Of a stretch of DNA of 36,708 nucleotides, positions 1-36,708 are shown piece by piece. The position numbers and the translations under genes were made by a program. The notes under the pieces were generated by a model that saw only the letters and a program-made list of their open reading frames with translations, was not told where the DNA came from and made no database searches. Numbering within the stretch: the first letter of the stretch is position 1; each line of letters begins with the position of its first letter. This stretch comes from Euzebyales bacterium (lineage in GTDB: Bacteria; Actinomycetota; Nitriliruptoria; Euzebyales; JAHELV01), in the NCBI GenBank assembly GCA_036374135.1, contig DASUUK010000081.1, positions 1 to 36,708 of the forward strand. Reading direction: 5' to 3'.

Positions 1-2835
1 GTCCTCGCCCGCCTCCTGGTCCTGGCTCTGGTGCTGGCGACCTTCGCGCTGCCCGGCGCGGCCGTCGCCGAGCCCAAGCATCCCGACAGGGCGCAGCCGG
101 CGCACGCCGCCGCCCGCGCGAGCAACGGGCGTGCCGACCGCGGCACCGGCGCGCAGCACTCGCTGCGGTCACCGGTGACCGACGAGGTGTTCTACTTCGT
201 CATGGCCGACCGCTTCGAGAACGGCGACACGAGCAACGACGCCGGCGGGATCAACAGTGACGACCCACTCGTCCACGGCTTCGACCCGACCGCAAGGGGC
301 TTCTACAACGGCGGCGACCTCGCCGGTCTGCTCGACCGCATCGACTACATCCAGGATCTGGGCACCACGTCGATCTGGCTGACGCCCAGCTTCAAGAACA
401 AGGCCGTGCAACTCGAGGACGGACCGTCGGCGGGCTACCACGGGTACTGGATCACCGACTTCACCCAGATCGACCCCCACCTGGGCACCAACGAGGAGCT
501 CAAGGCGCTCATCGACGCCGCGCACGAGCGTGGGATGAAGGTCTACTTCGACATCATCACGAACCACACGGCCGACGTGAACGGCTACGAGTCGGGTGCC
601 CGCCTGCCGTACGTCTCGAAGGACGCAGAGCCCTACCGGACGGCGTCCGGCGAGGTGTTCGACGACCGCGACTACGCCGGCACCGGCACGTTCCCGCCGC
701 TCGACGAGGACGTGTCGTTCCCCTACACCCCCGTGCTCGAGCCCGGCGAGGAGGACCTGAAGGTCCCGTCCTGGCTCAACGACCTCACGCTGTACCACAA
801 CCGCGGCGACACGACCTTCGTAGGTGAGGACTCGCTCTACGGCGACTTCTTCGGCCTCGACGACCTGTTCACCGAGCACCCCCGTGTCGTGCAGGGGATG
901 ATCGACATCTACCAGACGTGGGTCGAGGACGCGGGCATCGACGGCTTCCGCATCGACACCATGAAGCACGTCGACACCGAGTTCTGGCAGGCGTTCGGGC
1001 CGACGGTACTCGAGTTCGCGCGTGACCAGGGCAAGGACGAGTTCTTCATGTTCGGCGAGGTGTTCGACACCACCAAGTGGTTCACCTCCTACTTCACCAC
1101 CACCGCGAAGATGCAGGCGATCCTGGACTTCCCGTTCCAGGACGCCGCCCGCGGGTTCGCGTCACGGAGCGCACCGACGAGCGAGCTCGGTGCCTTCTTC
1201 GCCGCCGACGACTGGTACACCGACCACGACTCGAACGTCTACCAACTGCCCACGTTCCTCGGGAACCACGACATGGGCCGCATCGGCCACTTCGTCGTCG
1301 CGGACAACCCCGGCGCCGGTGACGCCGAGTGGATGGCCCGTGATCGGCTCGCCCACGAGCTGATGTATTTCTCGCGCGGCAATCCGGTCGTCTACTACGG
1401 CGACGAGCAGGGCTTCACCGGCGACGGTGGAGACCAGTTGGCGCGCCAGACCATGTTCGCCAGCCAGGTGCCCGACTACCTCGACGACGACCTGCTGGGC
1501 ACCGACCGCACGCACGCGCAGGCGAACTTCAACCGCCAGCACCCGCTGTACGAGCAGATCCAGCGGCTGGCCGAGCTGAACCAGCGGCACGCCGCGCTGC
1601 GCGACGGGGCGCACCAGCACCGGTACGCCACCGACGAGGCGGGGATCTACGCCTTCTCGCGCATGGACCGCGCCGAGCAGCGCGAGTACGTGGTCGTGCT
1701 GAACAACAGCGAGGAGACCCGGACAGCACCAGTGCCCACGTACGTCCGGCAGCGGAGCTTCTTCAAGGTGTACGGGCCGGGCACGCAACGCGTCAAGACG
1801 GGCCCCGACGGCACCATGCAGGTCAGCGTGCCGCCGCTGTCGACGACCGTGTACCGCTCGGCCGGGCGGATCCCCGGCTCGAACCGCGCGCCGGCCATCT
1901 CGCTCCAGGCTCCCGTGCCGACCGACGACGCGCAGGGACGCATCCACGTCCAGGCCGACGTGACCGGCTCGTCCTTCTACGAGGTCACCTTCCAGGCGCG
2001 CGTCGACGGCGGCGACTGGCAGAGCATCGGCACCGACGACACCGCGCCCTACCAGGTGTTCCACGACGTCAACGAGATGCGACCGGGCACGCCGGTCGAC
2101 TACCGCGCGATCGTGCTCGACAACCGCGGGCACACCCGCACGAGCGACGTGCAGAGCTTCGTGGTGCCCGCACCCGAACTGACGATCGAGGTGCCCGCCG
2201 AGGGCAGCCGGGTGCGCGGGACCGTGGAGGTCCGAGCGGTTGCCGATCCCGAGCGTGCGTCGCACGAGGTGACGTTCGAGCGCAGCATCGATGGTGGCGA
2301 CTGGACCACCGTCGGCACTGACGAGACGTCGCCCGTCTACACGGTGTTCGACGAACTGCCGACGGACCTCGCGGCGGGCACGCCGATCGCGTACCGGGCG
2401 ACACTGGACGACCAGGGCGCCATCGTCGTCAGCAGCGTGCGCACGGTGGAGTACGCCGGACCGCCGGCCGAGGCGGCGACGGTGTACTACTTCCGACCGG
2501 CCGGTGACTACGGCGACGACACGCCGGGCGACCCCAGCGACGACTGGGGCCTGCACCTGTGGGGCGACGCGGTCGACGCGGACGTGCTCGCCACCATCGC
2601 GTGGGACGATCCGCTCGACCTGACCACGATCAACGCTGATGGCTGGGCCGTCTACGAGATCCCGCTGCAGACCGACGAGGAGCCGGTCAACTTCATCATG
2701 CACACACCGAGCGGCGACTCGATCCCGGAGACCCGCGAGCCCGGTGGTGATCGGTCGTTCCTGCCGATCAACAACCCGGAGATCTGGTTGATCCAGGGCG
2801 ACCCGACCGTCTACACCAGCGAACCGACCCCGTAG
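1..2835 (+). CDS. Secreted GH13 alpha-amylase family protein with C-terminal pullulanase-type starch-binding domain, 5' partial
   Basis: The reading frame is open from base 1, and the first residues (VLARLLVLALVLATFALPG, then AAVAEP) are the hydrophobic core and cleavage region of a signal peptide, so the true start lies just upstream of the window. The GTG at 31 falls inside that core and is unlikely to be the start. Numbering from 31, the GH13 barrel fills about residues 45-610: region II DGFRIDTMKH gives the Asp nucleophile (near 307), FGEVFD the acid/base Glu (near 343) and FLGNHDMGR the third catalytic Asp (near 413). Two Ig-like repeats follow (about 625-715 and 716-810, each with an FxxxxDGGDW-type core), then a PUD-type module (VYYFRPAGDYGDD onward) that binds alpha-glucans in pullulanases. 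The enzyme should hydrolyse starch or glycogen outside the cell; exact bond preference cannot be read. A cytoplasmic GH13 lies at 32925-34433. Confidence 0.93.
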   Translation, partial: VLARLLVLALVLATFALPGAAVAEPKHPDRAQPAHAAARASNGRADRGTGAQHSLRSPVTDEVFYFVMADRFENGDTSNDAGGINSDDPLVHGFDPTARGFYNGGDLAGLLDRIDYIQDLGTTSIWLTPSFKNKAVQLEDGPSAGYHGYWITDFTQIDPHLGTNEELKALIDAAHERGMKVYFDIITNHTADVNGYESGARLPYVSKDAEPYRTASGEVFDDRDYAGTGTFPPLDEDVSFPYTPVLEPGEEDLKVPSWLNDLTLYHNRGDTTFVGEDSLYGDFFGLDDLFTEHPRVVQGMIDIYQTWVEDAGIDGFRIDTMKHVDTEFWQAFGPTVLEFARDQGKDEFFMFGEVFDTTKWFTSYFTTTAKMQAILDFPFQDAARGFASRSAPTSELGAFFAADDWYTDHDSNVYQLPTFLGNHDMGRIGHFVVADNPGAGDAEWMARDRLAHELMYFSRGNPVVYYGDEQGFTGDGGDQLARQTMFASQVPDYLDDDLLGTDRTHAQANFNRQHPLYEQIQRLAELNQRHAALRDGAHQHRYATDEAGIYAFSRMDRAEQREYVVVLNNSEETRTAPVPTYVRQRSFFKVYGPGTQRVKTGPDGTMQVSVPPLSTTVYRSAGRIPGSNRAPAISLQAPVPTDDAQGRIHVQADVTGSSFYEVTFQARVDGGDWQSIGTDDTAPYQVFHDVNEMRPGTPVDYRAIVLDNRGHTRTSDVQSFVVPAPELTIEVPAEGSRVRGTVEVRAVADPERASHEVTFERSIDGGDWTTVGTDETSPVYTVFDELPTDLAAGTPIAYRATLDDQGAIVVSSVRTVEYAGPPAEAATVYYFRPAGDYGDDTPGDPSDDWGLHLWGDAVDADVLATIAWDDPLDLTTINADGWAVYEIPLQTDEEPVNFIMHTPSGDSIPETREPGGDRSFLPINNPEIWLIQGDPTVYTSEPTP

Positions 2836-2852
2836 CAGGCCCCCGTGGCCGT

Positions 2853-2867
2853 GTCGCCGCCGGCGAC
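2853..2867. terminator. Short GC hairpin between convergent genes
   Basis: GTCGCCG and CGGCGAC flank a single C, giving a 6-7 bp stem in the 117-base gap between the convergent amylase and cyclase genes. There is no T-tract, as is common in high-GC actinobacteria. It is weak evidence for a terminator. Confidence 0.3.
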
Positions 2868-2952
2868 GCGACCCCACCGTGGCAAACCCGCCCCGACCAC
2901 CCGGCACCAGCTGCCGCGCTCGCATCACAGCAGCGCACGCACGGCGCCCTGA

Positions 2953-4569
2953 TCAGCGCAGCGAGATGACGCGGTGCATCGACACGGGCTCTGCGCGCCC
3001 CTTGACGTCGACCGGCCCGAGCGGCTCGCTGACCACGATGTCGGACACGCCCGCGTGGGTCGCGCCGGAGATGACCACCTCGCCCCGCCGTGCCTCGGAC
3101 TGCACACGCGCGGCGACGTTCACGGCGTCGCCGATGACGGTGAACGAGCGCTGGTCGTCGGTGCCGACGTTGCCGATGACCGCCGGCCCGGTGTTGACGC
3201 CGATCCGGAACCTTGGCCAGTCCGGGTGTGCTGCCGCGACCGGGGCGATCGCGTCGCGCATGCCGACCGCGGCCCGCACCGCGCGGCGCGCGTGGTCGGG
3301 CTGGTCGCCCAGCGCGTTGAAGACCACGAGCACGGCGTCCCCCGCGAACCGTTCCACCATGCCGTCAGGGCCCTCGGTCACGGCGGGCACCGCCCGTTCC
3401 CAGTAGCCGTTGAGCATGTCGACGACCTCGGATGCATCGCGGTGCTCGGAGAACGCCGTGAACCCGGCGAGGTCGGCGAACAGCACGCTGATCTCGGCCT
3501 CGCGTCCGCCCAGCGTCGCCCGATCCGGCTCTGCGACGAGCGTCGACGCCAGCCGCGAACCGACATGCCTGCGCAGGAGCGTGTCGACCCGAACCAGCTG
3601 CGTGGCCGACCGCTCCAGCGCGCGCAACTCGTCCGCGCTCACGCCCTCCCGGCGGAGCCGTGCCGCGACCGTCGACGTGGACCTGCCCGCCTCGAGCGCG
3701 TCGACGAAGGCCGACAGGCCGCTCGCGGTCCGCTCGTCGAGGTGCGCCAACGTGCGGTCCAGGTACAGACCCTGGAGCGCACCGGTGACCGACCGTTCAC
3801 GCCGGTAGGCCCGTCGGGCCGCGACGAACACCACGCCGAACGCCGCGGTGATCAGCAGATGCCACTCCCACCACGTGGCGTGCCAGGCGCGTCCGAAGAT
3901 GATCGCCACCATCGACTCGGCGAGCAGCACGAAGGCGACGGCGATCGCGAACGCCAGGCTGTCGCCGCGCGCGCGGTAGAGCCGCAGGTAGCGGACGGCG
4001 GCCACGACGTAGAGCGCGATGGCGACGGGCGCGGCGGCGCGCAAGATGAACGGGGCGACCTCCTCGGGAGGTCCGTCCAGCCCGAACGACTGGGTCAGTG
4101 ACGCCACACCCCAGACGATCAGCACCACCGCGATCGTCAGGCGCAGCGCGCGGCGCGCCTCGGCACTGCCGAGCCAGCGCAACCGATCGCTGGCGGACAG
4201 TGCCGCCAGGACCGAGGCCAGCACCAGCCCGACCGGTGTCGCGATGGCGAACCCGACGTTCGGGGCGGACAGCAGCACACCCGGGGTGGCCAACGCGTGC
4301 AGGCCCAGGAAGCCCGCGCTGACGAGCAGCACCATCGACACCAGCGACGTGCGTGCGTCACCGTGCTGCTCGGCCGCTCCACCGATCACCAGACCCAGCA
4401 CGAGGTCCACGATGGCGACGAGCAACACGAGCCAGAAGTGCGAGGGTTGATGCTGCCACTCGACGTCGAGCGGCGGCACGGCGAGCAGCAGCGCGAGGCC
4501 GAGCATCGGCGCGGCGAGCAACGCGATGACGGTCCAACGGCGGGACGGACGTGCATCGGCGGTCGTCAT
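2953..4569 (-). CDS. Membrane-anchored class III adenylate/guanylate cyclase
   Basis: The protein has about eight hydrophobic segments in its first 260 residues, a helical linker, and a C-terminal class III nucleotidyl cyclase domain (about residues 358-538) facing the cytoplasm. Both metal-binding Asp motifs are present (FADLAGFT near residue 365 and FAGDAVLVVF near 410), as is the NVAAR transition-state motif (VIGDAVNVAARVQ). The position that is usually Lys for adenine recognition (K-F-x-G-D) is Arg here, so cAMP as product is likely but not certain. The start is the ATG at 4569, which overlaps the stop of the upstream kinase gene as ATGA; the frame stays open 10 codons further but the coupled start is preferred. 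The membrane part may be a sensor, but its ligand is unknown. No cAMP-binding effector is seen in the window. Confidence 0.9.
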   Translation of the reverse strand: MTTADARPSRRWTVIALLAAPMLGLALLLAVPPLDVEWQHQPSHFWLVLLVAIVDLVLGLVIGGAAEQHGDARTSLVSMVLLVSAGFLGLHALATPGVLLSAPNVGFAIATPVGLVLASVLAALSASDRLRWLGSAEARRALRLTIAVVLIVWGVASLTQSFGLDGPPEEVAPFILRAAAPVAIALYVVAAVRYLRLYRARGDSLAFAIAVAFVLLAESMVAIIFGRAWHATWWEWHLLITAAFGVVFVAARRAYRRERSVTGALQGLYLDRTLAHLDERTASGLSAFVDALEAGRSTSTVAARLRREGVSADELRALERSATQLVRVDTLLRRHVGSRLASTLVAEPDRATLGGREAEISVLFADLAGFTAFSEHRDASEVVDMLNGYWERAVPAVTEGPDGMVERFAGDAVLVVFNALGDQPDHARRAVRAAVGMRDAIAPVAAAHPDWPRFRIGVNTGPAVIGNVGTDDQRSFTVIGDAVNVAARVQSEARRGEVVISGATHAGVSDIVVSEPLGPVDVKGRAEPVSMHRVISLR

Positions 4570-5120
4570 GGCACGGCCCGCTCGGACCGACGGACGCACG
4601 CACCGACCGCCATGCGCGTCGGCGGGTCACGGCGCACCCAACGTTGCACCGCACGCCGACTGCGCAGGACGACAACCCGCGCGTCGCCCGCGTGCCGGGC
4701 GATCAGCTGCTCGACGCGCGGGCGCATGCGCCCGCGGTAGCCCAGCACGTAGCGCACGAACTCCTGGGTGATGCGGTCGTACACGCCCGTCGTGGGATGC
4801 TGCTGGCCGCGCGCACGTCGCCGGCGCTGCGCGATCCCCCACGGGCACGTCGTCGCCGGCAGGTCCAGGAACACGACCGTGTCCGCGGCCGCCAGCCGGA
4901 TCGGCAGGGTTGACGCGTAGTGGCCGTCGATCACCCAGCGTGGTGTCGCGGCGAGCGCGCGCTGCCGCGCCGCGAACTGCTCGGGTGGCGACCTGCGCCA
5001 CCGCTCGTCGTAGTACAGGGCGTCGAGGTGCGTCACCGGCAGACCGAACTGCGCGCCGAGGTGGCGCGCCAGCCAGGTCTTGCCGCTGCCGCCGCATTCA
5101 ACGATCGCGATCCGTTGCAC
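4566..5120 (-). CDS. P-loop nucleotide kinase-like protein (topology-modulation/FlaR-like)
   Basis: A 184-residue P-loop protein. The N-terminus (RIAIVECGGSGKTWLARHLG) is a Walker A loop followed by the LPVTHLDALYYDERWRR segment that typifies the adenylate-kinase-like family often annotated as topology modulation protein or FlaR. A Walker B-like strand (DTVVFLDLP) lies near residue 85. True substrates are not known for most members; a small-molecule or nucleotide kinase is the usual inference. The GTG start at 5120 sits 8 bases after a TAGGCT -10 box, which suggests a leaderless transcript. Its TGA overlaps the ATG of the cyclase gene, so the two are translationally coupled and probably work in the same condition. 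Confidence 0.8.
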   Translation of the reverse strand: MQRIAIVECGGSGKTWLARHLGAQFGLPVTHLDALYYDERWRRSPPEQFAARQRALAATPRWVIDGHYASTLPIRLAAADTVVFLDLPATTCPWGIAQRRRRARGQQHPTTGVYDRITQEFVRYVLGYRGRMRPRVEQLIARHAGDARVVVLRSRRAVQRWVRRDPPTRMAVGACVRRSERAVP

Positions 5121-5128
5121 CTACCGGC

Positions 5129-5134
5129 AGCCTA
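5129..5134 (-). promoter_or_regulatory. -10 box TAGGCT of a probable leaderless promoter
   Basis: On the minus strand TAGGCT is followed by 8 bases and then the GTG at 5120, placing the expected transcription start at or next to the start codon. No clear -35 element is visible. Confidence 0.45.
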
Positions 5135-5236
5135 ACGGCTGCGGCACGCGACTCAGTGCAGCGACACGTCGTGTGGCTCGATGTCCGCGACACCGTAGCG
5201 GCCGCGGTCGATGCTGCGCGGCCGCCTGCCCAGGCG

Positions 5237-5809
5237 TCACCAGCGATGGGCGACGTCGACGACGACCCGACTCCGCTCACCCGGCCCGTCCAGGACGAAC
5301 ACCCGGAACGGCAGCCTGGCGCGGACGCCCAGACCGATGACGGCGCCGTTCGCGTCGATGCGGGCCCACCGCACATCGCGGAACGTGCGGAACCCCCTGA
5401 CATCGAACAGCGGCCCGCTGTTGACCGGGCCGAGGGTCGACTGCACGCTGCCGTCGGTGGCCGAGGCGGGAGGCAACCCCGTCGGAATGCGGATCATCAG
5501 CCTGGCACCGCCGGACGGTTGCACGGTGCGGCCGGGCACCACCGGCAAGCGGTCGACGTACCGGACCCGCGCGCCCGCTGCCGGGCCGGCGAGTTCGAAC
5601 ACGAGCCGGTCGAAGCACGGGTGTTGCCCGACGCGACCCTCCATCAGCCAGTCCGCGTGGCCGACGCCGGCGGACTTGGCGAGGCTGCCCCACCAGATGC
5701 CGCAGTACGGTCGGCTGTGTGCAGAGGCAGGAGCCGGCGCGACCAAGAGCGCCAGCGCCAGCACGATGAGTCCCACGACCGCCACGTGTCGCATGTGTCT
5801 GTTGCGCAT
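5237..5809 (-). CDS. Secreted AMIN-like domain protein
   Basis: A 190-residue exported protein. The ATG at 5809 opens a classic signal peptide (MRNRHMRH, a leucine/valine-rich core, then PAPASA followed by HSRP). The frame extends 25 codons upstream without a signal-like sequence, so that extension is rejected. The mature part has HPCFDRLVFEL near the start and RLPFRVFVLDGPGERSRVVVDV at the end, in two beta-rich stretches. That is the pattern of the AMIN-like domain found in actinobacterial lipoproteins and exported proteins, where it probably binds envelope polysaccharide; here there is no lipobox. Two Cys residues (YCGIWW and HPCFDR) could form a disulfide. It stands alone between the kinase-cyclase pair and ACC deaminase. 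The function is inferred only from the fold. Confidence 0.72.
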   Translation of the reverse strand: MRNRHMRHVAVVGLIVLALALLVAPAPASAHSRPYCGIWWGSLAKSAGVGHADWLMEGRVGQHPCFDRLVFELAGPAAGARVRYVDRLPVVPGRTVQPSGGARLMIRIPTGLPPASATDGSVQSTLGPVNSGPLFDVRGFRTFRDVRWARIDANGAVIGLGVRARLPFRVFVLDGPGERSRVVVDVAHRW

Positions 5810-5954
5810 TGTGATCACCACCACTTCGCTCGCTCGAAACCAGCGTGGTCCGGTGACGTCGCGAATGGCTCGCGGTGGGGTCACGATCGCGTAACGGTTG
5901 CGCGCATCCGCTCCGGCGGCTCGCGGCGCGGGTGCCCGCCAGCCGCCGGACCCG

Positions 5955-6974
5955 TCAGCCGAGTCCGGGTGTGTTGACGTACGCGGGCAATGCCGGTTGG
6001 CCGCCGAGGTGCGCGTACAGGACCGTCGACCCCGCCGGGATGTCCCCTGAGCGGACCATCCCGATCAGTCCGGCGAGCGACTTGCCCTCGTACACCGGGT
6101 CGGTGAGCATCCCCTCGGTCCGCGCGGCCAGGTGGATGGCGGCGATCGTGTCCTCGTCGGGAACGCCGTACGCGGGACCTTCGTAGCCGTCGACGACCGT
6201 GATCTCGTCCTCCCGGAGGTCCCGGCCGACACCGATCCGTTCGGCGGTATCGGTCGCGATGCGCGTCACCTGGTCGATCGTCTGCTCGAGCGTGGCGGAC
6301 GCGTCGATGCCGATGACGCGGCGGTCATCGCGGTCTTCCAGCGCGAAGCCCGCGATCATCCCGGCATGCGTCGAACCGGTGACGGTGCAGACGACGACGT
6401 GGTCGAAGAACACGTCGTGTTCGGCTTCCTGCGCGGCGACCTCGCGCGCCCAGTTCGCGAAGCCGAGACCGCCCAGTGGGTGGTCCGACGCGCCCGCCGG
6501 GATGGCGTACGGCGTGCCTCCCGCCTCTTCGACCGAGGCGAGCGCGCGACGCCAGCTGTCACGGATGCCGATGTCGAAGCCCGCAGGGTCCATGCGGATG
6601 TCGCCGCCCATGATGCGCGTGAGTTGGATGTTGCCGACCCGCTCGTAGATCGGGTCGTCGTCGTCGACCCAGCCCTCCTGCACGGTGACCGCCTCGAGAC
6701 CCAGATGGCGTGCGACGCCGGTCACCTGGCGTGTGTGGTTGGACTGGACACCGCCGATCGAGACGAGTGTGTCGCAGCCCTTGGCGAGGGCGTCGGCGGC
6801 CAGGTACTCAAGCTTGCGCACCTTGTTGCCGCCGTAGGCGATGCCGGAGTTGCAGTCCTCGCGCTTCGCCCAGATCTCCACCCGACCACCGAGCGCGTCG
6901 CTCAACCGCCGCAGCGGGTGGATCGGCGACGGCCCGAACAGCAGTGGAACAGTTGGGAAATCGTCGAGTGCCAT
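5955..6974 (-). CDS. acdS: 1-aminocyclopropane-1-carboxylate deaminase
   Basis: A PLP enzyme that cleaves ACC, the plant ethylene precursor, to 2-oxobutanoate and ammonia. The length (339 residues) matches the family. The PLP lysine is K51 in [10 protein letters not shown]. The residues that separate true ACC deaminases from D-cysteine desulfhydrase relatives in Pseudomonas UW4 (E295 and L322) are present as E296 (DPVYEGKS) and L323 (YAHLGG), so ACC deaminase is the better call. The ATG at 6974 gives a standard N-terminus ([20 protein letters not shown]). The frame stays open to 7439 upstream, but that stretch reads as non-coding and overlaps the met relic. A GGGGA lies about 8 bases before the ATG. 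The enzyme suggests contact with plants or algae, or the use of ACC as a nitrogen source. No lrp-type regulator is adjacent. Confidence 0.94.
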
Positions 6975-7256
6975 GGTGCGTCCCCGTATCGGTGGCCAGC
7001 GATCATTCGCATGATTGCACGTGGATGTATCACGGCGGCCGGCGGCGGCTCTGTACGGGTGAGGATGCCGACACGTCGCCGGCGGTACGCCGCCCGGGTC
7101 ACGCATCACGAAGACACCGAGGCGGGATCCGGTGGGCCCGGCGGACGCACACCGCCGGGCCCACCGCGCTTCGCGCAGGCCTCCGAAGGGTTCGCTGCGT
7201 TCGCACCCGTTCGCCGCGGGACGACGCGAGGGGTCCGCAACACCCGTGCCTGCGAC

Positions 7257-7776
7257 ATGCCGATCGTCGCCCACAACTCGCTGCCGACGTTTCATCGACG
7301 AGCACCACGAGTCGTTCGACGACCTGCGCGCCGCCGCCTGGACGTCTGATCGTGTCGGGCGCCAACGTGGCGACCCCCGGCTGGCCGACGAAACGTTCTG
7401 GAAGCCGCTGATCGAGATCGTCGAGTGGGCGCACGACAACGTGACCTCGTGCTGTGCTGGTGGTCGCAGTACTACGACCTGGCGCAGAAGTACACCGGCG
7501 GTCGGCCGTCCGCGTTGCTGTCGTCGGCATCGAGGGCGGCTTCGACGCCGGGTGACGTTCTACGACGCGCTGGAGCTGTTCACCCGTCTGGTCAACATCG
7601 GCGACGCGAAGTCGTTGGCGGCGCATCCCGCGTCGACGCCCCACCGCCAGCTCACCGACGAGGAGCAGGGAACGGCGGGCGTCACGAAGGACATGATTCG
7701 CCTGTGCGTCGGCATCGAGCACATCGACGACATCCTCGCCGACCTCGAGCAGGCCCTGAAGGCGTCGGCCGATTGA
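7257..7776 (+). pseudogene. Collapsed relic of metA-type homoserine O-acyltransferase joined to the C-terminus of metY-type O-acetylhomoserine sulfhydrylase
   Basis: Recognisable pieces occur in order but in different frames. [12 protein letters not shown] (7257-7292) is the start of a MetA-family homoserine O-acyltransferase. [17 protein letters not shown] (from about 7290), [12 protein letters not shown] (near 7348) and [20 protein letters not shown] (to about 7445) are later MetA segments, each in a shifted frame. [14 protein letters not shown] (near 7464), [11 protein letters not shown] (near 7523) and [20 protein letters not shown] onward (7552-7776) belong to the C-terminal domain of a MetY-type sulfhydrylase. 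At least four frameshifts, an internal loss within the MetA part and loss of nearly all of MetY mean that neither enzyme can be made. The MetY tail itself is clean, with an intact stop at 7774. The 282 bases between this relic and acdS show nothing else recognisable. Confidence 0.85.
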
Positions 7777-7802
7777 TCACTCGATCCGCCACCCCACCCC
7801 GC

Positions 7803-7850
7803 GAAAGGACGACCACCTTCGTGCGCGAAGCACGAGGTGGTCGTCCTTTC
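7803..7850. terminator. Long hairpin downstream of the met relic
   Basis: GAAAGGACGACCACC plus TCGTGC on the left pairs with GCACGA plus GGTGGTCGTCCTTTC on the right, about 21 bp with one bulged T and a loop of about five bases. It lies 26 bases after the relic's stop and before recQ. It overlaps the left arm of the repeat at 7831-7883, so it may belong to a mobile repeat rather than be a dedicated terminator. Confidence 0.6.
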
Positions 7851-7883
7851 ACGGCCCATGCCCGGCAACCGACAACCACCCCG
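7831..7883 (+). repeat. Dispersed palindromic intergenic repeat, copy A
   Basis: This 53-base segment aligns without gaps to 23919-23971 at about 41 of 53 positions. The ends are nearly identical (CACGAGGTGG at the left, GACAACCACC at the right) and the middle is divergent. The two ends are inverted repeats of each other (11 of 13 bp here, 13 of 13 in the other copy), so each copy can form a stem with a loop of about 25 bases. The pattern resembles a REP-like or miniature mobile element. Confidence 0.65.
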
Positions 7884-7961
7884 TCACGCGAACGACCACC
7901 CCGTCACGCGACAACCACCCCGTCACGCGAACGACCACCCCGGCAACCGACAACCACCACG
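7872..7961 (+). repeat. Short tandem array of alternating 19- and 20-base units
   Basis: Units ACAACCACCCCGTCACGCG (19) and AACGACCACCCCGTCACGCG (20) alternate from 7872 to 7929. A diverged 20-mer (7930-7949) and a partial 19-mer (7950-7961) follow. The first unit overlaps the right arm of the palindromic repeat, so the array seems to have grown out of that arm. No open frame uses it. Confidence 0.8.
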
Positions 7962-8040
7962 CCCCGCCACAACCAGCTGTCGGGTCGCGCCTCGTCCACA
8001 GGCACGCGGGCGCGTTCCGGCATGGTCGGCCGTACTCCCC

Positions 8041-8046
8041 TACCCT
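8041..8046 (+). promoter_or_regulatory. -10 box TACCCT of a probable leaderless recQ promoter
   Basis: TACCCT is followed by 7 bases and the ATG at 8054. No Shine-Dalgarno sequence precedes the ATG, which supports a leaderless start. Confidence 0.5.
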
Positions 8047-8053
8047 GCCGACC

Positions 8054-10171
8054 ATGGACACAGCAGCCACCAACCGCCGCGCCGACGAGCTGTTGGCGCG
8101 CATCGTCGGCGACCGTGCGCCGTTTCGGACCGGGCAACGCGAAGCGATCGCCGCACTGGTCGACGAGCGCCGGCGGGTGCTGCTGGTCCAGCGCACAGGG
8201 TGGGGCAAGAGCGCGGTCTACTTCATCGCAACCCGTCTGCTACGGGACGCCGGTGCCGGCCCGACGTTGCTGATCTCTCCCCTGCTCGCGCTCATGCGCA
8301 ACCAGATCGACATGGCCGAGCGCGCGGGCGTGCGCGCCGCGACGATCAACAGCGCCAACGTCGATCAGTGGACCGACATCGACGTGCGATTGCGCGATGA
8401 CCGGATCGACCTCCTGCTCGTCTCACCCGAGCGGCTGAACAACCCCAGGTTCCGCGACCAGCTCGATGAGATCGTGGCTCCGCGGACCGGCCTACTCGTC
8501 ATCGACGAGGCCCACTGCATCAGCGACTGGGGTCACGACTTCCGGCCCGATTACCGCCGTGTGCGGACGCTGTTGCGGCGCCTGCCCGACGACCTGCCCG
8601 TGCTCGGCAGCACGGCGACCGCGAACGACCGGGTGATCGCTGACGTCGGCGCGCAGCTGGGCAGCGACCTGCTGGTGCTGCGCGGCACCCTGGACCGCGA
8701 GAGCCTCGCACTGCAGACCATCGTGCTCGGCGACCCCGCCGCGCGCCTGGCGTGGCTGGCCGAGCACGTCCCCACCCTGGACGGCTCGGGCATTGTCTAC
8801 TGCCTGACCATCAGCGATGTCGAACGGGTCTCGACCTGGCTGCGCGATCACGGGATCGATGCCGAGGCGTACTCGGGCTCGACCGACCCCGTCGAGCGGG
8901 AGGCGATCGAGTCGCGGTTGTCGTCCAACGACGTGAAGGTCGTCGTGGCCACGTCCGCACTGGGCATGGGCTACGACAAGCCGGACCTGACCTTCGTCAT
9001 CCACTACCAGTCCCCCGGCTCACCCATCGCCTACTACCAGCAGGTCGGCCGGGCCGGGCGCGGCGTCCATCGGGCGGTCAGTGTGCTGCTGTGCGGCCAC
9101 GAGGACGTCGACATCCAGGACTGGTTCATCTCCACGGCGTTCCCGCCGCGCGAGCAGGCCGAGCGCGTGGTCGAGCACCTGGCGGCGGCCGGGGGTCCGG
9201 TGACACTCGACGAACTGCAGTCGGCCGTCAACATCGGCTATTCACGGCTCACGGCCATGCTGAAGGTCCTCGACGTCGAGGGCGCGGTGGAGCAGGCAGG
9301 CTCGACGACCAAGTGGCAGCGCACCGACCAGCCGTGGAGCTACGACGAGGCGCGCGTCGCCCATGTCACAGCGATGCGCCGCCGCGAACAGCAGGCGATG
9401 CGCGACTACGCGACCACAGACCGCTGCCTCATGGCGTTCCTGCGTTCCCAACTGGACGACCTCGAGGTCGCTGACTGCGGACGGTGCGCCAACTGCGCCG
9501 GCCCACCCCTGCCCGAGACGTTCCGACCCGAGGTCGCCCACGAGGCATCCCGCCACCTGCGGCGCGAGGTGCTGCAGCTCACACCCCGCAAGCAGTGGCC
9601 GCGGGGCCTCCGGTCGCACCACGGCGACGACGGCATCGACCAGCCCGATCGCACGGCGTACCGCGGGTGGATCGGCGACGACCAGCGCCTCGAACCCGGG
9701 CGGGTCCTGTGCCGCTGGGGGCGCGCCGGATGGGGTCCGCTCGTCGAACAGGGATACCTGCGCCACGACCGGTTCGACGACCGGCTGATCCTCGCGTCGG
9801 TCGAACTGATCCGCGACCAATGGCAACCCGAGCCCGCGCCCACCTGGGTCACGTGGGTCCCCTCGCAGCGACGCGCCACGCTGATCGCCGATCTCGCCCA
9901 CCGCATCGCCGAGCGACTGGACCTGCCGGCCGTCGACGCGGTCGCGATCCGCGCGGCGACGCCGTCGCAGCGCGGCATGCACAACAGCGTGCAGCAGGCC
10001 GCGAACGCACTGGCTGCGTACGCGGTCAGCGCCACGATGCCGTCCGGACCCGTGCTCCTCGTCGACGCCCTCGTGCACTCGCAGTGGACGTTGACCGTGA
10101 TCGGCATGCTGCTGCGGGACGCCGGCGCCGCGGCCGTCCACCCCTTCGCACTGGCGACGTCGGCCCAGTGA
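8054..10171 (+). CDS. recQ: RecQ family ATP-dependent DNA helicase with C-terminal phosphoribosyltransferase-like domain
   Basis: A 705-residue superfamily 2 helicase that unwinds DNA 3'-5' in repair and recombination. Walker A is GWGKS (near 49-53), the DEAH box is residues 151-154 in DEAHCISDWGHDFRPDY, and motif VI is QQVGRAGRG. The zinc site is complete: C458, C475, C478 and C481 (CGRCANC). A winged-helix segment follows. Instead of an HRDC domain the tail (about 560-705) ends in a PRTase-like unit with NSVQQAANAL and VLLVDALVHSQWTLT, an arrangement known in actinobacterial RecQ proteins. The second Asp of the usual VDD PRPP motif is Ala here, so the tail is probably not an active transferase. 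The ATG at 8054 fits the domain start and follows a leaderless-type promoter. It converges on the MFS gene. Confidence 0.93.
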   Translation: MDTAATNRRADELLARIVGDRAPFRTGQREAIAALVDERRRVLLVQRTGWGKSAVYFIATRLLRDAGAGPTLLISPLLALMRNQIDMAERAGVRAATINSANVDQWTDIDVRLRDDRIDLLLVSPERLNNPRFRDQLDEIVAPRTGLLVIDEAHCISDWGHDFRPDYRRVRTLLRRLPDDLPVLGSTATANDRVIADVGAQLGSDLLVLRGTLDRESLALQTIVLGDPAARLAWLAEHVPTLDGSGIVYCLTISDVERVSTWLRDHGIDAEAYSGSTDPVEREAIESRLSSNDVKVVVATSALGMGYDKPDLTFVIHYQSPGSPIAYYQQVGRAGRGVHRAVSVLLCGHEDVDIQDWFISTAFPPREQAERVVEHLAAAGGPVTLDELQSAVNIGYSRLTAMLKVLDVEGAVEQAGSTTKWQRTDQPWSYDEARVAHVTAMRRREQQAMRDYATTDRCLMAFLRSQLDDLEVADCGRCANCAGPPLPETFRPEVAHEASRHLRREVLQLTPRKQWPRGLRSHHGDDGIDQPDRTAYRGWIGDDQRLEPGRVLCRWGRAGWGPLVEQGYLRHDRFDDRLILASVELIRDQWQPEPAPTWVTWVPSQRRATLIADLAHRIAERLDLPAVDAVAIRAATPSQRGMHNSVQQAANALAAYAVSATMPSGPVLLVDALVHSQWTLTVIGMLLRDAGAAAVHPFALATSAQ

Positions 10172-10301
10172 CGGTCGGACGTCGCTGTACGGGTTGCTGC
10201 GGCGCCGCACCGGCCGGTGACGCGAATGGGTGGCACCACACGAGCACGGTCCACGCGCGGTCGGGATCGATGTCGGCGCCACGAGGGACGCGGTGGTTCG
10301 A

Positions 10302-10335
10302 CGAGCCCCCGTTGCCCTTCAGCGGTCGGGGCTCG
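10302..10335. terminator. Bidirectional hairpin between convergent recQ and MFS genes
   Basis: CGAGCCCC (10302-10309) and GGGGCTCG (10328-10335) are perfect inverted 8-mers around an 18-base loop whose ends can also pair (CCG/CGG). A separate 12-bp palindrome CACCGGCCGGTG lies at 10208-10219. The 215-base gap shows no coding signal. Confidence 0.5.
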
Positions 10336-10386
10336 ATCGATCGCAGACCGGGCCGCCGGCCTGGCTTCATCTGAGTCGCCCGACCA

Positions 10387-11709
10387 TTACGAGGTCTCCC
10401 CGTCGTGCCGGCTGCCACCGCCACCGTCCGTCGTCACGCCAGGACCGTCGGCCGTGACCGACCGGCGCACCGTCACGAGGATCCCCAGCGTGGCGGCGGT
10501 GGTGACGGTGAACATGGTCGGTGCCAGACCGACCCGGGCGCTGATCCACCCGAACGCCACCGCCAGCGGCAGGAGCCCGTACAGAGACGTGACGGCGAGG
10601 ACGGCGCCGCCCCGACCGGGGATGGCAGCCAGCGCCCGCGCACGGGCCAGCGGCCACACCGGTGCGATCGCGACCGCCAGCGGGACGACGACCGTGGTCT
10701 TCGCGACGATCCCGGGCACCACCAGCCACACGGGGTAGAGCACCAGATGCGCCATCGACGACGCGATGAGGATCGTCCTGGCGTCATGACGCTGCAACCA
10801 GCGGTCGACGAGCGCCAGCCCCACCAGCGACGCCGCGAGCTCCACCGCGGCGTGTACGGCGACCAGCGATTGCGACGCGCCGACGTCGCCGCCCAGCCAC
10901 ACCGGCTCGAACAGGGCGGGGATCTCGAGCAGCGCGTCGCCCAGCAGCGCGAGCAGCCACAGGCGCGCCTCGCGATCGCGCAGGACGACGCCGAGGTTCT
11001 CGCGGACCTGGCCGATCGACTGTCGCAGGGGTCCGAGCGCGTCGACCGCGGTGGGCGCGCCGACACCCGTGGCGGGGCCCGGCATGGGCGTCAGCGCCAG
11101 CAGCACCGCGTACCCCAGGATGGCCACGCCGCTGCCGACCAGCGCGATGCGCGTGTCGCCGCCGGCCCAGCCGACCACCGCCACCGCGGCGGGAGCCAAT
11201 AGCGCGCCGCCGGTGTCGAGCATGGTCTGGCGTGCGCCGATGCGTTCCTCCGCGCGCGGATGCATCTCCACCAGCAGCACATCGGTCGTGTGGGCCAGCG
11301 GGCCGGACGCGGCGCCCGCGACGACGAAGGCCAGCAGCAGCCAGCCATAGCTCGGCGCTCCCGCCACGAGCAGCAGCGACACGGCCCAGCCGAACGCACC
11401 CCACACCAGCAAGGGTCGTCGCCGCACGACGTCGATCGCGGCCGCCGTGAACGGCTCGACGACCGCCGCGACCCCGTACAGCGCCTGCAGGCACCACCCG
11501 ACCTGCGCGACCGTCAGCCCCCGTCGGCGACGCAACGTCGGCATGAGCACCAACGGCACACCGCTGGCCAACTCGTCGACGAAGCGGCCGAACAGCGCCA
11601 GCACGACCGTGCGGTCGTCCACGTCGTCACGGCGCGGGATCGCCCGCACACCCACCAGGCCCGCGATCGCGTGCCAGAGCCGACCGTGACCGGACAACTC
11701 GTCAAACAT
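10387..11709 (-). CDS. Major facilitator superfamily transporter
   Basis: A 440-residue polytopic membrane protein with about 11-12 hydrophobic segments and the short basic loops of the MFS fold. A GxxxDxxxRR-like loop is seen at AAAIDVVRRRPLLVWGAFG between the second and third segments. A second repeat-like half starts after a long cytoplasmic loop (near TAVDALGPLRQSIGQVREN, about residue 215). The N-terminal stretch (FDELSGHGRLWHAIAGLVGV) is an amphipathic lead-in. The ATG at 11709 has a strong GGGAGGATGAAGG just upstream. The substrate cannot be predicted; drug or metabolite export is the common role of such solitary actinobacterial MFS proteins. Confidence 0.85.
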   Translation of the reverse strand: MFDELSGHGRLWHAIAGLVGVRAIPRRDDVDDRTVVLALFGRFVDELASGVPLVLMPTLRRRRGLTVAQVGWCLQALYGVAAVVEPFTAAAIDVVRRRPLLVWGAFGWAVSLLLVAGAPSYGWLLLAFVVAGAASGPLAHTTDVLLVEMHPRAEERIGARQTMLDTGGALLAPAAVAVVGWAGGDTRIALVGSGVAILGYAVLLALTPMPGPATGVGAPTAVDALGPLRQSIGQVRENLGVVLRDREARLWLLALLGDALLEIPALFEPVWLGGDVGASQSLVAVHAAVELAASLVGLALVDRWLQRHDARTILIASSMAHLVLYPVWLVVPGIVAKTTVVVPLAVAIAPVWPLARARALAAIPGRGGAVLAVTSLYGLLPLAVAFGWISARVGLAPTMFTVTTAATLGILVTVRRSVTADGPGVTTDGGGGSRHDGETS

Positions 11710-11814
11710 CCTTCATCCTCCCGATCCCTCGTACACAGCGGGTTCGGGAGAACACGGCGGCGCGCGCGCCTGGGCCCGGTCGATGCCGGCCGACGCACGA
11801 CGCGCGGAGTCAGA

Positions 11815-12021
11815 TCACCTGGGGATGTGTTCGCGTGCCATCGCAACCTCGTGGTCCGTGCTGCACAGCATAGCCACCATGGGCGACCGACGACAGGCCT
11901 GCCTGGCCGCGAGCCCCGCCTCGAGCACCTCGGTGATCAACGGATACGTCACGTCGACCCGCGCATCCGGCGCGACGGCGCCCCGGCCCAGGATCGGTGT
12001 CACCAGCGGCGCGACGAGCAT
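11815..12021 (-). CDS. Possible small hypothetical protein
   Basis: A 68-residue frame with strongly GC-ending codons and a normal amino-acid mix (starts MLVAPLVTPILGRGAV). It lies in the otherwise empty stretch from 11710 to 12125, between the divergent MFS and AraC genes. No family is recognised. A longer antisense frame over the same bases is Arg-rich and looks like a shadow. It could be a short real gene, a remnant, or chance in a GC-rich region. The rest of the interval shows only promoter-like bases next to the AraC gene. Confidence 0.35.
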   Translation of the reverse strand: MLVAPLVTPILGRGAVAPDARVDVTYPLITEVLEAGLAARQACRRSPMVAMLCSTDHEVAMAREHIPR

Positions 12022-12112
12022 CGCGCCGTCCGATTCCCCCCAATGACCGAACCCCCGACGGCACCGCCCATCGGACCGCTGTCAGCTGCGGGATCCGCGG
12101 GAGCATGCCCCG

Positions 12113-12118
12113 TACAGT
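12113..12118 (+). promoter_or_regulatory. -10 box TACAGT of a probable leaderless araC-type promoter
   Basis: TACAGT is followed by 7 bases and an in-frame GTG at 12126. This decides the start chosen for the regulator, although later in-frame starts (ATG 12156; GTG 12198 preceded by GAAAGG) also exist. Confidence 0.4.
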
Positions 12119-12125
12119 GGCGGTC

Positions 12126-12659
12126 GTGCTCGGCTGCCGGGATGGGCGCCGAGACATGACGTGTACCGGTGTCGACCGGCTGCGAAAGGCGCGCACAGTG
12201 ACGCCCGGGCAACCCCGTGTCGCCGATGACCTGCTCGTGCACCTGCGCCGCGCGCGCGATCTGGCCGACCGCCGGTACGCCGAACCGCTCGATCTCGACG
12301 CGCTGGCGTCGGCGGCGGGCGTGTCCAGGTACCACTTCCTGCGCTGCTTCGCGTCGGTCTACGGCATCACGCCGGCGCGGTACCTGACCGAGCGGCGCAT
12401 CGAGCGCGCGCAGGACCTGTTGCGCGCGACCAACCTGACCGTGACCGAGATCTGCCACCTCGTCGGGTTCTCCAGCCTCGGGTCGTTCAGCTCGCGGTTC
12501 ACTGCGCTGGTCGGCATGCCGCCGTCGGCCTACCAGGCCAGCTACGCGGCGCGGGGCGTCCCGCCGATACCGGGGTGCTACATCTTCATGCACGGGCTCA
12601 GCGACCGCCTACGCGATCCCGCAACCCTGGAGAAGCAGTCCGACGACCCACGGTCCTAG
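12126..12659 (+). CDS. AraC family transcriptional regulator
   Basis: A DNA-binding protein of about 177 residues made almost only of the double helix-turn-helix of the AraC/XylS family. The first HTH is LDLDALASAAGVSRYHFLRCF, and the second includes VTEICHLVGFSSLGSFSSRF, the most conserved stretch of the family. It ends with the typical GMPPSAYQ. There is no sensor domain in front. The VOC gene starts 42 bases downstream on the same strand. AraC-VOC pairs of this kind are common in actinobacteria, so it probably controls that gene and itself. The start is uncertain: GTG 12126 is favoured by the -10 box, and GTG 12198 has a ribosome site. The inducer is unknown. Confidence 0.88.
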   Translation: MLGCRDGRRDMTCTGVDRLRKARTVTPGQPRVADDLLVHLRRARDLADRRYAEPLDLDALASAAGVSRYHFLRCFASVYGITPARYLTERRIERAQDLLRATNLTVTEICHLVGFSSLGSFSSRFTALVGMPPSAYQASYAARGVPPIPGCYIFMHGLSDRLRDPATLEKQSDDPRS

Positions 12660-12701
12660 GGTGCGCAGCACGACGTCACCGACCCCACAGGAGCAGCGGA
12701 C

Positions 12702-13130
12702 ATGATCACCCACGTATCACTGGTCACCCTCTGGGTGACCGACCAGGACGAGGCCAGGGACTTCTACGTCGACAAGCTCGGGTTCGTCGAACGGACCGAC
12801 GTCACGATGGGCGAAGGATTCCGCTGGCTCACCATCGCGCACCCCGACCATCCCGAGCTGGAGGTCACGCTCATGGTGCCGGGACCCCCGTTGAGCGACG
12901 AGATGGCGACCGCGGTCAGACGTGAGCTGGCCAACGGCAACATGGGCGGGTTCGGGCTCTCGACGGACGACTGCCACAAGACCTACGAGGCGCTGTCGGC
13001 ACAGGGTGTCGAGTTCGTCCAGGGGCCGGCCGACCGCCCGTACGGCATCGAGGCCGTCATGCGGGACAACTCGGGCAACTGGCTGGTGCTCGTGGAGCAT
13101 CGGGAGTTCTCACCGGGGGATTCCACCTAG
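12702..13130 (+). CDS. VOC superfamily protein (glyoxalase/bleomycin-resistance-like)
   Basis: A 142-residue protein with the paired beta-alpha-beta-beta-beta units of the vicinal oxygen chelate fold. Unit 1 runs from ITHVSLVTLWVTDQDEARDFYVDKLGF, a typical VOC opening with H4 as a possible metal ligand. Unit 2 ends in MRDNSGNWLVLVEH, where an acidic ligand usually sits. The family includes lyases, dioxygenases and drug-binding proteins, and the substrate here cannot be told. AGGAG sits 9 bases before the ATG. It is probably the target of the AraC-type regulator directly upstream. Confidence 0.9.
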   Translation: MITHVSLVTLWVTDQDEARDFYVDKLGFVERTDVTMGEGFRWLTIAHPDHPELEVTLMVPGPPLSDEMATAVRRELANGNMGGFGLSTDDCHKTYEALSAQGVEFVQGPADRPYGIEAVMRDNSGNWLVLVEHREFSPGDST

Positions 13131-13139
13131 CCGTTTCAC

Positions 13140-13164
13140 CCCGATCGTGACGGGCACGGTCGGG
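13140..13164 (+). terminator. Hairpin downstream of the VOC gene
   Basis: CCCGATCGTG and CACGGTCGGG pair at 9 of 10 positions around a 5-base loop (ACGGG), 10 bases after the VOC stop and before the membrane-protein gene. Confidence 0.5.
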
Positions 13165-13242
13165 CCACCGGAGCTGACGGATCACCCGTCGCTAGTGTGA
13201 CGGCCGTCGGGTCAGTGGTCGGCGACCTGGGAGGCGGCACGG

Positions 13243-15267
13243 GTGGACGGGGGCCAGGTGGGTGCCGACACGGCGACCGCCGGTCCGTCCGCACCGTCCC
13301 GCACCGATCAGGACCGGGCTGCCATCCGCGGTGAACCGACGGCGCGCGCCGGCCGCTCGCTGCGCCGACGCGCCCGTCCGCTGCTGCCCGCAGCGGTCGC
13401 GGGCGTCGTTGGCGCGCTTCCGGTGCTGCTGGTGCTCGGCGCGGTGCCGGGCCGCCGCCCGACGGTGCTCATCGATTGGATGTTCCGCGGGTTCACCGCG
13501 TGCGCGCTCGACGGCGGCGCGCTCAACCCCCTGATCATGACGTGCGGGCGCGCGGGCGTGCCGCTGGGCATGCACCAACTCGACGGGGGGCTGACCTATC
13601 CGCTCGGCGGGCTGCTCGTGCGCGCCGGGTTCGACGCCCTCGTGGCGTGGAAGATCGCGGTGGCGGTCCCACTGGTCGCTGGCTTCGCCGCGCTGTACTG
13701 GCTGGGACGCCGCCTGACCGGATCGGTGTGGATCGCCGGCGGCATGGTCGCCGTCCTCGCGCTGAACGGCACGTTGACGTCACGCACCTGGAACTGGTAC
13801 TGGAACACCGTCGCCGTCGTGCTGCTGCCGGTGCTGTTCGCCGCGCTGCACGTGCTGTACGTCCGTGCGTCCCTCGTGCGTGCGGGGCTGCGGCCACCAC
13901 GGATCCTGGTCGCGCCCGGGCTGGCGTGCGTGGCCGCCGCCGTCGTCATCGGCATCGAGTGGCAGTACGCCGCCATGTTCGCCGCCGCGATCACGTCGGC
14001 GGCCATCGTGATCCTCGTCCTGCAACGCGGCTGGGAGCGCGGGACACGGCTGCTGCTCCTCGGGCTCGGCGCGACCGGTGTGTGGTTGGTCGCCGCGCTG
14101 TTGCGGTGGCGCATGACGCTCGCGGGGATCACGTCGCAGACCGAGAACTTCCTGACGAACGCGATGAACGAGGGCGTCGACCTCGTCGCGCTCGTCGCCC
14201 CCGACGGGCGGGCATCGCTGCTCGGCGCGGCGCTGGATGGCCTGGGCATGGACGGCCTGCTCGCCGAGCGGCTGTCGGACGGGCCGATGTTGTGGGTCGC
14301 ACCGTACCTGGGCGTCGGTCTGCTCACGCTGCTGGCCGCACTGGCGTTCACCCGCGGCGACGCCACCGAAGGCGCCGGGCCACCGGGCGCGACCGACGAC
14401 CGCCGTCCCAGTGCCACGCGCCGGGGCCCCGGTGGCATCCAGGTCGGACGGCGCGAGTTCCTCGTGCTGCTGGGCGTCGTCGCCGCCGGCTCGCTGCTGT
14501 TGTCGCTCGGGCCGGAGTGGCACGTCGCCAGCGTCGCACTGCCCGACGCACACGTGATGTCCCCACTGCGCTGGCTGTGGACGTCGACGCCCATGCGGTG
14601 GATCCGCTATCCGTGGACCTTCAACGCACTGACCTTCCTGGCTCTGGTCCTCGGCGTCGGCGCCGTCCTGCCGCTGTCACCCCGCCCGACGGCACGCTCG
14701 CCGGTGGTGTGGGCGGTGGCCGCGCTGGCGGTGCTCGAGCTCGTCTCCCCACAGGTGCTGACGAGCATGGCGGACCCCGCACCATCGGTGCCGAACGCGC
14801 CGTCGCAGCTGACGACCGCCGACCCCGCGATCGCCACGTTCGAGGCCGACGAGCTCCCAGAGCTGCGGTGGGAGATGGCCGGCGCCGGGGGGCCCGTCAC
14901 GCTGCTGCCGTGGAGCAACACGTGGGTGGTCCCCTACCTGGGTCCCGCGTTCGGGATCGAGATGCGCAACGCGGGCATCGACCGCAACCTCGCACAGGTC
15001 GAGGCCGCGGCGCCGCAGACGCGGGCGCAGATCCGCCGGCAACGCGGTGGGATGGTCGAGGCGCTGTTCCAGGCCGGATGGACCGACGCGGTCGTGATCG
15101 TCGACTACCTGCCGCTGGCCGAGAACATCGCGCGGCACGCGTCAGGTGACCTGCTGGACATCGATCGCTACCACCTGCAGCGCAACGCACAGACCGTCCT
15201 CGAAGCGGACCGCCGGGGCTACTGCACCGAGCGCCACTCGTGGTTCTACGTGATCACCGACTGCTAG
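13243..15267 (+). CDS. Large polytopic membrane protein, GT-C/YfhO-like
   Basis: A 674-residue protein with a basic cytoplasmic head, about 10-12 hydrophobic segments from residue 45 to 500, and an extracytoplasmic C-terminal domain of about 170 residues ending in Cys. Two features suggest a GT-C-type glycosyltransferase or the YfhO family. The first loop carries an acidic residue after segment 1 and reads CGRAGVPLGMHQLDGGLTYP, like the nPhlggGxPl...YP loop of those proteins. A later segment reads PLRWLWTSTPMRWIRYPWTF. Such proteins move sugars from lipid carriers onto envelope molecules. This assignment is a pattern judgement; family membership is not proven. The GTG at 13243 has GGGAGG 8 bases upstream. 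The gene is single between two hairpin-flanked units and converges on the protease gene. Confidence 0.7.
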   Translation: MDGGQVGADTATAGPSAPSRTDQDRAAIRGEPTARAGRSLRRRARPLLPAAVAGVVGALPVLLVLGAVPGRRPTVLIDWMFRGFTACALDGGALNPLIMTCGRAGVPLGMHQLDGGLTYPLGGLLVRAGFDALVAWKIAVAVPLVAGFAALYWLGRRLTGSVWIAGGMVAVLALNGTLTSRTWNWYWNTVAVVLLPVLFAALHVLYVRASLVRAGLRPPRILVAPGLACVAAAVVIGIEWQYAAMFAAAITSAAIVILVLQRGWERGTRLLLLGLGATGVWLVAALLRWRMTLAGITSQTENFLTNAMNEGVDLVALVAPDGRASLLGAALDGLGMDGLLAERLSDGPMLWVAPYLGVGLLTLLAALAFTRGDATEGAGPPGATDDRRPSATRRGPGGIQVGRREFLVLLGVVAAGSLLLSLGPEWHVASVALPDAHVMSPLRWLWTSTPMRWIRYPWTFNALTFLALVLGVGAVLPLSPRPTARSPVVWAVAALAVLELVSPQVLTSMADPAPSVPNAPSQLTTADPAIATFEADELPELRWEMAGAGGPVTLLPWSNTWVVPYLGPAFGIEMRNAGIDRNLAQVEAAAPQTRAQIRRQRGGMVEALFQAGWTDAVVIVDYLPLAENIARHASGDLLDIDRYHLQRNAQTVLEADRRGYCTERHSWFYVITDC

Positions 15268-15354
15268 AGCGCAGCTTGCCGCCGCCGCGCATCGGCGCGT
15301 CGACCGCAGGCACACCGCCCAAGGGCGAGCGGACAGCAGCACCTCGGCAGGCCT

Positions 15355-16014
15355 TCACGCGCGCATGAGCAACGCCGTCGCGGCGGCCAGCGCGCCGAGC
15401 GAGACCGCGGCGAAGGCGAGCACCCACAGCACGGCTGGCACACGTGTCAGGCGCGCCAGTTGATCGGCGTCGGAGTCGCGCGCACCACCGCGTCGTCCCC
15501 GGCGCAGGTCCACCACCGACCGCACGCCTCCGAACAGCAGGAACCAGGCCAGCAGCGCCGCACAGGCCTCCTGGAAGGGCGGTGAGGCGTACGCCGTCAG
15601 ACCGACCAGGGCGGCTCCGGTCGCCACGACGGCCACGACGCCGAAGACGTTGCGCATCGTCACGAGCAGCGCGACCAGCAGCGCGACCGCCGTCCCCAGG
15701 ACGACCAGGTGCCGCCCGGCCGACACCAAGAGGGCCGCGGCGAGCCCCAGGACGCAGGGTGTGACGTAGCCTGCGAGCAGTGTCGCGACCATCCCCGGCC
15801 CATCGTCCCGGCCGCGCGACCGGGTGAGTCCCGACGCGTCCGCGTGGACGCGCACACCAGCGAGGCGGCGACCTGCCAGCAGCGCCACGGCGACGTGCCC
15901 GCCCTCGTGGGCGATGGTCACCACGGGTCGAAGCACCCGCCACGGTCGCGGCGACGCGACGAGCACCAGCGCACCGATGGCGGGCAGCCACGCCAGCACC
16001 GTCGCGTCGGTCAC
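15355..16014 (-). CDS. M50B-like membrane peptidase
   Basis: A roughly 219-residue membrane protein with six or so hydrophobic segments. HEGGH in TIAHEGGHVAVALLAGRRL is the zinc HExxH motif of site-2-type metalloproteases. The text that follows (HADASGLTRSRG, then GYVTPCVLG, MRNVFG, FLLFGGVRSVVDL and SDADQLARLT) matches the actinobacterial M50B-like family closely. The third metal ligand would come from a later helix. Members probably cleave membrane proteins, but their targets are mostly unknown. The GTG at 16014 overlaps the stop of the upstream acetyltransferase gene as GTGA; a GTG two codons earlier is also possible. Confidence 0.85.
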   Translation of the reverse strand: MTDATVLAWLPAIGALVLVASPRPWRVLRPVVTIAHEGGHVAVALLAGRRLAGVRVHADASGLTRSRGRDDGPGMVATLLAGYVTPCVLGLAAALLVSAGRHLVVLGTAVALLVALLVTMRNVFGVVAVVATGAALVGLTAYASPPFQEACAALLAWFLLFGGVRSVVDLRRGRRGGARDSDADQLARLTRVPAVLWVLAFAAVSLGALAAATALLMRA

Positions 16015-16523
16015 CGCCACCCCGCCTCGTCGGGCGCCGACACCGGACGAGGGTCGCCGCCGGGCCGCCGCTCCATCTGCTGGTGGGTCCCGGTGGCACT
16101 GTCGACGCGGAAACCCAGACGCTCGTACAGCGCCCGGGCACGGTCGTTCGACCGCAGCACCTGAAGGCGGACGGCCACACCAGCTTCATCGGCGTCGGCC
16201 AACAGGCGACCGATGAGTCGCCGACCGACGCCACGTTCCTGGAACGGCGACAGCAGTCCGATGGTGCCCAGATACCAGTGGTCGTCCCTGGACCACCATG
16301 CGAGGACGCCCGCGTCGACGCCATCAACGACGACGATCCGCGACCATGAGATGTCGTGGTGCTCGTCGAAGAAGGCCCGTTGCTCCGCCTCGCCGGTGCC
16401 GAACGCCTCGGTGACGTAGCTGCCCAGCGCGCGCCACTGCACGGACCACAGGAAGTCGTGGTCGCCTGGCCCGGCGGGCCGTAGGTCGATCACGGCTCCG
16501 ACATCACCGCCATCCAGACCCAA
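16011..16523 (-). CDS. GNAT family N-acetyltransferase
   Basis: A protein of about 160-170 residues with the GNAT acetyl-CoA site: the core beta-strand LGTIGLLSPFQERGVGRRLIGRLL holds the Q/RxxGxG/A pyrophosphate loop (ERGVGRRL). A typical C-terminal end follows, with VLRSNDRARALYERLGF. It should transfer an acetyl group to an amine of a small molecule or protein; the acceptor is unknown. The start is unclear: TTG at 16523 gives 170 residues, while GTG at 16493 starts directly at the domain (IDLRPAGPGDHDFL). It overlaps the membrane peptidase gene by 4 bases, so the two are co-expressed. Confidence 0.88.
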   Translation of the reverse strand: MGLDGGDVGAVIDLRPAGPGDHDFLWSVQWRALGSYVTEAFGTGEAEQRAFFDEHHDISWSRIVVVDGVDAGVLAWWSRDDHWYLGTIGLLSPFQERGVGRRLIGRLLADADEAGVAVRLQVLRSNDRARALYERLGFRVDSATGTHQQMERRPGGDPRPVSAPDEAGWR

Positions 16524-16535
16524 TCACGGTCCAAG

Positions 16536-16559
16536 GGTTGCTTCAGGTGCAACCGTTGC
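16536..16559. promoter_or_regulatory. Candidate operator palindromes in the leader of the dehydrogenase-ETF operon
   Basis: GGTTGC (16536-16541) and GCAACC (16549-16554) form an inverted repeat with a 7-base spacer. It overlaps a second one, GCAAC-C-GTTGC (16549-16559). A -10-like TATTCT follows near 16564. They lie in the 241-base gap between the divergent acetyltransferase and dehydrogenase genes. A regulator-binding role is only inferred; the rest of the gap shows no clear structure. Confidence 0.35.
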
Positions 16560-16764
16560 GCCATATTCTACGAATCAGCCGTGGCGGGTAGGCATCCGAA
16601 CGTCGACCTGATACCTTCCCGCCCATTCCAGACACCAGCGAGACCTGCATCTGCCATCAGCGACGCGACCCGAGATCCGGCCCGGGCCCAGCGGGCGCGG
16701 CCTGTCGTGTCCTGACGCCACAGGCGCAGCCGCGCCCGCGTGACGAGCGCGTGAAGGGAGCATC

Positions 16765-19275
16765 GTGAGCACCATACCGGACAGCGCCGACGTCGTCGTC
16801 ATCGGTGCGGGCATCGTCGGCAACTGCCTCGTCGGTCATCTCGCACAGCACGGCTGGCGCCACATCGTCCAGGTCGACAAGGGGCCGCTGCCCGACCCCG
16901 GCGGGTCGACGGGACACGCGTCGAACTTCATCTTCCCCGTCGACCACGGCAAGGAGCTCGCGCTGCTGACGCTCGACTCGCAGCGGCAGTACGAGGAGAT
17001 GGGCGTCCAGACCACGTCCGGCGGCATCGAGGTCGCGCGCACACCTGAGCGCGTCCACGAGCTGAAGCGGCGGATGTCAGCGGCCAAGGCGTGGGGCGTC
17101 GAGTCCTACCTGCTGAACGCTGACGAGGTCAAAGAGCTCGTGCCGTTCATCAACCACGAGATCGTCCTGGCGGGCTTCTACACGCCGTCGGTGTCGGTCG
17201 TCGACTCGTTACGCGCCGGCACGATCATGCGCGAGCGGGCGCAGGAGCTCGGCGCGCTGACCTCCATGGCCAGCACCGAGGTGCTCGACATCGAGACCGA
17301 CAACGGCCGCGTCGCCGGTGTGAAGACCGACCGTGGCGACATCGCCACGCCGACGGTGGTGATCGCCTGCGGCGTGTGGAGTCCGCGGATCGCGGAGATG
17401 GCCGGTGCCACCATCCCGCTGACGCCCGCCGTGCACCAGATGATCGACGTCGGCCCGATCCCCGAGCTGCTCGACACCCGTGCCGAGATCGCCTTCCCGA
17501 TCGTGCGCGACATGGACACCCTCATGTACGAGCGTCAGAACGGCGGCGACATGGAGGTCGGGTCCTACGCCCACCGGCCGATCCTGCACCGCGCCGACGA
17601 CATCCCCTCGATCGAGGAGGCGCAGCTGTCGCCGACGCAGATGCCGTTCACGCAGGAGGACTTCGACCCGCAGATGGAGGACGCGCTCGAGCTGTTCCCC
17701 GAGGCGCTGACCGTCGAGGGCGCCGGTGTGCGCCACGCCATCAACGGCCTGCTGTCGCTGACCCCCGACGGCAACCCCATCCTCGGCGAGACCGTGGAGG
17801 TCAAGGGCCTCTGGTCGGCCGCCGCGGTATGGATCAAGGAGGGACCGGGCGTCGGCAGGGCGCTCGCCGAGTGGATGACCCACGGCGAGCCCGAGATCGA
17901 TCTGCACGGCGCCGATGTCGCCCGCTTCTACCCGCACCAGCGGGCCGTCGCGCATGTCGAGGCCCGCACCTCGGAGGGCTTCAACAAGACCTACGGCATC
18001 GTGCATCCGCGCGAACAGTGGGAATCCAACCGTCCGCTGCGCACCAGCCCCTTCTACCCCCGTCAGCAGGAGCTCGGCGCGGTGTTCTTCGAAGCGGCGG
18101 GCTGGGAGCGTCCGCAGTGGTACGCGTCGAACGGCGGGCTCGTCGAGGAGTACGGCGTCGAGGGCCGCGAGCACGAGTGGGACGCGCGCTGGTGGTCGCC
18201 GATCATCGACGGTGAACACCTCGCGATGCGCGACCGGGTGGCGATGATCGACCTGACCGCCTTCGCGCTGTTCGATGTGATCGGGCCCGGTGCGCTGGAC
18301 TTCATGCAGCGCATGACCGTGTCGCAGATGGACCGCCCCCCCGGGCGCATCATGTACACGCCGGTGCTGACGCCCAACGGCGGCTTCCGCTCCGACCTGA
18401 CGGTGGTGCGCCTCGGCGACGACCACTTCCGGATCATCACCGGCGGTGCCGACGGTCCGCGCGACCACAAGTGGTTCACCGACCACCTGCCCGCCGACGG
18501 TTCGGCGCAACTGGTCGACGTGACGTCGGCCTACTGCACGCTCGGGCTCTGGGGTCCGAAGGCCCGTGACGTGCTGTCGGCGATCACCGAGGACGACATC
18601 TCCAACGTGGGACTGGCGTACGGGTACGCCACGCAGATCCGGATCGGGTCGCTGCCGGTGCTGGCCGTGCGCATCTCCTACGTCGGCGAGCTCGGTTGGG
18701 AGCTGCACTGCCCTATGGAGCACGGTCTGGCGCTGTGGGACGCCGTGTACGCGGCCGGTCAGCCGCACGGCATCGTGCCGGCCGGCATCGGCGTCTACGG
18801 CACGACAGGTCGCCTGGAGAAGGGCTACCGGCTGATGGGGGCCGAGCTCGAGTCGGAGTACAACCCCGTCGAGGCGGGCCTGGCGCTGCCGAAGGTCAAG
18901 CGGGCCGACTTCATCGGCCGCGAGGCGTACCTGAAGGCGCGCGACGAGGACCCGGCGGCGATCATGTGCACGCTGACGGTCGACGACCACACGTCCGAAG
19001 ATGGCATCGCCCGCTACCCCAGCGGCGGGGAGCCGATCGTCACGCCCGACGGTGAGCGCATCGTCGATGCCAAGGGGCGGCCGTCCTACGTCACCAGCGC
19101 CGGCGCCGGCCCGTCGGTGGGCAGGTACCTGCTGCTGGCCTACCTGCCGCCAGAGCACGCGCAGGAGGGCACGAAGCTGGCAGTCGAGTACATCAACGAG
19201 CTGTACCCCGTGACGGTGGCCGTCGCCGGCCGCACGCCGCTGTTCGATCCGGACGACGAGCGGATGAAGGCCTGA
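16765..19275 (+). CDS. FAD-dependent dehydrogenase with GcvT domain (dimethylglycine/sarcosine dehydrogenase type)
   Basis: An 836-residue enzyme with two halves. The N-terminal amine oxidase half begins with the FAD dinucleotide motif (VVVIGAGIVGNCLVGHLA). It then has GSTGHAS, whose H51 sits where the related enzymes attach FAD covalently. The FAO_M linker (about 375-430) leads to the typical LRTSPFYPRQQELGAVF. The C-terminal half is a glycine-cleavage T-protein-like folate domain (about 440-836), with YVGELGWELHCP and RLEKGYRLMGAELESEYNP. Family members oxidise N-methyl groups of dimethylglycine or sarcosine and trap formaldehyde as 5,10-methylene-tetrahydrofolate; the exact substrate cannot be fixed by reading. 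The GTG start has AAGGGAG upstream. The two ETF genes follow at once, and ETF is the known electron acceptor of this family. Confidence 0.9.
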   Translation: MSTIPDSADVVVIGAGIVGNCLVGHLAQHGWRHIVQVDKGPLPDPGGSTGHASNFIFPVDHGKELALLTLDSQRQYEEMGVQTTSGGIEVARTPERVHELKRRMSAAKAWGVESYLLNADEVKELVPFINHEIVLAGFYTPSVSVVDSLRAGTIMRERAQELGALTSMASTEVLDIETDNGRVAGVKTDRGDIATPTVVIACGVWSPRIAEMAGATIPLTPAVHQMIDVGPIPELLDTRAEIAFPIVRDMDTLMYERQNGGDMEVGSYAHRPILHRADDIPSIEEAQLSPTQMPFTQEDFDPQMEDALELFPEALTVEGAGVRHAINGLLSLTPDGNPILGETVEVKGLWSAAAVWIKEGPGVGRALAEWMTHGEPEIDLHGADVARFYPHQRAVAHVEARTSEGFNKTYGIVHPREQWESNRPLRTSPFYPRQQELGAVFFEAAGWERPQWYASNGGLVEEYGVEGREHEWDARWWSPIIDGEHLAMRDRVAMIDLTAFALFDVIGPGALDFMQRMTVSQMDRPPGRIMYTPVLTPNGGFRSDLTVVRLGDDHFRIITGGADGPRDHKWFTDHLPADGSAQLVDVTSAYCTLGLWGPKARDVLSAITEDDISNVGLAYGYATQIRIGSLPVLAVRISYVGELGWELHCPMEHGLALWDAVYAAGQPHGIVPAGIGVYGTTGRLEKGYRLMGAELESEYNPVEAGLALPKVKRADFIGREAYLKARDEDPAAIMCTLTVDDHTSEDGIARYPSGGEPIVTPDGERIVDAKGRPSYVTSAGAGPSVGRYLLLAYLPPEHAQEGTKLAVEYINELYPVTVAVAGRTPLFDPDDERMKA

Positions 19276-19309
19276 CGGCGACGCCGCGTCTCGCGAGTGA
19301 GGTGACCAC

Positions 19310-20122
19310 GTGGGCTACGACGTCCTGGTCTGCATCAAGCGGGTACCCGCGCCGGGTGCTCGCATCAACCTGACCGACGACGAGCAGGAGATCGACACCA
19401 GGCACCTGGGCTTCACCATGAGCCCGCACGACGAGTGCGCCGTCGAAGAGGCGGTGCGCATCGTCGCTGAGCACGGCGGCAGCTCGACCGTGCTCTGCCT
19501 GGGTCCGCCGGAGGCCGACGAGCAGGTCCGCCAGGCGATATCGATGGGGATCGACCACGGCGTGCTCCTGGCCATCGACGAGATCGACTGGGACCCGCAG
19601 GCGACGGCCTCCGCGATCTCCGACACCATCGCGTCGCTGGCGTCGGAGGGTACGACCTACGACCTCGTGCTGTTCGGCAACGAGTCTCCCGACGCGGGCA
19701 ACTACCAGGTCGGCGTACGCGTGGCCCATCGCCTGGCACTACCAATCATCGCCGGCATCAAGGGCATCGACTTCACGGACGACGGCGTGGGTGAGGGCGA
19801 GCGGCAGCGAGCCGGCGGGCGGGGATCGATACGCGTGCGCCGCCAGGTGACCGACGGGTTCGAGCTGTACGAACTGCCGCTCCCGGCGGCGGTGGCGGTG
19901 AAGGAGGGTCTCAACCTACCGCGCTATCCCGCCATCAAGGGCCGCATGCGGGCGCGCAAGGCACAGGTCCGCGGCTTCGAGCCGCAGGCCGAGCCGGGCG
20001 GCCTGCGCAAGGTGCGGCTGCGCCAGCCGCGGGAGCAGAAGACCGAGACGGTCGTGCTGGGGCACGGACCGGAGGCCGCGACCGCGGTCGTGGACCTGTT
20101 CGAGGAACTGGGGCTGATGTGA
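19310..20122 (+). CDS. etfB: Electron transfer flavoprotein beta subunit
   Basis: A 270-residue EtfB-type protein. It opens with DVLVCIKRVPAPG, the conserved beginning of the family. It has SPHDECAVEEAVRI and the AMP/nucleotide-binding region around LVLFGNESPDAGNYQVG, and the conserved end LPRYPAIKGRMRARKA. It pairs with EtfA to carry electrons from the dehydrogenase encoded just upstream towards quinone through ETF:quinone oxidoreductase, which is not in the window. The GTG start has GAGGTGA 6 bases upstream. Residues about 160-173 (VGEGERQRAGGRGS) are an odd low-complexity insertion encoded by a DNA repeat also found in etfA. The last codons overlap the etfA start. Confidence 0.92.
   Translation: MGYDVLVCIKRVPAPGARINLTDDEQEIDTRHLGFTMSPHDECAVEEAVRIVAEHGGSSTVLCLGPPEADEQVRQAISMGIDHGVLLAIDEIDWDPQATASAISDTIASLASEGTTYDLVLFGNESPDAGNYQVGVRVAHRLALPIIAGIKGIDFTDDGVGEGERQRAGGRGSIRVRRQVTDGFELYELPLPAAVAVKEGLNLPRYPAIKGRMRARKAQVRGFEPQAEPGGLRKVRLRQPREQKTETVVLGHGPEAATAVVDLFEELGLM
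19786..19828 (+). repeat. GC-rich repeat inserted in frame in etfB
   Basis: The stretch GGGTGAGGGCGAGCG, then GCAGCGAGCC, then GGCGGGCGGGGATCG matches the units in etfA (20644-20737) except for one extra G and one C/G change. It is read here as Gly-Glu-Gly-Glu-Arg-Gln-Arg-Ala-Gly-Gly-Arg-Gly-Ser, a different frame from that used in etfA. Confidence 0.8.
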
Positions 20123-21210
20123 GCGCTGCACACGTCACAGGACCGGCACTCCTCGCGTTCGTCGAGCACGAGTCCGGTGTCGTCGACGAGACGGGTCTGG
20201 AGCTGGTGTCCGCCGGTCGCGCGATCGCCGAGGACCTCGGCGCCGTGCTGCACGCGATCGTGATCGGCCCCGGCGCCGAGACCGCGCTCGAGCGCCTGGG
20301 TGCGTACGGCGCCGCGCACGCGCACGTGGTCGCCCACCCCGACCTGGCGGCGTACGCGCCAGCCGCGTACGCAGAGAGCATCATCCAGCTGATGGGCACC
20401 CACGAGGCGGTGGGCGTGCTGGCATCGGGCACCGAGAAGGGCAACGAGGTGCTGGCGCACGTCGCCGCGCGCACCGATCTGCCGATGGCCGCCAACTGCA
20501 CCGAGGTGGCGGCGGCCGACGGGGCCCCGTGGGCGTTGACCCGACTGCGGTGGGGCGGCAGCCTGCTCGAGGACGCCGAGCTCGACGCGTCGACCAAGCT
20601 GGCCACGTTGGCGCCGCACGCGTTCCAGGCCGCCGAGGTCAACGGGGCGGGGATCGGCGGGGTGACGAGCGCAGCGAGCCGGGGGGCGGGGATCGGCGGG
20701 GTGAGGGCGAGCGCAGCGAGCCGGGGGGCGGGGATCGAGACGGTCGCCGCGACGGAGTTCCAGCCGGAGCTCGACGGTGCCAGCACCGCCGTCCATGTGG
20801 TCGACCACGAGCCCAGCGGGGGCGGCGTCTCGCTGGCGTCGGCCCCGGTCGTGATCTCCGGCGGCCGCGGTGTCGGCAGCGCGGAGGGCTTCGCGGTGCT
20901 CGAGGAGCTCGCGGGTCTGCTCGAAGGCGCGGTGGGGTGCTCGCGCGTCGCGACCAACAACGGCTGGCGCTCGCACAGCGACCAGGTCGGCCAGACCGGC
21001 ACCAAGATCGCCCCGCAGCTGTACGTCGCATGCGGGATTAGTGGCGCCACCCAGCACTGGGTCGGGTGCAAGGACTCGAAGAACATCCTGGCGATCAACA
21101 CCGACCAGGAGGCTCCGCTGGTGACCCGCGGCAACTACGCGGTGATCGGCAGCCTGCAGGAGGTGCTGCCGGCGATCGTCGACGAGGTCCGCCGCCGCAA
21201 GGGCGCCTGA
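20119..21210 (+). CDS. etfA: Electron transfer flavoprotein alpha subunit
   Basis: A 363-residue EtfA. The N-terminal domain starts ALLAFVEHESGVVDETGLEL. The C-terminal FAD-binding domain begins near PVVISGGRGVGSAEGF and has VGQTGTKIAPQLYVACGISG, KDSKNILAIN and the usual DEVRRRKGA-like end. Family members are usually about 320 residues. The excess is explained by residues about 176-207, a run of Gly/Ala/Ser/Arg units (GAGIGGVTSAASR, GAGIGGVRASAASR, GAGIE) placed between the two domains and encoded by a tandem DNA repeat. The GTG at 20119 overlaps the etfB stop as GTGA. It forms the ETF heterodimer with EtfB and is the probable acceptor for the upstream dehydrogenase. Confidence 0.93.
   Translation: MSAAHVTGPALLAFVEHESGVVDETGLELVSAGRAIAEDLGAVLHAIVIGPGAETALERLGAYGAAHAHVVAHPDLAAYAPAAYAESIIQLMGTHEAVGVLASGTEKGNEVLAHVAARTDLPMAANCTEVAAADGAPWALTRLRWGGSLLEDAELDASTKLATLAPHAFQAAEVNGAGIGGVTSAASRGAGIGGVRASAASRGAGIETVAATEFQPELDGASTAVHVVDHEPSGGGVSLASAPVVISGGRGVGSAEGFAVLEELAGLLEGAVGCSRVATNNGWRSHSDQVGQTGTKIAPQLYVACGISGATQHWVGCKDSKNILAINTDQEAPLVTRGNYAVIGSLQEVLPAIVDEVRRRKGA
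20644..20737 (+). repeat. Tandem in-frame repeat within etfA
   Basis: The core GGGGCGGGGATCG recurs at 20644, 20683 and 20725, a spacing of 39 and then 42 bases. Both spacings are multiples of three, so the frame is kept. Between the cores lie GGTGACGAGCGCAGCGAGCC and GTGAGGGCGAGCGCAGCGAG. Similar DNA sits in etfB. The C-rich complement and purine-rich strand could also favour slippage. Confidence 0.88.
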
Positions 21211-21226
21211 CCCCTCGGACGTCAGT

Positions 21227-21328
21227 GGGGCGACCTGTCAACGCCGAGCGCGCAACATCACCCCACAAGGACCACAACCCCCACCACCGGGGCGACCTGT
21301 CAACGCCCAGCGCGGTTCAGATCACCCC
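21227..21328 (+). repeat. Intergenic direct repeat with internal inverted repeat
   Basis: GGGGCGACCTGTCAACGCC, one variable base, then AGCGCG occurs at 21227-21252 and 21289-21314 (25 of 26 identical). Each copy is followed by ATCACCCC (21257-21264 and 21321-21328), which can pair with the leading GGGGCGA allowing one G-T pair. The whole 378-base interval from 21211 to 21588 has no convincing gene; apart from this repeat and the promoter next to the downstream gene I see nothing in it. Confidence 0.75.
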
Positions 21329-21574
21329 GCGGTCCCGACTGGTCGAACGCGAAGCTGGCGAGCGGCTGCGTCGCCTCCGCCCGTCGGGGCTGATCGGTCC
21401 GCCTCCGGGCCCGCGCCGGCCCTTGTGCAGGCGCTGACGACGGTCACCGCCCCTGCGGCCAACGCCCGGAGATCGCGACCCGACACGGCGGGATCATCGT
21501 CCAGCCTCCGCCGTGAGCACGCACGTTGACGCGGGCGGCGTCGGTGAATCGTCCGGGGCACCCGACCGGTGCCG

Positions 21575-21580
21575 TACGCT
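21575..21580 (+). promoter_or_regulatory. -10 box TACGCT of a probable leaderless promoter
   Basis: TACGCT is followed by 8 bases and the ATG at 21589; no clear ribosome site is present. This supports the start chosen for the pentapeptide-repeat gene. Confidence 0.42.
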
Positions 21581-21588
21581 TGCGGGCG

Positions 21589-22248
21589 ATGGCACGCCGA
21601 GCGCACGCCCCGCGGACGCCCGACATCGACCTGCCCGAGCCCCTGGAGCCGATCAGTGCCCTGGCCGCCGACGGAGACCGCGACGGCGTGGTGCTGGCAG
21701 GCGCGGACCAGTCGAATCGCGACCTGACAGGACTGCGTCTCACCGCCTCACGTCTCGCCGATTGCGACCTGCACGGTGCACGACTGGCAGGAGCACTGCT
21801 CGCGGAGTGCGAGCTCGACCGCGTCGAGGCGAGCGCGCTCGATCTCGTGGGCGCGCGCCTGCGCGACGTGACGTTCTCGCGCTGCCGGATCGGCGAGCTG
21901 CGCGCGCACGACGTCGAGATGGTGCGCGTCGCCGTGCGCGGCAGTCGGCTGGGCTACGTGAACCTGCGGGACGCGGCCGTCACCGACCTGCGGTTCGAGC
22001 AGTGCGCGATCGCCGACCTCGATGTCGGCGCGGCGTCCCTGGAGAGGGTCGCGTTCGACGACTGCAGCATCGAACGGTTGCACACGGCGCACGCTGAGCT
22101 GCGCGACGTCGATCTCAGCGGTGCGTCCACGGGCGTCATCGGCGACGTCGGCCATCTTCGCGGCACTGTGATCACCTCGGCACAGCTCGTCACCCTCGCT
22201 CCCCTGCTCGCCGAGCATCTCGGGATCACCGTGCGCGACGGCGGCTGA
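21589..22248 (+). CDS. Pentapeptide-repeat protein
   Basis: A 219-residue protein. From about residue 40 to 185 it shows the five-residue rhythm A(D/N)LxX: LTGLRLTASRLADCDLHGARLAGALLAE is broken in mid-pattern here only for listing, and LRDVDLSGAS is a late unit. Such repeats build a right-handed four-sided helix about 30 coils long at most; here about 25-28 units would fit. A capping tail follows, with VITSAQLVTLAPLLAEHLGI, a stretch common to the actinobacterial members. Some pentapeptide proteins protect gyrase, but most of this type have no known role. The ATG at 21589 is preferred over an upstream in-frame ATG because the latter adds a non-repetitive lead, and because a -10 box sits just before 21589. 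Confidence 0.88.
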   Translation: MARRAHAPRTPDIDLPEPLEPISALAADGDRDGVVLAGADQSNRDLTGLRLTASRLADCDLHGARLAGALLAECELDRVEASALDLVGARLRDVTFSRCRIGELRAHDVEMVRVAVRGSRLGYVNLRDAAVTDLRFEQCAIADLDVGAASLERVAFDDCSIERLHTAHAELRDVDLSGASTGVIGDVGHLRGTVITSAQLVTLAPLLAEHLGITVRDGG

Positions 22249-22279
22249 CGAGCACCGGAGCGGCTGAGCAGCGCACGGG

Positions 22280-22285
22280 TAGCAT
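22280..22285 (+). promoter_or_regulatory. -10 box TAGCAT of a probable leaderless promoter
   Basis: TAGCAT is followed by 6 bases and the ATG at 22292, the closest leaderless fit in the window together with 32659-32664. Confidence 0.5.
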
Positions 22286-22291
22286 CGCCGG

Positions 22292-22894
22292 ATGCGAGAG
22301 ATCGACCCGGCCGACCTGCATGATCGCGCGGTCTACAAGCTGCTGACGATGCTCGTCGTGCCGCGCCCCATTGCCTGGGTGTCGAGCGTCTCGGCCGACG
22401 GCCTGCCCAACGTCGCACCGCACTCGTACTTCAACATCGCGTCGAACGCACCGCCGATCGTGCACTTCACCTCCGCGGGCGCCAAGGACACCCTGCGCAA
22501 CGTCCTGGCCACCGGAGAGTTCGTCGTCAACATCGTGTCGCGCCGGCTCATGGAACAGATGAACCTCACCGCCGCCGACTTCCCCGCCGACGAGGACGAG
22601 TTCCACTGGGCGGACCTCCAACGGGCGCCGTCCTCCGTGGTCTCGGTCCCCCGCGTGGCCGGCGCGCCGGCCGCGCTCGAGTGCACGTTGCGTGAGGTGC
22701 TGGAGGTGGGCAACGGCCGCATGGTGTTCGGCGACGTCGTCCGGGTGCACACCGACGAACGGCTCTGGCAGGACGGCGAGATTCCTCCCGAGCGGCTCGA
22801 CGCGGTCGGGCGGCTCGGCGGTGCCGCCTATCAGACGCTCGATGGCGTGCGCCGACTCGCCCGTCCCTCGTGGAACGACGTGCGGCGCGGTTGA
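22292..22894 (+). CDS. Flavin reductase-like domain protein
   Basis: A 200-residue protein of the FMN-binding split-barrel flavin reductase family. RAVYKLLTMLVVPRPIAWVS and PNVAPHSYFNIASNAPPIV are the FMN-phosphate and isoalloxazine regions. VNIVSRRLMEQMN and the late GRLGGAAYQTLDGVRRL are typical of the subgroup annotated as flavin reductase or DIM6/NTAB-like. It binds FMN and may reduce it with NAD(P)H, or serve another FMN-dependent step; no partner monooxygenase is nearby. Its transcript probably begins at the ATG. It lies 43 bases after the pentapeptide gene and could also be read through from it. Confidence 0.88.
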   Translation: MREIDPADLHDRAVYKLLTMLVVPRPIAWVSSVSADGLPNVAPHSYFNIASNAPPIVHFTSAGAKDTLRNVLATGEFVVNIVSRRLMEQMNLTAADFPADEDEFHWADLQRAPSSVVSVPRVAGAPAALECTLREVLEVGNGRMVFGDVVRVHTDERLWQDGEIPPERLDAVGRLGGAAYQTLDGVRRLARPSWNDVRRG

Positions 22895-23009
22895 CGCGAT
22901 CGGTGCCGCACGTGTACCGACGAAATGCTGACGCGGTCGAATGTGTTGCAGAAGATGACATCCACCCCGCATGCGGTACGGGCCGCGTGCGACCGACACC
23001 GGAGCCCAC

Positions 23010-23378
23010 ATGGCAACCGTCGAGCTGACCGACGACAACTTCACGCAGACGCTGGAGGACAACGAGCTGGTGCTCGTGGACTTCTGGGCCGCGTGGTGTG
23101 GTCCGTGCCGCACGTTCGCGCCGATCTACGAGTCGGTGTCCGAGCGGCATCCCGACGTGGTGTTCGGCAAGGTCGACACGGAGGCGCAGCAGCAGCTGGC
23201 CGGCATGTTCAACATCATGTCGATACCGACACTGATGATCGTCCGCGACCAGGTCGTGCTGTTCTCCCAGCCCGGCTCACTGCCCGAGGCGGCGCTGGAG
23301 GACCTCCTCGACCAGGCACAGCGCCTCGACATGGACGACGTGCGCGAGAAGATCGCCGAGGAGCAGCGCGCCGGCTGA
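23010..23378 (+). CDS. Thioredoxin
   Basis: A 122-residue thioredoxin with the WCGPC active site (DFWAAWCGPCRTF) and the cis-proline loop SIPTLMIV. It is a general protein-disulfide reductant in the cytoplasm. The ATG at 23010 has GGAG 5 bases upstream and gives the usual start (MATVELTDDNFTQTL); the open frame 13 codons upstream is not needed. It has a slightly extended acidic/basic C-terminal helix (about residues 100-122) beyond the core fold. No thioredoxin reductase is adjacent, so this is one of probably several thioredoxins. A strong hairpin ends the unit. Confidence 0.95.
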   Translation: MATVELTDDNFTQTLEDNELVLVDFWAAWCGPCRTFAPIYESVSERHPDVVFGKVDTEAQQQLAGMFNIMSIPTLMIVRDQVVLFSQPGSLPEAALEDLLDQAQRLDMDDVREKIAEEQRAG

Positions 23379-23408
23379 TCGAGGGCGTGACATCTGTCAC
23401 GCGCTCGA
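23379..23408 (+). terminator. Strong hairpin right after the thioredoxin gene
   Basis: TCGAGGGCGTGACA and TGTCACGCGCTCGA pair at 13 of 14 positions with a two-base spacer (TC), beginning at the base after the stop codon. No T-tract follows. It lies between the convergent thioredoxin and J-domain genes and may act both ways. Confidence 0.65.
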
Positions 23409-23474
23409 CGTCACCGCCGCCGACGACCAGGTGTCGGATGACGGCAGCCGTGGGCGCGTGGCGCCTCAGCCGCC

Positions 23475-23849
23475 TCAGCCGCGCAGCCACCGACCGACGA
23501 CGTACCCCGCCCGGTATGCTCCGCCCCGGGGACCCGTCTGGCGCCCCACCCAGCGCCCCGCCGAACGCAGCAGGTGCAGCCACAGTTCCTCGACGTCGTC
23601 GAAGGCACCGTGCGCACGGTGCACCGCACGGACCTGGTCGTACTGACGGCGGCGCTCCGGCTGCGCGATCAGGCCGTAGGCGATGTTGAGCTCCCGCATC
23701 CGCCCGTTGGCCGCCGCGCGCTCGTCCACGGCTGCGAGATCCGGATGGTGACGTGCCGCCAGCTGACGGTACGCCGCCTTGATGGTGGCGTCGTCTGCGG
23801 TGGGGCTGACACCGAGCACGGCGTAGGCGTCGACGAACTCGCGCAACAA
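23475..23849 (-). CDS. J-domain (DnaJ-like) protein
   Basis: A protein of about 124 residues. The J domain is near the N-terminus: DAYAVLGVSPTADDATIKAA, then YRQLAARHHPDLAA with the HPD signature that stimulates Hsp70 ATPase, then NIAYGLIAQPERRRQYDQ. The C-terminal 50 residues (WLHLLRSAGRWVGRQTG, ending VVGRWLRG) are basic and not a known DnaJ module. It probably delivers a client to DnaK, but which one is unknown. The frame stays open to 23975, but the added part overlaps the intergenic palindromic repeat. I prefer TTG at 23849, which has GGAG just upstream; the start is uncertain. Confidence 0.75.
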   Translation of the reverse strand: MLREFVDAYAVLGVSPTADDATIKAAYRQLAARHHPDLAAVDERAAANGRMRELNIAYGLIAQPERRRQYDQVRAVHRAHGAFDDVEELWLHLLRSAGRWVGRQTGPRGGAYRAGYVVGRWLRG

Positions 23850-23918
23850 CGGTCTCCACGGGGGGACGGGTGAGCGCCACCGTACCCGGTGGTTGCGGCC
23901 GCGAAGTGCCGCGGCAAC

Positions 23919-23971
23919 CACGAGGTGGTTGTCGTTCCACCCCATTTCCCCGGCATCTGACAACCACCTCG
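23919..23971 (+). repeat. Dispersed palindromic intergenic repeat, copy B
   Basis: This copy aligns without gaps with 7831-7883. Its arms CGAGGTGGTTGTC (23921-23933) and GACAACCACCTCG (23959-23971) are perfect 13-bp inverted repeats, and the left side also contains ACCAC-GAG-GTGGT (23918-23930). It lies in the gap between the divergent J-domain and mutase genes, where it could also act as an operator. Confidence 0.65.
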
Positions 23972-24054
23972 GCATTCATGCGTCCCAGGTGGGGGCGTTG
24001 ACGCGGGGTGGGGCCGGGCGACACTGGGTTGGGAGCCGAGCCTGGAGTGTGCCC

Positions 24055-25827
24055 GTGAACATCGATGCACCGTCCGACCGTGGTGACGAGCGACCCGAGC
24101 GCGCCGCTGCGAGGTCTGACCCCAACGAACCCACCCACCCAGGCCCACATCTCGAGCGGACGCCTGACGACGATGCTGCGTGGCGTGCGCGCTACGAGGC
24201 GTCGATGCGACGCGCGGGGCGCGACCCGGACGAGCCGCGCACCACGCTGTCCGACGTCGACGTACCCCCGCTCGTCGGCCCCAACAACTACACCGTCGAC
24301 ACCGACCGCATCGGCAGGCCGGGCGAGTTCCCCTACACCCGCGGCGTCTACGCGTCGATGTACCGCGGGCGTCCGTGGACGATCCGTCAGTTCGCCGGCT
24401 TCGGCAGCGTGACCGACACCAACCGGCGCTACCACGATCTGCTCGAGGCCGGACAGCACGGACTGTCGGTCGCGTTCGACATGCCGACGTTGATGGGCCG
24501 CGACTCCGACGACCCGCACAGCCTCGGTGAGGTCGGCCACTGCGGCGTCGCCGTCGACACGCTGGACGACATGGAACGGCTGTTCGATGGCATCCCGCTC
24601 GGTGAGATCACCACGTCGATGACGATCAACGCCCCCGCCGTGGTGATCTTCGCGATGTACTGCGTGGCCGCCGAACGCCAGGGGTTCGACCTGGCGTCGC
24701 TGGGCGGGACGCTGCAGACCGACATCCACAAGGAGTACATCGCGCAGAAGGAGTGGCTGTTCCCGCCGGAGCCACACCTGCGGCTCATCGGCGACCTCAT
24801 GGAGTTCACCACCGGGCACATGCCGCGCTACCACCCGATCTCGATCTCCGGGTACCACATCCGCGAGGCCGGCTCGACCGCCGCGCAGGAGCTCGCGTTC
24901 ACGCTGGCGGCAGGGTTCAGCTACGTCGAGCTGGGCCAGTCGCGCGGCCTCGACCTGGACGACTTCGGTCCGCGCCTGTCGTTCTTCTTCGACAGCCACA
25001 TCGACTTCTTCGAGGAGATCGGCAAGTTCCGCGCCGCGCGTCGCATCTGGGCACGCTGGATGCGCGACCGGTACGGCGCGACGACCGAGCGCGCGATGCT
25101 GCTCCGCTTCCACACGCAAACGGCGGGCGTCAGCCTGACGGCGCAGCAGCCGGACAACAACATCGTACGCACGGCGCTGGAGGCGCTCGCTGCCGTGCTC
25201 GGTGGCACGCAGTCGCTGCACACCAATGCGCTGGACGAGGTCCTGGCGCTACCGAGCGACCACGCGGCGCGTGTGGCGCTGCGCACCCAACATGTGATCG
25301 CCGAGGAGACGGAGGTCACGAACACGATCGATCCGCTGGGAGGCTCCTGGTTCGTCGAATGGATGACCGACAAGGTGGAGGCCGACGTCGAGGACTACTT
25401 CGCACGCATCCTCGACCTGTCCGACGACGGGTCGATCACCGGTGGACTGCTGCGCGGCATCGAGTCCGGCTGGTTCACGTCCGAGATCGCGGACGCGGCG
25501 TTCCGCTACCAGCAGCAGCTCGAGGCCGGCACGAAGAAGATCGTCGGCGTCAACAGTCACACCGGCGACGAGGACCCCGAGCTGGAGATCCTGCGCATCT
25601 CGCACGAGGTCGAACAGGCCCAGACGGCACGGTTGTCCGACCATCGCGCGCAGCGCGACCGGGCGGCCGTCGACGATGCGCTCGACAAGCTGCGGACCGC
25701 GTGCGGCACCGACGCGAACCTCATACCGGTCATCATCGACGCCGTGCGCGCCGACGCCACGCTGGGCGAGATCTCCGCCGCGATGCAGGACGTGTTCGGC
25801 ACCTACCGGGAGACCCCGGCGATCTAG
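24055..25827 (+). CDS. Methylmalonyl-CoA mutase-family acyl-CoA mutase large subunit, without B12-binding domain
   Basis: A 590-residue protein covering only the substrate-binding TIM-barrel part of B12-dependent acyl-CoA mutases: RGRPWTIRQFAGFGS, GLSVAFDMPTLMGRDSDDP, SISISGYHIREAGSTAAQEL (H268 corresponds to the catalytic His of methylmalonyl-CoA mutase) and LHTNALDEVLALP. The place of Arg207, which binds the free carboxylate of methylmalonyl-CoA, appears to be Q231 (EYIAQKEW), as in isobutyryl-CoA or hydroxyisobutyryl-CoA mutases. A branched-chain acyl-CoA is therefore a better guess than methylmalonyl-CoA. The B12 subunit must be encoded elsewhere, since none is in the window. The GTG at 24055 has GGAG 8 bases upstream. 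The first 45 residues are a charged, poorly conserved tail. Confidence 0.88.
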   Translation: MNIDAPSDRGDERPERAAARSDPNEPTHPGPHLERTPDDDAAWRARYEASMRRAGRDPDEPRTTLSDVDVPPLVGPNNYTVDTDRIGRPGEFPYTRGVYASMYRGRPWTIRQFAGFGSVTDTNRRYHDLLEAGQHGLSVAFDMPTLMGRDSDDPHSLGEVGHCGVAVDTLDDMERLFDGIPLGEITTSMTINAPAVVIFAMYCVAAERQGFDLASLGGTLQTDIHKEYIAQKEWLFPPEPHLRLIGDLMEFTTGHMPRYHPISISGYHIREAGSTAAQELAFTLAAGFSYVELGQSRGLDLDDFGPRLSFFFDSHIDFFEEIGKFRAARRIWARWMRDRYGATTERAMLLRFHTQTAGVSLTAQQPDNNIVRTALEALAAVLGGTQSLHTNALDEVLALPSDHAARVALRTQHVIAEETEVTNTIDPLGGSWFVEWMTDKVEADVEDYFARILDLSDDGSITGGLLRGIESGWFTSEIADAAFRYQQQLEAGTKKIVGVNSHTGDEDPELEILRISHEVEQAQTARLSDHRAQRDRAAVDDALDKLRTACGTDANLIPVIIDAVRADATLGEISAAMQDVFGTYRETPAI

Positions 25828-25844
25828 CGTCATCGCCGATGACG
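25828..25844 (+). terminator. Hairpin at the end of the mutase gene
   Basis: CGTCATC and GATGACG form a perfect 7-bp stem with a GCC loop, starting at the base after the stop. A second stem, CCTGCA (25853-25858) with TGCAGG (25870-25875), overlaps the end of the convergent ASCH gene. Confidence 0.55.
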
Positions 25845-25866
25845 GTCCGACGCCTGCACCGTGAGA

Positions 25867-26463
25867 TCATGCAGGGTCGCCGCCGCCCCCGAGACGCGAC
25901 ACGAGCGCCGCGCCGCGCGGCGAGAGCCGGTACCCGATCCGCAGGCTCTCGGTGAGGCCCAGCTCCTTCAGCCGACGTACGCGTCGCTTGAACCGGGGCG
26001 TCTCCTGGCCCGCTTCAGCCGCCAGATCCGGCGCTCGGACCCCTGGCCGCCGACGGATCTGGTGCAGCACATCACGTGTCCACGCGCCGTCACGACTGGC
26101 GGCATCGAGGCGGTCCAACGCGGCGACGAGGTCCGCCGCACCAGCGTCGTCCAGATCGGCCCGCTCGCGCAACGCCACGCGTGGATCCTCGCCGACGAGG
26201 TGGAACGCGATGCGGTACAGCGTGCGGTCCTCTCCGGGTCGGAGCGCGTCGAGCGCGGCCTGACGGTCGGCGTGCCCTGCCAGGACGGCATGGGCGTCCG
26301 TGATGTCGCCCGGCCCGATCGCCTGTACCTCGTCGATCGCCAGGACGCCGACCGGGCTGCGCAACGTGCCGCCCTCGCGGACGGTCGGGCGCGTCCAGCG
26401 ACGGAACGCCAGCCGCACACTTCCGTCGGCCAGCCCCGGCCACAACGCCTTCGCGAACAGCAT
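25867..26463 (-). CDS. ASCH domain protein with C-terminal winged-helix-like region
   Basis: A 198-residue protein. The first about 110 residues are an ASCH (PUA-like) domain: MLFAKALWPGLADGSVRLAF, then RRWTRPTVREGGTLRSPVGV, then LAIDEVQAIG, a fold thought to bind RNA or modified nucleotides. The second part (about 115-198: TRDVLHQIRRRPGVRAPDLA, GQETPRFKRRVRRLKELGLT) reads as a winged helix-turn-helix such as those of MarR-like proteins, suggesting a nucleic-acid-binding role. ASCH proteins of this length are found in actinobacteria without a known function. The ATG at 26463 has a -10 box (TACGCT) 7 bases before it and no ribosome site, so it is probably leaderless. Confidence 0.78.
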   Translation of the reverse strand: MLFAKALWPGLADGSVRLAFRRWTRPTVREGGTLRSPVGVLAIDEVQAIGPGDITDAHAVLAGHADRQAALDALRPGEDRTLYRIAFHLVGEDPRVALRERADLDDAGAADLVAALDRLDAASRDGAWTRDVLHQIRRRPGVRAPDLAAEAGQETPRFKRRVRRLKELGLTESLRIGYRLSPRGAALVSRLGGGGDPA

Positions 26464-26470
26464 CCGACGG

Positions 26471-26476
26471 AGCGTA
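26471..26476 (-). promoter_or_regulatory. -10 box TACGCT of a probable leaderless promoter
   Basis: On the minus strand TACGCT is followed by 7 bases and the ATG at 26463. The divergent endopeptidase gene has its own TAGCGT at 26583-26588, 8 bases before its ATG. Confidence 0.45.
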
Positions 26477-26596
26477 GACCGTCCACGCGCATCGGGTCAC
26501 CGCCGCCGCTGCACGCTGCGGCGGGCCCGCCACCCTGTCCGACGTGTCCGATCGGCGGTGGCACATCACCCGCGCAGGTACATAGCGTGAGAGGAC

Positions 26597-27757
26597 ATGT
26601 CGGTCCTGCGCACGTTGCGCGACACCGCGGCCTCCACATGCCGCGGCCTGATCGTGCTCGCCCTCGTACTGGTCGCCCTGCTGCTCGCGTCGACGGGCGT
26701 GTGGGCCGGACCACTCGATCTCGACGAAGCGGAGCGTCAACGCGACGAGGCGGCGGCGCGTCAGGTGGAGCTGCAGGGCGAGCTCGACGAACTGCTGTCG
26801 CGCATCGAGGAGCTCAAGGTGGCGCGCGAACGGCAGACCGCCGAGATCGAGCGCCTCGACGGACGCCTGCGCACCCAGCGCAGGACTGCACGGCGGGCAG
26901 CTTCCGAGGTGTCGGACCGGCACCGGCAGGCGTACATGAGCGGCGCCGGTGGGGACCCGCTGGTCGCGATGCTCGGCGGTGACACCGTCGACGAGATCGC
27001 CGAGCGGGCGGCGCTGCTGAGCGTGCTCGCGGCCGACAGCCGCGCCGACCAGGAGGCCGCACAGGGTGCGTCACGTACGACCGCGGCGCTCACCAGCGAG
27101 CTCGAACAGGCCACCGCCCAGCTCGACGAGCGGACCCGGGAGCTCCAGGCGACCCAGGAGGAGGCGCGCGACAAGGTGTCCGAGGCGCAGGCCGCGGTCG
27201 AGGAGCTCGACGAGGAGATCGCCGACGAGCGCGCCCGGCGCGCCGCCGCGGCGCGCCGGCGGGCACAGGAGGCCGCGGCGGACACCGGAGGCGACGAAGC
27301 CGCGCCGTCGACACCCTCGTCGAGCTCGAGCGGCGGTGGATCGGCGCCGGTTAGTGGCGGCATCGCGTGCCCGGTGGGTCAGCCACGCAACTACAGCGAC
27401 ACCTACGGTGCGCCGCGGTCCGGTGGCCGGTCGCACCTCGGCGTCGACATCCTCGCCCCGCACGGTACGCCCATCTACGCGTACGAGAGCGGGACGATCA
27501 CCCGCATGGACGGCAACGCGCTCGGTGGGATCTCGCTGTACCTGCAGGGCGCCAACGGCAACCTGTACTACTACACACACCTGTCGGGATACCACTCCGG
27601 CATCTCGGTCGGCCAGAGCGTCTCCGCCGGCACCCACATCGCCTACGTCGGCGACACGGGCAATGCCGCCGGCATCCCGCACCTGCACTGGGAGGTCCAG
27701 CCGGGCGGAAGCGGGAACGTCAACCCGTACCCGTACGCCTACAGCGCCTGCGGCTGA
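26597..27757 (+). CDS. Secreted M23 family peptidoglycan endopeptidase with coiled-coil domain (EnvC/NlpD-like)
   Basis: A 386-residue exported protein. A signal peptide covers about residues 1-36 (VLALVLVALLLASTGVWAG). Two long coiled-coil stretches follow (about 40-105 and 150-220). A Ser/Gly linker (SSSSSGGGS) precedes a C-terminal LytM/M23 zinc domain. Its metal ligands are visible as HLGVD (His and Asp near 281-285) and HLHWE (near 363), and it also has YYYTHLSGY. Because the ligands are intact, it could cut peptide cross-links in peptidoglycan, unlike EnvC-type activators which lack them. Coiled-coil M23 proteins act in cell division or separation. Both a -10-like TAGCGT and GAGAGGA precede the ATG. 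The gene converges on the dioxygenase gene with a 13-base gap. Confidence 0.92.
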   Translation: MSVLRTLRDTAASTCRGLIVLALVLVALLLASTGVWAGPLDLDEAERQRDEAAARQVELQGELDELLSRIEELKVARERQTAEIERLDGRLRTQRRTARRAASEVSDRHRQAYMSGAGGDPLVAMLGGDTVDEIAERAALLSVLAADSRADQEAAQGASRTTAALTSELEQATAQLDERTRELQATQEEARDKVSEAQAAVEELDEEIADERARRAAAARRRAQEAAADTGGDEAAPSTPSSSSSGGGSAPVSGGIACPVGQPRNYSDTYGAPRSGGRSHLGVDILAPHGTPIYAYESGTITRMDGNALGGISLYLQGANGNLYYYTHLSGYHSGISVGQSVSAGTHIAYVGDTGNAAGIPHLHWEVQPGGSGNVNPYPYAYSACG

Positions 27758-27770
27758 CGGCGCCACCACC

Positions 27771-28625
27771 TCACTTCCCGCACGCCACCTCGGCGTTCAG
27801 AGCTCTGTCGTCGGCGACGTTGCGGAACCAGCCCCACGGAACCCGCGGCGCCGCACCGTCGACGTTGGGCGCACCCCGTCCGGCCCGCAGGTCGTCGAGC
27901 GCGACCGTGCGGATCTCGACGCTGAAGCGGGGACGGCCCGATGTGTTGGGCACGGTCGCGTGCAGGTGGGCTCCGGAGAACAGGAGCACGTCCCCGGGCT
28001 GGACGACCACGACGACGGCGTCGGACGGATCCGGCGGCGTGCGCGGCTCAGGGATCAGCGGCACGGTGACCGGTCCGCCGGCCGCACGCTGACGACGCAG
28101 CTCATCGAGATCCCACATGCCGCTGGTGTTGGGCAACGGTCGCGTCCAGTGCCGCGGGTGGAACGCGATCGCGCGCTCGGCGCTGATCGGGTACAGCGGC
28201 AGCCACCAGTTGACCTGCGCGTAGACGTTGGACGACCAGCTGTCGCGGTGCGCACCGAGGGCGACGTCCGCGTGATGTCCGGGTTCCGCGCCGGCGGGAA
28301 GCACGCGCAGGTTCAGCCGGTCCCAGTACGTGGTCGCCGCGTCGAGACCGAACCGCTCGAACACGGGGTGCAGCAGAGCACGCGCCTGCTGGTCGCGCCG
28401 GAACGCCGCACGCACGGCGGGGCCACGGGACAGGAAGTCGTCGTCCCCCAGCGTGGCCTGCGCCTGCGGTGGCGCCGCCGGCGCGAACGCGTCGGTCAGC
28501 AGCTGTTCGACGTGGGAACGGAACGGCACCAGCTCGGCGACGTCGGTCACGATCAGCAACGCGCCGGTGAACAGCTGGCCGCGCCAGTCGTCGGGGACGT
28601 CGCGCGTGACGTTGACGGTCACCAT
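27771..28625 (-). CDS. Phytanoyl-CoA dioxygenase-like Fe(II)/2-oxoglutarate oxygenase
   Basis: A 284-residue protein with the double-stranded beta-helix metal site: H126 and D128 in LGAHRDSWSSN, the distal His at about H222 in AHLHATVPNTSGRPRFS, and an Arg about 10 residues on that would bind 2-oxoglutarate. The middle (WWLPLYPISAERAIAFHP) also fits the PhyH-type family. It should hydroxylate or otherwise oxidise a small molecule; the substrate is unknown. The ATG at 28625 is chosen because a GGTGAG lies about 9 bases upstream. A GTG five codons earlier is possible, and the open frame goes far upstream over the GntR gene. It follows gntR on the same strand after 100 bases, so both may form one unit. 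Confidence 0.8.
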   Translation of the reverse strand: MVTVNVTRDVPDDWRGQLFTGALLIVTDVAELVPFRSHVEQLLTDAFAPAAPPQAQATLGDDDFLSRGPAVRAAFRRDQQARALLHPVFERFGLDAATTYWDRLNLRVLPAGAEPGHHADVALGAHRDSWSSNVYAQVNWWLPLYPISAERAIAFHPRHWTRPLPNTSGMWDLDELRRQRAAGGPVTVPLIPEPRTPPDPSDAVVVVVQPGDVLLFSGAHLHATVPNTSGRPRFSVEIRTVALDDLRAGRGAPNVDGAAPRVPWGWFRNVADDRALNAEVACGK

Positions 28626-28725
28626 CGGCTGGCTCACCACAGACCTCCCGCGCGATCGCGACGACCATCCTCCCGCGCTCACGCAGGCACGTCCACCTCG
28701 GGAGCGATCCGAGCACCGGGCGGAC

Positions 28726-29502
28726 TCACCGTACGGGTGTCCGCGCCTGCCAGGTGGGGATGCGGTCGACTCCGGTGCGCGGATCCCACGTGGTGACGAA
28801 GCTGTAGCGGTCGCCGCGCACCTTGCTGACCCGCCACTCGACCGGCCGGTCGTCGGTGCGACCGAGCCGCTCGATCGTGAACACCGCGGTGCCGGGACCC
28901 AGCCCGAGCAGCTCGCAGTCCTCGGGGGTCGGGATCGTCGGGCGTATGCGTTCCCATCCGCCGACGACGTTGATGCCACAGCGCTGCGCCAGCTCGTGGT
29001 ACAGCACACCGTACTGCAGGTCCGCATCCATCAGCGGTCGTCCGACCTCGGCGGGCAGCCACAGCCGATCGACGGCCAGCGGAACCCCGTCGGCCAGCCT
29101 CGTGCGGTCGATGAGCACCAACGGGGCCTCCGATGGGAGCTCCAAGCGGGCGGCGGCCGCGGTGTCGGTGCACTCGGAGAGGTGGCGCAGGCGGATGGTC
29201 TGTTCGACGCCCTGTGCCTCCACGGACCTGAACAGGGCGTACAGCGCGCCGGCGGGCCGCTCGAACTCGTCGCGCACGAACGTGCCGCGGCCCCGTCGCC
29301 GCTCCAGCAGGCCGTCAGCGCAGAGGCGGTCGACCGCATCCCTCGCCGTGTGCCGGCTCACACCGTAGGTCTCGACCAGTTCGCGGTCCGTCGGGAACTG
29401 GCGGCTGAACTCCCCTTCTGCGAGCCGCCGGCGCAGCTCCGCCTCGAGTTGCGCCCACAGCGGAACAGGACTCGCGCGATCGAGCGGTACGACCACGTGC
29501 AT
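28726..29502 (-). CDS. GntR family (HutC/UTRA) transcriptional regulator
   Basis: A 258-residue repressor-type protein. The N-terminal winged helix (PLWAQLEAELRRRLAEG, then FPTDRELVETYGVSRHTARD and LERRRGRGTFV) is the GntR DNA-binding domain. The C-terminal UTRA domain (about residues 80-245, with RLADGVPLAVDRLWLPAE and LLGLGPGTAVFTIERLG) binds a small-molecule inducer. The ATG at 29502 has GGGGG close upstream. It is divergent from the amidohydrolase gene, with candidate operators between them, and upstream of the dioxygenase gene on its own strand. It probably controls both. The inducer would be a substrate or product of the amidohydrolase. Confidence 0.93.
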   Translation of the reverse strand: MHVVVPLDRASPVPLWAQLEAELRRRLAEGEFSRQFPTDRELVETYGVSRHTARDAVDRLCADGLLERRRGRGTFVRDEFERPAGALYALFRSVEAQGVEQTIRLRHLSECTDTAAAARLELPSEAPLVLIDRTRLADGVPLAVDRLWLPAEVGRPLMDADLQYGVLYHELAQRCGINVVGGWERIRPTIPTPEDCELLGLGPGTAVFTIERLGRTDDRPVEWRVSKVRGDRYSFVTTWDPRTGVDRIPTWQARTPVR

Positions 29503-29590
29503 CTGCCCCCTGTGCTGTCTGTCCGGCGGAGCCGATCCGACACGTGTTTCGGAACCAGGCTCCGCGAAGCTCCCCCGAGTGATCGCGCTG

Positions 29591-29622
29591 CGTACGGTCA
29601 AGCGTACGTAGTGTTCCACACT
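29591..29622. promoter_or_regulatory. Candidate GntR operators in the divergent gntR-amidohydrolase gap
   Basis: CGTACG occurs twice (29591-29596 and 29603-29608), 12 bases apart, followed by AGTGT-TCC-ACACT (29610-29622), a perfect 5-bp inverted repeat. All lie in the 237-base gap between the two genes, where a HutC-type regulator would be expected to bind. Which one is bound is unknown. Confidence 0.45.
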
Positions 29623-29709
29623 CCGAGCAGGAGGCAACACCAACTTCACTAGTCCGAGGAAGTTCGCATGTGCGGGAGGCGACCGGAGGTGAAGCGCGAG
29701 GGCACGATG

Positions 29710-29715
29710 TAGGTT
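29710..29715 (+). promoter_or_regulatory. -10 box TAGGTT of the amidohydrolase gene
   Basis: TAGGTT lies 24 bases before the ATG at 29740, which itself has AGGAG at a normal distance. The transcript would have a short leader. The candidate operators lie about 90-120 bases upstream. Confidence 0.4.
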
Positions 29716-29739
29716 CGAGCCTTCCCGCCAGGAGCTGCC

Positions 29740-30969
29740 ATGACCTACCGCGTGCACGCCCGGACGATCATCGACGGTTCCGGCAGGGATCCGGTCGACA
29801 CCGCTGCGGTCACGATCGACGGCGACCGGATCGCCGCGGTCGGCACGGACGACGATGGCGCGGTCGACGCCACGATCGACGCGGGCGACCTGACGCTGAT
29901 GCCCGGGCTGATCGACGCCCACACCCACATGGGGCTCATCGAGGGCGACCGGTTGGGAGCCATGCCGCCGGCGCTGCTCGCCGCGCACCTGTTCCGCAAC
30001 GCGGAGCTGTGCCTCGCCTCCGGGCACACGACGGCGCGGGAGGTCGCGGGCGCCGACGGCGGGCTGGCCCAGGCCATCGAAGCCGGTCTGGTCGGCGGGC
30101 CCCGTCTGTTCCCGAGCGGTCCGATGCTCTCGCAGACCGGAGGTCACGGCGAGTTCGGGCATCCCTTCCTCCCCCACCATCACCACTACACGGGCCTGCC
30201 GGGACTGTCCCAGCCCAGCGTCATGTGCGACGGACCGGACGAGGTGCGCATCGCGGCACGCAACGCGTTCCGTCACGGCGCGACGCAGATCAAGGTCTGC
30301 ACGTCCGGCGGCGTGGTCTCGCTGACCGACCGGCTCGAGGATGTCCAGTTCACGGTGGCCGAGCTGCGCGCCGCCGTCGACGAGGCCCACGCGCGCGACA
30401 CGTACGTGACCGCCCACGCGCACAACACCGAGGGCATCCTGCGCGGCCTCGAGGCGGGCCTGGAGTGCTTCGAGCACGGCACGTTTCTCGACGAGCCCAC
30501 CGCGGCGCGGATGGCGACGGCCGGTGCGGCGCTGGTCCCGACCCTGGCCGTGATCCGCCTGCTGTCGACCGAGTACCAGAAGTACGGCCTCGGCGACTAC
30601 GTGCTGCCGCGCGTCGCCGGCGTCGAGAAGGCGATGAGCAACGCCGTCCTCATCGCCCTGGAGGCCGGTGTGCGCGTCGGTTCGGGCACCGACCTGCTCG
30701 GTCCTGATCAGAACCGCCGGGGGCTCGAGCTGGTGCTGCGGTCACAGCTGCACTCACCCATGGCGGCGATCGTCTCGGCGACGCGCGCCAACGCCGAGAT
30801 CATGCGTGTGGACGACCGCCTGGGCACGTTGGAGGCGGGCAAGCTCGCTGACTGCATCGGCCTCGACTTCGATCCGCTCGACGAGCCCGACCACTTCGAC
30901 GACCCCGAACGGGTCCGGCTCGTCATCAAGGGTGGCGAGGTCGTCAAGGACCTCGACGGACGCGCCTGA
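29740..30969 (+). CDS. Metal-dependent amidohydrolase (imidazolonepropionase/prolidase-like subgroup)
   Basis: A 409-residue amidohydrolase-superfamily enzyme. Metal ligands are visible in order: H61 and H63 (DAHTHMG), K185 (QIKVCTSGG), likely carboxylated and bridging two metals, H226 (AHAHN), H246 (FEHGTF) and D318 (GSGTDLLG), the catalytic Asp. This is the binuclear arrangement of prolidase-like and imidazolonepropionase-related members that hydrolyse cyclic amides or N-acyl peptides. A histidine-rich loop (GHPFLPHHHHYTGLPG) is unusual and lines up near the active site. There is no signal peptide, so it is cytoplasmic. AGGAG lies 6 bases before the ATG. It is divergent from the GntR regulator, which probably controls it. 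The true substrate is not known. Confidence 0.9.
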   Translation: MTYRVHARTIIDGSGRDPVDTAAVTIDGDRIAAVGTDDDGAVDATIDAGDLTLMPGLIDAHTHMGLIEGDRLGAMPPALLAAHLFRNAELCLASGHTTAREVAGADGGLAQAIEAGLVGGPRLFPSGPMLSQTGGHGEFGHPFLPHHHHYTGLPGLSQPSVMCDGPDEVRIAARNAFRHGATQIKVCTSGGVVSLTDRLEDVQFTVAELRAAVDEAHARDTYVTAHAHNTEGILRGLEAGLECFEHGTFLDEPTAARMATAGAALVPTLAVIRLLSTEYQKYGLGDYVLPRVAGVEKAMSNAVLIALEAGVRVGSGTDLLGPDQNRRGLELVLRSQLHSPMAAIVSATRANAEIMRVDDRLGTLEAGKLADCIGLDFDPLDEPDHFDDPERVRLVIKGGEVVKDLDGRA

Positions 30970-30975
30970 CCGGCG

Positions 30976-30991
30976 CGGCACATGAGTGCCG
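30976..30991 (+). terminator. Hairpin after the amidohydrolase gene
   Basis: CGGCAC and GTGCCG form a 6-bp stem with an ATGA loop, 7 bases after the stop codon. Confidence 0.45.
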
Positions 30992-31105
30992 AGCCACCTG
31001 CCGTCCACGGTGCGTTGCGCCGACGGCGCCAACCGTCATCGCATGCCTGAAAGCTCCTCCATCTTGACGATGCGCGCTGACCTGTCCATCTGCCACCGTG
31101 GTGGC

Positions 31106-31833
31106 GTGCCGTTGAGGGTGTCCCTGCCCCGGCGGGATGGGCAGGGACACCGGCACGCCATCGGCCTCGTGACCGCACTGCTGGTGGTGGCCACCTTCAC
31201 CTCGGCGTGCCGCGCGATCGCACCTGAGCCTGCTGAACGGGCGCAGCGGGTGGCACCGAGCGACGGCGCGGCCCCCTCGCGATCCGCGCCCCCCGGGGGG
31301 CCGGCCGTCGCACCCGAGGCGTTCGTCGCCGCGTCGTACGACGTCACCACCCGTCGGCGAAGCCAGCGGTGTCGCTGCCAGCGTGCGCAACCCCGGCTGG
31401 GTGTACGTCCTCGACGACGGCCCGGGCACGCGTGGTGTCACGGCGATCGACATCGCGCACGGAGCTCAGGTGGACATCGTGGCCGACGGGGTCCGGGGCC
31501 GCGACACGGAAGGGCTGGCGGTCGCGCCGTGTGCCGACGGTGCCACGCTGCGCCGACCGTGCCTGTACGTCGGCGAACGACCACGTGGTCGCCTACACCC
31601 CGCCGACCCCGGACGCGCCGCTGGACACGCTGGCGACATGGACGGCGCGCGAGCTCGACGGGATCCCCCCGTCGCCCCAACCGGAAGCTCTGGCGGCCGA
31701 CGGCTGCGGCCTGTGGCTGGTCAGTGAGGGAGTAGATTCGCTCTGGCTGGTGCCGTGGGCGGCGACCGGCGTCCCAGCGCAGACCGACGACATCGAGGAG
31801 CAGAGATGCCCGAGTGGCGACGTGGGCTCGTGA
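31106..31833 (+). pseudogene. Frameshifted lipoprotein gene, possible beta-propeller-type protein
   Basis: A lipoprotein signal peptide (HAIGLVTALLVVATFTSAC, lipobox TSAC) and a Pro/Ser-rich linker lie in one frame. From about 31355 the sense continues in another frame with GEASGVAASVRNPGWVYVLD and IVADGVRGRDTEGLAVAP. From about 31576 it continues in a third with NDHVVAYTPPTPDAP and PQPEALAADGCGLWLVSEG. These read as blades of a WD/NHL-like propeller. Two single-base shifts would restore one long frame of about 230-240 residues. It could be a real young pseudogene or sequencing error. The start may be GTG 31106 or 31118. The last frame stops at 31833, inside the SDR gene. Confidence 0.7.
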
Positions 31834-32591
31834 CCGGCGCCAGCAGCGGCATAGGAGAGGCGTTCGCACAGCTTCTCGCCGCCGACGGCAGCGATCTCGT
31901 GCTGGTCGCCCGCGGACGTGACGCGCTGGAGGCTGTCGCCGACCGGCTGCGGAGCAGCCACCGTGTGGACGTGGAGGTCCTGCCCGCCGATCTGGGCACC
32001 CGGGCGGGATGCACGACGGTGGAGGCACGGCTCCGCGACGAGGCCGCACCGGTCGACCTGCTGGTCAACAGCGCCGGCATCGGCACCAGCGGTCGCTTCG
32101 GCGAGATCGCGCTGGAGCATGAGACCGCGCTGATCGATCTCAACATCACGGCGTTGGTCCGGCTGACCCATGCGGCGGTGGGGGTCATGCGATCCCGCCG
32201 CCACGGCGGGATCATCAACGTGTCGTCGATGACGTCGTTCCAGCCGTACCCGAACGGCGCGAACTACGGCGCGAGCAAGACCTATGTGACCACCCTCAGC
32301 AAGGCGATCCACACCGAACTGGCGGGCAGCGGCGTCAAGGTCCTGGCGCTGTGCCCCGGGTTCACGCGCACGGGGTACCACGACGCGGCCGGCATCAAGC
32401 GGACTCCCATCCCCGACCGCCTGTGGCTGCGACCCGACGACGTGGCAGCCACGGGGCTGGCTGCACTGCGGTCCGGCCGATCGGTCCGCGTCGTGGGCCG
32501 CCCCTACCGCCTGTGGGCCGGCATGACGAAGGTCGTGCCCGATGTGGTGATCCGTCGCCTTCTCGCACGCGTGGGCGCCAACCGGACCTGA
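31806..32591 (+). CDS. Short-chain dehydrogenase/reductase
   Basis: A 261-residue classical SDR. TGASSGIG (near residues 10-17) binds NAD(P), NSAGIG is the NNAG-like motif, and the Ser is in NVSSMTSFQ (near 140). Y154 and K158 form YGASK. Later come CPGFTRTGYH and a short tail with RVVGRPYRLWAGMTK. It oxidises or reduces an alcohol/ketone, and the substrate is unknown. The ATG at 31806 is preceded by GAGGAG and gives MPEWRRGLVTGASSG, a normal start. It overlaps the tail of the frameshifted lipoprotein gene. It may be read from a promoter inside that region (TAGATT near 31733). Confidence 0.93.
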   Translation: MPEWRRGLVTGASSGIGEAFAQLLAADGSDLVLVARGRDALEAVADRLRSSHRVDVEVLPADLGTRAGCTTVEARLRDEAAPVDLLVNSAGIGTSGRFGEIALEHETALIDLNITALVRLTHAAVGVMRSRRHGGIINVSSMTSFQPYPNGANYGASKTYVTTLSKAIHTELAGSGVKVLALCPGFTRTGYHDAAGIKRTPIPDRLWLRPDDVAATGLAALRSGRSVRVVGRPYRLWAGMTKVVPDVVIRRLLARVGANRT

Positions 32592-32631
32592 CGGTGGTCC
32601 TGCTGAAGATCCGCTCCGCTGCCCGACGGGG

Positions 32632-32651
32632 CGGCGACGCGCGGGTCGCCG
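32632..32651 (+). terminator. Hairpin between the SDR and small-protein genes
   Basis: CGGCGAC and GTCGCCG form a 7-bp stem around GCGCGG, 41 bases after the SDR stop and just before the next -10 box. Confidence 0.45.
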
Positions 32652-32658
32652 CGTGGGG

Positions 32659-32664
32659 TAGGTT
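32659..32664 (+). promoter_or_regulatory. -10 box TAGGTT of a probable leaderless promoter
   Basis: TAGGTT is followed by 6 bases and the GTG at 32671, supporting that start for the small-protein gene. Confidence 0.45.
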
Positions 32665-32670
32665 ACAACC

Positions 32671-32919
32671 GTGGGATTCCGCCTGCGGGAGACGACCATG
32701 GACGATGCGACGACCGGACTGGGCGATCTGATCGCGGAGGCGACCGCGCTGGTCGAACGGCGACCAGAGGACACCGTCGCGCTGCACCTGGTGCGCGACG
32801 ATCTCGCGGCGGCGGTCGGTGGCTGCCATGACCCGGCGGTCACGGCTGATGCGTGCGACGTCCTCTGTGAGATCGACCGCACCCTTGGATCATCTGGCGC
32901 CCTGCCGCTGGCAAGCTGA
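32671..32919 (+). CDS. Small acidic protein of unknown function
   Basis: An 82-residue acidic protein with two Cys (GGCHD and DVLCEID) and mostly helical prediction by eye (TTGLGDLIAEATALVERRPE). No family is recognised. GTG 32671 is chosen because of the leaderless-type box; ATG 32698 with GGAG upstream would give 73 residues. Its stop lies 5 bases before the GTG of the alpha-glucosidase gene, so it is probably the first gene of that unit, and a role in sugar use or its control is possible. The gene is real by codon pattern, but its function is open. Confidence 0.65.
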   Translation: MGFRLRETTMDDATTGLGDLIAEATALVERRPEDTVALHLVRDDLAAAVGGCHDPAVTADACDVLCEIDRTLGSSGALPLAS

Positions 32920-32924
32920 TCGAC

Positions 32925-34433
32925 GTGCGCACGACCTGGTGGCAGCGGGGCGTCATCTACCAGATCTATCCCCGCTCGTTCGCCGACGCCTCGGGTGACG
33001 GCATCGGTGACCTCGCCGGCATGCGCCGACACCTCGATCACCTCTCGTGGCTGGGCGTCGATGGTCTGTGGACCTCACCGATCTACCCGTCGCCGATGGC
33101 CGACTTCGGCTACGACATCTCCAACTACACCGACATTGATCCGGTGTTCGGTTCTCTCGACGACTTCGACGCCCTCGTCGAGGCCGCCCACCGTCGGGAC
33201 CTCCGTGTGCTGTTGGACTGGGTGCCCAACCACACGTCGGACCGCCACCCGTGGTTCATGGCGTCGCGAGGTTCGCGCAGCAACCCCTACCGCGACTGGT
33301 ACATCTGGCGTGACCAGCCGAACAACTGGCGCCGCGCGTTCGCGGACGCGTCGGCGTGGACACTCGACCAGCGCACCGGCCAGTACTACCTGCACCACTT
33401 CCTTCCCCAACAGCCGGACCTGAACTGGAACAACCCGGCTGTCCGCTCGGCGATGCACGACGTGCTGCGGTTCTGGCTCGACCGTGGCGTCGACGGCTTC
33501 CGTGCCGACGTCGTCCACCTCATCGGCAAGAACCCGGAACTGCCCGACGATCCGCCGGATCATCCCGGCGACCGTGTGAGGACGCACCGCGATCAGTTGA
33601 CGCACGAATGGCTCCGCGGCATCCGGAAGGTGCTCGACGGCTACGACGGCGACCGGATGATGGTCGGCGAGGTCAACCTGTACGAACCTGCCGACATCCT
33701 CAGCCACGCGGGCGCCGACCAGCTCCATATGGTGTTCAACTTCGGCCTGCTGCGCTCGCCGTGGAGCGCGGACGCGTTCCGCGACGAGATCGCGGCGATC
33801 GAACACCACGCGCAGCGGACCGCGACCTGGCCCACGCTCGTGCTGTCGAACCACGACGAGCCGCGGCACCGCACCCGCTACGGAGGCGACGAACGCCGCG
33901 CGCGCGTGGCGGCGGTCGTGCTGCTGACGCTGCGCGGCACGCCGTTCCTGTACGCCGGCGAGGAGCTCGGACTCGAGGACGCACACGTGCCCGCCGATCG
34001 TGTGGTCGACCCCGGCGGTCGGGATCCGTGCCGTGCGCCGATCCCGTGGACGGCGGAGCCCGGCCACGGTTGGGGCGACAACGCGTGGCTGCCGTTGCCG
34101 CCGGATCCCGAGACCCGCAACGTGGCGACCCAGCGACGCGACCCCCACTCGATCGCCAACCTGTACCGCCGCCTGTTGCGAGCACGCCGCGCCGACCCGG
34201 CACTGCACAGCGGCGGTCTGGCGCTGCTGGACGCACCCGCGGGCGTGCTGGCCTACGACCGGATCGGACCGGATGGGTGGCGACGCGTGCTCGCCAACTT
34301 CGGCGACGCGGCCGTGCACGTCGAGGACTGCACTGGACTGCCGGTGGTGGTCGGCACCGACCGCTCGGGCGAGCGCGCGCCATTCAGTGGTGAGCTGAGC
34401 CCGGTGACCGCTGTGGTCCTGTCGGACGGCTGA
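32925..34433 (+). CDS. Cytoplasmic GH13 alpha-glucosidase (oligo-1,6-glucosidase type)
   Basis: A 502-residue GH13 enzyme. It begins WWQRGVIYQIYPRSFADASG, the typical start of the alpha-glucosidase/oligo-1,6-glucosidase subfamily. DGFRADVVHLIGKN holds the nucleophile, VGEVNLY the acid/base Glu, and LSNHDEPRH the third Asp. LLDWVPNHTSD is region I. There is no signal peptide, so it acts on maltose- or isomaltose-type oligosaccharides inside the cell, which could include those released by the secreted amylase at the window start. The C-terminal domain is short. It follows the small gene by 5 bases. The substrate linkage cannot be read with certainty. Confidence 0.92.
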   Translation: MRTTWWQRGVIYQIYPRSFADASGDGIGDLAGMRRHLDHLSWLGVDGLWTSPIYPSPMADFGYDISNYTDIDPVFGSLDDFDALVEAAHRRDLRVLLDWVPNHTSDRHPWFMASRGSRSNPYRDWYIWRDQPNNWRRAFADASAWTLDQRTGQYYLHHFLPQQPDLNWNNPAVRSAMHDVLRFWLDRGVDGFRADVVHLIGKNPELPDDPPDHPGDRVRTHRDQLTHEWLRGIRKVLDGYDGDRMMVGEVNLYEPADILSHAGADQLHMVFNFGLLRSPWSADAFRDEIAAIEHHAQRTATWPTLVLSNHDEPRHRTRYGGDERRARVAAVVLLTLRGTPFLYAGEELGLEDAHVPADRVVDPGGRDPCRAPIPWTAEPGHGWGDNAWLPLPPDPETRNVATQRRDPHSIANLYRRLLRARRADPALHSGGLALLDAPAGVLAYDRIGPDGWRRVLANFGDAAVHVEDCTGLPVVVGTDRSGERAPFSGELSPVTAVVLSDG

Positions 34434-34448
34434 CGCGCCCGTCGATGG

Positions 34449-34491
34449 GGCCGGATGAGCCGCGGCCGCCACCGCGGTCGACGATCCGGCC
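34449..34491. terminator. Large hairpin between convergent glucosidase and aldo/keto reductase genes
   Basis: GGCCGGAT (34449-34456) and ATCCGGCC (34484-34491) enclose a second stem CCGCGG (34460-34465) with CCGCGG (34472-34477). It fills most of the 65-base gap and would serve both genes. Confidence 0.6.
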
Positions 34492-34498
34492 GATGGTG

Positions 34499-35479
34499 CT
34501 ACCAGCGCTGGTGGACGACCGGCGCGATGCGTTCGCGGTACACCCACTCCACCGCGGCCATGTCGTCGTCGGACAGGGCCGCCAGCGACGACGCGGCCGC
34601 GTTCTCGACGACCTGCTCGGGTGTCCTGGCACCCGCGACCACTGTCGACACCTCCGGGTGCATCAGGATCCAACGCAGCGCGAACTGCGCCATCGTGGCG
34701 TCGTCAGGCACGCGTGCGCGCAACTGCTCTGCCGCAGAGACGCCACGGTCCAGGCCGACCCCGGCGAACGTCTCACCCACGTCGAACACCTCACCGTCCG
34801 CGTTGAAGTTGCGGTGGTCGTCGTGTGGGAACTCAGCCTCGGCGTCGTACTTGCCCGTCAACACGCCACTGGCCAGCGGGATGCGCCCGATGATGCCCAC
34901 GTCGTGCTCGTGGGCCCGGGACAGGAACAGCTCCGCCGGGCGTTGGCGGAAGATGTTGAAGATGATCTGCACGGTCGAGACCACTTCGAACTCGATCGCC
35001 TTGAGCCCCTCCTCGACGCGCGCGACACTGACGCCGACCGCCGCCGTCACACCCTCGTCGACCAGCGCCTGCAGATCCTCGAACACCTGCGGCCGGTAGT
35101 AGGTGTCCGTCGGCGGGCAGTGCAACTGCACGAGGTCGAGGCGGTCGACCTGCAGGTTCTCGCGACAGCGGTCCATCCACTCGCGCAGCGCGTCGTAGGT
35201 GTACGCATCGGGGTCCAGGGGTCCGCGACGCCCGACCTTGGTCGCGATGACCAGGTCCTCGTCCCGTTCGGCCCGCAGCCGCGCCAGCAGGCGCTCCGCG
35301 TGCCCGTCGCCGTACACGTCGGCGGTGTCGAACAAGGTGATCCCGGCGTCGACCGCGGCGTGCAGCGCTTCCATCGCTGCGGCGTCATCGGTCGGGCCCC
35401 AGTCACCGCCGATCGCCCATGAGCCGAAGCCGATCTCGCTGACCTTGTACCCGGTCCGGCCCAGCCGTCGGTAGCGCAT
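34499..35479 (-). CDS. Aldo/keto reductase
   Basis: A 326-residue NADPH-dependent reductase of the AKR fold. The catalytic tetrad is visible: Asp and Tyr in FDTADVYGDG, Lys in IATKVGRRG, and His in LVQLHCPPTDT. The NADP-binding end is present as VVAGARTPEQVVENAAA. It should reduce an aldehyde or ketone, possibly a sugar; the subgroup resembles YajO/YdjG-like and ion-channel-beta-like reductases. The ATG at 35479 is preceded by GAAGGA at a normal distance. It converges on the glucosidase gene and is transcribed from its own promoter. The substrate is unknown. Confidence 0.93.
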   Translation of the reverse strand: MRYRRLGRTGYKVSEIGFGSWAIGGDWGPTDDAAAMEALHAAVDAGITLFDTADVYGDGHAERLLARLRAERDEDLVIATKVGRRGPLDPDAYTYDALREWMDRCRENLQVDRLDLVQLHCPPTDTYYRPQVFEDLQALVDEGVTAAVGVSVARVEEGLKAIEFEVVSTVQIIFNIFRQRPAELFLSRAHEHDVGIIGRIPLASGVLTGKYDAEAEFPHDDHRNFNADGEVFDVGETFAGVGLDRGVSAAEQLRARVPDDATMAQFALRWILMHPEVSTVVAGARTPEQVVENAAASSLAALSDDDMAAVEWVYRERIAPVVHQRW

Positions 35480-35583
35480 GCTCGTGCTTCCTTCGCATCA
35501 CGGGATTGCGGGGTCGTCATCCCATCATTGCCGTGGAGCGGTGTGGTTCACGCATGTCCGGCGGTGGATCTGGGCGCGGGAGG

Positions 35584-36708
35584 TCACAGGACGACCGCGC
35601 CCACCTGTTGCAGCGTGTCAAGATCCGAGACGACCACGACGCCCGGGGTCACCGTCACCAGCCGGTCGCCGACCACCAGCGAGCGCACCGCACCACCGAT
35701 GTACGCCGGTCCGTCCGGCACGCTGACGGTGCCGCGTTCGCGCAGCGTCGCGTCACCAGCGACCTCGAGCACGAGCACGTCCACGTCGCCGTCGTCCCAG
35801 TGTTCGACCGGCAGTGCCACCAGATCGCGATCCGGCCAGGCGAGCAGCGCGCGGTGGTCGTACTCGACCGGGCTGGATGTGCGCGGTCCCGCCGTGAGCT
35901 GTGCGATCCGTGCCGGCGCTGACAGGTCACCGATGTCGAACAGCGACATCTGCAGACCCATGGTCCGGCCACGACGGTCGGCATCCTGGCCGACGCCGAG
36001 GAGGTGATGGTCGCCGACGGGGTGCAGGTAGGCCGAGTACCCGGCGATCTTGAGCTCGCCGAGCACACGCGGGGCGCGCCGGTCGGACAGGTCGAGCGTG
36101 TACAGGGGATCGACCTGTCGAAAGGTCACGACGAACCCGATCGGCCCGGCGTAGCGCACGGCGTAGATCTGCTCCCCACGGCCGAGGTCGCCGACACGGC
36201 CGACCTCCACGAGCCGGTCGCCGTCCCGGCGCAGGACGGTGACCGCGCTGGCCGCGCGTCGTCCGCGTGCGGCCGGTGTCGTCGTGGCGATCCTCAGGTC
36301 GTCGTCGTACTCCGACAGCGCCCACTGGTTGAGGACGGTGCCGTCGACTGACCCGCTGGCCACGTAGGCGGTACCACCGTCCGGTGCCAGCTCGAAGCGA
36401 TGGACCTCGGTGGTCACCTGCGGTGCGGGCGCACCGGACGGCTCGGAGCCGTCCGCCGATCGCGTGGGTCGGTCCATCGGCGCGTCGGGCGTGACCGGGT
36501 CGTCGGGCGTGACCGGGTCGTCAGGGGTGACCGGCGCGTCGGGCGTGACCGGGTCGTCGGACGGCGCCGCCGGACGCCGTGGCGGCACGGAGGTTCCCGA
36601 CGCGGCGTCGGGCTCGACCGGCACGGGCTCGACCGGCACGGGCTCGACCGGCACGGGCTCGACCGGCACGGGCTCGACCGGCACGGGCTCGACCGGCACG
36701 GGCTCGAC
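35584..36708 (-). CDS. Beta-propeller domain protein with Pro-rich repeat linker, 5' partial
   Basis: The frame runs out of the window at 36708, so the N-terminus, including any signal peptide, is missing. Visible in translation order: at least six PVEPV-type units, a linker, about four to five VTPDxP units, then a propeller domain of about 270 residues. That domain has VTTEVHRFELAPDGGTAYVA, VLNQWALSEYDDDLRIATTT, DPLYTLDLSDRRAPRVLGEL and HPVGDHHLLGVGQDAD. These match the secreted beta-propeller family (PF09826 type) of bacteria and archaea, whose role is unknown. The repeats separate this half from the missing N-terminal part, probably as a stiff extracellular spacer. The stop is at 35584. 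Confidence 0.82.
   Translation of the reverse strand, partial: VEPVPVEPVPVEPVPVEPVPVEPVPVEPVPVEPDAASGTSVPPRRPAAPSDDPVTPDAPVTPDDPVTPDDPVTPDAPMDRPTRSADGSEPSGAPAPQVTTEVHRFELAPDGGTAYVASGSVDGTVLNQWALSEYDDDLRIATTTPAARGRRAASAVTVLRRDGDRLVEVGRVGDLGRGEQIYAVRYAGPIGFVVTFRQVDPLYTLDLSDRRAPRVLGELKIAGYSAYLHPVGDHHLLGVGQDADRRGRTMGLQMSLFDIGDLSAPARIAQLTAGPRTSSPVEYDHRALLAWPDRDLVALPVEHWDDGDVDVLVLEVAGDATLRERGTVSVPDGPAYIGGAVRSLVVGDRLVTVTPGVVVVSDLDTLQQVGAVVL
36479..36559 (-). repeat. 18-base in-frame minisatellite (VTPDxP units)
   Basis: Four full units and one half unit of 18 bases run from 36479 to 36559, in two versions (GGCGCGTCGGGCGTGACC and GGGTCGTCGGGCGTGACC, one with AGGGG). Each encodes Val-Thr-Pro-Asp-Asp/Ala-Pro on the minus strand, so copy number changes keep the frame. 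Confidence 0.88.
36610..36708 (-). repeat. 15-base in-frame minisatellite (PVEPV units) running off the window
   Basis: Six exact units of GGGCTCGACCGGCAC (36610-36699) and nine bases of a seventh lie at the window end; the true number is unknown. It encodes Val-Pro-Val-Glu-Pro on the minus strand. Exact identity of all units points to recent or ongoing slippage. Confidence 0.92.

Follow-up and report, generated by a model that had tools for sequence, protein, structure and literature searches.

The window analysed here, a 36,708-nt stretch of contig DASUUK010000081.1, contains the neighbouring open reading frames etfB and etfA, which encode the beta and alpha subunits of an electron transfer flavoprotein (ETF), a family match that is secure, resting on solved structures. 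Both genes carry in-frame segments built from a near-identical DNA unit, read in two different frames, which raises the question of how one DNA sequence came to lie within two conserved proteins as two unrelated peptides. The answer that we consider probable is that the unit is a small dispersed DNA repeat, nearly restricted to one genus of Nitriliruptorales, that entered several dozen genes, or sites next to them, as DNA.

The repeat unit at the etfB/etfA locus

The in-frame occurrence of the unit in both genes, in two frames, had been reported in a preliminary description and was confirmed here, as were the coordinates of the etfA segment (20644-20737); the etfB segment starts at 19787, not 19786. 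The etfA segment, previously regarded as two units of 13 and 14 residues, was found to comprise a partial unit of 13 nt, a unit whose 5' end has decayed, and a complete unit. The features of the locus, all on the + strand, are as follows:

19310..20122, +: etfB, electron transfer flavoprotein beta subunit, 270 aa including a 14-residue insert
19787..19828, +: etfB insertion, 42 bp, equal to one unit; encodes VGEGERQRAGGRGS; a gap in relatives
19789-19827, +: core of the etfB unit, variant v1, 39 nt (plus 3 nt, 42 bp)
19796..19813, +: quasi-palindromic core GGCGAGC-GGCA-GCGAGCC of the etfB unit (its positions 8-25); putative GNNA mini-hairpin
20119..21210, +: etfA, electron transfer flavoprotein alpha subunit, 363 aa including about 28-29 inserted residues
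20644..20656, +: partial unit at the 5' edge of the etfA array, the 3' 13 nt GGGGCGGGGATCG, from the repeat search
20657..20694, +: first etfA unit, variant v2 core, 5' end decayed, 5 mismatches
20681..20707, +: predicted canonical G3N1-7 quadruplex motif GGGGGGCGGGGATCGGCGGGGTGAGGG (motif match) at the junction of the two etfA units
20695..20698, +: 4-nt linker GGCG between the etfA units
20699..20736, +: second etfA unit, variant v2 core, 0 mismatches

In a repeat search of the window, the stretches 19788-19828, 20655-20695 and 20697-20737 aligned as one 41-nt family, with the 13-nt GGGGCGGGGATCG recurring at 20644, 20683 and 20725, at spacings of 39 and 42 nt. The two genes carry different length variants of the unit, with a 39-nt core containing GCGNCAGC in etfB (complete sequence GGGTGAGGGCGAGCGGCAGCGAGCCGGCGGGCGGGGATC) and a 38-nt core containing GCGNAGC in etfA. 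Translation of the etfA array, in a frame different from that of EtfB, yields GAGIGGVTSAASR-GAGIGGVRASAASR-GAGI, that is, GVRASAASRGAGI-type units.

Alignment of the genome of the window (G000) to three sister species of the same genus (G001-G003; genus g1, Nitriliruptorales, in which all genomes are draft assemblies) showed that etfB of G000 is longer by 42 nt than its counterparts in G002 and G003 and by 39 nt than that in G001, and that etfA is longer by 84-87 nt than in all three. Neither insert is present in ten more distant EtfB and EtfA proteins, the gap in EtfB measuring 13-15 residues. In G001 and G002, a unit is placed at the etfB/etfA junction instead of inside the genes, and its 5' end gives EtfA an ATG and the N-terminal MGEGERQRAGGRG (start assigned from the frame). 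At the other end of etfB, a full unit of G001 (L045, 129-166) ends at the start codon, and at the same place in G002 and G003 there is only the short core GCGAGCG(A/G)AGCGAG. Four different sites in the etf operon have been hit among the four species.

The structure models place both inserts between strands and assign pLDDT values below 50 to EtfB residues 159-169 and EtfA residues 177-203, which comprise most of each insert. In both subunits, these predictions support the earlier view that the insertions are tolerated at surface loops.

Several other repeats were observed in the window. A second, unrelated dispersed repeat, GGGGCGACCTGTCAACGCC, lies directly after the etfA stop codon (21227-21245 and 21289-21307); it occupies 18 places in the genome, mostly as pairs about 60-73 nt apart, forms an array of four directly after a stop codon at L016, has one copy within the DnaE2 locus L023, and includes a possible GTGGGGA/TCCCCAC inverted repeat. 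At 36483-36560 and 36609-36708, we observed a perfect 15-nt tandem repeat (CGGGCTCGACCGGCA, 6.7 copies) that extends to the window end, beside an 18-nt array, and at 7861-7975, a short array of tandem units 19-20 and 39 nt long (ACCACCCCGTCACGCGAACG).

Anatomy of the unit and origin of tandem arrays

The unit is G-rich and about 42 bp long, with a constant core of 37-39 nt followed by 3-5 nt, and conforms to the consensus GGG[TCA]G[AC]GGGCGAGCG[N](C)AGCGAGCCGG[N]GGG[CT]GGGGA[TC]C + 3-5 variable bases. Across 65 arrays of the 39-nt variant, it is near-invariant except at positions 4 (T/C/A), 6 (A/C), 16 (any), 28 (any), 32 (C/T) and 38 (T/C); a single base, located in the GCGN(C)AGC core, distinguishes the 38-nt variant from it. 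Array periods are 42 (44 cases), 43 (6), 39 (4) and 40 nt (1). The arrays classed as lying in frame within genes have periods of 42 or 39 only, as expected if the frame is selected, and periods of 43 and 40 occur only in other contexts.

The linkers between units are locus-specific: the head of a linker matches the 3' flank of its array, and its tail matches the 5' flank (each reached in 0 of 5000 permutations), some of the 5' flanks being what is left of an earlier unit. Because the linkers derive from both flanks, the arrays arose in situ, by local tandem duplication of a unit and a few bases of its flanks. Units agree at the six variable positions in 91% of comparisons within arrays and in 51% between arrays. 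In G003, the first unit in CoxL blends into host sequence that is itself core-like (GCGTGAGCGCGGCGAGC), a single case that suggests the use of microhomology.

Copy number and distribution

The repeat is far from unique to the etf genes. BLAST with the etfA segment produced 42 matches in G000 (best E 4e-29 outside the locus), and the two unit patterns matched 18 and 42 times, compared with 0 for the reversed control. Counted over the retrieved stretches, G000 carries at least 40 arrays with 64 units, numbers that are lower bounds given that several contigs end inside or near arrays, so that some arrays are probably longer than seen and the true copy numbers higher. Contigs with such ends include C25, C1, C43 and C106 (L011, L012, L014 and L020). 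The notion of a dispersed repeat put forward in the preliminary description thus withstood a search for further copies, of which there are dozens, as well as the comparison with relatives, where the peptide segments are absent altogether rather than encoded by other codons.

The pattern of the 39-nt variant matched 42 times in G000, 29 times in G001, 25 times in G002 and 10 times in G003, and 38-nt variants are also present in the three congeners. Outside g1, the repeat was detected in one genome of family f3 (G015), with 16 matches of the 38-nt variant, including a two-unit array in a copper ATPase that constitutes an 84-bp insertion missing from homologues in other genomes. The other approximately 60 genomes of the class contained no unit, apart from isolated one-mismatch matches, and a sample of 296 genomes spread over the phylum Actinomycetota yielded matches only in G000, G003 and G015. 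Among GTDB contigs, the strict 39-nt form was found only in the metagenome-assembled genomes 0813_bin27, which fits G001, and Ww637 (Nitriliruptorales), which fits G003. Many insertion sites are common to several species, so part of this distribution is vertical.

A phage origin was rejected, as the 39-nt variant had no match in the viral collection; 41 stretches in that collection match the short core of the 38-nt variant, which may be due to chance. No Rfam family matched the unit up to E 1, and a literature search for the literal unit sequence returned no description of it. A short, G-rich unit with arrays in or near which several contigs terminate might be suspected of being an assembly artefact or the outcome of low-complexity convergence or chance, but the control patterns had no matches in the g1 genomes, the same insertion sites appear in independently assembled species, and frames are preserved through the inserts, leaving this explanation with a negligible probability.

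Insertions in host genes and orientation

To characterize filled and empty sites, we used the joined flanks of ten insertion sites as queries, followed by alignment of the orthologous sites. Compared with the empty orthologous sites, the insertions measure 42 bp in HrpA, 42 bp in Lhr, 84 bp in an acyl-CoA synthetase and 126 bp in DnaE2, with further sizes of 123 bp at a third site in Lhr, 48 bp in FtsK and 51 bp in aconitase. The lengths of the insertions inside genes (42, 48, 51, 84 and 126 bp) are multiples of three, and the reading frames remain intact through them. These pairs of filled and empty sites suggest that the repeat has moved. The conserved proteins with copies inside include EtfA, EtfB, CarB, FtsK, aconitase, DnaE2 and Lhr; the target genes have no evident pathway in common. 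The gene for the Lhr-like helicase of G000 (L021) contains three separate arrays, one of which has a counterpart in G001 (L197), where the corresponding site holds a unit-like insert in an advanced state of decay.

Using the codon usage of the flanks, we could assign a strand to 69 arrays, of which 63 are in the sense and 6 in the antisense orientation relative to the gene (p 4e-13); this sample consists partly of orthologous sites, which are not independent but cannot account for a bias this large. Intragenic, in-frame arrays make up 26 of the 69, and the remaining ones are located at gene junctions or near gene ends, or have one flank unresolved. An effect of replication orientation was rejected because single contigs bear copies on both strands. 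Translation alone predicts the opposite bias, given that the sense strand of the unit has one closed frame (TGA) and two open ones and the antisense strand is open in all three.

Such a bias could be caused directly by RNA-mediated or transcription-coupled insertion, involving R-loops or reverse-transcribed copies. This route, which would fit the 63:6 ratio despite the more permissive antisense strand as well as the presence of copies on both strands of single contigs, seems to us quite unlikely, considering that the reverse transcriptase domain PF00078 was not found in the carriers G001 and G003 and that the bias is accounted for just as well if antisense copies are purged. Reverse transcriptase was rejected as the mobilizer for not being common to all carriers. 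Two neighbouring reverse transcriptase domains are encoded in G000 (G000:C26:9533-11636; L208, L211), with no link to the repeat seen.

Conservation of nucleic acid rather than peptide

If the peptides were what is maintained, conservation should depend on the frame in which the unit is read. At the 33 constant positions, we found mismatch frequencies of 2.6% (frame a), 2.0% (frame b) and 2.4% (the other copies, mostly at junctions), and the free positions vary in all these contexts. Equal conservation in all contexts implies a constraint on the nucleic acid, not the peptide, and strengthens the earlier contention that the repeat spreads as DNA. Some observations would suit a useful peptide module (GEGERQRAGGRGS) duplicated into proteins, namely, that the two freest positions of frame a are third codon positions and that the same peptide occurs in EtfB, HrpA, CarB and others. 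However, those positions also vary where they fall second in the codon (frame b) and in copies outside genes, and EtfA uses another frame altogether; selection at the peptide level was therefore rejected by the comparison of frames, and the peptide module is a highly improbable explanation.

Comparison of 11 orthologous sites revealed differences at 3.6% of the constant positions, 36% of the six variable positions and 16.5% of flanking positions; for randomly paired copies, the values were 4.1% for constant and 49% for variable positions. The similarity between orthologous and randomly paired copies fits two readings, one in which every copy is strongly constrained and another in which copies replace each other. 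The slow change at the constant positions could equally well reflect a cis-acting function.

Under this alternative, the unit would be a functional nucleic-acid element under selection, acting as a structure of the mRNA or of the non-template strand, for example, in translational coupling or pausing, and its intragenic presence would be a by-product. It draws on the roughly fivefold slower change of constant positions relative to flanks at orthologous sites, the strong sense orientation, the many junction copies that end with GGGGA a few bases before a start codon, the copies that supply the ATG itself (EtfA of G001 and G002), and the placement of the variable positions within loops, or between them, in a conceivable fold. 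Nevertheless, we regard a cis-acting element as unlikely, because more than one third of the strand-assigned arrays lie in frame inside genes, the target genes lack an evident common pathway, the sister species differ in the sites occupied in etfB and etfA, and Rfam contains no match.

A possible non-Watson-Crick fold

An ordinary Watson-Crick hairpin was rejected as the structure of the unit, as DNA folding performed no better than for shuffled sequences (z +0.5 to +2.0). Once tandem G.A pairs flanking a GNA or GNNA loop are permitted, however, the core GGC-GA-GC-GN(C)A-GC-GA-GCC becomes symmetric, to a length that one per cent of composition shuffles reach (a post hoc comparison). GNA and GNNA loops closed by G-C pairs form extraordinarily stable DNA mini-hairpins (PMC4686876), and the existence of two stable loop types would explain the one-base length difference between the unit variants.

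The junction between tandem units, GGG-Y-GGGG-AYCNNN-GGG-HGM-GGG, is a canonical quadruplex motif. The G3N1-7 motif is present in 30 of 42 multi-unit arrays, compared with 1 of 37 single units, always on the sense strand and never on the antisense strand. The variable positions fall in the loops of the two predicted modules, except that position 28 lies between them, and the linkers likewise occupy predicted loops or the space separating the modules. These sequence features are compatible with a fold combining a mini-hairpin and a G-quadruplex. We tentatively suggest, as a possibility of rather low probability, a composite device on the coding strand or mRNA, in which a GNA/GNNA mini-hairpin with sheared G.A pairs and a junction quadruplex would be selected for copying or for transcription-coupled insertion and tandem expansion. 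If true, this would define a class of mobile repeats by non-Watson-Crick structure, a class that ordinary hairpin searches miss.

How the repeat may spread

In the reading that we consider probable, that of a dispersed DNA repeat, the unit would be a selfish or near-neutral element dispersing as DNA copies. Insertions would survive if they keep the frame and if the site is a flexible loop, a terminus or a gene junction. Antisense copies would be purged or never made, owing either to an obstruction of transcription by a G-rich template strand or to a coupling between transcription and insertion, and the constant positions would be kept for copying or for nucleic-acid structure, not for the peptide.

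With regard to the enzymes and sequence marks of known mobile elements, the Y1 transposase (PF01797) had 0 matches in G000, with 5 of 14 control genomes positive, and RAYT was accordingly rejected as the mobilizer. The repeat search of the window detected no terminal inverted repeats joining the unit ends. Target-site duplication is suggested at the single loci HrpA (CGGAGGG), L033, L023 and L157, but the observed mean was reached in 56 of 500 permutations and the best offset lies within the permuted range; target-site duplication was rejected, the linkers being more readily accounted for by units duplicated in place along with flank sequence.

Relation to known repeats

Rickettsia palindromic elements (RPEs), to which the unit had been likened, are 105-146 bp in length and have long stem-loops and 12-bp terminal inverted repeats (Ogata 2000; PMC2229807). 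The likeness holds for behaviour, in that both are dispersed repeats found in frame in conserved protein genes as well as between genes, with a tolerated effect on the protein. It does not extend to membership: the 42-bp unit, about one third of the size, lacks a Watson-Crick palindrome and terminal inverted repeats, is often tandem, and is almost always in the sense orientation. The 42-bp repeat works like an RPE but does not have the size and inverted repeats that define that class.

REP and REPIN sequences are extragenic Watson-Crick palindromes, REPINs being doublets, and are linked to RAYT (PMC3116915, where the small dispersed repeats considered below are also named). Like REPs (20-40 nt), the unit is short and strongly conserved in sequence and has a hairpin-like core. 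It differs from REPs and REPINs in forming direct tandems of period 42, in being often intragenic, and in the lack of a Y1 transposase in G000. Unlike MITEs, it has no inverted termini that we could see, and target-site duplication does not exceed permutations. Mycobacterial interspersed repetitive units (MIRUs) are reportedly mostly about 46-101 bp long and intergenic. Compared by description, the unit shares with MIRUs the occurrence in Actinomycetota and the tandem units at operon junctions overlapping stop or start codons, as in the etfB/etfA junction copies of G001 and G002, but at least one third of its arrays are intragenic.

The GGGNATC repeats of Xanthomonas and Nostoc have 7-nt units, form quadruplexes, and are under-represented in coding regions (PMC4692102). 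Here, too, there are dispersed G-rich tandems between co-oriented open reading frames with potential quadruplexes, and the 42-nt unit ends in GGGGATC; the differences are the 42-nt length, the frequent coding location and the preference for the sense strand. Cyanobacterial small dispersed repeats (SDRs) are very small, non-autonomous and apparently mobile, without an evident enzyme. By description, the unit is similar in its very small size and the lack of an evident enzyme, but the SDR hosts differ.

Implications

The repeat described here adds to the rare cases of a dispersed DNA repeat found repeatedly inside conserved proteins. The sister species provide clean before-and-after pairs and, with them, a natural experiment on where a protein will admit a loop of 14 extra residues, in the form of either of two unrelated peptides, and another on how tandem arrays start from a single copy. 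Moreover, the combination of frame-independent conservation with strand bias poses the testable question of what is conserved in such an element, and by what means a repeat this short, for which no enzyme is evident, is able to spread.
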